A stretch of DNA of 43,799 nucleotides from an uncultured Rhodospirillaceae bacterium. GTDB lineage: Bacteria; Pseudomonadota; Alphaproteobacteria; Rhodospirillales; Casp-alpha2. Below, piece by piece: positions 1 through 43,799 of this stretch. Numbering within the stretch: the stretch's first letter is position 1; the number at the start of each line of letters is the position of its first letter. The notes under the pieces are model-generated. The model was not told the DNA's origin and made no database searches. It was given only the letters and a program-made list of their open reading frames with translations. A program made the translations under genes and the position numbers. Location: contig CAJWCU010000026.1 of the NCBI GenBank assembly GCA_913030825.1, positions 1-43,799 on the forward strand. Direction: 5' to 3'.

Positions 1-86
1 GTGAAAAAATGCCTTGTTCGGGATTCGAATCAGCCATCACGACAATCTAATTGGGTTTCCCCACCTTTTGCAATCTGGCCGGTCGG

Positions 87-3000
87 TCAGGTTCTCAGGT
101 CTGAGCGTCCGGGGGCGGTGTCGTCGTATTGTCCGCCAAGCGCCGCGCCGAGAGATTTATCGACTTCATTCAACGCCTCGGCAAGGGCGGCCAAGAGGGG
201 CTCCACGTTCGCGGTGTCGGTACCGGAACGCAATGCGTCGTTCAGTGCTTTCGAGGCTTCGAATACCCGTCCCGCCCGGATGTTGCCGCTGACACCTTTA
301 AGGGAATGCGACGTGCGCTCGGCGGTCCCCATGTCACCGGACTCGAGGGCTTCGCCGATGGTCTCGGCAAGGTTCATGTATTTGGCGTGGAAGTCTCCCA
401 GTAGGCGCCTCAGGATGGCGTCGTTGCCGCGCATCATCTGGCGGGCGGCGGCCATGTCGATCCCCTGGATTTCATCGGGCAGGGCGGAGCCGTCCGATGG
501 CGCGGGCGGTTTCCGCGCGTCGAGAGAGCCCGGACGGGCCGCCGGTTTCGGCGCCGTGGCGGCGGCGAATGCCACTTGCGAGCCGTCCCGACCCGTCCAT
601 TTCGCCAGCGTTGCGAACAAATGGTCCGGATCGACCGGTTTGGTGATGTGGTCGTTCATGCCCGCGGCCAAGCATTTTTCCCTTTCGGAAGCCATGGCAT
701 GGGCGGTCATGGCGATGATCGGAAGTTTCGCATGTTTCTCTTGGGCGCGGATCGCGCGGGTGGCTTCGTAGCCGTCCATTTCCGGCATCTGCAAATCCAT
801 GAGTACGGCGTCATAGGGTTCGAGGCCGACCATGTTCAGCGCCTCCTTGCCGTTCGCCGCCACATCGATCTGAACCCCTTCTCCCGACAGCAATTCGATC
901 GCGACCTGCTGGTTGATCTCATTGTCTTCGGTCAACAGAACACGCAGGCCCGCGATCCGCGAAGTGGTTTGGGGGGCTTCGCCCGTATGGGGCGTGATCG
1001 GGGCCGATGCGTCGGCCGAAGCGCGCGCCGGGGTGGTGCAGGCCTCGGCGATGGCGTTGTAAAGCTGCGACGGGTTCAAAGGTTTGGAAAGAATGGCGGA
1101 GATATCCAGCCCCGCCGCAAGCTCACGGACCTGTTCCAGGTTCTGAGACGTCACCAGGATGATCGGCACGCGCGCGTCCGACGCAGGCAGGGAACTGATC
1201 CGCCGCGCCGTTTCGATGCCGTCCATGTCGGGCATTTGCCAATCGACCAACGCAATCTGGAACGGCGGCTCATCAGGCTGCGCGGCGTTACGTTCGAGTT
1301 CACTAATTCCCGCTTCGCCCGAATTGACGGTGGTCACGTCGAAGGACGACGCTTCCAGCGCTTCGGTTAAGATTTCGCGGGCCGTTTCGTTGTCGTCGAT
1401 GACCAGAACGCGGATGCCCTTGAGGGCACCGCTCGGGGGGCTCGTCTTCTCGGCCGAGGTGTCGATCCCGATCGAGACGGTGAACCAGAACGTGCTGCCT
1501 TTGCCTTCAACACTTTTGACGCCGATTTCGCCGCCCATCATTTCGACCAGACTGCGGCTGATCGCGAGGCCCAGTCCCGTGCCGCCGAACCGCCGCGTGG
1601 TCGATAGGTCGGCCTGAGTGAACGGCTGGAACAGGGTCCCCATCTGGGCCTTGGTCATGCCGATTCCCGTATCGGTGACCTCAAAGCGGAACCGGGCTTT
1701 ATTGCCTGAAAGCCCTTCCAACACCGTGTTCACGATGATCTCACCCTCTTCCGTGAACTTGATGGCGTTCGAGGTCAGATTGATCAGAATCTGGCCCAGA
1801 CGCAACGGATCGCCGGTCAATGACTTGGGGGCTTCCGGGTCCATTCGGAAAAGCATTTCGATCGACTTGTTCCCGGCCCGCGCGGTCATCATCGCCGCCA
1901 GGTTCGACATGACATTGTCTAACTGGAACGGCACGGATTCGATTTCCAGCTTTCCGGCTTCGATCTTGGAGAAATCCAGGATGTCGTTGATCAGACCGAG
2001 TAGTGCGTGCGACGAGACCTCGATTTTCGACAGATAATCGCTTTGCCGTGATGTCAGCTCCGTCTTCTGGGCAAGGCCGGTCAGACCGATGATGGCGTTG
2101 AGCGGTGTACGGATTTCGTGGCTCATATTCGCCAGGAACGAACTTTTGGCGGCGCTTGCATCTTCGGCCGCGACTTTGGCTTCCAACAATGTCCGTTCCG
2201 CCAGTTTCTGTTGAGTGATATCGGAATAAGTCGTGACGAACCCGCGCTTATCGGGCAGTGGGTTGCCGCGGATTTCAATGACCATGCCGTCGGGCCGGGA
2301 GCGCTCGAAATGATGGGGTTCGAACCGGCGGGCCAGGTCGATCCGGCTCGCCACCTGTTCCTCGGCATTGCCCGGCCCATATTCGCCGCGGTCCGCGTTG
2401 TAGCGGAAAAATTCGACGAGGTTGGTCCCCGGGGGGAACAGTTCGGGCGGAAATTCCAGTAATTCCAGGAATTTCGAGTTCGCGGTGATGACGTTCAAAT
2501 CTTCGTCGAACATGGTGATTCCCTGGTCCATGGTTTCCAGGGTCGTTTCCAGGATCGCCTTCTGCCGTTCGATTTCCTGTTCGGCCAGTTTCTGTTCGGT
2601 GATGTCGAGCATCGCCGTGCCGATGCCGGTAATGACGCCGTCGCGGTCCCGGACAGGGAACTTGATCAGGCGATAATATGGCGCGATGCCGTCGACCTTG
2701 TTGATCGTGGACTGGGTTTCGAGGACGACCACTTCGCCGCTTTCGACGACCTTGGCTTCAAGAGCCTTAACGTCGTCGGCTCGTGCCTTCGGCGCGAAAT
2801 CGTGCAACGTCTTACCGATCATTTTTTCCGGCGTTGTGCCGTGCCATTCGGCGAAGATTTTGTTGACGCTCAGGAACGTGCCGTCCACGCCCTTCAGGGC
2901 CAGCATGATGGGGACGTTTTCGGTGATGGCGCTCAGGCGCGAACGGGTCTCTTCCAGAGACCGCTGCGCTTCTTTCTCTTCCGTGATGTCATCGAATACG

Positions 3001-4166
3001 CCGACCAAATAGCCTTTGTACCAATCGCCGTACCGGGCATGGATGACCCGACCGTCGGCAAGCGGAACCTCGGCCACCGAATTGCCCGATCGGACAGTGG
3101 CGATCCGTGCCTCGACCGATCCGTCCTCGCCGCCTTTCAGGTCGCCCCGGGATTCCAGGTATGCCGCCGTGTCCTTGGCGTTCATGCCCATATCGACGAC
3201 GCCGTCCGGCAGACCCCAGACCTTTTCGAACTGCGGATTGACCGAAACGTAATTCATGTCTTCGTCGAAGACGCAAAGGCCCGAAGGCATGCTGTCCAAG
3301 ATAACCCGCAGGATCGCCGATTGCTGGGCGACCTGTTGTTCGGCCGCTTTTCGCTTGGTGATGTCCAGGGTCCAGACAATCCGGGCCTGGCGGCCGTCGT
3401 AGCGAATGGGCCGCCAGGTGGACATCGACCACCATTTGGTCACGCCGTCCAGATGGACGCGCTCGGCCTCCGAGTAATCGACCCGGCCGTCGCGGGCGAA
3501 ATCCGCCAACTTGTCGCTCAGCTCCGCCGAACGGACATAGGTGTCGTCAAAGTCGCGACCCAGAAGGTCGTCCAGGTTCGCCGCACCCAGTACCGCCGCC
3601 TGACGGGGATTGGCGAACAGGCATTTCCCGGTCTCGTTGTCCAGAATGGAAATCGCGATCGGGCTGTTCTCGAGGATATGGCGCATTTGCGCTTCGCTCT
3701 CGGCCAGGCGTTCCTCGGCCTGCCGCCGGTCGGTGATGTCGACCGTCGTCGTGATGACCCCGATGGCTCGGCCGTCCGCATCCTTGAGCGGCACCTTGGT
3801 GCAGATGGCTTGCCGCAGGTCGCCGTTCCGGTCCTTCAGTTCCAAATCGAAAAACGGGATCGGCTCGCCTGTTTCGATGATCTGGGCATTGAGCTTGTCC
3901 ATGGCCCGGGCGTGTTCCAAGCCGATGATCGTCGACGTATTACCCTTTATGTCGACATCTTCCAGGCCCAGGAAATCCTTGTGGTACCTGTTCGACATGA
4001 CGTAGCGGCCGTCCTGGTCCTTGACGTTGATCAAGGCCGGCACGGCGTCGATGACCGCCTGCAGTTCGGCGCGACTCTCCGCCAGGGATCGTTCGATACG
4101 CTTTCGGTTGGTGATGTCGGCGTAGACGGCGACGATGTAGCCGTCCGTCCAGTCGCCGAACTGCAC
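87..4166 (-). CDS. Multi-PAS hybrid histidine kinase, C-terminal portion (downstream of in-frame TAG)
   Basis: Cytoplasmic signalling half of a large hybrid kinase, 1359 residues from a GTG with no visible ribosome-binding site. Five PAS domains follow the stop (about residues 30-150, 155-275, 282-400, 405-530, 537-655). Then come HisKA with the phospho-acceptor His683 in [10 protein letters not shown], an ATPase domain (N800 region, DTGIGM 832-837, GGTGLGL 861-867), and receiver 1 (D975, K1028). Receiver 2 (D1124, K1176) and a C-terminal Hpt domain (H1287 in TSHSLKG) complete a His-Asp-Asp-His relay. All catalytic residues are intact. It is in the same frame as the ORF at 4239-5477 and separated from it only by a TAG, so the two ORFs look like one gene. 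The first PAS domain straddles the stop. The true product is probably the joined protein or a recently broken gene. Confidence 0.9.
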
Positions 4167-4238
4167 GTTGATGACGCGACCATCGGCGAGGGTCTGTTCA
4201 ACGGAGACCCGGCCCAGGCGAATCTGTTCCTCGCGGGC

Positions 4239-4241
4239 CTA
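4239..4241 (-). other. In-frame amber (TAG) codon interrupting the hybrid kinase gene
   Basis: On the minus strand the reading frame runs ...[17 protein letters not shown]... and continues in the same frame for 1384 further codons without another stop. The residues after the stop complete the PAS 1 domain: [14 protein letters not shown] parallels [14 protein letters not shown] of the fourth PAS domain. No frameshift is needed. The codon is one substitution from CAG, AAG, GAG or TGG. Elsewhere in the window TAG acts as a normal terminator (12770-12772 and 28653-28655), so genome-wide recoding is unlikely. Confidence 0.9.
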
Positions 4242-5477
4242 GATGGTTTCCTTGTGATCTTCCAGCGGGCCGAGCAGCCCTTTGTCGACGAGATGCCAGA
4301 ATGCTTCGCTTCGGGTGATGCCCGGTTGCAGAAAGCCTTCTTCGAAACCGTAGATATCCTGATAGCTGCGGTTGTAGGCGACGATGCGCAGGTCTTCGTC
4401 GAACATGCACAGTCCGTTGGGCATGTTGTCGAGGGCGAGCTGCAGTTGAGTTTCCATCAGACCGGAAAGCCGCTCGACCCGTTCTGACAACGGGTTCAGC
4501 AGCAGGAACAACCCGCAGATGCCCAGCAGTACGACGCCCAACACGCCGACGCCGGAATAGATCAGATTGTCATTCAGGTCGCCAAAGACTTCGTCCACGT
4601 CTTGACGCAGGATCAAGGCCAAGCCGTCTGTGATCTGTTCGTGGGCGGCCGTGACGCGATCGCCGATCGCGACCCCGGCGGGGCTGCTCCAGACGCTGAT
4701 TTCGTCGAGGAGATCCTTGCTGATGACGTTTTCGACGCGTTCGATGTCGCTGCCGTCCTGAAGGGCCATCATCAGGTTTCTGTCGCCGTCCCGGTACAAA
4801 AGGAATGCCCGGCCCGTCTTGCCCATGTCGGCATGGCCCGTGAACAGATCGAAGACCCGCGCCATCGACAAGGTGACGATGTCCACTCCGACGTGGCGTC
4901 CGTCCGGGGTCAGGATGGGCGAACTGGCGACCAGGTACTTGCCGTATCCCATGGCCGTCGGGCCTGATACCAGGGCGTCGATGCTGTCTTCCCAGCCGAC
5001 GGGCCAGGTTTTGCGATCCGGTGTGGCGCCGGTCGAGAAGACGGTTTCGCCCCGGCTGTTCAGGCGGGTAATTCCCAGGACTTCTTCCGACGAATCCATG
5101 GCGGCCTGGAAGATCGGTGCGATGGCGGCATCGAACTGGGTTTTGCCGATATCGCCGCTCTCCAGCGATTGCAGGAGGGTCCGGGCCCGCGTGCGGCTTG
5201 ATATCTGCGCTGCGATGCTTTTAGTGCGGCTGAGGATCTGGGTGATGCCGTCGGCTTTGGATCGGGCGATCTGAGTCAAATGCGTAACCGAGGCATCGCG
5301 CAATTGAATTTGCATCGGAACCATGACGAACAACGCCGTCAAGGCGGCGATGAGCATCACGCCGGCCAGGGAAAACCGCAACAGGTTGCGTTGCAGGCCC
5401 TTGATATCGCCGATATGTCGTTGGGGCACGGTCCCCTCGAAGCCAAAATTTTTGCCTCCTTCGATTTGGAGGCACAA
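4239..5477 (-). CDS. Sensor N-terminal portion of the same hybrid kinase (periplasmic sensor plus start of PAS 1)
   Basis: 412 residues ending at TAG 4239-4241. A first membrane helix (about 33-55) and a second (about 305-328) enclose a roughly 250-residue periplasmic domain. That domain resembles the Cache/CHASE class (RGETVFSTG near 142-150; GKTGRAFLLYRDGDRNL near 219-235). A PAS domain starts near residue 346 (NMPNGLCMFDEDLRIVAYN) and is cut off by the stop. The TTG at 5477 is the longest start; a GTG at 5429, just after GAGGGGACC, is at least as plausible and keeps both helices. By itself it has no kinase domain and would be a membrane sensor stub. The ligand is unknown. It is divergent from the receiver gene at 5715, a likely partner. 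Confidence 0.8.
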   Translation of the reverse strand: MCLQIEGGKNFGFEGTVPQRHIGDIKGLQRNLLRFSLAGVMLIAALTALFVMVPMQIQLRDASVTHLTQIARSKADGITQILSRTKSIAAQISSRTRARTLLQSLESGDIGKTQFDAAIAPIFQAAMDSSEEVLGITRLNSRGETVFSTGATPDRKTWPVGWEDSIDALVSGPTAMGYGKYLVASSPILTPDGRHVGVDIVTLSMARVFDLFTGHADMGKTGRAFLLYRDGDRNLMMALQDGSDIERVENVISKDLLDEISVWSSPAGVAIGDRVTAAHEQITDGLALILRQDVDEVFGDLNDNLIYSGVGVLGVVLLGICGLFLLLNPLSERVERLSGLMETQLQLALDNMPNGLCMFDEDLRIVAYNRSYQDIYGFEEGFLQPGITRSEAFWHLVDKGLLGPLEDHKETI

Positions 5478-5663
5478 GCACGTTGATTGAACCCCTGAAC
5501 TAAAGCAGATTCCGTGCCAAGGTTCGATATATCAATCGGATAGGGTGTGCCGGCGGCGGATCGTTCGGCGCCAACCGCCGGTTGCGGGATGCCCGGCGAA
5601 AATCGCCTAGCGCCGTGGACGACCGGCGGAAAAACCGGTACCCTCTTTCTGCTTGGGAACGCT

Positions 5664-5676
5664 TGTCATTTTGACA
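5664..5676. promoter_or_regulatory. Inverted repeat TGTCA-N3-TGACA upstream of the receiver gene
   Basis: A perfect 5-bp inverted repeat with a 3-bp spacer lies 39 bases upstream of the response regulator start at 5715, between it and the divergent kinase gene. It could be an operator for a dimeric regulator. No regulator family is identified by this sequence alone. Confidence 0.35.
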
Positions 5677-5714
5677 CCTGTGGCACCTGCGGCAGGCGTA
5701 AGGAGATTGAATAT

Positions 5715-6092
5715 ATGGCTTCGATCCTTGTGATCGAGGACGATGAGTTCTTTCAGAACTTCCTGGAACTCGTCTTGTCCGGCGAAGGCCACGACGTGCG
5801 TATCGCCGAAGACGGTGACAAAGGTCTCGCGGCGGTGGCGGATGCGCGGCCGGATTTGATCCTCTGCGATATGAGCATGCCGAAGATGACCGGTTTCGAG
5901 GTCATCCGTGAACTCAAGAAAATGGACGGGGTCATGGACGTTCCGGTCATCGCGCTGTCGGCGCACGACACGGCGGCCGACCATGATGAAGCCTTTGCCG
6001 CCGGCGCTGCCGCCTATGAGACGAAACCCATCGAGATGGACCGCTTGATCGAGAGCGTCAACGAAGCCCTCAACGGCGGTCCGCCCGACTGA
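5715..6092 (+). CDS. Single-domain response regulator (CheY-like receiver)
   Basis: A 125-residue stand-alone receiver domain without an output domain. The acidic pair (IEDDE near residues 7-11), the phospho-acceptor Asp in LILCDMSMPK, the Ser/Thr switch in ALSAHD and the conserved Lys in YETKPIE are all present. It would accept phosphate from a hybrid kinase or Hpt protein and act by protein-protein contact. The ATG at 5715 is chosen because AGGAG (5701-5705) sits 9 bases before it and the receiver fold begins at once (MASILVIEDD). The frame is open upstream to 5547, but that extension has no domain character. It is divergent from the large hybrid kinase, making this its most likely partner, though the cognate pair is not proven by position. 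Confidence 0.9.
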   Translation: MASILVIEDDEFFQNFLELVLSGEGHDVRIAEDGDKGLAAVADARPDLILCDMSMPKMTGFEVIRELKKMDGVMDVPVIALSAHDTAADHDEAFAAGAAAYETKPIEMDRLIESVNEALNGGPPD

Positions 6093-6116
6093 CGCCGAGC
6101 CTCACAGGAAACCTGA

Positions 6117-7262
6117 TCAACCGGGCCAGGCGTCTGTCAGCGCCGCGCGCAGCCGCGCGATATCGTCATCCGACACATAGACATGGGGCGCCAGGCGCAA
6201 TCCCCCGCAACGCAGCGATGCATGAACGCCCTTGGCGGCCAATCCGGCGATCATTCCGGGGGGCGGCGGGCTGGCCTTGCTGATCGATGTGATATGGGCC
6301 GCGCCCGATCCGGCGGGCGTATCGAACCCAAGGTCGTCGGCGATTTCCAGGATACGCGCCATGATGGGGGTGAGGGTTTGGGCCGTGGCGTCGGGCGTCC
6401 ATGCCGCAACTTGTTTCAACGCCGCCTCGGCCATCGCCAGCTTCACCGGATCGAAGGTCTGACCCACGTCGAACCGCCGCGCACCTTTGGAATACGCCGG
6501 ATCGTAGACCAGCGAGCCTTCGATGCTGGCCCCGGTGACCGGGTGATTATAGTCGTGATGCTCCATCGGGCGGCCGTCCCGGCGGTCCGGCGCGGCATAG
6601 AAAAACGACATGCCGTTTGGGCAGAGCTGCCATTTATACGCGGCGGAGACCAGAAAATCGGGTTGCACCTTGGTAACGTCGAAAGGCGCCGCACCGACCC
6701 ATTGGGTCACGTCGACGACCAATGCCGCACCTTGGTTGCGGCAGGCGGTGCCAATGGCTTCCAGGTTCAGGACGGTGCCGTCGGCCCAATGGCAGGGCGG
6801 CAGGGCGGCGATCGCGGTGTTGCCGTCGACGTGATCCAGGACCGCGGCGGTCCAATCGCCGTCCGTCGGACGGGGCACCGTGACCACGTGGGCGCCCACG
6901 TCGGCTGCCTTTTCCATCCAGATGAAGACGTTTGACGGAAACTGGTCTTCGATCACGACGACCGATTGGCCCGCCGCCAGAGGAAGATTGCGGGCCGCCA
7001 CGGCAAGCCCGTAACTGGCCGCCGGCTGGATCGCAATGGCGTCCGCGTCGGCGCCGATCAATTCGCCGAACAGACCGCGCACCCGGTCCGATTGGGCCTC
7101 GAGAGCGGCGCCATCCCAGGTCCAGGGGTTGAGGCGCGCGGCCATTGCCTTTTCGCCCGCCGCCGCGACGGATTTCAGAAACGGCGTACGCGCGGCGCAG
7201 TTGAACCAGGCGACGTTTTCCGGGATGTCGAACAGGTGACGTTGATTGCCGAGTGCGGCCAT
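6117..7262 (-). CDS. Class V aminotransferase-fold PLP enzyme
   Basis: A 381-residue fold-type I PLP enzyme of the cysteine desulfurase/kynureninase/isopenicillin-N epimerase group. The candidate Schiff-base lysine is K210 in SAAYKWQLCPNG, and the cofactor-binding Asp is D184 in LVVDVTQW. The length is normal for the family. The substrate cannot be told from sequence; this group includes desulfurases, epimerases, lyases and aminotransferases. ATG at 7262 is chosen because AAAGGAA precedes it and homology-like sequence (LFDIPENVAWFNCAARTPF) starts just after; the frame stays open upstream inside the neighbouring transporter. It starts 4 bases after the transporter stop (7267), so the two are co-transcribed and probably translationally coupled. 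A shared substrate, exported or imported by the transporter, is an inference. Confidence 0.85.
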   Translation of the reverse strand: MAALGNQRHLFDIPENVAWFNCAARTPFLKSVAAAGEKAMAARLNPWTWDGAALEAQSDRVRGLFGELIGADADAIAIQPAASYGLAVAARNLPLAAGQSVVVIEDQFPSNVFIWMEKAADVGAHVVTVPRPTDGDWTAAVLDHVDGNTAIAALPPCHWADGTVLNLEAIGTACRNQGAALVVDVTQWVGAAPFDVTKVQPDFLVSAAYKWQLCPNGMSFFYAAPDRRDGRPMEHHDYNHPVTGASIEGSLVYDPAYSKGARRFDVGQTFDPVKLAMAEAALKQVAAWTPDATAQTLTPIMARILEIADDLGFDTPAGSGAAHITSISKASPPPPGMIAGLAAKGVHASLRCGGLRLAPHVYVSDDDIARLRAALTDAWPG

Positions 7263-7266
7263 GGCG

Positions 7267-8289
7267 TCAGGTTCCTTTGTCTGAAGTTTTGCCCGGTTCC
7301 GCGGCAGGGGCCGCTGTGTCGTCCACATCCACGTCCACGCCCGACGTGACGGTGTTGCGGACGCCGCCCGGCGGTCCGGCGACAAGGCCGCGTTTGCGGC
7401 CCAGCATATGTTCGCGGTAGGCGATATAGGCGGTCGAGCCCAGGATCATGGCGCCGCCGATCCAGACGAACAGATCCGGCAATTCGTCGAAGAAGATCGA
7501 GCCCAGCGCCGTCACCCAGATCAAGCGGGTGAAGTCGATGGGGCCGACGACATGGGTGTCGGCGAGTTTCAGCGCCTGGGCCATGGACATCTGCGCGCCG
7601 CCGCCCAGGATGCCGAGCCCGACCAGCAAGGCCCATTGCTCCAACGTCGGCCAGGTCCAGACGAAGGACGCGGGCACCAGAATGATCGGCATCATCACCA
7701 GCGACATGTAGACGGTGATCGTGGCGCTCGATTCCGTTTCGCTCAGGCGCTTGATGATGATGATGCAGGCCCCCCAGATCAGCGACGAGAAGACGACCAG
7801 CATCGGCCCCAATTCGAAGGGGATGAAGCCGGGCCGCAGAATCACCACCGTGCCGGCGAAGCCCAGCAGGATGGCCGTCCACCGGCGCAGGCGGATGGTT
7901 TCGCCCAAGAACAGGACGGCAAGGACCGATGCGAAAATGGGGGCGGAAAATCCCAGTGCCGTGACCTGCGCCAGGGGGGCGATGGAAAGCGCGAAGAAAT
8001 AGCACATCATGGCCGCCGAATTGAGCACGCCGCGCAGGGTCAACAGACCCAGGCGTTTGGTCTTCAGCGGCGCCAGGCCGTCTTTCACGAAAAACGGAAT
8101 GATCGGCAGCATGCCGAACATCAGGCGGAAGAACGCGGTTTCGAACGGGTGGACCCCGGTCCGGGCGACTTCCTTGATCACGGCGTGCATACAGGCGAAA
8201 CAGAAACTGCCGAACAGCATCCAAAGAATGCCCCGGACGGCTTTTGATCGCCGCGGGGTGGGGGCGGCGGGGTCCGGGTCTGCGTTCAT
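7267..8289 (-). CDS. EamA/DMT-family inner-membrane transporter
   Basis: A 340-residue polytopic protein with about ten hydrophobic helices in two EamA repeats. The first repeat begins at GILWMLFGSFCFACMHAVIKEVA and the second near LEQWALLVGLGILGGGAQMSMAQALKLAD. This family of drug/metabolite transporters moves amino acids, sugars, nucleosides or S-adenosylmethionine. The substrate cannot be predicted here. The ATG at 8289 gives a short charged cytoplasmic N-terminus before helix 1; the open frame continues upstream to 8391 as low-complexity sequence and is not used. It is first gene of a two-gene unit with the PLP enzyme, 4 bases apart, suggesting they handle the same metabolite. A Pro/Gly/Asp-rich tail of about 35 residues after helix 10 is not part of the transporter fold. 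Confidence 0.88.
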   Translation of the reverse strand: MNADPDPAAPTPRRSKAVRGILWMLFGSFCFACMHAVIKEVARTGVHPFETAFFRLMFGMLPIIPFFVKDGLAPLKTKRLGLLTLRGVLNSAAMMCYFFALSIAPLAQVTALGFSAPIFASVLAVLFLGETIRLRRWTAILLGFAGTVVILRPGFIPFELGPMLVVFSSLIWGACIIIIKRLSETESSATITVYMSLVMMPIILVPASFVWTWPTLEQWALLVGLGILGGGAQMSMAQALKLADTHVVGPIDFTRLIWVTALGSIFFDELPDLFVWIGGAMILGSTAYIAYREHMLGRKRGLVAGPPGGVRNTVTSGVDVDVDDTAAPAAEPGKTSDKGT

Positions 8290-8463
8290 GGTCGGGCTTT
8301 CGGTCTTGGGCCGGCCACTGCCGGCTGGCCAGCCGTTTCGGGCCGCCGTTTCGGGGCAGGGCGACGGCCCGGCCGGCCGCCGGTGTCGCACCTGATGGGC
8401 AATCTATAACGGCTCCGCCGAGGTGTTTAAAGCGCCCGGACGGGAAAACCCTGTCGGATGCGG

Positions 8464-8492
8464 TTGACAGGGGGGGAGGGTTTGGGTAGTTT
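8464..8492 (+). promoter_or_regulatory. Candidate sigma-70 promoter of rpmJ
   Basis: TTGACA at 8464-8469 and TAGTTT at 8487-8492 are separated by 17 bases. This is a perfect -35 hexamer at the preferred spacing with a weaker -10. It lies about 70 bases upstream of the rpmJ start and in the right direction. Confidence 0.6.
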
Positions 8493-8561
8493 CCGCCGCT
8501 TCCGGCCTGACCGGACCCGATTTCCCGCCCATTTGTGGCTTGCCCACGGAGCTTGAGACCG

Positions 8562-8687
8562 ATGAAAGTTCTGAATTCCCTTAAGTCCGCGAAGACGCGC
8601 GATAAGAATTGCCGCGTTGTGCGCCGCAAGGGCCGCGTTTACGTGATCAATAAAAAGAATCCGCGCTTCAAAGCCCGCCAAGGGTGA
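8562..8687 (+). CDS. rpmJ: Large ribosomal subunit protein L36
   Basis: A 41-residue basic protein, [14 protein letters not shown]... ending [14 protein letters not shown], which matches L36 across its length. It binds 23S rRNA in the 50S subunit. It has only one cysteine (C17) and lacks the Cys-Cys-Cys-His zinc set of the zinc-binding L36 form. The 41-residue zinc-independent form is, to my knowledge, usual in alphaproteobacteria, so this is probably the main copy rather than a zinc-starvation paralogue. GGAG at 8548-8551 precedes the ATG by 10 bases. It has its own promoter (8464-8492) and terminator (8721-8757), so it is monocistronic. Confidence 0.95.
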
Positions 8688-8720
8688 TGCGGGACGCGCC
8701 TTTGGCGTGGACCTTTTAGA

Positions 8721-8757
8721 AACCGTGCCCTCTGGGATTTCAGGGGCGCGGTTTTTT
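8721..8757 (+). terminator. Rho-independent terminator after rpmJ
   Basis: A GC-rich stem (AACCGTGCCCT pairing with AGGGGCGCGGTT, with a G-T pair) encloses a short loop and is followed by a run of six T. It lies 34 bases after the rpmJ stop, in the expected orientation. Confidence 0.85.
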
Positions 8758-8878
8758 ATTGCCCGGATCACCGAAAGAGACGCGTGCGGCGGGCCTTTCC
8801 GCCGTGGCGTCCCCGGGCCGCTCTGATATACAAGGCGTCGGTTTTTTCATCCGCCGCCTGACCGGAGCCTCGAATCCC

Positions 8879-9700
8879 ATGTCCGAACAAGTCGCCGCCC
8901 ATTACACCCATGGCTCGTTGATGGAGAGCATCCTGGAAAAACTCCAGGAGGCGGGCGTCGCGCTCGACGGGCTCAGCGCCCTTGATCTCGCGCCGATGGA
9001 CCACCTGCATGGCCGCGGGCGGGCCGCGACGGACGATATGATCGCCCATCTACGGCCCCAGGCCGGGCAATCGATTATCGATATCGGCTGCGGCGTCGGC
9101 GGGCCGGCGCGTTATATCGCCGAACGCCATGGCGCCGAGGTCACGGGGATCGACTTGACGGCCGAATTCATCGAGGTCGCGGCCGAACTCGCCCGCCTGA
9201 CCGGTCTCTCGGACAAGGCGCATTTCAAGCAAGCCAATGCCTTGGACCTGCCGTTCGAGGATGCGACCTTCGATGCGGGCTTCACCCAGAACGTTTCCAT
9301 GAGCGTGCCGGACAAGGCGCAGTTCTTCGCCGAGGCGGCGCGGGTTCTGAAGCCGGGTGCCCGGTTCGTCGCCGGCGAGGTCGCGCAAGGCCCCGGCGGC
9401 GACGTGATCTATCCCGTGCCCTGGGCCATGACCGTCGAGATCAGCCATCTGACCCCGCCCGACGAAACGACCGATATCCTCGAAAAGGCCGGGTTCCGGG
9501 TCGAGGAAGTGCACGATTCGACGGAACACGCCCTGGCCTATAACCAAGCCGCGCGCGAACGGGCGAAGGGCAAGACGCCGCCGGTCCTGACGCCGCTGAT
9601 TATCCTGCGTGACCGGGGGATGGAGCGGATGCGCAATTCCGCCCGCAATCTGGAGCAAGGTCGCGCCATTCCTGTCGAATTCGTCTGCATTCGCGCTTGA
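8879..9700 (+). CDS. Class I SAM-dependent methyltransferase
   Basis: A 273-residue cytoplasmic methyltransferase. Motif I is IIDIGCGVGGPARYIAE, followed by the acidic ribose-binding VTGIDLT, then ANALDLPFEDATFD and LKPGARFVAGEV. This resembles the group of sarcosine/dimethylglycine and ubiquinone-type methyltransferases, where a small molecule is methylated at N, C or O. The acceptor cannot be told. ATG at 8879 is preferred over the upstream open frame (8759) because the first 40 upstream residues would overlap the rpmJ terminator and have no domain character. It stands alone between the terminator and the iclR promoter region, so no operon partner hints at its role. Confidence 0.85.
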   Translation: MSEQVAAHYTHGSLMESILEKLQEAGVALDGLSALDLAPMDHLHGRGRAATDDMIAHLRPQAGQSIIDIGCGVGGPARYIAERHGAEVTGIDLTAEFIEVAAELARLTGLSDKAHFKQANALDLPFEDATFDAGFTQNVSMSVPDKAQFFAEAARVLKPGARFVAGEVAQGPGGDVIYPVPWAMTVEISHLTPPDETTDILEKAGFRVEEVHDSTEHALAYNQAARERAKGKTPPVLTPLIILRDRGMERMRNSARNLEQGRAIPVEFVCIRA

Positions 9701-9727
9701 CTTTCGAGGGGGCGGCCCCGACATTTT

Positions 9728-9741
9728 CGGAAATTGTTCCG
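9728..9741. promoter_or_regulatory. IclR-type operator candidate upstream of the iclR-family gene
   Basis: CGGAA-ATTG-TTCCG is a perfect 5-bp inverted repeat about 90 bases upstream of the regulator start. It resembles the GGAA/TTCC dyad bound by several IclR-family repressors. A second GGAA/TTCC dyad occurs at 10748-10758 before hyi. Autoregulation is an inference. Confidence 0.5.
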
Positions 9742-9830
9742 CATCGTGAAATTGCCTCGGTGACGACCTGCCGTCGGCCCACGGGCCCGCGCGGAGCCAT
9801 ACGAAACCGTCAGACGCAGGGAACAAATTC

Positions 9831-10655
9831 ATGGCCGAACAGATCCGCCCGCGCCCCCGGGGTCGCACGCGTACGCGCTCGCGCGAGGACACCGGAGGAC
9901 AGGTGCAATCGCTGGCTCGCGCGATTTCAATTCTCAAGGCGCTGGCCCGCGCCGAGGACGGTATGACCCTGACCGACGTGGCGCTGACCGTCACCCTGCC
10001 GCCGTCGACCACGCATCGCCTGCTGACCACCATGCAGCACGATCGTATCGTCCGGTTCGATCAGGCGACGGCACTTTGGCACGTCGGGGTCGAGGCCTTT
10101 GTCATCGGCAATGCCTTCATCCGGTCTCGCGATCTGGTGGTCATGGCGCGGCCGATCATGCGGCGTTTGATGGAGGAAAGCGGCGAGACCGTGAAACTGG
10201 CGATCCAGGACGACGGCGAAATCATCTATTTGGCCCAGGTCGAAAGCCGTGAGACCATGCGCGCCTACCGCGCCCCCGGCACCCGTGTCCCGATGCATTG
10301 TTCGGGCGTCGGCAAGGTATTGTTGGCCAACCAGTCGGAAGAAGAGGTCAACCGCATCCTGCAACGCCACGGCCTGACCAAGGTCACCGATAAAACCTTG
10401 GCGACCCCCGCCAAGTTCCGCGAGGAGCTGTCGACCATCAAGCGTCACGGCTATGCCATGGACGACGAGGAACACGCCGTCGGCCTGCGCTGCATCGCCG
10501 CCGCCGTTTGCGACGAACACGACGAGCCGATCGCCGCGATTTCCGTCTCCGGCCCCTCGGCGCGGATTTCCGATGAAAAGATTTCCGGCCTGGCCGGTCT
10601 GGTCACCCGGGCCGCGCGGGCTATCGCCAGCGAATTGGGCAGCCGTGAACCCTGA
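9831..10655 (+). CDS. IclR-family transcriptional regulator
   Basis: A 274-residue regulator. An Arg-rich N-terminus (residues 6-19) precedes a winged helix-turn-helix (about 25-85: VQSLARAISILKAL...PPSTTHRLLTTM). The C-terminal IclR effector domain follows (about 95-265), with the typical APGTRVPMHCSGVGKVLLA and GLRCIAAAVCDEHDEPIAAISVSGP segments. Family members sense small organic acids such as glyoxylate, pyruvate or aromatic acids. AGGGAAC precedes the ATG at 9831. It is followed in the same direction by hyi, glxR and glcDEF, so it most likely controls glycolate/glyoxylate use, with glyoxylate a reasonable but unproven effector. Two GGAA/TTCC dyads flank it (9728 and 10748). Confidence 0.92.
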   Translation: MAEQIRPRPRGRTRTRSREDTGGQVQSLARAISILKALARAEDGMTLTDVALTVTLPPSTTHRLLTTMQHDRIVRFDQATALWHVGVEAFVIGNAFIRSRDLVVMARPIMRRLMEESGETVKLAIQDDGEIIYLAQVESRETMRAYRAPGTRVPMHCSGVGKVLLANQSEEEVNRILQRHGLTKVTDKTLATPAKFREELSTIKRHGYAMDDEEHAVGLRCIAAAVCDEHDEPIAAISVSGPSARISDEKISGLAGLVTRAARAIASELGSREP

Positions 10656-10676
10656 CCGTCTCATGCCGTCGGATCG

Positions 10677-10694
10677 GTAATTTTCCAAAATTAC
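10677..10694. promoter_or_regulatory. 18-bp palindrome GTAATTTT-CC-AAAATTAC
   Basis: A perfect inverted repeat with 8-bp arms lies 21 bases after the iclR-family stop, at the start of an AT-rich stretch (about 10675-10765) that contrasts with its GC-rich surroundings. The gap 10656-10949 contains this palindrome, an AGCG/CGCT dyad (10719-10733), the GGAA/TTCC dyad and a leader hairpin, and no gene. It is likely the hyi promoter/operator region. Confidence 0.5.
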
Positions 10695-10747
10695 ATATAC
10701 TCTAACATTCTGAATATAAGCGGAAATATCGCTATTTATCGAATGGT

Positions 10748-10758
10748 GGAATAGTTCC
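10748..10758. promoter_or_regulatory. IclR-type operator candidate upstream of hyi
   Basis: GGAA-TAG-TTCC is a perfect 4-bp inverted repeat with a 3-bp centre, matching the half-sites of the dyad before the iclR-family gene (spacing differs by one base). It sits about 190 bases upstream of hyi. Confidence 0.4.
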
Positions 10759-10856
10759 CAAAAATGTTGATGCGGCGCCCGGCGCCTGTCACCCTTTTCC
10801 TCTGATCTCCGGCTGGGTCGGCCTGCCGATCCCGGATCAAAGGTCCCTGCGAGAAG

Positions 10857-10900
10857 GGCGGGAGGCGCCCGGACCGGCCCAGTGCCGGTTGCCTCCCGCC
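10857..10900 (+). promoter_or_regulatory. Stable two-tier hairpin in the hyi leader
   Basis: GGCGGGAGGC (10857-10866) pairs perfectly with GCCTCCCGCC (10891-10900). Nested inside, ACCGG (10873-10877) pairs with CCGGT (10885-10889). It ends 49 bases before the hyi ATG. No T-run follows, so it is not an ordinary terminator. It may stabilise or regulate the leader. Confidence 0.5.
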
Positions 10901-10949
10901 TGACCGCGCCGCTACCTTTGACAACCGAACAACCCGCAGGAGACACCCC

Positions 10950-11744
10950 ATGCCCCGCTTCAACGCCAACATCACCATGTTGTTCCAGGAACTGGACTTC
11001 ATGGACCGGTTCAAGGCCGCCGCCGATGCCGGGTTCAAGGGCGTCGAATACCTGTTTCCCTACGACTATGAAGCCGATCGCCTGGTCGCGGCACTGGAAG
11101 GCAACGGCCTGGTGCAGGTCCTGCACAACATGCCGCCGGGCGATTGGGCGGCGGGCGAGCGGGGATTGGCGAGCCTGCCGGACCGCGTCGGTGAATTTCA
11201 GGACAGCGTCGGAAAGGCCATCGAATACGCCAAGGCGCTGGGTTGCCCGCAGGTTAATTGTCTGGCCGGCATTCCGGGCGACGGCGTGGCGCCCGAGAAG
11301 GCGCACGGGACCTTCGTCGAGAATTTGAAGTTCGCCGCACCCCAGTTCGAGGCGGCGGGGATCAAGCTTCTGATCGAGGCCATCAATTCGATGGATATTC
11401 CGGGCTTCTTCCTCAATACGTCGAAGCAGACGGAACGGGTGCTGGCCGACGTCGGGCACGATAACGTCTATTTCCAATTCGACGCCTATCACATGCAGAT
11501 CATGGAAGGCGATATCTGCCGCACGGTCGAACGCCTGCTACCCCGCATCCCGCATATTCAGATCGCCGACAACCCGGGCCGGCACGAGCCGGGCACGGGC
11601 GAGATCAACTATCCCTATTTCTTCGCCCATCTGGACGCCATCGGCTACGGCGGCTGGGTCGGTTGCGAATACATCCCGGCGGCCACGACGGCCGAGGGCC
11701 TGGGCTGGCTTCGCGCGGCCGAGGCGGCGTCCAAGGCGGCCTGA
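10950..11744 (+). CDS. hyi: Hydroxypyruvate isomerase
   Basis: A 264-residue TIM-barrel enzyme of the Hyi/xylose-isomerase-like family. It interconverts hydroxypyruvate and tartronate semialdehyde in glyoxylate metabolism. The family start is clear (MPRFNANITMLFQELDFMDRFKAAADAGFKGVEYLFPYDY). Two glutamates expected at the active site lie in LLIEAINSMDIPGFFL and WVGCEYIPA; the metal-ligand region VYFQFDAYHMQIMEGD is present. AGGAG precedes the ATG with 7-base spacing. It is followed 143 bases later by the tartronate semialdehyde reductase and then GlcDEF. It could in principle be another sugar isomerase of the fold, but length and neighbours fit Hyi. Confidence 0.92.
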   Translation: MPRFNANITMLFQELDFMDRFKAAADAGFKGVEYLFPYDYEADRLVAALEGNGLVQVLHNMPPGDWAAGERGLASLPDRVGEFQDSVGKAIEYAKALGCPQVNCLAGIPGDGVAPEKAHGTFVENLKFAAPQFEAAGIKLLIEAINSMDIPGFFLNTSKQTERVLADVGHDNVYFQFDAYHMQIMEGDICRTVERLLPRIPHIQIADNPGRHEPGTGEINYPYFFAHLDAIGYGGWVGCEYIPAATTAEGLGWLRAAEAASKAA

Positions 11745-11887
11745 TCGCCGCCCGGACCGTCGCACGCCTTTTCCCAAGAGGTGGAAAAATCCCGCTTGGC
11801 CCATTGGTTTTTCCCGCATTCGCGGTAAAACCGATGGCAACGACGCCTTTCACGCAAAATCAATTCATTCAGGAGGGGACATCGATC

Positions 11888-12772
11888 ATGGCGACCATCG
11901 GATTCATCGGCCTCGGCATCATGGGGGCTCCCATGGCCCAGCATCTTCAGAACGCCGGCCACAAGATCGTGGCACTCAAGCGCAAGAAGCCCATGCCCAA
12001 GGACCTGGCCAAGGGCGGTGCCGTCTTCGCCGCGACGCCCAAGGCCGTCGCCGCCAAGGCGGAGATCATCATCACCATGGTCCCCGACACGCCGCAGGTC
12101 GAAGAGGTCTTGTTCGGCGCCGACGGCGTCGCCTCTGCCAATCTGAAGGGCAAGCTGGTCATCGACATGTCGTCGATCGCGCCGCTGGCGACCAAGGAAT
12201 TCGCCAAGAAGATCAAGAAGGCGGGCGCCGGTTGGGTCGACGCCCCCGTGTCCGGCGGCGAGGTCGGCGCCAAGGCGGCCAGCCTGACCATCATGTGCGG
12301 CGGCACCAAGAAGGATTTCGACCGGGCCAAGCCGCTGTTCGATCTGATGGGCCAGAACATCACCCTGGTCGGCGGCGCCGGCGATGGCCAGACCTGCAAG
12401 GTCGCCAACCAGATCATCGTCGCCCTGAACATCGAAGCGGTTTCCGAAGCGCTGTTGTTCGCATCCAAGGCCGGGGCCGATCCGGCCAAGGTGCGCGAGG
12501 CCTTGATGGGCGGCTTCGCAAATTCGAAGATTCTGGAGGTTCATGCCGAGCGCATGATCAAGCGCACGTTCAAGCCGGGCTTCCGGATCGAGCTGCACCA
12601 GAAGGATTTGAACCTGGCCCTTTCCGGCGCCAAGGAAATGGGCCTGTCGCTGCCCAATACGGCGACGGCGCAGGAATTGTTCAACGCGTGCAAGGCCAAC
12701 GGCGGGGCCGGATGGGATCATTCGGCGATGGTCCGCGCCCTGGAATTGATGGCCAAGCATAACGTCAAATAG
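11888..12772 (+). CDS. glxR: 2-hydroxy-3-oxopropionate (tartronate semialdehyde) reductase
   Basis: A 294-residue beta-hydroxyacid dehydrogenase. It reduces tartronate semialdehyde to D-glycerate with NAD(P)H. The Rossmann motif is GFIGLGIMGAPMAQHL at the N-terminus. The substrate-binding DAPVSGGEVGA and the catalytic-lysine segment GAGDGQTCKVANQIIVALN follow. ATG at 11888 is chosen because AGGAGGGG lies directly upstream (11871-11878) and the Rossmann fold begins at residue 3; the open upstream frame lies inside hyi and the gap. It ends in TAG. Related family members (3-hydroxyisobutyrate dehydrogenase) are similar in sequence, but its place between hyi and glcDEF supports the glyoxylate role. 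Confidence 0.9.
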   Translation: MATIGFIGLGIMGAPMAQHLQNAGHKIVALKRKKPMPKDLAKGGAVFAATPKAVAAKAEIIITMVPDTPQVEEVLFGADGVASANLKGKLVIDMSSIAPLATKEFAKKIKKAGAGWVDAPVSGGEVGAKAASLTIMCGGTKKDFDRAKPLFDLMGQNITLVGGAGDGQTCKVANQIIVALNIEAVSEALLFASKAGADPAKVREALMGGFANSKILEVHAERMIKRTFKPGFRIELHQKDLNLALSGAKEMGLSLPNTATAQELFNACKANGGAGWDHSAMVRALELMAKHNVK

Positions 12773-12869
12773 GCGAACCCCGCGCCTCGGTTGCCGGGGC
12801 GGGCAAATGCCGTAAAATGCGCAGCAGCGGCGCCCGCCGGGCGCCCCGCGACGGTTGGAGTATCCGTTC

Positions 12870-14357
12870 ATGCAGATGCCGGACCCCGATCAACGGGTTA
12901 TCGAACGCCGGGCCGAGATCATCAAGGCCATGCGCACTATCGTTCCGGGCGAGGGGGTGATCGCCGACGAGGCCATGTTGAAGGCCTTCGAATGCGACGG
13001 CCTGATGGCGTATCGGCAATTGCCGCTGATCGTCGTGTTGCCGGAAACGACGGCGCAGGTCTCGCAGATTCTCGCCTATTGCCATCTGAACGATGTGAAG
13101 ATCGTGCCGCGCGGCGCCGGAACGGGTCTTTCGGGCGGTGCGTTGCCGCTGGCCGACGCCATCACCTTGGGCCTGTCCAAATTCAACCGGGTTCTCGATA
13201 TCGACTACCCCAACCGCTGTGCCGTGGTGCAGCCGGGGGTGACGAACTTAGGAGTCACGAAGGCGGTCGAGGCCGATGGGTTCTATTACGCGCCCGATCC
13301 GTCGTCGCAGATCGCCTGCTCCATCGGCGGCAACATCGCCGAGAACTCCGGCGGCGTGCATTGCCTGAAATACGGCCTGACGACCAACAATGTGTTGGGG
13401 CTGGAAATGGTCCTGATGGACGGCACGGTGCTGCGCCTGGGCGGCAAGCATCTGGACCCGGGCGGCTACGACCTGCTCGGCGTGATGACCGGCTCGGAAG
13501 GGCTGCTCGGCGTCATTACCGAGGTCACCGTGCGGATCTTGAAAAAGCCGGAGACCGCGCGGGCGGTGCTGCTCGGCTTCAACTCGTCGGAAGAAGGCGG
13601 TGATTGCGTCGCCGCCATCATCAACGCAGGCATCATCCCGGGCGGCATCGAAATGATGGACAAGCCCGCGATCCACGCGACCGAGGAATTCGTCCACGCC
13701 GGGTATCCGCTGGACGTCGAAGCCTTGTTGATCGTCGAACTGGACGGCCCGCAGATCGAGGTCGACCACCTGATCGAACAGGTCGGCGAGATCGCCAAGG
13801 GCCAGGGTGCGGTCTATTCCCGCATTTCCGAGACCGAGGAAGAACGCGCCGTGTTCTGGTCCGGGCGCAAGAACGCCTTTCCGGCCGTCGGCCGCATGTC
13901 GCCGGACTACCTTTGCATGGACGGCACGATCCCCCGGAACAAGCTGGCCCTGGTTCTTAAACGCACGGCGGAACTGTCACAAAAATACGGTCTGCGCGTC
14001 GCCAACGTGTTCCATGCCGGCGACGGCAACCTGCACCCGCTGATCCTGTTCGACGCCAACCAGCCGGGCGAACTGGACAAGGCCGAACAGTTCGGCGGCG
14101 ATATCCTGAAACTCTGTGTCGAGGTCGGCGGCGTGCTGACCGGCGAACACGGCGTCGGGGTGGAGAAACGCGACCTGATGGGCGAGATGTTCACCGAGGA
14201 CGATCTGAAGCAGCAGCAGCGCGTCAAATGCGCCTTCGATCCGACCCATCAATTGAACCCCGGCAAGGTCTATCCGACCCTGCACCGCTGCGCCGAACTG
14301 GGCCGCATGCATATCTCGCGCGGCCAGGTGCCGTTCCCCGACATCCCCCGATTCTAA
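12870..14357 (+). CDS. glcD: Glycolate oxidase FAD-linked subunit GlcD
   Basis: A 495-residue flavoprotein of the FAD-linked oxidase (PCMH-type) family, the catalytic subunit that oxidises glycolate to glyoxylate. The FAD-binding segment is VPRGAGTGLSGGALPLADAITLGLSKFNRVLDID, with IGGNIAENSGGVHCLKYGLT and GSEGLLGVITEVTVRIL. The C-terminal cap carries NVFHAGDGNLHPLILFD and GEHGVGVEKRDLM. ATG at 12870 has GGAG 9 bases upstream; a TTG at 12855 would place the Shine-Dalgarno inside the gene. It is followed by glcE after 10 bases and glcF, forming the three-subunit complex, which passes electrons to the membrane quinone pool. Confidence 0.95.
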   Translation: MQMPDPDQRVIERRAEIIKAMRTIVPGEGVIADEAMLKAFECDGLMAYRQLPLIVVLPETTAQVSQILAYCHLNDVKIVPRGAGTGLSGGALPLADAITLGLSKFNRVLDIDYPNRCAVVQPGVTNLGVTKAVEADGFYYAPDPSSQIACSIGGNIAENSGGVHCLKYGLTTNNVLGLEMVLMDGTVLRLGGKHLDPGGYDLLGVMTGSEGLLGVITEVTVRILKKPETARAVLLGFNSSEEGGDCVAAIINAGIIPGGIEMMDKPAIHATEEFVHAGYPLDVEALLIVELDGPQIEVDHLIEQVGEIAKGQGAVYSRISETEEERAVFWSGRKNAFPAVGRMSPDYLCMDGTIPRNKLALVLKRTAELSQKYGLRVANVFHAGDGNLHPLILFDANQPGELDKAEQFGGDILKLCVEVGGVLTGEHGVGVEKRDLMGEMFTEDDLKQQQRVKCAFDPTHQLNPGKVYPTLHRCAELGRMHISRGQVPFPDIPRF

Positions 14358-14367
14358 GCAAGACACG

Positions 14368-15603
14368 ATGACTGAAATACTGAAACCGGATAACGCCGAC
14401 CAGGTGCTGGACGCCGTCAAATGGGCGGTCTCGGAAGCGACCCCGCTGGAGGTTCGCAGCCTCGGCACCAAGGCGGGCTTCGGCCGTCCGGTGCAGGCGG
14501 GCCGGGTGCTGGACCTTTCGAACCTCTCCGGCATCACCGATTACGATCCGGGCGAATTGGTCCTGACCGCCGGCCCCGCGACGCCCATGGCCGAGATCGA
14601 ACGGGCGCTTGCCGCCGCCAATCAGGAATTGCAGTTCGAGCCGATGGACCTAGGCCCGCTCTATGGTGGGTCCACGGACGCCCCTGCCACCGGCACAATC
14701 GGCGGCGTGATCGCCGCCAACCTATCCGGTCCGCGCCGGGTGAAGTCGGGCGCGGCCCGCGATCATTTCCTGGGCTTCCACGCCGTCTCGGGCCGTGGCG
14801 AGGTGTTCAAATCCGGCGGCAAGGTGATGAAGAACGTCACCGGTTTCGATCTGTCGAAATTGATGGCGGGCTCGTTCGGTACCCTCGCCGTAATGACGGA
14901 AGTCACCGTGAAGGTGCTGCCGCGCCCGGAGAAGACCCGGACGGTTCTGCTGATGGGGGGCGACGACGAAGCGGCGGTCGCGGCGCTCTGCGATGCGCTC
15001 GGCTCCAGCCACGAAGTCGCCGGGGCGGCCCATCTGCCGGCTGCCGTCGCCGCGCGTTCGGGCGTCGGCTACGTCGCGGGGGCGGGGGCGTCCGTCACCG
15101 CCGTCCGCATCGAAGGGCCGGGGCCCAGCGTCGAACACCGCTGCGCCGCCCTGACCGACCAGTTCAAGGCGCTGGGTGCCGTCGAAGAACTTCATTCCCA
15201 CAATTCCATCGCCTTCTGGCGCGAAGTCCGCGACGCGATCCCGTTCACCGGCGACCGCGCGGGCGATCAGGTCTGGCGCATCAGCGTGCCGCCGACGGCG
15301 GGGGCCGAGGTCGTCCGCCGCCTGACCGACGGGCTCGGCGGCGACGCCTATTACGACTGGGGCGGCGGACTGATCTGGTTCGCCCTGCCGACGCGGGAAG
15401 ACGCAGGCGCCACCGCCGTCCGCGCCGCCATCGCCGATTGCGGCGGCCACGCGACTTTGGTCCGGGCATCCGCCGACGTGCGCCAGGCGGTCGAGGTCTT
15501 CCAGCCGCAGCCGGGCCCGCTCGACGAGTTGTCCCGCCGGGTGAAAGACGCCTTCGATCCCGAAGGCGTGCTCAATCCGGGCCGTATGGTCGCGGGGGTA
15601 TAA
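14368..15603 (+). CDS. glcE: Glycolate oxidase FAD-binding subunit GlcE
   Basis: A 411-residue relative of GlcD that keeps the FAD-binding half (LYGGSTDAPATGTIGGVIAANLSGPRR; GRGEVFKSGGKVMKNVTGFDLSKLMAGSFGTLAVMTEVTVKVLP) and a shorter cap domain ending FDPEGVLNPGRMVAG. It is required together with GlcD and GlcF for glycolate oxidase activity in characterised systems. The length is close to the usual. It lies 10 bases after glcD and 6 bases before glcF, so the three are one transcriptional unit. Confidence 0.94.
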   Translation: MTEILKPDNADQVLDAVKWAVSEATPLEVRSLGTKAGFGRPVQAGRVLDLSNLSGITDYDPGELVLTAGPATPMAEIERALAAANQELQFEPMDLGPLYGGSTDAPATGTIGGVIAANLSGPRRVKSGAARDHFLGFHAVSGRGEVFKSGGKVMKNVTGFDLSKLMAGSFGTLAVMTEVTVKVLPRPEKTRTVLLMGGDDEAAVAALCDALGSSHEVAGAAHLPAAVAARSGVGYVAGAGASVTAVRIEGPGPSVEHRCAALTDQFKALGAVEELHSHNSIAFWREVRDAIPFTGDRAGDQVWRISVPPTAGAEVVRRLTDGLGGDAYYDWGGGLIWFALPTREDAGATAVRAAIADCGGHATLVRASADVRQAVEVFQPQPGPLDELSRRVKDAFDPEGVLNPGRMVAGV

Positions 15604-15609
15604 AAAACC

Positions 15610-16902
15610 ATGCAAACAACCTTCTCCCTGGCCCAGATGGCCGATCCGCATATCGAGCAGGCCAACGACATTCTGCGGAAATGCGTGCATTGCGGCTTCT
15701 GCACGGCGACCTGCCCGACCTTCGTCCTGCTGGGCAACGAGTTGGACAGCCCGCGCGGGCGCATCTACCTGATCAAGGGGCTGTTGGAACAGGACGCGGC
15801 GCCGACGGAAGAACACGTCACCCATATCGACCGCTGCCTGACCTGCCTGTCCTGTACCACGACCTGTCCGTCGGGCGTCGACTACATGCATCTGATCGAC
15901 GACGCGCGGGCCAAGATCGAACGCGAGTACACCCGGCCGCTCGCCGACCGTCTGTTCCGCAAGATGCTGACCATGGTGCTGCCCTATCCGGGGCGGTTCC
16001 GCCTGGCGCTGCTGGGGGCCTGGCTGGCGAAGCCTTTCGCCAAGGTCCTGCCGGGGCCGCTCGGCGCGATGCTGGGGTTGGCGCCCCAGCGCATCCATAG
16101 TCCCAGCACCGTCGACAATCCCCAGGTCTTCAAAGCCGAGGGGACGATGAAGAAACGCGTCGCCCTGATGACCGGCTGCGCGCAACAGGTGTTGAACCCG
16201 GCGATCAACGAAGCGACGGTGCGCCTGCTGACCCGTCACGGCTGCGAAGTCGTCGTCGCCGACGGGCAGGGGTGCTGCGGCGCCTTGGTCCACCACATGG
16301 GCAAGGAAGACGAAAGCCATGCCCAGGCGGCGGCCAATATCACGGCCTGGGAAGTGGCCGAGGCCAAGCACGGGCAGATCGACGCCATCGTCATCAACGC
16401 ATCGGGCTGCGGCACGACGGTGAAGGATTACGGCTGGATGTTCCGCCGGGATGCGGTCCTGGCCGACCGCGCGGCGGCGATCTCCGCAAAGACCAAGGAC
16501 GTGACCGAGGTAATGTCCGACCTGGGGTTGAACGCCGCGACGACCGGCGCGGACAAACCGACCGTCGTCTATCATTCCGCCTGTTCCATGCAACACGGCC
16601 AGAAGCTGACCAGCCCGCCCAAGACGCTACTGTCCCAGGCCGGGTTCGAGGTCCGCGAGCCCATCGAAGGCCACCTCTGCTGCGGTTCCGCCGGGACCTA
16701 CAACATCATGCAGCCGGAAATCTCGGCCCGCCTGAAGGAGCGCAAAGCCAAGAACCTGCGCGCGACCGAGGCCCAGGTCATGGCGACCGGCAACATCGGC
16801 TGCATGATGCAGTTGCAGGACGCCGTCGGCATGCCCGTGGTCCATACGGTCGAACTGCTGGACTGGGCCACCGGTGGGCCCAAGCCCGCTGGATTGGACT
16901 AA
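15610..16902 (+). CDS. glcF: Glycolate oxidase iron-sulfur subunit GlcF
   Basis: A 430-residue electron-transfer subunit. Two ferredoxin-type 4Fe-4S motifs are visible: C25, C28, C31, C35 (CVHCGFCTATCP) and C76, C79, C82, C86 (CLTCLSCTTTCP). Two CCG domains follow, marked by GCCGALVHHMGK and LCCGSAGTYNIMQPE. The product carries electrons from the GlcD/GlcE flavins toward quinone at the inner membrane. It closes the glycolate operon; the next gene starts 254 bases on behind its own regulatory dyads. Confidence 0.95.
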   Translation: MQTTFSLAQMADPHIEQANDILRKCVHCGFCTATCPTFVLLGNELDSPRGRIYLIKGLLEQDAAPTEEHVTHIDRCLTCLSCTTTCPSGVDYMHLIDDARAKIEREYTRPLADRLFRKMLTMVLPYPGRFRLALLGAWLAKPFAKVLPGPLGAMLGLAPQRIHSPSTVDNPQVFKAEGTMKKRVALMTGCAQQVLNPAINEATVRLLTRHGCEVVVADGQGCCGALVHHMGKEDESHAQAAANITAWEVAEAKHGQIDAIVINASGCGTTVKDYGWMFRRDAVLADRAAAISAKTKDVTEVMSDLGLNAATTGADKPTVVYHSACSMQHGQKLTSPPKTLLSQAGFEVREPIEGHLCCGSAGTYNIMQPEISARLKERKAKNLRATEAQVMATGNIGCMMQLQDAVGMPVVHTVELLDWATGGPKPAGLD

Positions 16903-17042
16903 GCACGCGGCGTCCCGTTTCATCCCTTTTCCCTTCCTGATCCCACCCGATTCCGCTGTCTCGATTCGGCAATATTCCGGTCATCAAAGCGGCGCAAAAT
17001 CGGAGTCTTGCGCGCCCGCAAAGGCCCGGCTTTGGTGAGAGT

Positions 17043-17078
17043 CGCACATAGTGCGTTAGTTATATCGCACTGAGTGCG
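17043..17078. promoter_or_regulatory. Two CGCAC-N3-GTGCG dyads in tandem
   Basis: CGCAC-ATA-GTGCG (17043-17055) and CGCAC-TGA-GTGCG (17066-17078) are perfect inverted repeats with centres 23 bases apart, about two helical turns. They lie 79-114 bases upstream of the gene at 17157 and are the strongest dyads in the 16903-17156 gap. A close relative occurs at 22937-22949 before the MscS gene. Tandem spacing on one DNA face suggests cooperative binding of a dimeric regulator. Confidence 0.6.
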
Positions 17079-17156
17079 TCTTTTGTGATATGCTCACCGC
17101 ATCGCCGTCGCGGTATGCATCGCGGGGGCGCGTGAAAACAGAATAGGAGCAGTCGT

Positions 17157-17738
17157 ATGAGGCCCATTATTCGGACTCTCGGGCGGGCTGTGCTCCTGGG
17201 AAGCTTCGCCCTTATCCTCGCCTTCCGCCCCGCCGCGGACGCGCGGGCCAATTCCACCCTCGACTGGTTGTCGGCAGAGCCGGTGACCTTGATGGACCTC
17301 GGCATGATCCGCCTGAAACAGGATCTGGTTCAGGTCGGCCAGCGTTTGCTGGATACCGGGTTCCTGCCGGTCTCCCCCACCACCGGGGCCTATTACGAAT
17401 GGCGGGAAAAGAAGATCGTCATCTTCCTGACGGCGCGGGAACGCTTCGCGGCCCCGTCGGAAGGCATGTGCCTGGAATTGTTCTCGCGGGTCTCCGGCGG
17501 CTTGGCGGAGCGCAGCCGCGGCCACCGGGGCGATCCCGGCTGGTACCTGGAGGAAATTTTCACGCATGACGGCTGGGGCAATTTCACGCGCCCGAACCGC
17601 ATGCGCGAACATCTTCTGGAAACCGTGCAGTTGGAGATCACCCTACTGCCGCCCCGGCCCATGGGCCCGGACCGGACCCTGCATTGTTCCGGCGGCCTGG
17701 ATACCAAGCCGGGGGACGTCTCGGTAACGACGTCCTAA
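17157..17738 (+). CDS. Exported protein of unknown function
   Basis: 193 residues, not recognised. An N-terminal signal peptide is clear (RTLGRAVLLGSFALILAF, likely cleavage after ADARA near residue 31). The mature part has no membrane helix and contains two cysteines (C109 and C180, approximate) that could form a disulfide in the periplasm. It has aromatic patches such as GAYYEWREKKIVIFL and DPGWYLEEIFTHDGWGNFTRPNRMREHLLE. AGGAG precedes the ATG. Two tandem dyads upstream suggest tight regulation. The TPR protein (17837) and the flavoprotein (18405) follow in the same direction. No function is assigned. Confidence 0.75.
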   Translation: MRPIIRTLGRAVLLGSFALILAFRPAADARANSTLDWLSAEPVTLMDLGMIRLKQDLVQVGQRLLDTGFLPVSPTTGAYYEWREKKIVIFLTARERFAAPSEGMCLELFSRVSGGLAERSRGHRGDPGWYLEEIFTHDGWGNFTRPNRMREHLLETVQLEITLLPPRPMGPDRTLHCSGGLDTKPGDVSVTTS

Positions 17739-17836
17739 AAGGGGCCGCTGTCCCATCGTCGGCCATCGCCGGGATGACGTGGATGTGAACCTGCGAGCCT
17801 TGGCCTGAGGGCGGGAATAGGCGTAGTCTTTTTCCC

Positions 17837-18403
17837 ATGGTTCTCTGGAAACACGTCCTTTCGGCGGTTCTGGTGGCAGGCGCCCTTTGGGCTGCCGCGC
17901 CCGGCGTCCGCGCAGATCAGACAGACCCCGTGCTGGATGCGTTGTTCGCCGCCCTGACGGCGACCAAGAACCCGGCCGAGGCCGCGGAAATCGAAAAACG
18001 CATCTGGCAGACCTGGGCGGTGACCGGTCAGGAACTGGTCGACAGCGCCATGGCGCGCGGCGTCATCGCCATGAACAAGGGGGCGTTCGAGACCGCGTTG
18101 AAATATTTCAACGACGTTCTCAGCCTCGCCCCCGAGCATGCCGAGGGCTGGAACAAGCGGGCCACGGTCTATTTCCTGCTGGGAAATTATCCGGAATCGG
18201 TCTTGGACATTCAACGGACCCTGGAGTTGGAGCCCCGCCATTTCGGCGCGCTTTCCGGTCTGGGGTTGATTTATGCTGAAATGGGTAAGAAGAAAGCGGC
18301 CATCGGCGCCATGGAACAGGCGCTGGAAATCAATCCGCATCTGGACGCCATCAAAGTCCAGCTCGAGGAACTGAAAACGGAAGTATCCGGGAAACCGATC
18401 TGA
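17837..18403 (+). CDS. Exported tetratricopeptide-repeat protein
   Basis: 188 residues with an N-terminal signal peptide (VLSAVLVAGALWAAAPGVRA, likely cleavage after RA at about residue 26). About three TPR units follow between residues 70 and 175 (ARGVIAMNKGAFETALKYFNDVLSLAP; GWNKRATVYFLLGNYPESVLDIQRTLELEP; ALSGLGLIYAEMGKKKAAIGAMEQALEINP). TPRs are protein-binding scaffolds, so it probably works in the periplasm with another protein. There is no strong ribosome-binding site before the ATG. It ends 1 base before the start of the flavoprotein gene at 18405, so the two are translationally linked, although an exported TPR protein and a cytoplasmic flavoprotein make an odd pair. Confidence 0.82.
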   Translation: MVLWKHVLSAVLVAGALWAAAPGVRADQTDPVLDALFAALTATKNPAEAAEIEKRIWQTWAVTGQELVDSAMARGVIAMNKGAFETALKYFNDVLSLAPEHAEGWNKRATVYFLLGNYPESVLDIQRTLELEPRHFGALSGLGLIYAEMGKKKAAIGAMEQALEINPHLDAIKVQLEELKTEVSGKPI

Positions 18404-18404
18404 C

Positions 18405-19844
18405 ATGGCGATTAATGAAACATCTCCGGGCGCCCAGGCGCCCGGCTCCTTGAACGCATCCGGTTACGGCACGGTCGACGGCGAATTGCTCGACGTTCTG
18501 AGCCAAATCGTCGGCGCCGACAACCTGTCGACCGGCGAGGCCGTCCGCGAACAGCATGGCCGCGACGAATCCTATCATCCCAGCGTCCCGCCCGACGCCG
18601 TCGTTTACTGCACCGAAACGGATCAGGTCGCGGCGGTCGTCCGCGCCTGCGCCGACCGCGCCGTCCCGGTCATTCCCTTCGGCACGGGCACATCGTTGGA
18701 AGGACATGTCGCGGCCCTGTCCGGCGGCGTCTGCGTCGACGTTTCGCGCATGGACAAGATCATCCAGGTCAACGCCGAGGACATGGACGTCACGGTCCAG
18801 GCCGGGGTTCGGCGCAAGGCGCTGAACGAATACCTGCGCGATACGGGCCTGTTCTTTCCCATCGATCCGGGGGCCGACGCCTCGATCGGCGGCATGACCG
18901 CGACGCGGGCCAGCGGCACCAACGCCGTGCGCTACGGCACCATGCGGGAAAACGTCCTGGCCCTGACCGTGGTCATGGCCGACGGGCGGGTGATCCGCAC
19001 GGCCCGGCGGGCGCGGAAGTCCGCGGCTGGATACGACCTGACGCGCCTGTTCGTCGGCTCGGAAGGGACGCTCGGCGTCATTACCGAGGTGACCGTCAAA
19101 CTGTACGGCATCCCGGAAGCGATCCTGTCCGCCGTCTGCCCCTTCCCCGATCTGGAAAGCGCGGTGAACACGACGATCCTGACGATTCAGTCGGGCATCC
19201 CCGTGGCACGGATCGAGCTTCTGGACGAGGCGCAATTGGACGCCGTGAACAAGTATTCGGGCCTCGACTGCGCCCTGACGCCGACCCTGTTCTTTGAATT
19301 CCACGGCAGCGACGCCGGCGCGCGCGAGCAGGTTGAAAACGTCAAGGCCATCGCCCAGGAATTCGGCGCCGACGATTTCCAATGGGCGACCAAGCCGGAA
19401 GACCGCAACAAGCTTTGGCAGGCCCGGCACGACGCCTATTACGCGGCCATCGCGCTCCGCCCCGGCTGCCGGGGGATCGCCACGGACGTCTGCGTGCCGA
19501 TTTCGCGGCTCGCCGACTGCATCCTGGAAACCCGCAAGGACATCGACGCTTCGGGCCTGTGCGCGCCCATCGTCGGCCATGTCGGCGACGGCAATTTCCA
19601 CGTCATCTTCGTCGTCGATTTCGACAACGAAGACGAGATCAAGAAGGCGGAAGAGGTCAATGAGCGCATGGTTCTGCGCGCCATCGCCATGGAAGGCACC
19701 TGCACGGGCGAACACGGCATCGGCTACGGCAAGATGGATTTCCTGACGGCGGAGCACGGCGACGCCATCGCCGCCATGCGGGCGGTGAAGCTCGCCCTCG
19801 ATCCGCAGAACATCATGAACCCGGGCAAGATCATCCGGGTTTGA
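18405..19844 (+). CDS. FAD-linked oxidase, D-lactate dehydrogenase (cytochrome)/GlcD-like
   Basis: A 479-residue PCMH-type flavoprotein related to D-lactate dehydrogenase and GlcD. The FAD segment is VIPFGTGTSLEGHVAALSGGVCVDVSRMDKI with GADASIGGMTATRASGTNAVRYGT and GSEGTLGVITEVTVKLYG. The cap ends in CAPIVGHVGDGNFHVIFVVD, GEHGIGYGKMDFL and LDPQNIMNPGKIIRV. It likely oxidises a D-2-hydroxy acid (D-lactate is the best guess) and passes electrons to cytochrome c or quinone. It differs clearly from the GlcD at 12870 (for example VGHVGDGNFHV versus VFHAGDGNLHP), so it is a distinct family member. It starts 1 base after the TPR gene stop. Confidence 0.88.
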   Translation: MAINETSPGAQAPGSLNASGYGTVDGELLDVLSQIVGADNLSTGEAVREQHGRDESYHPSVPPDAVVYCTETDQVAAVVRACADRAVPVIPFGTGTSLEGHVAALSGGVCVDVSRMDKIIQVNAEDMDVTVQAGVRRKALNEYLRDTGLFFPIDPGADASIGGMTATRASGTNAVRYGTMRENVLALTVVMADGRVIRTARRARKSAAGYDLTRLFVGSEGTLGVITEVTVKLYGIPEAILSAVCPFPDLESAVNTTILTIQSGIPVARIELLDEAQLDAVNKYSGLDCALTPTLFFEFHGSDAGAREQVENVKAIAQEFGADDFQWATKPEDRNKLWQARHDAYYAAIALRPGCRGIATDVCVPISRLADCILETRKDIDASGLCAPIVGHVGDGNFHVIFVVDFDNEDEIKKAEEVNERMVLRAIAMEGTCTGEHGIGYGKMDFLTAEHGDAIAAMRAVKLALDPQNIMNPGKIIRV

Positions 19845-19864
19845 ATCTCTGCGGCGGTGGCGGC

Positions 19865-20569
19865 TTAGTGCTGATGGCGGTCGCTGACGACCGTGCCGTC
19901 GACCAACTCGACGCGCCGGTCGGCCCGCCCGGCGAGGTCCAGGTCATGAGTTACGGTGACCACGGCGCGGCCGTCCTCGCGGGCGAGTTTTTCGAAAATG
20001 TCGAACACGGCGGCGCTGTTCTTGCTGTCCAGGTTGCCGGTCGGCTCGTCGGTCAACAACACCGCCGGGTCGTTGGCCAGCGCCCGGGCGATGGCGACCC
20101 GCTGGGCCTGCCCGCCGGAAAGCTGGTCGGGGCGTTTGCGGACGAGGTCGCCGAGATCCAAGGCGCCGAGCAGGTCCGTTGCCCGCGCCGTCATCGACGC
20201 CTCGTCCAGGCGGCCGAGCCGCCGCATGGGGATCATCACGTTTTCCAGGGCCGAAAACTCGGGCAACAGGAAATGGAACTGGAATACGAAGCCCAGCCGT
20301 TCCAGACGCAGCCGGGCGAGGGCGTCGCTGTTCATCGCCGCCGTGTCGGCGCCGTCGATTTCGATGCGGCCCTCGGTCGGCCGGTCGAGCAATCCCAATA
20401 GGTAGAGCAGCGACGACTTGCCCGAGCCCGACGGCCCGGTGATCGCCATGACCTCGCCGCCGAAAATATCCAGATCGATATCGTGGACCAGGGTCACCGG
20501 GACCGCCGCCGGCAGGACACGGGTGACGTTCCGCGCGACGACCAGGGGTTGGCGGTCCTCATTCGTCAT
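19865..20569 (-). CDS. ABC transporter ATP-binding protein (LolD/MacB type)
   Basis: A 234-residue ATPase with Walker A GPSGSGKSS, Q-loop in FQFHFLLPEFSALENV, signature LSGGQAQRVAIARAL, Walker B AVLLTDEPTGNLD and the switch His in VTVTHDLDLA. The FQFHFLLPEF segment is typical of the LolD/MacB/FtsE-like group that powers extraction or export across the envelope rather than solute uptake. The ATG at 20569 overlaps the permease stop by 4 bases (ATGA), which fixes the start; an open frame upstream is only a shadow of the permease. It is last gene in the order adaptor, permease, ATPase. Confidence 0.92.
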   Translation of the reverse strand: MTNEDRQPLVVARNVTRVLPAAVPVTLVHDIDLDIFGGEVMAITGPSGSGKSSLLYLLGLLDRPTEGRIEIDGADTAAMNSDALARLRLERLGFVFQFHFLLPEFSALENVMIPMRRLGRLDEASMTARATDLLGALDLGDLVRKRPDQLSGGQAQRVAIARALANDPAVLLTDEPTGNLDSKNSAAVFDIFEKLAREDGRAVVTVTHDLDLAGRADRRVELVDGTVVSDRHQH

Positions 20570-21813
20570 GCCGCGCCCCGGATGATATCGACGGGATCGA
20601 CGCGCGCGGCGCGGCGGGCCGGGATATAGGCCGCCAGGCCCGCTGCCGTCATGGCGAACACTGTCGCGATGGCGTAATGCCAGGGCGAGTAGTAGAGCGG
20701 CAGTTGCGTCAGGTCGGTCGCAAACCGGACCTTGAATTCGATGCTCGACATGATCTGGCATAGCCCGAAGCCAAGCGCCCAGCCGAGCATCGATCCCGCC
20801 GTCCCGGCGATCAGTCCCTGCAGGACGAAGATTGCGCGGATGTCGGCCTCGCGAAATCCCATGGATTTCAAGATGGCGATGTCGCGCAATTTCTCGAAGG
20901 TGATGGTCGAAACGACGTTGAAGATGCCCATCCCGGCGACCAACAGAATCGCCGCCACCACCGTGTACATGATGACGTTGCGTATCTTGAGCGCCTCCAG
21001 GATATCCTGGTTGGCCTCGTCCCAGCTTTCCGCGCGGTAGCCGAAGCGGGCTTCGATCGCCCGCGCCTGGTCGAAGGCGCCGTAGACGTCATCGGTTTTC
21101 ACATAGATGCGGTTGACCACGTTCTGGCGGTCTTGCAGGACCTGGACCTTCTTCAGCAAGGCATAGACCTCGCCTTCGTCCAGGGAGATCACGCCGGTAT
21201 GGAACAGGGCCACGATCTTCATCTTGAAGACGACACCGGCGGGCGAGGACACGGTCACCGTATCGCCCATCCCCGCACCCAGCTTGCGCGCCAGGCCGTC
21301 GCCCATGATCAGGCCGTTGGCGGCGGTATGCAGATCGTCCAGGCGGCCGTCGCGGATATCGCCCGCCAGTTGCGACACCCGGCGGTGACGTTCCGGGTCG
21401 ATCCCGACGATGGCGGCGGCTTCGTCCTTGCCGAAATAGCGGATGACGACCTGGCCGCGCAGGATCGGCGCGACGACCAGTCCGGGCATGGCCTCCAATT
21501 GCGTGACGGTCCGCCCAGCCCCCTTGATGCCGCGCAATTCCTCGGTCGGTTTGGCGCCGTCCAGGGCGACGGCCCCGTCGGCATAGCGCCGCGCGGCAGG
21601 CTGTTCCGCCGGGTTGCGGAATTCGTCCTTGATCATGATATGCGGCGTCGCGTCGATGATCTTGTTGATGAAGTCCAATTGCGATCCCTGCATCAAGGCC
21701 GCCATGGCGATGGAAAAGCCGACACCCGTGGCGACACCCAGCAGCGAGACCAGCGTCTGGCGCCCGCGGGCGCGCAGATGGATCAAGGCGATGCGGAGCG
21801 CCAGGGGCGTCAT
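20566..21813 (-). CDS. ABC transporter permease (FtsX/LolC-MacB type)
   Basis: A 415-residue permease with the MacB/LolCE topology. A first helix (about 18-45, LVSLLGVATGVGFSIAMAALM) is followed by a large periplasmic domain of about 230 residues, then three C-terminal helices in the FtsX domain (IMYTVVAAILLVAGMGIFNVVS; IRAIFVLQGLIAGTAGSMLGWALGF; YAIATVFAMTAAGLAAYIPARRAARVDPVDIIRG). The closing PARRAARVDPVDIIRG is a hallmark of the family. The start overlaps the adaptor stop by 4 bases. It pairs with the ATPase at 19865 and the adaptor at 21810 as a tripartite-type exporter; the substrate is unknown. Confidence 0.92.
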   Translation of the reverse strand: MTPLALRIALIHLRARGRQTLVSLLGVATGVGFSIAMAALMQGSQLDFINKIIDATPHIMIKDEFRNPAEQPAARRYADGAVALDGAKPTEELRGIKGAGRTVTQLEAMPGLVVAPILRGQVVIRYFGKDEAAAIVGIDPERHRRVSQLAGDIRDGRLDDLHTAANGLIMGDGLARKLGAGMGDTVTVSSPAGVVFKMKIVALFHTGVISLDEGEVYALLKKVQVLQDRQNVVNRIYVKTDDVYGAFDQARAIEARFGYRAESWDEANQDILEALKIRNVIMYTVVAAILLVAGMGIFNVVSTITFEKLRDIAILKSMGFREADIRAIFVLQGLIAGTAGSMLGWALGFGLCQIMSSIEFKVRFATDLTQLPLYYSPWHYAIATVFAMTAAGLAAYIPARRAARVDPVDIIRGAA

Positions 21814-22835
21814 TGAGCGCCGCCGGTGGCCCCGTCGGTCGGCCCGATGCGGACGCGGTCGCCGGCCTGAAGTTCCGGCGGCGGCGCGGCGATGACGCGG
21901 TCCGGCAGGGCGCCGGACGCGGCGGTGACTTCCGCTTTGCCGTTGCCGCGAATGCCGACCGTCACGGTGACGGGTTTTGCCCGGCGGTCCTCGACGATCC
22001 AAAGGGCGCCGTCCTTGACCGACGTTTCCGGCACCAGGGTCGTATCGTCGCGCCGCTCCACGACGATGTTCAATTCCGTCGTCATGCCGATCATCAGGGG
22101 CGTATCGGCGGGCAGGGAGACGCGCACGCGGTAGCTTTTGTTCACCGGGTCGCCCTTGGGCGTGATTTCGGCGACCGTGCCGGAAAGCGCCTTGCCCGGG
22201 AAGGCATCGGCCTTGATCAGGGCCGATTGGCCATTGGCGACGTCGGCGATATCTTCCTCATCGACTTCGGCCTCGATGCGCAAGGGCGTCGGCTGGCCGA
22301 TCCAGTACATGACCGAATCCGGGCCCACGGTTTCGCCGATTTCTCCGTCGCGGCGCAGAACCACCCCGGCGATGGGTGCCCGGAGGACATAATGATCGCG
22401 CCGCGCGTTGGCGGCGGCGATCGAGGCCAGAACCTGCTGATACTCGGACGACGCCAACTCGTAGGCTTTTTCCGTGCCGTGGCCTTTGGCCAGCAGGGCG
22501 CGGGTGCGCTCCACCTCATGTTGCAGATAGTCGCGCCGGGCCTCCAGTTCCTTGACCGTGGCGCGGATTTCCGCCTCGTCCAGGCGGGCGAGAAGCTCGC
22601 CGGGCATGACCTCGGCATGTTCCAGGGCGTAAATCTGTTCGATCCTGCCCTGGACCAGGGGCGTGACCTTGGCCCAGCGCAGGGGCTCTACATTGCCGGT
22701 GGCGTAGACGGCGCGCACGGCGGGGCCGCGTTCGATAGGGACAAGCGTAACGACGGGTTGGGTCAAGCGGCCGGCGCCCCACCAGGCAGCAGCGGCGGCG
22801 ATCAGAATGACGATGAGGATGATGATGCGGCGCAT
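21810..22835 (-). CDS. Membrane-fusion (HlyD/MacA-type) periplasmic adaptor
   Basis: A 341-residue adaptor. One N-terminal membrane anchor (IIILIVILIAAAAAWWGAG) precedes a split lipoyl/barrel-sandwich domain (NVEPLRWAKVTPLVQGRIEQIYALEHAEVMPGELLARLDEAE and LRAPIAGVVLRRDGEIGETVG). A helical hairpin (about 95-145) lies between the halves, followed by a beta-barrel (LRIEAEVDEEDIADVANGQSALIKAD) and a C-terminal membrane-proximal part. It links the inner-membrane ABC permease to the outer envelope. No TolC-type outer-membrane gene is in the window. First gene of the unit, divergent from mscS, sharing an intergenic with several dyads including a TTGAT-N4-ATCAA box. Confidence 0.9.
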   Translation of the reverse strand: MRRIIILIVILIAAAAAWWGAGRLTQPVVTLVPIERGPAVRAVYATGNVEPLRWAKVTPLVQGRIEQIYALEHAEVMPGELLARLDEAEIRATVKELEARRDYLQHEVERTRALLAKGHGTEKAYELASSEYQQVLASIAAANARRDHYVLRAPIAGVVLRRDGEIGETVGPDSVMYWIGQPTPLRIEAEVDEEDIADVANGQSALIKADAFPGKALSGTVAEITPKGDPVNKSYRVRVSLPADTPLMIGMTTELNIVVERRDDTTLVPETSVKDGALWIVEDRRAKPVTVTVGIRGNGKAEVTAASGALPDRVIAAPPPELQAGDRVRIGPTDGATGGAQ

Positions 22836-22870
22836 GGTCCGACCATTATAGGCATTTTCTCGGCCCGGGA

Positions 22871-22884
22871 TTGATGCGCATCAA
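22871..22884. promoter_or_regulatory. FNR/FixK-type box TTGATGCGCATCAA
   Basis: A perfect 14-bp palindrome matching TTGAT-N4-ATCAA, the consensus of FNR, FnrL and FixK regulators of the Crp-Fnr family. It lies 36 bases upstream of the adaptor start (minus strand) and about 120 bases upstream of mscS. The closeness to the adaptor start suggests control of the ABC operon, or of both directions. Confidence 0.6.
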
Positions 22885-22890
22885 CCGAGG

Positions 22891-22915
22891 CGCGAAAATT
22901 TCATCAAATTTCGCG
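22891..22915. promoter_or_regulatory. Inverted repeat CGCGAAA...TTTCGCG
   Basis: Arms CGCGAAA (22891-22897) and TTTCGCG (22909-22915) are perfect and extend further with one base of slippage. It is placed between the FNR-like box and the CGCAC dyad in the divergent adaptor/mscS intergenic. Could be an operator or a hairpin in one of the leaders. Confidence 0.4.
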
Positions 22916-22936
22916 GTCGTTTTGATGACGAAAAGA

Positions 22937-22949
22937 CGCACAATGTGCT
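22937..22949. promoter_or_regulatory. CGCAC-AAT-GTGCT dyad upstream of mscS
   Basis: A 4-5 bp inverted repeat with a 3-base centre that matches the two dyads at 17043-17078 at all but the last arm base. It lies about 55 bases upstream of the mscS-like start. It may be a shared operator; the regulator is unknown. Confidence 0.4.
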
Positions 22950-23002
22950 ACCTTTTCGAAAATCATAAAAGACGACCTTCGTGCTCTTTCAGATAGGGGG
23001 CC

Positions 23003-24520
23003 ATGGCACATCCAAAACGGTCCGCCGTGCGGTTTTTGACCCGTCCCGCCCTTTGGGCGGTGATCGGGCGTTTCTTCATGCCCGTCAGCCTGCTTGTCGT
23101 TCTTTTGGCGGCGGATGCCCTTTGGCCGCATCTCATCGCGGCCCTGGGCATCGAACCCGAGGGCGAAGCGGCCGTCGATGCCGGTCTCGCGGTTTCGACG
23201 CTGATCTGGTTTGCCAGCGGCGTCATCATTCACAGGTCGGTCGTTTGGTTGTTCTGGGAAGGTTGGTTCCCCCGGCGCACGGGAACGGAGGCGCCGAAGT
23301 TGCTGATCGACATGACGGGTGCGCTGATCGCCGTCATCGTTTCGGGCGGGGCGCTGGCTTTTGTGTTCGGCATTTCGCCGACCGGGTTTCTGACGACCTC
23401 GGGCATCGTCATCGCGATCGTCGGGTTCGCCCTGCGCTCAATGATTTCCGATTTGTTCACGGGTGTGGCATTGGGTGTCGAGCGGCCGTTCAACATCGGC
23501 GATTGGATCGAGGTCGGCGAGGGCGAAGTCGGCCGCGTCGTCGAAATGAACTGGCGGGCGACACGCTTGGTGACGAAAGAGGAAATTTCCGTCGTCATCC
23601 CCAATTCGCAACTGGCGACCTTACCGTTCCGCAACTATTCCAAGCCCGACGGGTTCTGGCGCGACAAGTTCGATATCGTGCTGGATTACGAGGTCACGGC
23701 CTATCAGGCGGAGCGCCTGTTGCTGTCGGCGGTCAATCAGATCCCGGAAATCGCGGCGATCCCGCGCGAACCCGAGGTCCGCATCATCGATTACACGGAA
23801 CGCGGCATCAAATGGGAGATCCGCTATTGGGTGCCGGATTATCCATCGATGTCGGCCCTGCGCTACCGGGTACAACGGAACGTCCTGCGAAACCTGCATT
23901 TCTCCGCCATCCGCGTGCCCAAGGCAAAGATGGAACTCAGCAGCAACCGCCGCGATGTCGATGACGACCACAGTTTGGAAGACATCCGTTTCTTCCGCGA
24001 GACCGATCTGCTGTCGCCGCTGCACGAAACGGAATTGAACGAACTGGCGGCCTCTGCCCGCCATCGTCTGGTGCTGCAGGGCGATCCCGTGGTGCGTCAG
24101 GGCGATGAAAGCGGCTCGCTCTATATCGTTCGCGAGGGGTTGTTGAACGTCACGATCACCGGCGATCACGGCGAGGAAACTTTGGTCGGTCATCTGGTCC
24201 CCGGTACGTTCTTCGGCGAGATGTCCCTGCTGACGGGGGCGCCCGCCGGGGCGACGGTGACGCCGGGCATCGATTCCGTGATGTTCGAGATCAAGAAGGA
24301 AAGCCTGGAGCCGGTGATCCGCAAGCGCCCGGAACTGGCTCAGCTGATGAGCGAGGTTCTGGCGTCGCGTCAGATGCTCAACGCTCGGCGTCTGGCCGAA
24401 CGCGGTGGCGGCGACGGCGCCAAGGAAAAGGCGACCTTGAAGCAACAGCTGTTGGGCCGCATTCGGGGCTTTTTCGGAATTTCCGACCATCCGCAGGATG
24501 AAAAAATCCCCGCCGAATAA
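23003..24520 (+). CDS. MscS-family mechanosensitive channel with C-terminal cyclic-nucleotide-binding domain
   Basis: A 505-residue inner-membrane channel. Hydrophobic segments at about 16-43, 61-85 and 102-160 are followed by the MscS pore-lining and beta domain (GIVIAIVGFALRSMISDLFTGVALGVERPFNIGDWIEVGEGEVGRVVEMNWRATRL). A cNMP-binding fold spans about 330-450 (VRQGDESGSLYIVREG; FGEMSLLTGAPAGATV). This architecture is known as bCNG, where ligand binding rather than tension can gate the pore. The phosphate-binding cassette keeps E406 but the expected arginine (as in PRAATV) is alanine 415, so cNMP binding is doubtful. AGGGGG precedes the ATG closely. An adenylate cyclase is encoded at 38857. 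Confidence 0.9.
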   Translation: MAHPKRSAVRFLTRPALWAVIGRFFMPVSLLVVLLAADALWPHLIAALGIEPEGEAAVDAGLAVSTLIWFASGVIIHRSVVWLFWEGWFPRRTGTEAPKLLIDMTGALIAVIVSGGALAFVFGISPTGFLTTSGIVIAIVGFALRSMISDLFTGVALGVERPFNIGDWIEVGEGEVGRVVEMNWRATRLVTKEEISVVIPNSQLATLPFRNYSKPDGFWRDKFDIVLDYEVTAYQAERLLLSAVNQIPEIAAIPREPEVRIIDYTERGIKWEIRYWVPDYPSMSALRYRVQRNVLRNLHFSAIRVPKAKMELSSNRRDVDDDHSLEDIRFFRETDLLSPLHETELNELAASARHRLVLQGDPVVRQGDESGSLYIVREGLLNVTITGDHGEETLVGHLVPGTFFGEMSLLTGAPAGATVTPGIDSVMFEIKKESLEPVIRKRPELAQLMSEVLASRQMLNARRLAERGGGDGAKEKATLKQQLLGRIRGFFGISDHPQDEKIPAE

Positions 24521-24556
24521 CGCCTAAGCCTTGGCAATCCATCGGGAGTGACGTAA

Positions 24557-24572
24557 CCAAAGGCAACTTTGG
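24557..24572 (+). promoter_or_regulatory. CCAAAG-GCAA-CTTTGG hairpin overlapping the glycerate kinase ribosome-binding site
   Basis: A perfect 6-bp inverted repeat with a 4-base loop. Its last two bases are the first two of GGAGG (24571-24575), the ribosome-binding site of the TTG-started glycerate kinase. In RNA the stem would partly hide the site; in DNA it could be an operator. Confidence 0.45.
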
Positions 24573-24582
24573 AGGCACGACC

Positions 24583-25851
24583 TTGGACCCGGAAACTCTG
24601 CTACGCGACATGTTCGCCGCCGCCGTCGCGGCGGCCCAGCCGGAAAAACGCATTCCGCATTTTCTGCCCGACCCGCCGCCGGCCGGCGGGCGGACCCTGG
24701 TGATCGGCGCCGGTAAGGCCTCGGCCGCCATGGCACGCGCCTTCGAAGACCACTGGCCCGGCGAGTTGTCGGGCCTGATCGTCACGCGATACGGCTACGA
24801 CGTGCCCTGCAAACGCATCGAAACGGTCGAGGCCGCCCATCCCGTGCCCGACGCGGCCGGCGAGGCGGCGGCCCGGCGCATGCTGGATATGGTCAAGGGC
24901 CTGGGCCCGGACGACTTGGTGGTCTGCTTGATCTCCGGCGGAGGCTCTGCCCTTCTGTCGGCGCCGGGTGTGGGCCTGACGCTGGCCGACAAGCAGGCCG
25001 TAAACAAGGAACTCCTGCGCTGTGGGGCGACGATCCACGAGATGAATTGCCTGCGCAAGCATCTCTCGGCGGTCAAGGGCGGGCGGCTGGCCGCCGCCGC
25101 CGCACCGGCGCGCATCGTTAATCTGCTGATTTCCGACGTGCCGGGGGACGATCCGGCGGTCATCGCCTCGGGCCCGACGGTGCCCGATCCCACCACCTTC
25201 GACGACGCCCGCGCCATCGTCGCCAAGTACGGCATCAAGCTGCCGGACGTGGTGCAGGCGGTCCTCGACGCCGGGGTAGAGGAAACGCCGAAACCCGCCG
25301 ACCCGATTTTCGACAAGGTCGAAACCCATCTGATCGCCCTGCCCATGGCCAGCATCGAGGCCGCCGCCGAGGTCGCCCGCGCTGCCGGCGTGACGCCGGT
25401 GATTTTGGGCGATGCGTTGGAGGGCGAGGCCCGGGACCTGGGTGCCGAGCATGCGCGTCTGGCCGTGCAAACGCGGTCCGGCGACGGCCCGGCCCAGACA
25501 CCTTGCGTGCTGCTCTCGGGGGGCGAGACCACCGTGACCATTCGCGGGGACGGCGGACGCGGTGGGCGCAATACGGAATATCTGCTCGGCATGGCCGTCG
25601 CGTTGGACGGCGCCGAGGGCATCCATGCCATTTCCTGCGATACGGACGGCATCGACGGCTCGGAAGACAACGCGGGTGCCGTGATCGGACCGGACAGTCT
25701 GGCCCGGGCCGCCGCCGCCGGGATGGATGCGCAAGGCTTGCTCGACGCCAATGACGCCTATGGGTTTTTCAAGGGTCTCGGCGATCTGGTCGAATGCGGG
25801 CCGACCTTGACCAACGTCAATGATTTCCGGGCGTTGCTCGTGCTGTCGTGA
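24583..25851 (+). CDS. gckA: Glycerate 2-kinase (MOFRL/DUF4147 family)
   Basis: A 422-residue kinase that phosphorylates D-glycerate to 2-phosphoglycerate, feeding it to glycolysis. The N-terminal domain has VIGAGKASAAMARAFEDHWPG, VEAAHPVPDAAGEAAARRML and LISGGGSALLSAPG. The C-terminal MOFRL domain has LLSGGETTVTIRGDGGRGGRNTEYLLG and SCDTDGIDGSEDNAGAVIGP. The TTG start at 24583 is supported by GGAGG 7 bases upstream and by the absence of a nearby ATG before the conserved fold. It completes the glycolate-to-2-phosphoglycerate route with GlcDEF, Hyi and GlxR, although it sits 8 kb from them. A hairpin overlaps its ribosome-binding site. Confidence 0.92.
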   Translation: MDPETLLRDMFAAAVAAAQPEKRIPHFLPDPPPAGGRTLVIGAGKASAAMARAFEDHWPGELSGLIVTRYGYDVPCKRIETVEAAHPVPDAAGEAAARRMLDMVKGLGPDDLVVCLISGGGSALLSAPGVGLTLADKQAVNKELLRCGATIHEMNCLRKHLSAVKGGRLAAAAAPARIVNLLISDVPGDDPAVIASGPTVPDPTTFDDARAIVAKYGIKLPDVVQAVLDAGVEETPKPADPIFDKVETHLIALPMASIEAAAEVARAAGVTPVILGDALEGEARDLGAEHARLAVQTRSGDGPAQTPCVLLSGGETTVTIRGDGGRGGRNTEYLLGMAVALDGAEGIHAISCDTDGIDGSEDNAGAVIGPDSLARAAAAGMDAQGLLDANDAYGFFKGLGDLVECGPTLTNVNDFRALLVLS

Positions 25852-25913
25852 CAGGGTAACGCGAAGCGGCCAGACTGGGCCGCCCCGATGCCGACGAGAC
25901 GCCCGAGCCGCCG

Positions 25914-28655
25914 ATGACCCAGCCCCAGCCTCTTCCCGACGACTGTCCCTGGCATGCCCTTGAATGGCAAGAGGTGCTGAGCGGTCTGCAATCGGACGGC
26001 GAGACGGGCCTGAGCCCCGATGAGGTGGCGGCGCGATTGAAACGCCATGGGCTCAACGATCTGCCCCGGCCCAAGCCGCCGGGGTTGCTGGTCCTCTACC
26101 TTCGGCAATTCGTCAATCCGCTGATTTATCTGCTGGCCGCCGCCGCCGCGGTTTCCGTGGCGATCGGCGAGGCATCGGATGCCTTGTTCATCTTCGCGGT
26201 GCTGCAGTTCAACGCCTTGATCGGCACCTATCAGGAATATCAGGCTCAGAAAAGCGCCGGGGCGCTGGACAACCTGATCCGCGATCAGGCGACGGTCATC
26301 CGCGGCGGCGAGGTTCATGTGATCGACGGCCGGGACCTGGTGCCGGGCGATCTGGTGCGTTTGGAATCCGGCGGCCATGTGCCGGCCGACCTGCGCCTGA
26401 TCCAAGCCGACGCCTTGTTGGCCGATGAATCCTTGCTGACAGGCGAGTCGGAGCCGGTGGTCAAGGACGCTGAAGCCGCCGTCGCCGAACGGGCCGTCAC
26501 CGGCGACCGTCTGACCATGCTGCATGCGGCGACCGTGGTGGTCAGCGGCCGGGCCTTGGGCGTCGTCACGGGCACGGGCATTCACACCGCGATCGGGCGC
26601 ATCGCCGAACAGCTTTCCGGGCGCGATCCGGTCCCCGCACCGCTGGTCGTACGTCTGGAGAAATTCTCGCGCATGCTGGGTTTCGTCACCGTGGCAGCCA
26701 TTGCGTTACTGGCCGTCGCCATGGTGTTGAAAGGCGCGCCGATCATCGAGATCTTCCTGGTCGCCGTGGCGCTGGCGGTCGCGGCCTTGCCGGAAGGCTT
26801 GCCGGTGGCGATTACCGTGGCGCTGTCCGTTGGCTGCCACCGCATGGCGTCCAAGAACGTGATCGTCCGTTCGCTGCCCGCGGTCGAGGGGCTGGGGGCC
26901 TGCACCCTGATCGCCAGCGACAAGACCGGGACCCTGACCTGCAACGAGCTGACCGTGCGGCGTCTGGTCGTGCCGGGCCTGGGCGATTTTCAGGTCTCCG
27001 GCGAGGGCTACAACGACGACGGCGCCGTAACCAACGCTGCCGGGGTCATGACCGACGCCGATTGGCACGGCGTCGGACGCTTGGCAGAGGCGGCGGCGCT
27101 GTGCAACGAGGCGCAATTGGAACGCCGTGACGGCCATTGGGCGCATTTCGGCGATACGGTCGATGTCGCCTTCCTGGCGCTGGCCGCCAAGGCGGGTTTG
27201 ACCCGTGAGGGGCTGCGCGCGCGCTTTCCCGAGGAAGGGGCCATCGCCTACGAGCCCCGGAATAAATACGCGGCCACCTTCAACCGCACGGCGGAGGGCC
27301 TGCAGGTTCATGCCAAGGGCGCGTTCGAGGTCATCCTGCCGCTCTGCCGGGACGCGGACCATGAAGCACTGATCGCGCGGGCCGAAGCCCTGGCGGCGGA
27401 GGGATATCGTGTCCTCGCCGTCGCAGCGGGGCCGGTCCGCACTGTGCCCGATGATTTGGCCGGCGTGGACGGTCTGGATTTTCTCGGCTTCGTCGGGCTG
27501 ATCGATCCGCTGCGTCCGGAATCGCGGGAGGCGGTGGATCATTGCCGCCGGTCGGGCATCGACGTGCGCATGGTGACCGGAGATCATCCCGCCACGGCGC
27601 TCGCGATCGCCCGCGAACTGGGCATCGCCGATGGCGATGGGGCCGGACGACCGGGCGCGGTCGTGACGGGGTCGGACCTGCAGGCCCTGGAAACCGATCC
27701 CGAGGGCTTTGCCCGGGCGGTCGCCGGAGCGGCGGTGTTCGCCCGGGTTGATCCGTTGCAGAAACTGGCGGTCGTTCGTGCGTTGCGCGCCCAGGGCCAT
27801 TTCGTCGCGGTGACCGGCGACGGAGTCAACGACGCGCCGGCCCTGAACGCCGCCGATATCGGCGTCGCCATGGGCCAGGGTGGCACGGACGTGGCGCGCG
27901 ACACGGCGGACCTGATCCTGACCGACGACAATTTCGCCTCCATCGTCAATGGGGTGGAGCAGGGACGTCTGGCCTACGACAATGTCCGTAAGGTGGTTTA
28001 CCTGCTGGTCTCGACCGGCGTGGCGGAGGTCTCGCTGTTCTTCTTCGCCTTCCTGGGCGATCTGCCGCTGCCGCTCTACGCGGTACAGTTGCTTTGGCTC
28101 AATCTGGTGACCCAGGGGTTCCAGCATACCGCCCTGGCCTTCGAAGGGCCGGAGCCGGGATTGCTCGACCGTCGGCCCCGGCCGCCGAACCAGCCGATCT
28201 TCGACCGGGTGATGATTTCCGAAACCCTGATTTCCGGATTGTTCATGGGCGCGGTTTCCTACCTGTTCTTTTTCTGGATGCTGGATCAGGGATGGGCCGA
28301 GCATGAAGCGCGGAACGCCCTGTTGCTCCTGCTGGTCCTGTTCGTGAACGCCCATGTTTTCAACTGTCGGTCGGAAGGCCGTTCGGCCTTCGCCGTGCCG
28401 CTATCGGCCAACTGGTTGTTGGTCGGCGCGGTCGTGGTGGCCCAGGGCGGGCACATCCTGGCCATGCATCTGCCGGGGTTCAGCGAGGTCCTGCGCATCG
28501 AGGCGGTGGGTCTTGCGACCTGGATGATGGTCGCCGTCGTCGGTGTTTCCGTGGTTCTGGCGATGGAGATATTCAAGGCCCTGCAGCGCGTTTTTCAGCG
28601 TCCGCCCGCCGACAGCGACGCCACGGATAAATACGGGCGTTTTCCACGGAAATAG
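25914..28655 (+). CDS. P-type cation-transporting ATPase (P2-like)
   Basis: A 913-residue inner-membrane pump. An N-terminal cation-ATPase domain (about 13-60) leads to the actuator motif TGES (176-179), the M4 motif PEGLP (293-297), the phosphorylated Asp336 in DKTGT, and the hinge TGDGVNDAPAL. About ten membrane helices are visible. The layout matches Ca2+- and Na+/K+-like P2 ATPases. In M6, however, the SERCA-type NxxTD is NLVTQG, so a cation-ligating Asp is Gln, followed by FQHTALAFEGPEPG. The ion is therefore uncertain. It starts at ATG 25914, 62 bases after the glycerate kinase, and ends in TAG. No metal-binding N-terminal domain, so heavy-metal (P1B) type is excluded. Confidence 0.9.
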   Translation: MTQPQPLPDDCPWHALEWQEVLSGLQSDGETGLSPDEVAARLKRHGLNDLPRPKPPGLLVLYLRQFVNPLIYLLAAAAAVSVAIGEASDALFIFAVLQFNALIGTYQEYQAQKSAGALDNLIRDQATVIRGGEVHVIDGRDLVPGDLVRLESGGHVPADLRLIQADALLADESLLTGESEPVVKDAEAAVAERAVTGDRLTMLHAATVVVSGRALGVVTGTGIHTAIGRIAEQLSGRDPVPAPLVVRLEKFSRMLGFVTVAAIALLAVAMVLKGAPIIEIFLVAVALAVAALPEGLPVAITVALSVGCHRMASKNVIVRSLPAVEGLGACTLIASDKTGTLTCNELTVRRLVVPGLGDFQVSGEGYNDDGAVTNAAGVMTDADWHGVGRLAEAAALCNEAQLERRDGHWAHFGDTVDVAFLALAAKAGLTREGLRARFPEEGAIAYEPRNKYAATFNRTAEGLQVHAKGAFEVILPLCRDADHEALIARAEALAAEGYRVLAVAAGPVRTVPDDLAGVDGLDFLGFVGLIDPLRPESREAVDHCRRSGIDVRMVTGDHPATALAIARELGIADGDGAGRPGAVVTGSDLQALETDPEGFARAVAGAAVFARVDPLQKLAVVRALRAQGHFVAVTGDGVNDAPALNAADIGVAMGQGGTDVARDTADLILTDDNFASIVNGVEQGRLAYDNVRKVVYLLVSTGVAEVSLFFFAFLGDLPLPLYAVQLLWLNLVTQGFQHTALAFEGPEPGLLDRRPRPPNQPIFDRVMISETLISGLFMGAVSYLFFFWMLDQGWAEHEARNALLLLLVLFVNAHVFNCRSEGRSAFAVPLSANWLLVGAVVVAQGGHILAMHLPGFSEVLRIEAVGLATWMMVAVVGVSVVLAMEIFKALQRVFQRPPADSDATDKYGRFPRK

Positions 28656-28756
28656 GGCCTTTGGGCCTATGGCCATGGCGGGTCATTCGCCTTACACTGC
28701 GCAGCCAACAAGCCCCTCGGGGCCTTCCAATTTCGACCCGCAATGGAGCCGGCGCC

Positions 28757-31700
28757 TTGAAGAAAACCGCCATCGGCCTGTCTGTTTTCGTGGTGTTCGC
28801 CATCGGCGCCCTGTTGATTGGGCCGGGTCTGATCGATTGGAACCAGCACACCGCCGAAATTACCCGTCAGGTCGAGAAAATGACCGGCCGCAAGGTCGAG
28901 ATCGGCGGCGAGGTTTCCGTCCAGGTCCTCCCGTCGCCGCGCTTGACGGTGGCCGATGTGCATCTCGCCAATATTTCCGGCTCGAACGACGCGCGCATGG
29001 CGTCGCTCGACTCGCTTGAGGTCAGGATCGCCTTCGCGCCGCTGCTGACCGGCAATATCCGTGTCGAGACCATCATGCTGGTCCGCCCGCGTATCCTCTT
29101 GGAACGGCTTGCCGACGGCCGGGTCAATTGGGATTTCAGGGCCCCGGCACAAAGTTCGGAGGCCGGAAACGGCGCACCTTCGACCACCGACGCGGCGACC
29201 GATGCGAGCGTCGCCGAAAGTGGTGGTTCGACCGGTGGCGGGCCGGGCCTTGCCGTCGATAACTTCACCATTCAGGACGGCACGCTGGTTTATCGCGATC
29301 TGCAACGGGGGCGCGAAGATACCGTCGGCGACATCAACGCCCGTGTCGCTGCTGCCAGTCTTCAGGGCCCGGTCGAGAGCAATGGCAGCCTGATATTCGG
29401 CGGGCGGCGTTTGGGATACAGCTTGAACGTGGCCGAAATCGTCCAGGGCCGAACGGTTCCGTTGGTGTTCAATCTGGATCTCGGGCACGGCACGATCGTC
29501 AAGGTCGATGGCGGGGTCGTCAACGTTCCGGAGAAACCACGCCTGCGGGCTAAGGTCACCGCGTCGGGGGCGGATTTAGGCGGCACCATCCGGGACCTCT
29601 CGGGGGGCGATCCCTTGCCGATCAATCTCGTGCGGGCATTCAGTGCGGCAGGTGAGATCGAAGCCGGTGCCGATGGGGGCCACATCGAAGATTTGACGGT
29701 TTCCATGGATGCCATGGACCTCAAGGTTGCGGCCCGGGTGACGACTGGGGCCAAGACCGTGGCTGGCCTGACGGTGACCGCCGGTAAAATCGATCTCGAC
29801 GCCCTGATGTCCCCGATCCCGGCGGTGGCGGCGACCAAAGATGCGCCCGCCAGCGGCGCGATTACCAGGGCGAAAGATGCCGGTGCATCCAAACCCGAGG
29901 TGAACCCGACGGCGGCGCCCGCATCGGGGGCGGCCGAATTCGCCCTTCCCAAGGACATTCAGGCAACGGTTGCGGTTCGCGCCGACGAGGTTTTATTCAA
30001 GGGCAAGCCCCTGAAAGGCGTGAGCCTCAGCGCCGACCTTGCCAACGGTGAATTGACGTTGAACCAGGTTACCGCGCAATTGCCGGGCGATGCCGATGTC
30101 GGCTTGTTCGGTTTCCTATCGTCGCGCGGCGGAAAACCCCGGTTCGAAGGTCAGATCGAAACCCAGGCGGCCGATCTGGGACCGGTGCTGGAATGGCTGG
30201 CGCCGGGCATCGATGTTCCGTCGGCGGCGCTCAAAGGCTTTCGGTTCAAAACGCCCCTCGCCATCGACGGCAATTATGCCCAACTGACCGGCATCGACGC
30301 GGCGGCGGGTGGGTCGCGCCTGACCGGCGCCGTGACGTTTGCCTTGCAGGCCCGGCCGTCATTCGGTGCCAACCTGAATCTGGACAAGATCGATTTGGAC
30401 GCGCTGATGCCCGCTTCGGGTAGCGCGGCGGCGAAGACAACCGGCAGCTCCCCGGCGAAAGCCGCCGCCGGTGCAACCGGTGGGGCGGCGACCGGAACGG
30501 CGACTTCGGCTGTCGCCGGGGTCGACCTGTTCGCGCCGCTGAAACCGCTGACGACCTTCGATGCCAATGTGAAACTCGCCGTGGGAGCGGCCGTGATGCG
30601 GGGGCTCAAGGCGCGGGACATCGCCGTCGACGCGACCTTGCAACGCGGCGAGCTGACCGTGCGGAAATTGAATGTGGGAAGCCTGGCGGGTCTGCGGGCG
30701 GGGGTCACGGGCGGGCTGTCCGGGCTCGACGGTATTCCAACCGCGAAGGGTTTGCGCGTCACGGCGGCGGCGAAGGATATGGGCCCGCTGGCCAAAGCCT
30801 TCGATCTGCCGTTGCCGCTGCCGGCGTCGGCGATCGGCGCCGTCTCGCTGGACGCCCGGATCGACGGCAGCCTGCTCAATCCCAAGGTTTCGGCGGATTT
30901 GGGTGCCTTGGGTGGGGATGCCGCCCTGCAGGGCAGCCTACCGGTCTTGGCGCTCGCGGGGAGTGACCTGCGTCTCGGCGTCGCGGCCAAGCATCCGGAC
31001 CTCGCCGGATTGCTGCGTCGGCTCGACGTCGATTATCAGCCTCAGGGCAAGGTCGGCGGCCTGGATATCAAGGCGCAGGTCGCCGGGAACGCCAAGGCCG
31101 TGCGGGTCGAGAACCTGACCGGCAAGATCGGCTCCATCACCGCCAACGGCGGGTTGACACTGGATATCGCGGGTGCGCGGCCCAAGGCCGATGTCACGCT
31201 GGCGCTGGGGGCGGTAGACGTCACGCCTTTCCTCCCGGCCAAACGGGCAGCCGGCCTGTTCGATCGGAGATGGGGCCTTACACGGGCGCCCGCTGCATGG
31301 CCCGGTTCGATCGGCAATCCAATGATCGCCCGCGCGGCCGTCAGCGACCGCTGGTCGCGCCAGGCCATCGACCTCGGAGGCCTGGGCCTGGCCGACGCGA
31401 CCCTGGCGGTAACCTCGCCGCTGATTTCCTATCAGGGCGCCGGACTTGAAAAAGCCGACTTTGCGGCCAAGCTGGTCGGCGGAGTGTTGAACGTCGAGCG
31501 CCTGACCGGCCGGTTGTTCGGTGGTGCTCTGGATGCTTCGGCGACCGCCTCCGCGGACGGGCGCGTTCGAGCCGCCGGGACGCTTGCCGGCGCCGATCTT
31601 CAGAAAGCCGGCCCGGCATTCGGCATGGGCAAGGCTGCCGGGCGGATCGACGCCGGGTTCGATCTGAACGCGGTGGGACGCAGTGAGGCCGAATTGGTGT

Positions 31701-32329
31701 CCTCCCTCGGCGGTACGCTGAATCTGGTCGGGCGCGGGCTCGACGCCGAAGCGTTCACGGGTGCTGCGGATGCGGGGCTGGGCGTTGGTGGTTTGGTTCT
31801 GGCGCTCAATCAACTCGGTGGTGCGCTGGGCGGGCCGAAGCGGGGGGCCGGCCTGGCCGATGTGGACGCCGCGTTCACCGTTGCCAATGGTGTCGCCACG
31901 GCGACCCAGTTGAAGGCGATCACGAACGTCGGCGTCGCCGGCGGCAACGGAACGGTCGATCTGCCGGCCTGGACCATCGACATGAAAGGGGCGATCCAAC
32001 CGGCGCCCAATCTTCTCTCGGCGGCTTTGAGCATTGCCACGAAGAAGGGCGTCAACGTTCCGTTCACGGTGACCGGGAAGTTGGATGCGCCGCGTATTTG
32101 GATCGATACGGCTTCGCTTGGTTCCGGCGGGATCGCCGTGCCGGGGCTGGACAAATTGATGAACAAGAAAGGCGTCGGCGACGTCCTTCAGGGCATCCTG
32201 GGGGGCGGCAAAAAAGCCCCGGCCGAAACGCAGCCGCAGCAACAACAGGCCCCCCAACCGGCGCCTCAGGAACAACCCCGTCAGGTCAAACCCGAAGACA
32301 TCATTCGCGGTATTCTGGGCCGGTTTTGA
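28757..32329 (+). CDS. AsmA-family envelope protein
   Basis: A 1190-residue protein. An N-terminal signal-anchor (KKTAIGLSVFVVFAIGALLIGPGLI) is followed by the AsmA opening DWNQHTAEITRQVEKMTGRKVEIGGEVSVQVLPSPRLTVADVHLANI, then long beta-rich repeats and the AsmA_2-type C-terminal region (GGTLNLVGRGLDAEAFTGAAD...LKAITNVGVAGGNGTVDLPAWTIDMKGAIQP). AsmA proteins are TamB/VPS13-like and thought to bridge the periplasm and influence outer-membrane lipid. TTG 28757 is chosen: GGAG lies 8 bases upstream and the anchor begins directly; an upstream ATG at 28661 lacks both. Three Ala/Thr/Ser-rich linkers break the fold (about 129-160, 375-400, 552-585), and the Gln/Pro-rich tail near 1150-1180 is low-complexity. 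Confidence 0.9.
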   Translation: MKKTAIGLSVFVVFAIGALLIGPGLIDWNQHTAEITRQVEKMTGRKVEIGGEVSVQVLPSPRLTVADVHLANISGSNDARMASLDSLEVRIAFAPLLTGNIRVETIMLVRPRILLERLADGRVNWDFRAPAQSSEAGNGAPSTTDAATDASVAESGGSTGGGPGLAVDNFTIQDGTLVYRDLQRGREDTVGDINARVAAASLQGPVESNGSLIFGGRRLGYSLNVAEIVQGRTVPLVFNLDLGHGTIVKVDGGVVNVPEKPRLRAKVTASGADLGGTIRDLSGGDPLPINLVRAFSAAGEIEAGADGGHIEDLTVSMDAMDLKVAARVTTGAKTVAGLTVTAGKIDLDALMSPIPAVAATKDAPASGAITRAKDAGASKPEVNPTAAPASGAAEFALPKDIQATVAVRADEVLFKGKPLKGVSLSADLANGELTLNQVTAQLPGDADVGLFGFLSSRGGKPRFEGQIETQAADLGPVLEWLAPGIDVPSAALKGFRFKTPLAIDGNYAQLTGIDAAAGGSRLTGAVTFALQARPSFGANLNLDKIDLDALMPASGSAAAKTTGSSPAKAAAGATGGAATGTATSAVAGVDLFAPLKPLTTFDANVKLAVGAAVMRGLKARDIAVDATLQRGELTVRKLNVGSLAGLRAGVTGGLSGLDGIPTAKGLRVTAAAKDMGPLAKAFDLPLPLPASAIGAVSLDARIDGSLLNPKVSADLGALGGDAALQGSLPVLALAGSDLRLGVAAKHPDLAGLLRRLDVDYQPQGKVGGLDIKAQVAGNAKAVRVENLTGKIGSITANGGLTLDIAGARPKADVTLALGAVDVTPFLPAKRAAGLFDRRWGLTRAPAAWPGSIGNPMIARAAVSDRWSRQAIDLGGLGLADATLAVTSPLISYQGAGLEKADFAAKLVGGVLNVERLTGRLFGGALDASATASADGRVRAAGTLAGADLQKAGPAFGMGKAAGRIDAGFDLNAVGRSEAELVSSLGGTLNLVGRGLDAEAFTGAADAGLGVGGLVLALNQLGGALGGPKRGAGLADVDAAFTVANGVATATQLKAITNVGVAGGNGTVDLPAWTIDMKGAIQPAPNLLSAALSIATKKGVNVPFTVTGKLDAPRIWIDTASLGSGGIAVPGLDKLMNKKGVGDVLQGILGGGKKAPAETQPQQQQAPQPAPQEQPRQVKPEDIIRGILGRF

Positions 32330-32385
32330 CCGAAGGGATGGCGGGGCGGTCCGGTATCGTCCTTTCGCCGAGATGTGATGCCGTC

Positions 32386-33597
32386 ATGCGCCGATCTTCT
32401 ATTTTGATCCGACTGTTTGATTATCTCGGCCTGTTGTTCGGGATCGCTGCGGTTCTGGCGGTTCTCTACTACTGGGACCCGACCCGCGTCATGATCAAAC
32501 GTCTGGCGCCGGGGGCGGAGGCGCGGTTCGAGCAAATGCCCAAGGGCGCGACGGACCTGACCTTGGCAGACCTTCTGACCCTCAATGAGGCCGCCGCCGT
32601 CGACATGCGGCGCCGGACCCTGATCAATAAGGTCTTTGGTGTGTCGGGGCTGCCACTTGATCTGATGCCGCAACGGATTATTCGGGATGTCGAAAAGACG
32701 CCCGGCGCCGTCAAGAAATGCCTGTCGCCTACGGGGCCGTCTCTGGTGCATTTGTGGTCGCGCATGGACACGATCATCATGCGGGGGATCGGTTGTGAGG
32801 CGCGATTTTATCGGGACTGGCGGAACCTTGCCGGTATCGACGAATTGACGGGGCATATGCAGAACCGGTGGCGTAACTATGCCATCGCCTACTTTCGGCC
32901 GGTCCAGGCCAATGGGCGCTTGATCTTATACCAACAAGGGCTTGCTGCGACCTATCACGACCAGCATCGCCTCATCGAGGGCTGGGTTGCCGAAGGCTAT
33001 ACGGTCGCCGCAATGAACATGCCCGGGTATGGCGACAATACCTGTTACGACCTGGAACGTTATTGCGTCGATCCGCCCATGGGTGGGATGTACGACAAGG
33101 AATTGGCGCAGAATTTCGCACCGCCAGTGATCGCCCTGAACCATGCGATGGCCCAGACTTCGTTCGAGCACATCGCCATGGTCGGGGTATCCTCCGGCGC
33201 CTGGGTGACATTGGTCGCCGCTGCATTGGACCCGCGTATCGATCTCAGCGTTCCGGTCGCCGGAGTGTTGCCCCTGAACTTGTTGCAAGGCAAGGAAGAG
33301 AGCGCCCGTGGGATCGTCGCGGGCTTGACGGATATCGCCTCGGTACTTGATCTTGCGGTCATGGGCGCGGACCGGCCAGGTCGCCGCCAAATCCAGATTT
33401 TCAACCGATTTGATCGCTGCTGTTTTTACGGCCCGCGCCCTGAAAGTTACGCGAGTGATTTGCAAAGGTCGGCGGCCGCATTGGGGGGGCGCCTGGATCT
33501 ACTGTTCGATGAAAGCCATGCCCGGCACAAAATATCCGATTGGGCCCTGCGCCGGATCATGGCGGCGATCGACGGCGGTGCGGAGCGTGCCGAATGA
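32386..33597 (+). CDS. Membrane-anchored alpha/beta hydrolase
   Basis: 403 residues; unrecognised subfamily. A hydrophobic N-terminal segment (about 10-29) suggests a signal anchor with the catalytic domain in the periplasm. A nucleophile elbow GVSSGAW puts Ser269 in the GxSxG position, after the helix/strand pattern RLILYQQGLAATYHDQHRLIEGWVAEGYTVAAMNMPGYGDNTC. Candidate acid and base are Asp in FNRFDRCCFYG and His in LFDESHARHKISDW. Four or more cysteines could form disulfides. The ATG at 32386 avoids a long low-complexity extension. It lies 56 bases after the AsmA gene and overlaps the next gene by 4 bases (ATGA). An envelope lipid or polysaccharide substrate is an inference from position. 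Confidence 0.75.
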   Translation: MRRSSILIRLFDYLGLLFGIAAVLAVLYYWDPTRVMIKRLAPGAEARFEQMPKGATDLTLADLLTLNEAAAVDMRRRTLINKVFGVSGLPLDLMPQRIIRDVEKTPGAVKKCLSPTGPSLVHLWSRMDTIIMRGIGCEARFYRDWRNLAGIDELTGHMQNRWRNYAIAYFRPVQANGRLILYQQGLAATYHDQHRLIEGWVAEGYTVAAMNMPGYGDNTCYDLERYCVDPPMGGMYDKELAQNFAPPVIALNHAMAQTSFEHIAMVGVSSGAWVTLVAAALDPRIDLSVPVAGVLPLNLLQGKEESARGIVAGLTDIASVLDLAVMGADRPGRRQIQIFNRFDRCCFYGPRPESYASDLQRSAAALGGRLDLLFDESHARHKISDWALRRIMAAIDGGAERAE

Positions 33598-33788
33598 GTG
33601 CGTCGGCCCGTATCGCTCTCGCCCTGTCATTGGCGGCGTTGATCGTGGCGGTGGCGCTTTGGTGGTCGGGCGGGGCCTGGCAGTACGGTGCCTTGCCGAC
33701 CCGCGGCCTGGTTCGGGTAGCGAGCTTTGCCATGGGCGCGGCTGTTTGTATCGGGCTTGCAGCCTGGATCAAACGTCGGTTTTCTTGA
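33594..33788 (+). CDS. Small two-helix membrane protein
   Basis: 64 residues with two hydrophobic helices (about 5-25 ARIALALSLAALIVAVALWW and 41-58 VASFAMGAAVCIGLAAWI) and a basic C-terminal KRRFS. Not recognised. The ATG overlaps the hydrolase TGA (33594-33597), so it is translated by coupling with the hydrolase and may help anchor or chaperone it. Its last 20 bases overlap the convergent RHH gene at 33769. Expression is not proven, but the overlap arrangement and helical pattern favour a real gene. Confidence 0.6.
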   Translation: MSASARIALALSLAALIVAVALWWSGGAWQYGALPTRGLVRVASFAMGAAVCIGLAAWIKRRFS

Positions 33789-34026
33789 CTTCGGCCAGAA
33801 CGAAGACGCGGACGGCGCTCGACAGATTGCCGCTGCGCCCGGCGTCGATTTCCGTGACCAGGGCGTTCACGGACAGCCCACGATCACGTGCGATCTCTTT
33901 CAGGGCGTTCCAAAATGCGTCTTCAAGGGTCAGGCTCGTGTGATGCCCTGCCACCAGGACGGATCGTTTGGCCATGCGGCTGGGGTCGCCGGCGGCGATT
34001 TCGGCGGGAGGAGAGGGGCTGTTCAT
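33769..34026 (-). CDS. Ribbon-helix-helix domain protein
   Basis: 85 residues. After a Pro/Ser/Ala-rich start, the domain KRSVLVAGHHTSLTLEDAFWNALKEIARDRGLSVNALVTEID (about 20-62) fits the RHH_4-type family (Pfam PF13467-like), where a beta-strand and two helices form a dimeric DNA-binding unit. It then runs LSSAVRVFVLAEVKK. It is found in alphaproteobacteria as a small stand-alone protein; its target is unknown. ATG 34026 is used. It is convergent with and overlaps the small membrane protein by 20 bases, and is divergent from the GST gene at 34126 with 99 bases between, so it could regulate the GST or itself. Confidence 0.8.
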   Translation of the reverse strand: MNSPSPPAEIAAGDPSRMAKRSVLVAGHHTSLTLEDAFWNALKEIARDRGLSVNALVTEIDAGRSGNLSSAVRVFVLAEVKKTDV

Positions 34027-34125
34027 GGCATTTGCCGCATCATGCTTTTCTCTTGCCTGACCGCACGCCCTCGCGCAGTCTTTCCGACATAATCAATAAC
34101 GTTCATCCCGAGGAGGAGCCGCCGA

Positions 34126-34761
34126 ATGTCGGATTTGACGATCTATGGTACCACGCTCAGCCCCTTTACCCGAACGGTGCGTATGTGCCTGGAGGAAAAG
34201 GAGGAAGCCTATCGCATCTATGAATACGCGCCCGGCTCGGACGAGCAGAAACAGGAACATCCGCTGGGCAAGGTTCCGGCGATCCGCGATGCCGATCTGC
34301 ATCTCTACGAGACCCTGGCGATCTGCGTTTATATCGACGAGGAATATACCTCCGATCCGCAATTGCAGCCCCGCGATGCCGTGGAAAAGGCGGATATGTT
34401 CCAGCGTATCAGCCTGTACATGGACGAAGGCTATTCCAACATCGGTCCCGGGCTTGTCATTCCACGGCTGTTCAATCCGCTGATGGGAAAGCCTGTGGAT
34501 GAGGACAGGATCAAGCGTGCCTTGCCGCGGATCAAACGCTACCTGACCATCGCCGACAAGGAATTGCGTGGACAACGCTGGATGGTCGGCGACGAGATGT
34601 CCTTGGCCGACCTGTTCGTGGCGCCCGCGATCTATCTGATGAAGCGCACGCCCGAGGGACAGGAGCTGTTGTCGGATATGGAAAATCTGTCGGCCTGGTA
34701 CACCAACATGAGCAACGTCGAAAGCTTCCGCGAGACGGAGCCGAAGTTCCCCGGAAAATAA
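34126..34761 (+). CDS. Glutathione S-transferase family protein
   Basis: A 211-residue cytosolic GST. The N-terminal thioredoxin fold is LTIYGTTLSPFTRTVRMCLEEKEEAYRIYEYAPGSDEQKQEHPLGKVPAI, with the cis-proline in KVPAI and the glutathione-binding YETLAICVYIDEEY. The C-terminal all-helical domain carries LRGQRWMVGDEMSLADLFVAPAIYLM, a typical GST capping motif. The probable catalytic Ser (TLSPFTRTVR) suggests a theta/zeta-like or beta-like class; the substrate is unknown. GGAGGAG precedes the ATG with 7-base spacing. It ends 10 bases before the convergent VOC gene. Confidence 0.9.
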   Translation: MSDLTIYGTTLSPFTRTVRMCLEEKEEAYRIYEYAPGSDEQKQEHPLGKVPAIRDADLHLYETLAICVYIDEEYTSDPQLQPRDAVEKADMFQRISLYMDEGYSNIGPGLVIPRLFNPLMGKPVDEDRIKRALPRIKRYLTIADKELRGQRWMVGDEMSLADLFVAPAIYLMKRTPEGQELLSDMENLSAWYTNMSNVESFRETEPKFPGK

Positions 34762-34771
34762 CGCCCCGCCG

Positions 34772-35173
34772 TCAGGCGGCCGGGTAGACGACCTCGATCA
34801 CCACGCCCTCCGGGCCTTTGACGAATATCTGCTTGGCGGCACCATTCGGCAATTCCCGCTTGCGGTATTCGATGCCGAGTTCGTCCAGACGGGCGAGCAG
34901 GCCCGGCGCGTCCGTACCCTTGAACGCCAGATGATCGACCACGCCCGTGCCGTCGCGGTCGTCATCGCCGTGGCCGGAAACATATCCCCGTTGGCGGTCC
35001 GTTCCGACCAGATGGACGACCGCGCCGGCGTCCCCCGCATAAAGCCAGTATCCCGGAAATTCGAACGACGGCCGGTCGCCTTCGGTCAGGCCGATGACGT
35101 CGACGAAGAAATCGCGCATGCCGTCCAGGTCCTTGGCGCGGATGTTGAAATGATCCAATCCGGAAATGCTCAT
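34772..35173 (-). CDS. VOC (glyoxalase/dioxygenase-fold) protein
   Basis: A 133-residue vicinal-oxygen-chelate protein with the paired beta-alpha-beta3 pattern. It opens GLDHFNIRAKDLDGMRDFFVDVIGLTEGDRPSFEFPGYWLYAGDAGAVVHLVG, then VVDHLAFKGTDAPGLLARLDELGIEYRKRELPNGAAKQIFVKGPEGVVIEVVYP. Metal ligands are plausibly the early His (DHFN), the His in VVDHLAF and the final Glu (VIEVV). The reaction could be glyoxalase, dioxygenase, epimerase or fosfomycin-type chemistry; the sequence does not decide. It ends a minus-strand gene run and follows the alpha/beta hydrolase by 37 bases. Confidence 0.88.
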   Translation of the reverse strand: MSISGLDHFNIRAKDLDGMRDFFVDVIGLTEGDRPSFEFPGYWLYAGDAGAVVHLVGTDRQRGYVSGHGDDDRDGTGVVDHLAFKGTDAPGLLARLDELGIEYRKRELPNGAAKQIFVKGPEGVVIEVVYPAA

Positions 35174-35210
35174 AGGCGGGCTCCTCTTGGGGTGGCTTTC
35201 GGGGTTCGTG

Positions 35211-35840
35211 TCAGATGGTGTCGCAGAACGCCTGAATGGCGTCCAGCGCCTGTTCCCAGTTCTGCTGCTCCGTCCGGCCGGATGCCTTGCGCGGCTTGAA
35301 GCCGTGGTCGCCGTCTTCCAACCATTCCAGGCGGATGGTTTTCGACAGAGGGAAATCAGGCACTTCGTCGCGCGTGCCGAAGGGGTCGCGCGTCCCCTGG
35401 CAGATCAGGGTCGGGGTCTGGATGCCTTCGAGATGCTCGGTGCGCAGTTTTTCCGGCTTGCCCGGCGGATGGAACGGATAGCCCAGGCAGGCGACGCCGC
35501 GCACCGGCGCGCCTTCGGTCTCCAAATCCACGGCGACCATCGAGGCCATGCGCCCACCCATGGACTTGCCGCCGACGACCAGATTGTCCGCGCCGATTTC
35601 GTCGATCACCTCGCGCCAGGATTCCAGCAGGATGCGCGCCGGATTGGGCGGCCGTTTCTTGCCGTCCTCGCGGCGTTGCGCCATGTAGGGAAATTCGAAC
35701 CGCGCACAGCGCAGCCCGCGTACCGCCAGGCCTTCGGCGAAGGCGTCCATGAACGGGCTATCCATGGGCGCACCCGCGCCATGGGCCAGGGCGACGGTCA
35801 TCGGCGCGGCGTTCGGGCCGTTGAAGATGATGTCTGTCAT
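35211..35840 (-). CDS. KANL3/Tex30-type alpha/beta hydrolase
   Basis: A 209-residue small alpha/beta hydrolase of the KANL3/Tex30-like group. It opens with VALAHGAGAPMDSPFMDAFAEGLAVRGLRCARFEFPYM. Ser in VVGGKSMGGRMAS is the nucleophile, Asp in CQGTRDPFGTRDEV and His in LEDGDHGFKPRK complete a triad. Length and motif order are typical of the group, for which the physiological substrate is generally unknown. Start ATG 35840 lies 3 bases after the GNAT gene stop (35844), so they are probably co-translated. Confidence 0.88.
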   Translation of the reverse strand: MTDIIFNGPNAAPMTVALAHGAGAPMDSPFMDAFAEGLAVRGLRCARFEFPYMAQRREDGKKRPPNPARILLESWREVIDEIGADNLVVGGKSMGGRMASMVAVDLETEGAPVRGVACLGYPFHPPGKPEKLRTEHLEGIQTPTLICQGTRDPFGTRDEVPDFPLSKTIRLEWLEDGDHGFKPRKASGRTEQQNWEQALDAIQAFCDTI

Positions 35841-35843
35841 ACG

Positions 35844-36296
35844 TCAGTCCAATTTTTTCCGCATCAGCATGGATTGGGTGATCTCTTCATAGCCCAGTGC
35901 GCCATAGAATGCGCGGGCATCGGTTCGCATGGCCTGGGTGTGCAGAGCGACGGAGTGGAGCCCCCGGCTCTGTGCCCAATCTTCGGCCCGCGCCATCAGG
36001 GCGCGCCCGACGCCCGTTCCGCGCGCCGCCCTGTCGACGACCAGGGACTGCACCAGGGCTTCCGTCGGTTTTTCCAAAGCAGGTCGGGCGAAGACGTGAA
36101 GCAGCCCGAGGACAGCGCCGCCTTGCACGGCGACGGTCAGCGAATGATCGCCGCCGGATGCCATGACGGCATCGAAGCGGCGCGCGAATTCACCGGCATC
36201 CAGGTCGTAGCCCAATTGCGCCATCAGGCCGCGCGCGGCGTCCTGATCCGCCGGGGTCATGTCACGGACGGATACGCTCGGGGGCGTGCCGCTCAA
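35844..36296 (-). CDS. GNAT-family N-acetyltransferase
   Basis: A 150-residue acetyl-CoA transferase. The fold begins VSVRDMTPADQDAARGLMAQLGYDLDAGEFARRF and carries the CoA-binding loop RAARGTGVGRALMARAEDWAQSRGLHSVALHT, followed by DARAFYGALGYEEI, typical of GNATs. The acceptor (amine on a protein or small molecule) is unknown. The start is uncertain: a TTG at 36296 overlaps the SDR stop by 3-4 bases and fits the first beta-strand; ATG at 36260 is the alternative but trims it. Middle of a four-gene overlapping run. Confidence 0.85.
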   Translation of the reverse strand: MSGTPPSVSVRDMTPADQDAARGLMAQLGYDLDAGEFARRFDAVMASGGDHSLTVAVQGGAVLGLLHVFARPALEKPTEALVQSLVVDRAARGTGVGRALMARAEDWAQSRGLHSVALHTQAMRTDARAFYGALGYEEITQSMLMRKKLD

Positions 36297-37033
36297 GGCT
36301 TGCCGCCCGAAACCCGCAGATTGGCGCAGGCGATGTAGGACGCTTCGTCGGACAGCAGGAATAGGATGCCCTGGGCGATCTCCTCGGGCTTGCCGGCCCG
36401 GCCCATGGGCGTAGCACCCGCGCGGCGATCCAGAGTGTCGCGGGTCATGTCCGTTTCCGTCAGGCCGGGGGCCAGGGTGTTGACGCGGACGCCCTGTTTG
36501 ATGACTTCCTGGGCGAGGCCCGTGGAGAAGCTGTTCACCGCGCCCTTGGAGGCCGCGTAAAGCACGCCGCCGCCGGGCGAGCCGATGATCGCGGCGCCCG
36601 AGGAAATATTGACGATGGCCCCACCGGCGCCGCCGTTGTCCGTCGACATGCGCTTGATCGCCTGCTGGGCGCAGAGGAACAGTCCCAGGACGTTGACTTC
36701 CAGGACGCGGCGGATGTCGTCGGCGGTCAGGTCCTTGACCGGGCCGCGGGGGCCGTGAATGCCGGCGTTGTTTACCAGGCCGGTGACGGTACCCAGTTCC
36801 TTGTCGACCGTTTCGAACAGGCGGATGACGTCGGCCTCATTGCTGGTGTCGGCGGCGACCGCGATGGCCTTGCCGCCCGCGGCTTCGATTTCGGCGACGA
36901 CGCCGTTAGCGGCGGCGCTGTCACTGGCGTAGTTGACGCAGACGGCGTGGCCCGCCTTGGCCGCCAATAGGCAGGTGGCGCGGCCGATGCCCCGGCTGCC
37001 GCCGGTGACGATGGTGACTTTATCGGTGTTCAT
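36293..37033 (-). CDS. SDR-family short-chain dehydrogenase/reductase
   Basis: A 246-residue classical SDR. The cofactor motif TGGSRGIGRATCLLA, the NNAG motif LVNNAGIHG, the catalytic region NISSGAAIIGSPGGGVLYAASKGAV (Ser, Tyr-x3-Lys) and the exit LAPGLTETDMTRDTL are all intact. NADP(H) is likely from the Arg after TGGS. Sequence resembles glucose dehydrogenase/3-oxoacyl-ACP reductase-like oxidoreductases; the substrate is unassigned. The ATG at 37033 overlaps the VOC stop (37030-37032) by 4 bases; an upstream open extension lies inside the VOC gene. Confidence 0.92.
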   Translation of the reverse strand: MNTDKVTIVTGGSRGIGRATCLLAAKAGHAVCVNYASDSAAANGVVAEIEAAGGKAIAVAADTSNEADVIRLFETVDKELGTVTGLVNNAGIHGPRGPVKDLTADDIRRVLEVNVLGLFLCAQQAIKRMSTDNGGAGGAIVNISSGAAIIGSPGGGVLYAASKGAVNSFSTGLAQEVIKQGVRVNTLAPGLTETDMTRDTLDRRAGATPMGRAGKPEEIAQGILFLLSDEASYIACANLRVSGGKP

Positions 37034-37404
37034 TTTTGGGTTTCCTCCTCCCAGAACCGCAGCCGGTTGGCGAACGGGTCCGTGACTTCCATGACCATAC
37101 CGCCCCATGGGGCCGGTTCAAGTCCGGGGCGATTGAACGGATAATCCTTCGCCGTCAAATCGGCGTGATAGGCGGCCAAGCCCGTCGCCGCGACGAAGAC
37201 GGTGGACCCGGGCGTGCAATCCCCGTGATGACCGGTGAGATGAAGCCGCATGCCGTTCCGGGAAATCTGCAGGTAGACGGGCCCTTGATCGCCGGTCTGG
37301 TGCCGCCAATCGATGACGAATCCCAGAAAATCCCGATAAAAGGCGAGCGCCGTCGCTTCGTCGAAGATGCGCAGGATGGGGACGGCGGTAAAGGTCTCGG
37401 TCAT
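37030..37404 (-). CDS. VOC/glyoxalase superfamily (bleomycin-resistance-type) protein
   Basis: A 124-residue VOC protein. It opens TAVPILRIFDEATALAFYRDFLGFVIDWRHQTGDQGPVYLQISRNGMRLHLTGHHGD and ends MVMEVTDPFANRLRFWEEE, the usual pattern for the glyoxalase/bleomycin-resistance group. Such proteins bind small compounds or act as metal enzymes; no drug link can be inferred here. Translation is coupled to the following SDR. It lies 21 bases after fumC. Confidence 0.88.
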   Translation of the reverse strand: MTETFTAVPILRIFDEATALAFYRDFLGFVIDWRHQTGDQGPVYLQISRNGMRLHLTGHHGDCTPGSTVFVAATGLAAYHADLTAKDYPFNRPGLEPAPWGGMVMEVTDPFANRLRFWEEETQK

Positions 37405-37425
37405 GGGGTGCCGGGCCCGGACGGG

Positions 37426-38835
37426 TCAGTCTTCGCCCAGCATATCCTTCGGATCGACCAGACGGTCGAATTCCTCACCCGTGAGAATGCCGAGTTCCTC
37501 GGCCGCTTCGCGCAAGGTGGTGCCGTCCTTATGGGCTTTCTTCGCGATCTCGGCCGCCTTGTCATAGCCGATATGCGGGTTCAGCGCGGTCACCAGCATC
37601 AACGAATTGTTGAGATGGCGTTCGATGACCTCGGTGTTCGGCTCGACGCCCTTGAGCAGGCGTTCGGTGAAGCAATCCATGGCGTCGGACAACAGGCGGA
37701 TGGATTGCAGATGGGTCGCCACGATCACCGGCTTGTAAACGTTCAGTTGCAGGTGGCCGTGGCTGGCCGCCATGGTGACGGTGACGTGGTTGCCCATGAC
37801 GCGGGCGGAGACCTGGGTCATCGCTTCCGCCTGGGTCGGGTTGACCTTGCCGGGCATGATCGAGGAGCCTGGCTCGTTCGCCGGCAGGACAAGTTCCGCC
37901 AGGCCCGAACGCGGGCCGGAGGCCAGCAGCCGGATGTCGTCGGCGATCTTGTGGTTGGTCACGGCGATGGTGTTCAACTTGCCCGACAGATTGACCAGCG
38001 CGTCATGGGCGGCGATGGCGTAGAACTTGTCGGGGCAGGGCTTGAACGGCAGACCGGTGATGTCGGCGGCCTCGGCGCAGAAGGCTTCGTCGAAGCCGGC
38101 GGGCGCGTTGATGCCGGAGCCGACGGCGGTGCCCCCCTGGGCCAGCTCGTAGACCTGGGCCAGGGATTTATCGAGGCGCTGGATGTTCTGGCGCATTTGA
38201 TGGGCATAGGCGCCGAATTCCGAGCCCAGGCGCAGCGGCGTCGCGTCCTGAAGGTGCGTGCGGCCGATCTTGATGACGTCGTTGAAGGCCTGGGCCTTTT
38301 CCTTGAGGGCCGCCTCCATGCCTTCCAGCGCCGGGTAGAGACGCTGGGTGCATTCCTGGGCCAACGCGATATGCATGGCCGTGGGCATGCTGTCGTTGGA
38401 CGACTGCGACATGTTGACGTGATCGTTGGGGTGGACCGGGTCTTTCGATCCCAGGGAGCCGCCGAGGATTTCGATGGCGCGGTTCGAGATGACCTCGTTC
38501 AGGTTCATATTCGTCTGGGTGCCCGATCCGGTCTGCCAGATGGGCAGGGGGAAATGGTCGTCCCAATCGCCGGCCGCGACCTCGCGCGCCGCCTGAACGA
38601 TGGCGCCACCGAGGCGATCGTCCAGCTTGCCGAGTTTCATGTTGGCCTGCGCGGCGGCCTGTTTCTGCACGGCGAAGGCATGGATCAGGGCAAGCGGCAT
38701 GCGCTCCGACGGGCCGCCGATGGGGAAGTTTTCCAGCGCGCGTTGCGTCTGCGCGCCCCAATACTTCTCGGCGGGTACCTTGATCTCGCCGATGGTGTCT
38801 TTTTCGATGCGGTAGGCCGCTGTGGTATCCGGCAT
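37426..38835 (-). CDS. fumC: Fumarate hydratase, class II
   Basis: A 469-residue homotetrameric fumarase interconverting fumarate and malate in the TCA cycle, iron-independent. The superfamily signature [11 protein letters not shown], the [19 protein letters not shown] region, the [15 protein letters not shown] segment and [17 protein letters not shown] are all intact. Length is normal. The window also encodes a class I iron-sulfur fumarase (40609). The gene for an adenylate cyclase precedes it on the same strand with 21 bases between, and the VOC gene follows after 21 bases. Confidence 0.97.
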
Positions 38836-38856
38836 TGGTCCGTTCCGTCCCGTGGT

Positions 38857-40566
38857 TTATTTCGTTTCGAATGTCCAGACACCGTCCCATGAATCGGGCG
38901 GCGCCTTTTCTCGAAGATGGTCGATGCGCTCCAGATATACAAGCGACGGGCTGTCATGGGGCCGAAATTCCAACACGGATTTGAACGCGGCTTCGGCCCC
39001 ATCCCAATCCCGCGCCCGATAGGCCGCCAGCCCTTTTTCGAAACGATCGGCGCCGTTGGCATCGGTATCGCCGCCGTTCATACCGGCGAGTTCGAAGACC
39101 CGCACGGGAAGGTTCTTTCCTTTGACGCGGATCATGTCGATTTCGCGGACGGCGACGGTCGGACCGGCCAGTTCCCGCGTACGTTCGGACATCAGGATGT
39201 TCGTGCCATAGGCTTTATTGGCGCCTTCCAGGCGGGCGCCCAGGTTCACCGGATCGCCCATCACGGTGAAGCTACGCGACGCCGTCGACCCGACGGTCCC
39301 GACGATCACCGGCCCCGACGAAATGCCGATGCGGAGGTTTATCTCGGGCGGCGCGGTGTTATTCCCCAGATCGGCTGCGACATCGGCGCGAAAAGCGTCG
39401 AGGTGGCGAACAGCGTCGAGTGCCGCCTCGCAGGCCAATCTTGCGTGGTCGTCGGCCTGGGTAAACGGTGGCCCCCAATAGGCCATGACGGCATCGCCCA
39501 TGAATTTGTCGACGACGCCCTGGTGAGCGCCGACGGCCTCCGTCATATGGCCGAAAAACCGGTTGATCAGACGAACCAGGTCGTCCGGCGGCAATTGTTC
39601 CGAGATCGTGGTGAACCCCTGCAGGTCGACGAACAGGACGGTCATTTCCCGCCGTTCGCCGCCCGGTTCCACGAATTCCGGATGATCGACCAGATTGGCG
39701 ACGATGCGCGGGTCCATGTACTTGCCGAAGGTATCCTTGATCCGTTCCTTCAGGCGCAATCCGCCGACCATGCTATTGAACGACAAGGTCAGTTCGCCGA
39801 CTTCGTCTTCTGACTGTTTTTCCAGTTCGACGTCCAGGTTGCCGTCTTCCACGGCGCGGGTGCCGCCGACCAGATTTCGAACAGAGCCGACCAGCCCTTT
39901 GGTCACCAGGACGGAAAACAACAGTCCCAACAGGACAGCGAGGATCGTCAAGGTCGAATTGAGGATCAGCAAAATCCATTCGTCGCGCTCGGCCTGAACC
40001 ACGGATCGATCCGTCAGCTGTTCGACATGGGCGCGCAGTTTGTCCAGGTCGTCGTTGATCGCTTCCTGATGTTCCGCCAGTTGGGGAAATTCCACGTCGA
40101 AGGCCGCGTGATTTCCGTCGGTCCGCAGCTTCAGAAGCCGTCGGCCATGGTTCGTGAACGTCTTGACCCCGGCCCTGATGCGGTCCAGGTCCTCATCCAG
40201 GATTCTGACCACGTGTTGAAGCGTGACTTCCGATGCCGCCTCGCGATCGAGCAAGGCGCGTGCCCGGTCGAACTCCTGGTTGACCTCCAGGCCCAGGGCG
40301 ATGAATTTTTCCTGAAACGGTTCCGGGTCGATGCCGTTGTCGATCTCGGCCAAGGCCAGCAACTGGTCCATCACCACGCCCTGTTCCAGGACGCGGACGT
40401 TGACCCGGGTCATGGCCTCGGTTGCAGGAACCTGCAGTGTCGCAACCGTATGAAGGTGCCGGCGCAGGTCGGCCAGATAGATGACAGAGATCACGGCGAC
40501 GACGATCATCAACGCCAAAATGACGGCGGCGATGGAGAAAACCTTCTGACCGACGCTTAAGCGCAT
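38857..40566 (-). CDS. Membrane class III adenylate cyclase with HAMP
   Basis: A 569-residue inner-membrane enzyme making cAMP from ATP. Helices at about 8-30 and 199-222 enclose a periplasmic helical sensor, followed by HAMP (about 222-275) and a class III cyclase domain (about 305-490). Catalytic residues are present: metal-binding D314 (VDLQGFT) and D358 (FMGDAVMAY), adenine-selecting K354 and D438, and transition-state N441 and R445 (NLGARLE). K and D at the selectivity positions favour adenylate over guanylate cyclase. A TPR-like pair of helices follows (about 505-540). It lies between fumA and fumC with gaps of 42 and 21 bases. Confidence 0.92.
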   Translation of the reverse strand: MRLSVGQKVFSIAAVILALMIVVAVISVIYLADLRRHLHTVATLQVPATEAMTRVNVRVLEQGVVMDQLLALAEIDNGIDPEPFQEKFIALGLEVNQEFDRARALLDREAASEVTLQHVVRILDEDLDRIRAGVKTFTNHGRRLLKLRTDGNHAAFDVEFPQLAEHQEAINDDLDKLRAHVEQLTDRSVVQAERDEWILLILNSTLTILAVLLGLLFSVLVTKGLVGSVRNLVGGTRAVEDGNLDVELEKQSEDEVGELTLSFNSMVGGLRLKERIKDTFGKYMDPRIVANLVDHPEFVEPGGERREMTVLFVDLQGFTTISEQLPPDDLVRLINRFFGHMTEAVGAHQGVVDKFMGDAVMAYWGPPFTQADDHARLACEAALDAVRHLDAFRADVAADLGNNTAPPEINLRIGISSGPVIVGTVGSTASRSFTVMGDPVNLGARLEGANKAYGTNILMSERTRELAGPTVAVREIDMIRVKGKNLPVRVFELAGMNGGDTDANGADRFEKGLAAYRARDWDGAEAAFKSVLEFRPHDSPSLVYLERIDHLREKAPPDSWDGVWTFETK

Positions 40567-40608
40567 GACCGTCCGTCCCCCCGGCGAACGCCCTGAACCG
40601 CGTGGCTG

Positions 40609-42234
<1,626 letters not shown>

Positions 42235-42300
42235 CGTTTCAGTCCTCGGGATAGATGGGGAGTAGGGGGTTCAAGTCGTTGGGCGGCGGTAATCCGCCGG

Positions 42301-42367
42301 CCGGTCAATTCCTGCGACCGGTCACGTCGTTTGGCCGGTCATTTCCTGTGGGCGATCATTTCTTGCG
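42301..42367. repeat. Short degenerate direct repeats at the sspB 3' end
   Basis: CCGGTCAATTCCTGCG (42301-42316), CCGGTCATTTCCTGTG (42335-42350) and GCGATCATTTCTTGCG (42352-42367) are related 16-base units. The last one contains the sspB stop and its final codons. A shorter CCGGTCACGTCG relative lies between the first two. They may have arisen by repeat duplication of the gene's 3' end. Confidence 0.45.
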
Positions 42368-42865
42368 AAAGGTATCCAAGGCGATGACTTCGCCCATTTT
42401 CTCGTCGTCGCCGTCTTCTCCGTCGCCGGCGTCGGAATTCGACGCGTCGAGGGAGATTTCCTGTTCGGCGTAGATGCCTTCGTCTTCGATCGGGTCGTCT
42501 TCTTCCGTGGTGATCATCTTCAACTGCAGGCCGAAGTTGACCGACGGGTCGGAAAACGCGGTGATGGCGCGGAAGGGGACCCGCAGGCGTTCGCCCTTGC
42601 CCTTGAAGAACAGGGTGATCTCAAAGGCGTCCTGGTCGACGTGCAGATTGTCGAACTGGTGCTGGATGACGATGGTCATTTCTTCCGGATGCTGGGCGTG
42701 CAGATAGGGCGGCACGACCACGCCGGGGTCTTCCATGCGGAACGTGATGTAAAAGTGATGCTCGCCCGGCAAGCCTTCGCGCGCGGCGTGGGCCAGGGCG
42801 TTGCGGATCACCGTGCGAAGGGCGTCCTCGATCCAGACGTCGTATCTCAGCGGGCTGTCTTCCAT
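42356..42865 (-). CDS. sspB: SspB-type ClpXP adaptor
   Basis: A 169-residue adaptor that delivers ssrA-tagged proteins to ClpXP. The SspB fold is seen in EHHFYITFRMEDPGVVVPPYLHAQHPEEMTIVIQHQFDNLHVDQDAFEITLFFKGKGERLRVPFRAITAFSDPSVNFGLQL. After an acidic linker, the C-terminal EVIALDTFRKK is the ClpX-binding tail typical of alphaproteobacterial SspB. ATG 42865 matches the normal start (RYDVWIEDALRTVIR follows); a TTG at 42931 is an alternative. A poor ribosome-binding site (AGAAGG too close) is the one oddity. Confidence 0.92.
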   Translation of the reverse strand: MEDSPLRYDVWIEDALRTVIRNALAHAAREGLPGEHHFYITFRMEDPGVVVPPYLHAQHPEEMTIVIQHQFDNLHVDQDAFEITLFFKGKGERLRVPFRAITAFSDPSVNFGLQLKMITTEEDDPIEDEGIYAEQEISLDASNSDAGDGEDGDDEKMGEVIALDTFRKK

Positions 42866-42989
42866 ACCTTCTTTATTAGCAGGGAACGCGGGCGGGAGTC
42901 TTGGGCAAAAAGAGTTTGCCGTTTCACGCAAGGCGATCCGGGGGTTTCAGCGAACGGTGGCGGATATCCGCTGCTTTCGTTCATTTCTT

Positions 42990-43004
42990 TGGCATGAGAT
43001 TTGC
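42990..43004 (+). promoter_or_regulatory. Sigma-54 (-24/-12) promoter candidate for the GAF gene
   Basis: TGGCAT-GAGAT-TTGC matches the sigma-54 consensus TGGCAC-N5-TTGC at all but one position, with the required GG-N10-GC spacing, and is preceded and followed by T. The predicted start of transcription is near 43016, about 70 bases before the ATG at 43088. An activator binding site was not found. Confidence 0.55.
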
Positions 43005-43087
43005 TTTTTTGCCCGATGGGCCTCGGCTTCCGCGCGGGCGGGGGCACGTCAGCCCGTTGGGAGATCAAGAGACCATCAAGGAATGCC

Positions 43088-43657
43088 ATGAATATTAAGC
43101 AAAAAATGCAACGAACCTTGGATTATCCCGTTCCGTTGGATGAAGATTTTCGTCTCAAGGTTCTCTATTCGCATCGCATTCTGGATACGGCGCCGGAGCC
43201 TTTGTTCGATCGTGTCACGCGCCTTGCGACAATCCATTTCAAGGTGCCGATGTCGATCGTGTCGTTTGTCGATGAAGACCGCCAATGGTGCAAGGCCACT
43301 CTGGGCACCGATTTCACGGAAACCCCGCGTCAAAATGCATTCTGCGCGCATACGATTTTAGAGAAGGAGCCGATGGTGGTGCTCGACGCCTCAAAAGATC
43401 GGCGCTTCGCGGACAATCCGCTCGTCACGAGAAAGCCGGGGTTGCGGTTTTATGTTGGGGCGCCATTGATCGTCGGTGAAGGCGTGGCGCTCGGTGCGCT
43501 TTGCCTGCTTGATACGCATCCGCGGGGCTTTTTCTCTCCGGAAGACAGGCAATATCTCGCGGACCTCGCCGCCGTGGTTGTCGACCATATGGAATTGCGC
43601 CGCACCTGCCTGATGGAAAATGCCGATAACGACACATCTCAAAAGATGGCAGGCTGA
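43088..43657 (+). CDS. GAF-domain protein
   Basis: A 189-residue protein, nearly all one GAF domain (about 30-170). It opens LDEDFRLKVLYSHRILDTAPEPLFDRVTRLATIHFKVPMSIVSFVDEDRQWCKATLGTDFTETPRQNAFCAHTILEKEPMVV and continues RFYVGAPLIVGEGVALGALCLLDTHPRGFFSPEDRQYLADLAAVVVDHMELR. GAF domains bind cyclic nucleotides or other small ligands, or redox centres; the ligand cannot be inferred. There is no kinase or cyclase domain attached, so it must act through a partner. AAGGAA precedes ATG 43088, and a sigma-54-like promoter lies upstream. Divergent from sspB. Confidence 0.88.
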   Translation: MNIKQKMQRTLDYPVPLDEDFRLKVLYSHRILDTAPEPLFDRVTRLATIHFKVPMSIVSFVDEDRQWCKATLGTDFTETPRQNAFCAHTILEKEPMVVLDASKDRRFADNPLVTRKPGLRFYVGAPLIVGEGVALGALCLLDTHPRGFFSPEDRQYLADLAAVVVDHMELRRTCLMENADNDTSQKMAG

Positions 43658-43749
43658 CGCGCCGCTTCGTTTGCCGGCCGCCGGCCGCCAATAGATCCAT
43701 CAAGACGCAGCGGCGAGAGGGGCAAAGAGTCTATCGTTTGAAGAGAAGT

Positions 43750-43777
43750 GGGCGGCTTCTGTTGCCAGGTGCCGCCC
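43750..43777. repeat. GGGCGGC...GCCGCCC inverted repeat near the window end
   Basis: GGGCGGC (43750-43756) and GCCGCCC (43771-43777) are perfect 7-base arms. No T-run follows within the window, so it is not called a terminator. The 43658-43799 gap otherwise shows no gene. Confidence 0.35.
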
Positions 43778-43799
43778 GAACCCCGTTGTCGTTATGGCG

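Follow-up and report, generated by a model that had tools for sequence, protein, structure and literature searches.

In-frame stop codons inside bacterial genes are reported to be widespread and short-lived, and Belinky et al. (2021, PMC7918605) take undecayed in-frame stops as pointing to frequent readthrough. Signalling genes are among those affected. Diguanylate cyclase genes of Shigella that carry nonsense mutations ahead of the GGDEF domain are described as still yielding c-di-GMP along with several protein products (PMC11327459). The stop itself can also leak: in E. coli, TAG reporters measured at several temperatures and in two media leaked on average at 0.01-0.80% of the wild-type level, leakage was higher when the base following the stop was G, and in some contexts readthrough reached up to 80% under stress; predicted mRNA structure did not explain the readthrough hotspots (PMC11126739).

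Here, we analyze a hybrid histidine kinase gene of an uncultured Rhodospirillaceae bacterium. The window, a stretch of 43,799 nucleotides, is the entire contig C26 of a 68-contig draft genome of 95.88% completeness. The kinase frame lies on the minus strand (5477..87) and is interrupted by one in-frame TAG at 4239-4241, 4.2 kb inside the contig and away from its edge. Upstream of the TAG, the frame is open to a TTG at 5477 (412 aa); downstream, 1,383 open codons lead to the terminal stop at 87-89. Translated with X at the TAG, the frame amounts to 1,796 residues. An earlier sequence-only reading had described a single TAG splitting an otherwise intact kinase of 1,796 codons, with both halves open in one frame, and our reading agrees; the interrupted frame is thus confirmed as real at the level of sequence. 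A GTG at window position 5429, where homology begins, is common to all seven kinase sequences and is therefore likely to be the start. From it, the gene would probably occupy 87..5429, with 396 residues encoded before the stop (4242..5429) and the open remainder after it (90..4238). A 1,383-codon open frame with complete domains is not a product of chance.

This arrangement resembles the cases of Belinky et al. in its single in-frame stop, its conserved coding sequence on both sides, and its apparently short life. To guard against artefacts, however, those authors kept stops common to at least two species (PMC7918605), and the kinase stop, seen in one genome, would fail that filter. The likeness to the Shigella cyclases is that a signalling gene has a stop before its catalytic domain, which is still encoded afterward. 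In Shigella, both products and activity were measured, and most of the genes have a Met codon within tens of residues of the stop (PMC11327459), whereas the first start after the kinase stop is weak.

The part upstream of the TAG encodes a membrane helix, a sensor, a second membrane helix, and the first half of a PAS domain. Both helices were read from the sequence and from the helices of a structure model, which we built for the ortholog in genome G006 using seven aligned sequences (mean pLDDT 76.3, pTM 0.55). Although the sensor part matches Pfam dCache_1 with 29.8 bits, under the cut-off of 45, a fold search with the ortholog model points to a Cache-type ligand-binding domain, and we refer to it as dCache-like. 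The first three PDB matches are integrative models of whole receptors. The next are ligand-binding domains of chemoreceptors, such as PctA and Tlp3, and of histidine kinases, mostly with TM scores by target length of 0.5-0.65; the depositors of one call it a dCACHE domain.

Downstream of the TAG, the frame encodes the rest of the first PAS domain and about five more. The total of roughly six, obtained by reading overlapping Pfam PAS matches, corrects the earlier reading. These are followed by HisKA (1953..2150) with His1120, HATPase_c (1473..1814), a first receiver domain matched by Response_reg in two stretches (1038..1442, limits approximate) with Asp1412, a second receiver domain (606..941) with Asp1561, and an Hpt domain (159..404) with His1724. 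In the 1,796-residue numbering, these four residues occupy the usual motifs; within each motif, they are what we take to be the phospho-acceptors. The catalytic residues after the stop had already been called intact, and they are: the His683 and Hpt His1287 of that account correspond to His1120 and His1724 when counted from the GTG at 4166. All of the domains and phosphotransfer residues of hybrid histidine kinases with Cache, PAS, HisKA, HATPase, REC, and Hpt modules are therefore present in frame. Unlike such kinases, the gene is split by one stop: everything that defines the kinase (HisKA His, HATPase, receiver Asp, and Hpt His) lies 3′ of the TAG, and decoding by the standard code stops short of the kinase part. 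A further difference concerns the first receiver (1038-1442), which is shared with one ortholog, L044, and absent from the other five, L039-L043; it appears to have been gained or lost within one genus.

The TAG cuts the first PAS domain, PAS1 (4092..4433, limits approximate; Pfam PAS_7), whose match ahead of the stop spans positions 1-58 of the 115 in the profile. As had been proposed, PAS1 continues across the stop without a break, and in the ortholog alignment its homology runs straight through the TAG. In the G006 model, the stop aligns to residue 398, within a helix (393-406) that precedes the last three PAS strands (410-439), which places it inside the PAS1 fold rather than at a domain boundary. 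Judged from the model, the interior of PAS1 would be a poor place to end a useful stub.

We searched for orthologs in 61 genomes, including the window's own, and within the genus in eight, again including its own. An uninterrupted ortholog occurs in six of the seven other genomes of the genus (G001 to G006); none was found in G007, which is 83% complete. Each of the six is one frame, 1,443 to 1,690 codons long from stop to stop. None has a stop at the TAG position, where four encode Lys, one Arg, and one Ser. This check of the codon in close relatives, suggested by the sequence-only reading, speaks against programmed, conserved readthrough and in favor of a private nonsense change or an error. 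Residue differences between the window gene and its orthologs amount to 48 to 56% ahead of the stop and 34 to 47% behind it. The branch carrying the stop is therefore long, and the age of the stop cannot be read from these relatives alone.

The surroundings of the gene are also shared. In five of the six relatives, its neighbors are a receiver protein, an aminotransferase, an EamA transporter, and a methyltransferase (Pfam names); in the sixth, G003, the contig begins near the kinase gene. The receiver protein is a divergently oriented single-domain protein on the plus strand (5697..6089, with homology starting at about this point) that adjoins the kinase in the same five relatives. It is 76-82% identical over 124-154 residues in the relatives and is a likely partner of the kinase. 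A scan of genome contigs gave 17 loci, of which the only ortholog was L022, on the same contig as L044; the others matched over short stretches, mostly of PAS, and the plasmid records searched gave no match. Domain content varies among the orthologs as well. PAS1 of L043 (genome G005) is identical to that of L039 at 25 of 67 residues, far below the rest of the same protein, PAS2 is missing from two orthologs, L043 and L044, and the shortest ortholog, in G003, lacks more. The sequences of L043 and L044 suggest exchange or loss of PAS units.

If the TAG had been present for long, further lesions might be expected behind it. There is no second stop in the 1,383 codons. For each unit of neutral divergence, these codons offer 102 to 127 opportunities for a new stop, depending on transition weight; with none observed, neutral divergence since the lesion should not, at the 5% level, exceed about 0.024 to 0.029 substitutions per site. 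G+C content by codon position is nearly equal before (0.614, 0.408, 0.774) and after the stop (0.622, 0.428, 0.772). To look for relaxed selection, we compared changes private to the window gene with changes private to L043 at sites fixed in L039-L042. The ratios were 38:39 before the stop and 111:62 after it (Fisher p = 0.036), a signal of faster change after the stop that we traced to the divergent PAS1 of L043: in that domain, the window gene retains 48 of 67 identities to L039 versus 25 of 67 in L043. Without PAS1 and PAS2, an exclusion chosen after the per-domain table was seen, the ratios became 36:20 and 108:50 (p = 0.62), and we do not regard relaxation as clear. If the base is real, the gene thus shares with pseudogenes a disabling lesion where relatives are intact, but neither further stops nor, except when PAS1 and PAS2 are included, faster change. 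The earlier statement that no decay followed the stop holds. Given no decay and no clear relaxation, the lesion appears to be either young or not real, although the absence of decay by itself is equally compatible with a young change, an error, or readthrough.

General recoding of TAG had been thought unlikely, and the decoding machinery of the genome bears this out. RF1 is present as an open gene scoring over its cut-off, while the best PylS match reaches 31 bits against a cut-off of 178. We sampled the window plus 20 chosen stretches of 20 kb, which together cover twelve contigs and about 444 kb of 3.99 Mb. The terminal stops of the 365 genes called there by codon usage were TGA in 206, TAG in 87, and TAA in 72, counts that are rough. 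The proposed search for an amber suppressor gave none with the anticodon CUA among the 35 tRNAs found in the draft, and the only match of one CUA-type pattern was a tRNA-Arg(TCT). Genome-wide amber recoding, including by pyrrolysine, was rejected on these grounds. The 35 tRNA genes found in this genome (G000) include none called for Trp, Tyr, or Ile, which were probably lost with gaps in the draft assembly. A suppressor tRNA may likewise sit in unassembled DNA, and its absence from the draft is therefore no proof.

Other genes broken in this manner were also sought. The 444-kb sample contains 36 pairs of same-frame neighbors, and among the 14 junctions that we read, mostly those with small gaps, the kinase was the only single broken gene. 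The other 13 pairs we take to be different neighboring genes, such as urease subunits or MurE/MurF, or frames called on the wrong strand, which is presumably the case for the L093 pair. Frames at window positions 14749-16863 were called on the wrong strand, where Pfam confirmed plus-strand genes; the caller therefore errs, and its counts are rough. The Pfam scan of window frames extended to 33594, and within that range, we noticed no other such break. Nine paralog matches were flagged with internal stops, including one TAG in the genome to which the window belongs. We inspected six of the nine (two each from this genome and G004, one each from G007 and G001, leaving two from G002 and one from G004), and each stop proved to be the end of a long open frame; a second TAG-split kinase was thus rejected.

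We also considered whether the downstream part could be translated separately. The first in-frame start after the stop, a GTG at 4166, is preceded by weak Shine-Dalgarno pairing (-3.0 kcal/mol). Later in-frame starts pair better: GTG 4043 at -7.0, ATG 3998 at -6.5, and TTG 3509 at -8.7. These values fall among those of eight starts presumed for genes in the window, which run from -2.5 to -9.4; on visual inspection, however, the spacing of the pairing before 4043 and 3998 is less than ideal. The claim that the second half has no ribosome-binding site therefore stands just after the stop but not further in. With the stop and its preceding codons included, the RNA here folds rather stably (z = -2.15). 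Beyond the stop, it is among the most stable 5% at 90 nt (27 of 584 gene windows are as stable) and at 123 nt (28 of 580). At 60 nt, its stability is unremarkable (111 of 587 windows are as stable), and the corresponding segment of the six stop-free relatives folds about as well (-17.1 to -21.6 versus -20.4 in the window). With the lengths in disagreement, we did not retain a special RNA element after the stop.

The sequence-only reading had named a recent nonsense mutation, a sequencing error, and programmed readthrough as explanations. The sense codon in all six orthologs favors the first two over the third but does not separate mutation from error, and the weights that we give to the four explanations considered here are a matter of judgement. 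What we found is a stop, an open and conserved remainder, and a sense codon in six orthologs. We think it probable, though far from assured, that a recent nonsense substitution, private to the lineage or strain, interrupts the kinase. In this membrane-bound dCache-PAS hybrid histidine kinase, an amber stop would have replaced a sense codon of PAS1; translation would mostly end there, leaving a stub that is anchored in the membrane and has half a PAS domain but lacks the kinase; and the allele would be mainly loss of function, its downstream part still intact only because the change is young. We infer both that the organism truly carries this base and that the stub has no activity. The absent decay weighs against a recent nonsense allele to the extent that an error, or a full-length protein still in use, would give it equally. 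An error in the consensus or the assembly, or a variant of a minority strain taken into the draft, with the real gene intact, is a possibility that we take seriously but hold to be clearly less probable. The fragmented draft, the uninterrupted orthologs, and the lack of decay all agree with it, and rare consensus errors could account for one broken gene in roughly 365 called. Against an error, the stop lies well inside the contig and the scanned part of the window shows no other such break.

If the base is real, the gene might retain some incidental function, either through internal starts that would yield a soluble, sensorless kinase or through leaky readthrough that would yield traces of the full protein. 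The Shine-Dalgarno-like sequences before GTG 4043, ATG 3998, and TTG 3509 would allow the former, and the Shigella cyclases do stay active despite nonsense mutations (PMC11327459); for the latter, E. coli TAG reporters leak, and the kinase TAG has directly 3′ the G that raises leakage (PMC11126739). Nevertheless, the first start after the stop is weak and a sensorless kinase would presumably be uncoupled from its signal, and we regard such residual function as unlikely. Still harder to credit is a real, selected dose control, in which leaky readthrough, helped by the G and the stable RNA, would yield full kinase in trace amounts, and signalling would be altered by the stub or by a sensorless kinase made from an internal start. 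Least probable is programmed TAG readthrough that would supply a little full-length kinase alongside a sensor stub. The open frame, the conserved domains, and the stability of the RNA at 90 and 123 nt would suit it, but the stop is not conserved, it falls inside a PAS fold, no UAG-reading tRNA is among the 35 found, and the RNA just after it is ordinary and similar in stop-free relatives.

Should the base be real, the nonsense substitution that we favor would probably mean that a large sensor kinase, present in six of the seven genus mates examined, is lost or weakened in this strain, and the gene should be annotated as a nonsense allele. An in-frame stop in a single genome with no decay behind it is expected for new nonsense alleles and errors alike and, alone, is no evidence of recoding. 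As an ordinary kind of in-frame stop, this one matters little beyond its genome.

Elsewhere in the window (12855-16902 and 18405-19841), an Fe-S/CCG protein and two proteins of the FAD-binding oxidase type are encoded in a row, with another FAD-linked oxidase nearby; the row resembles glycolate oxidase DEF.
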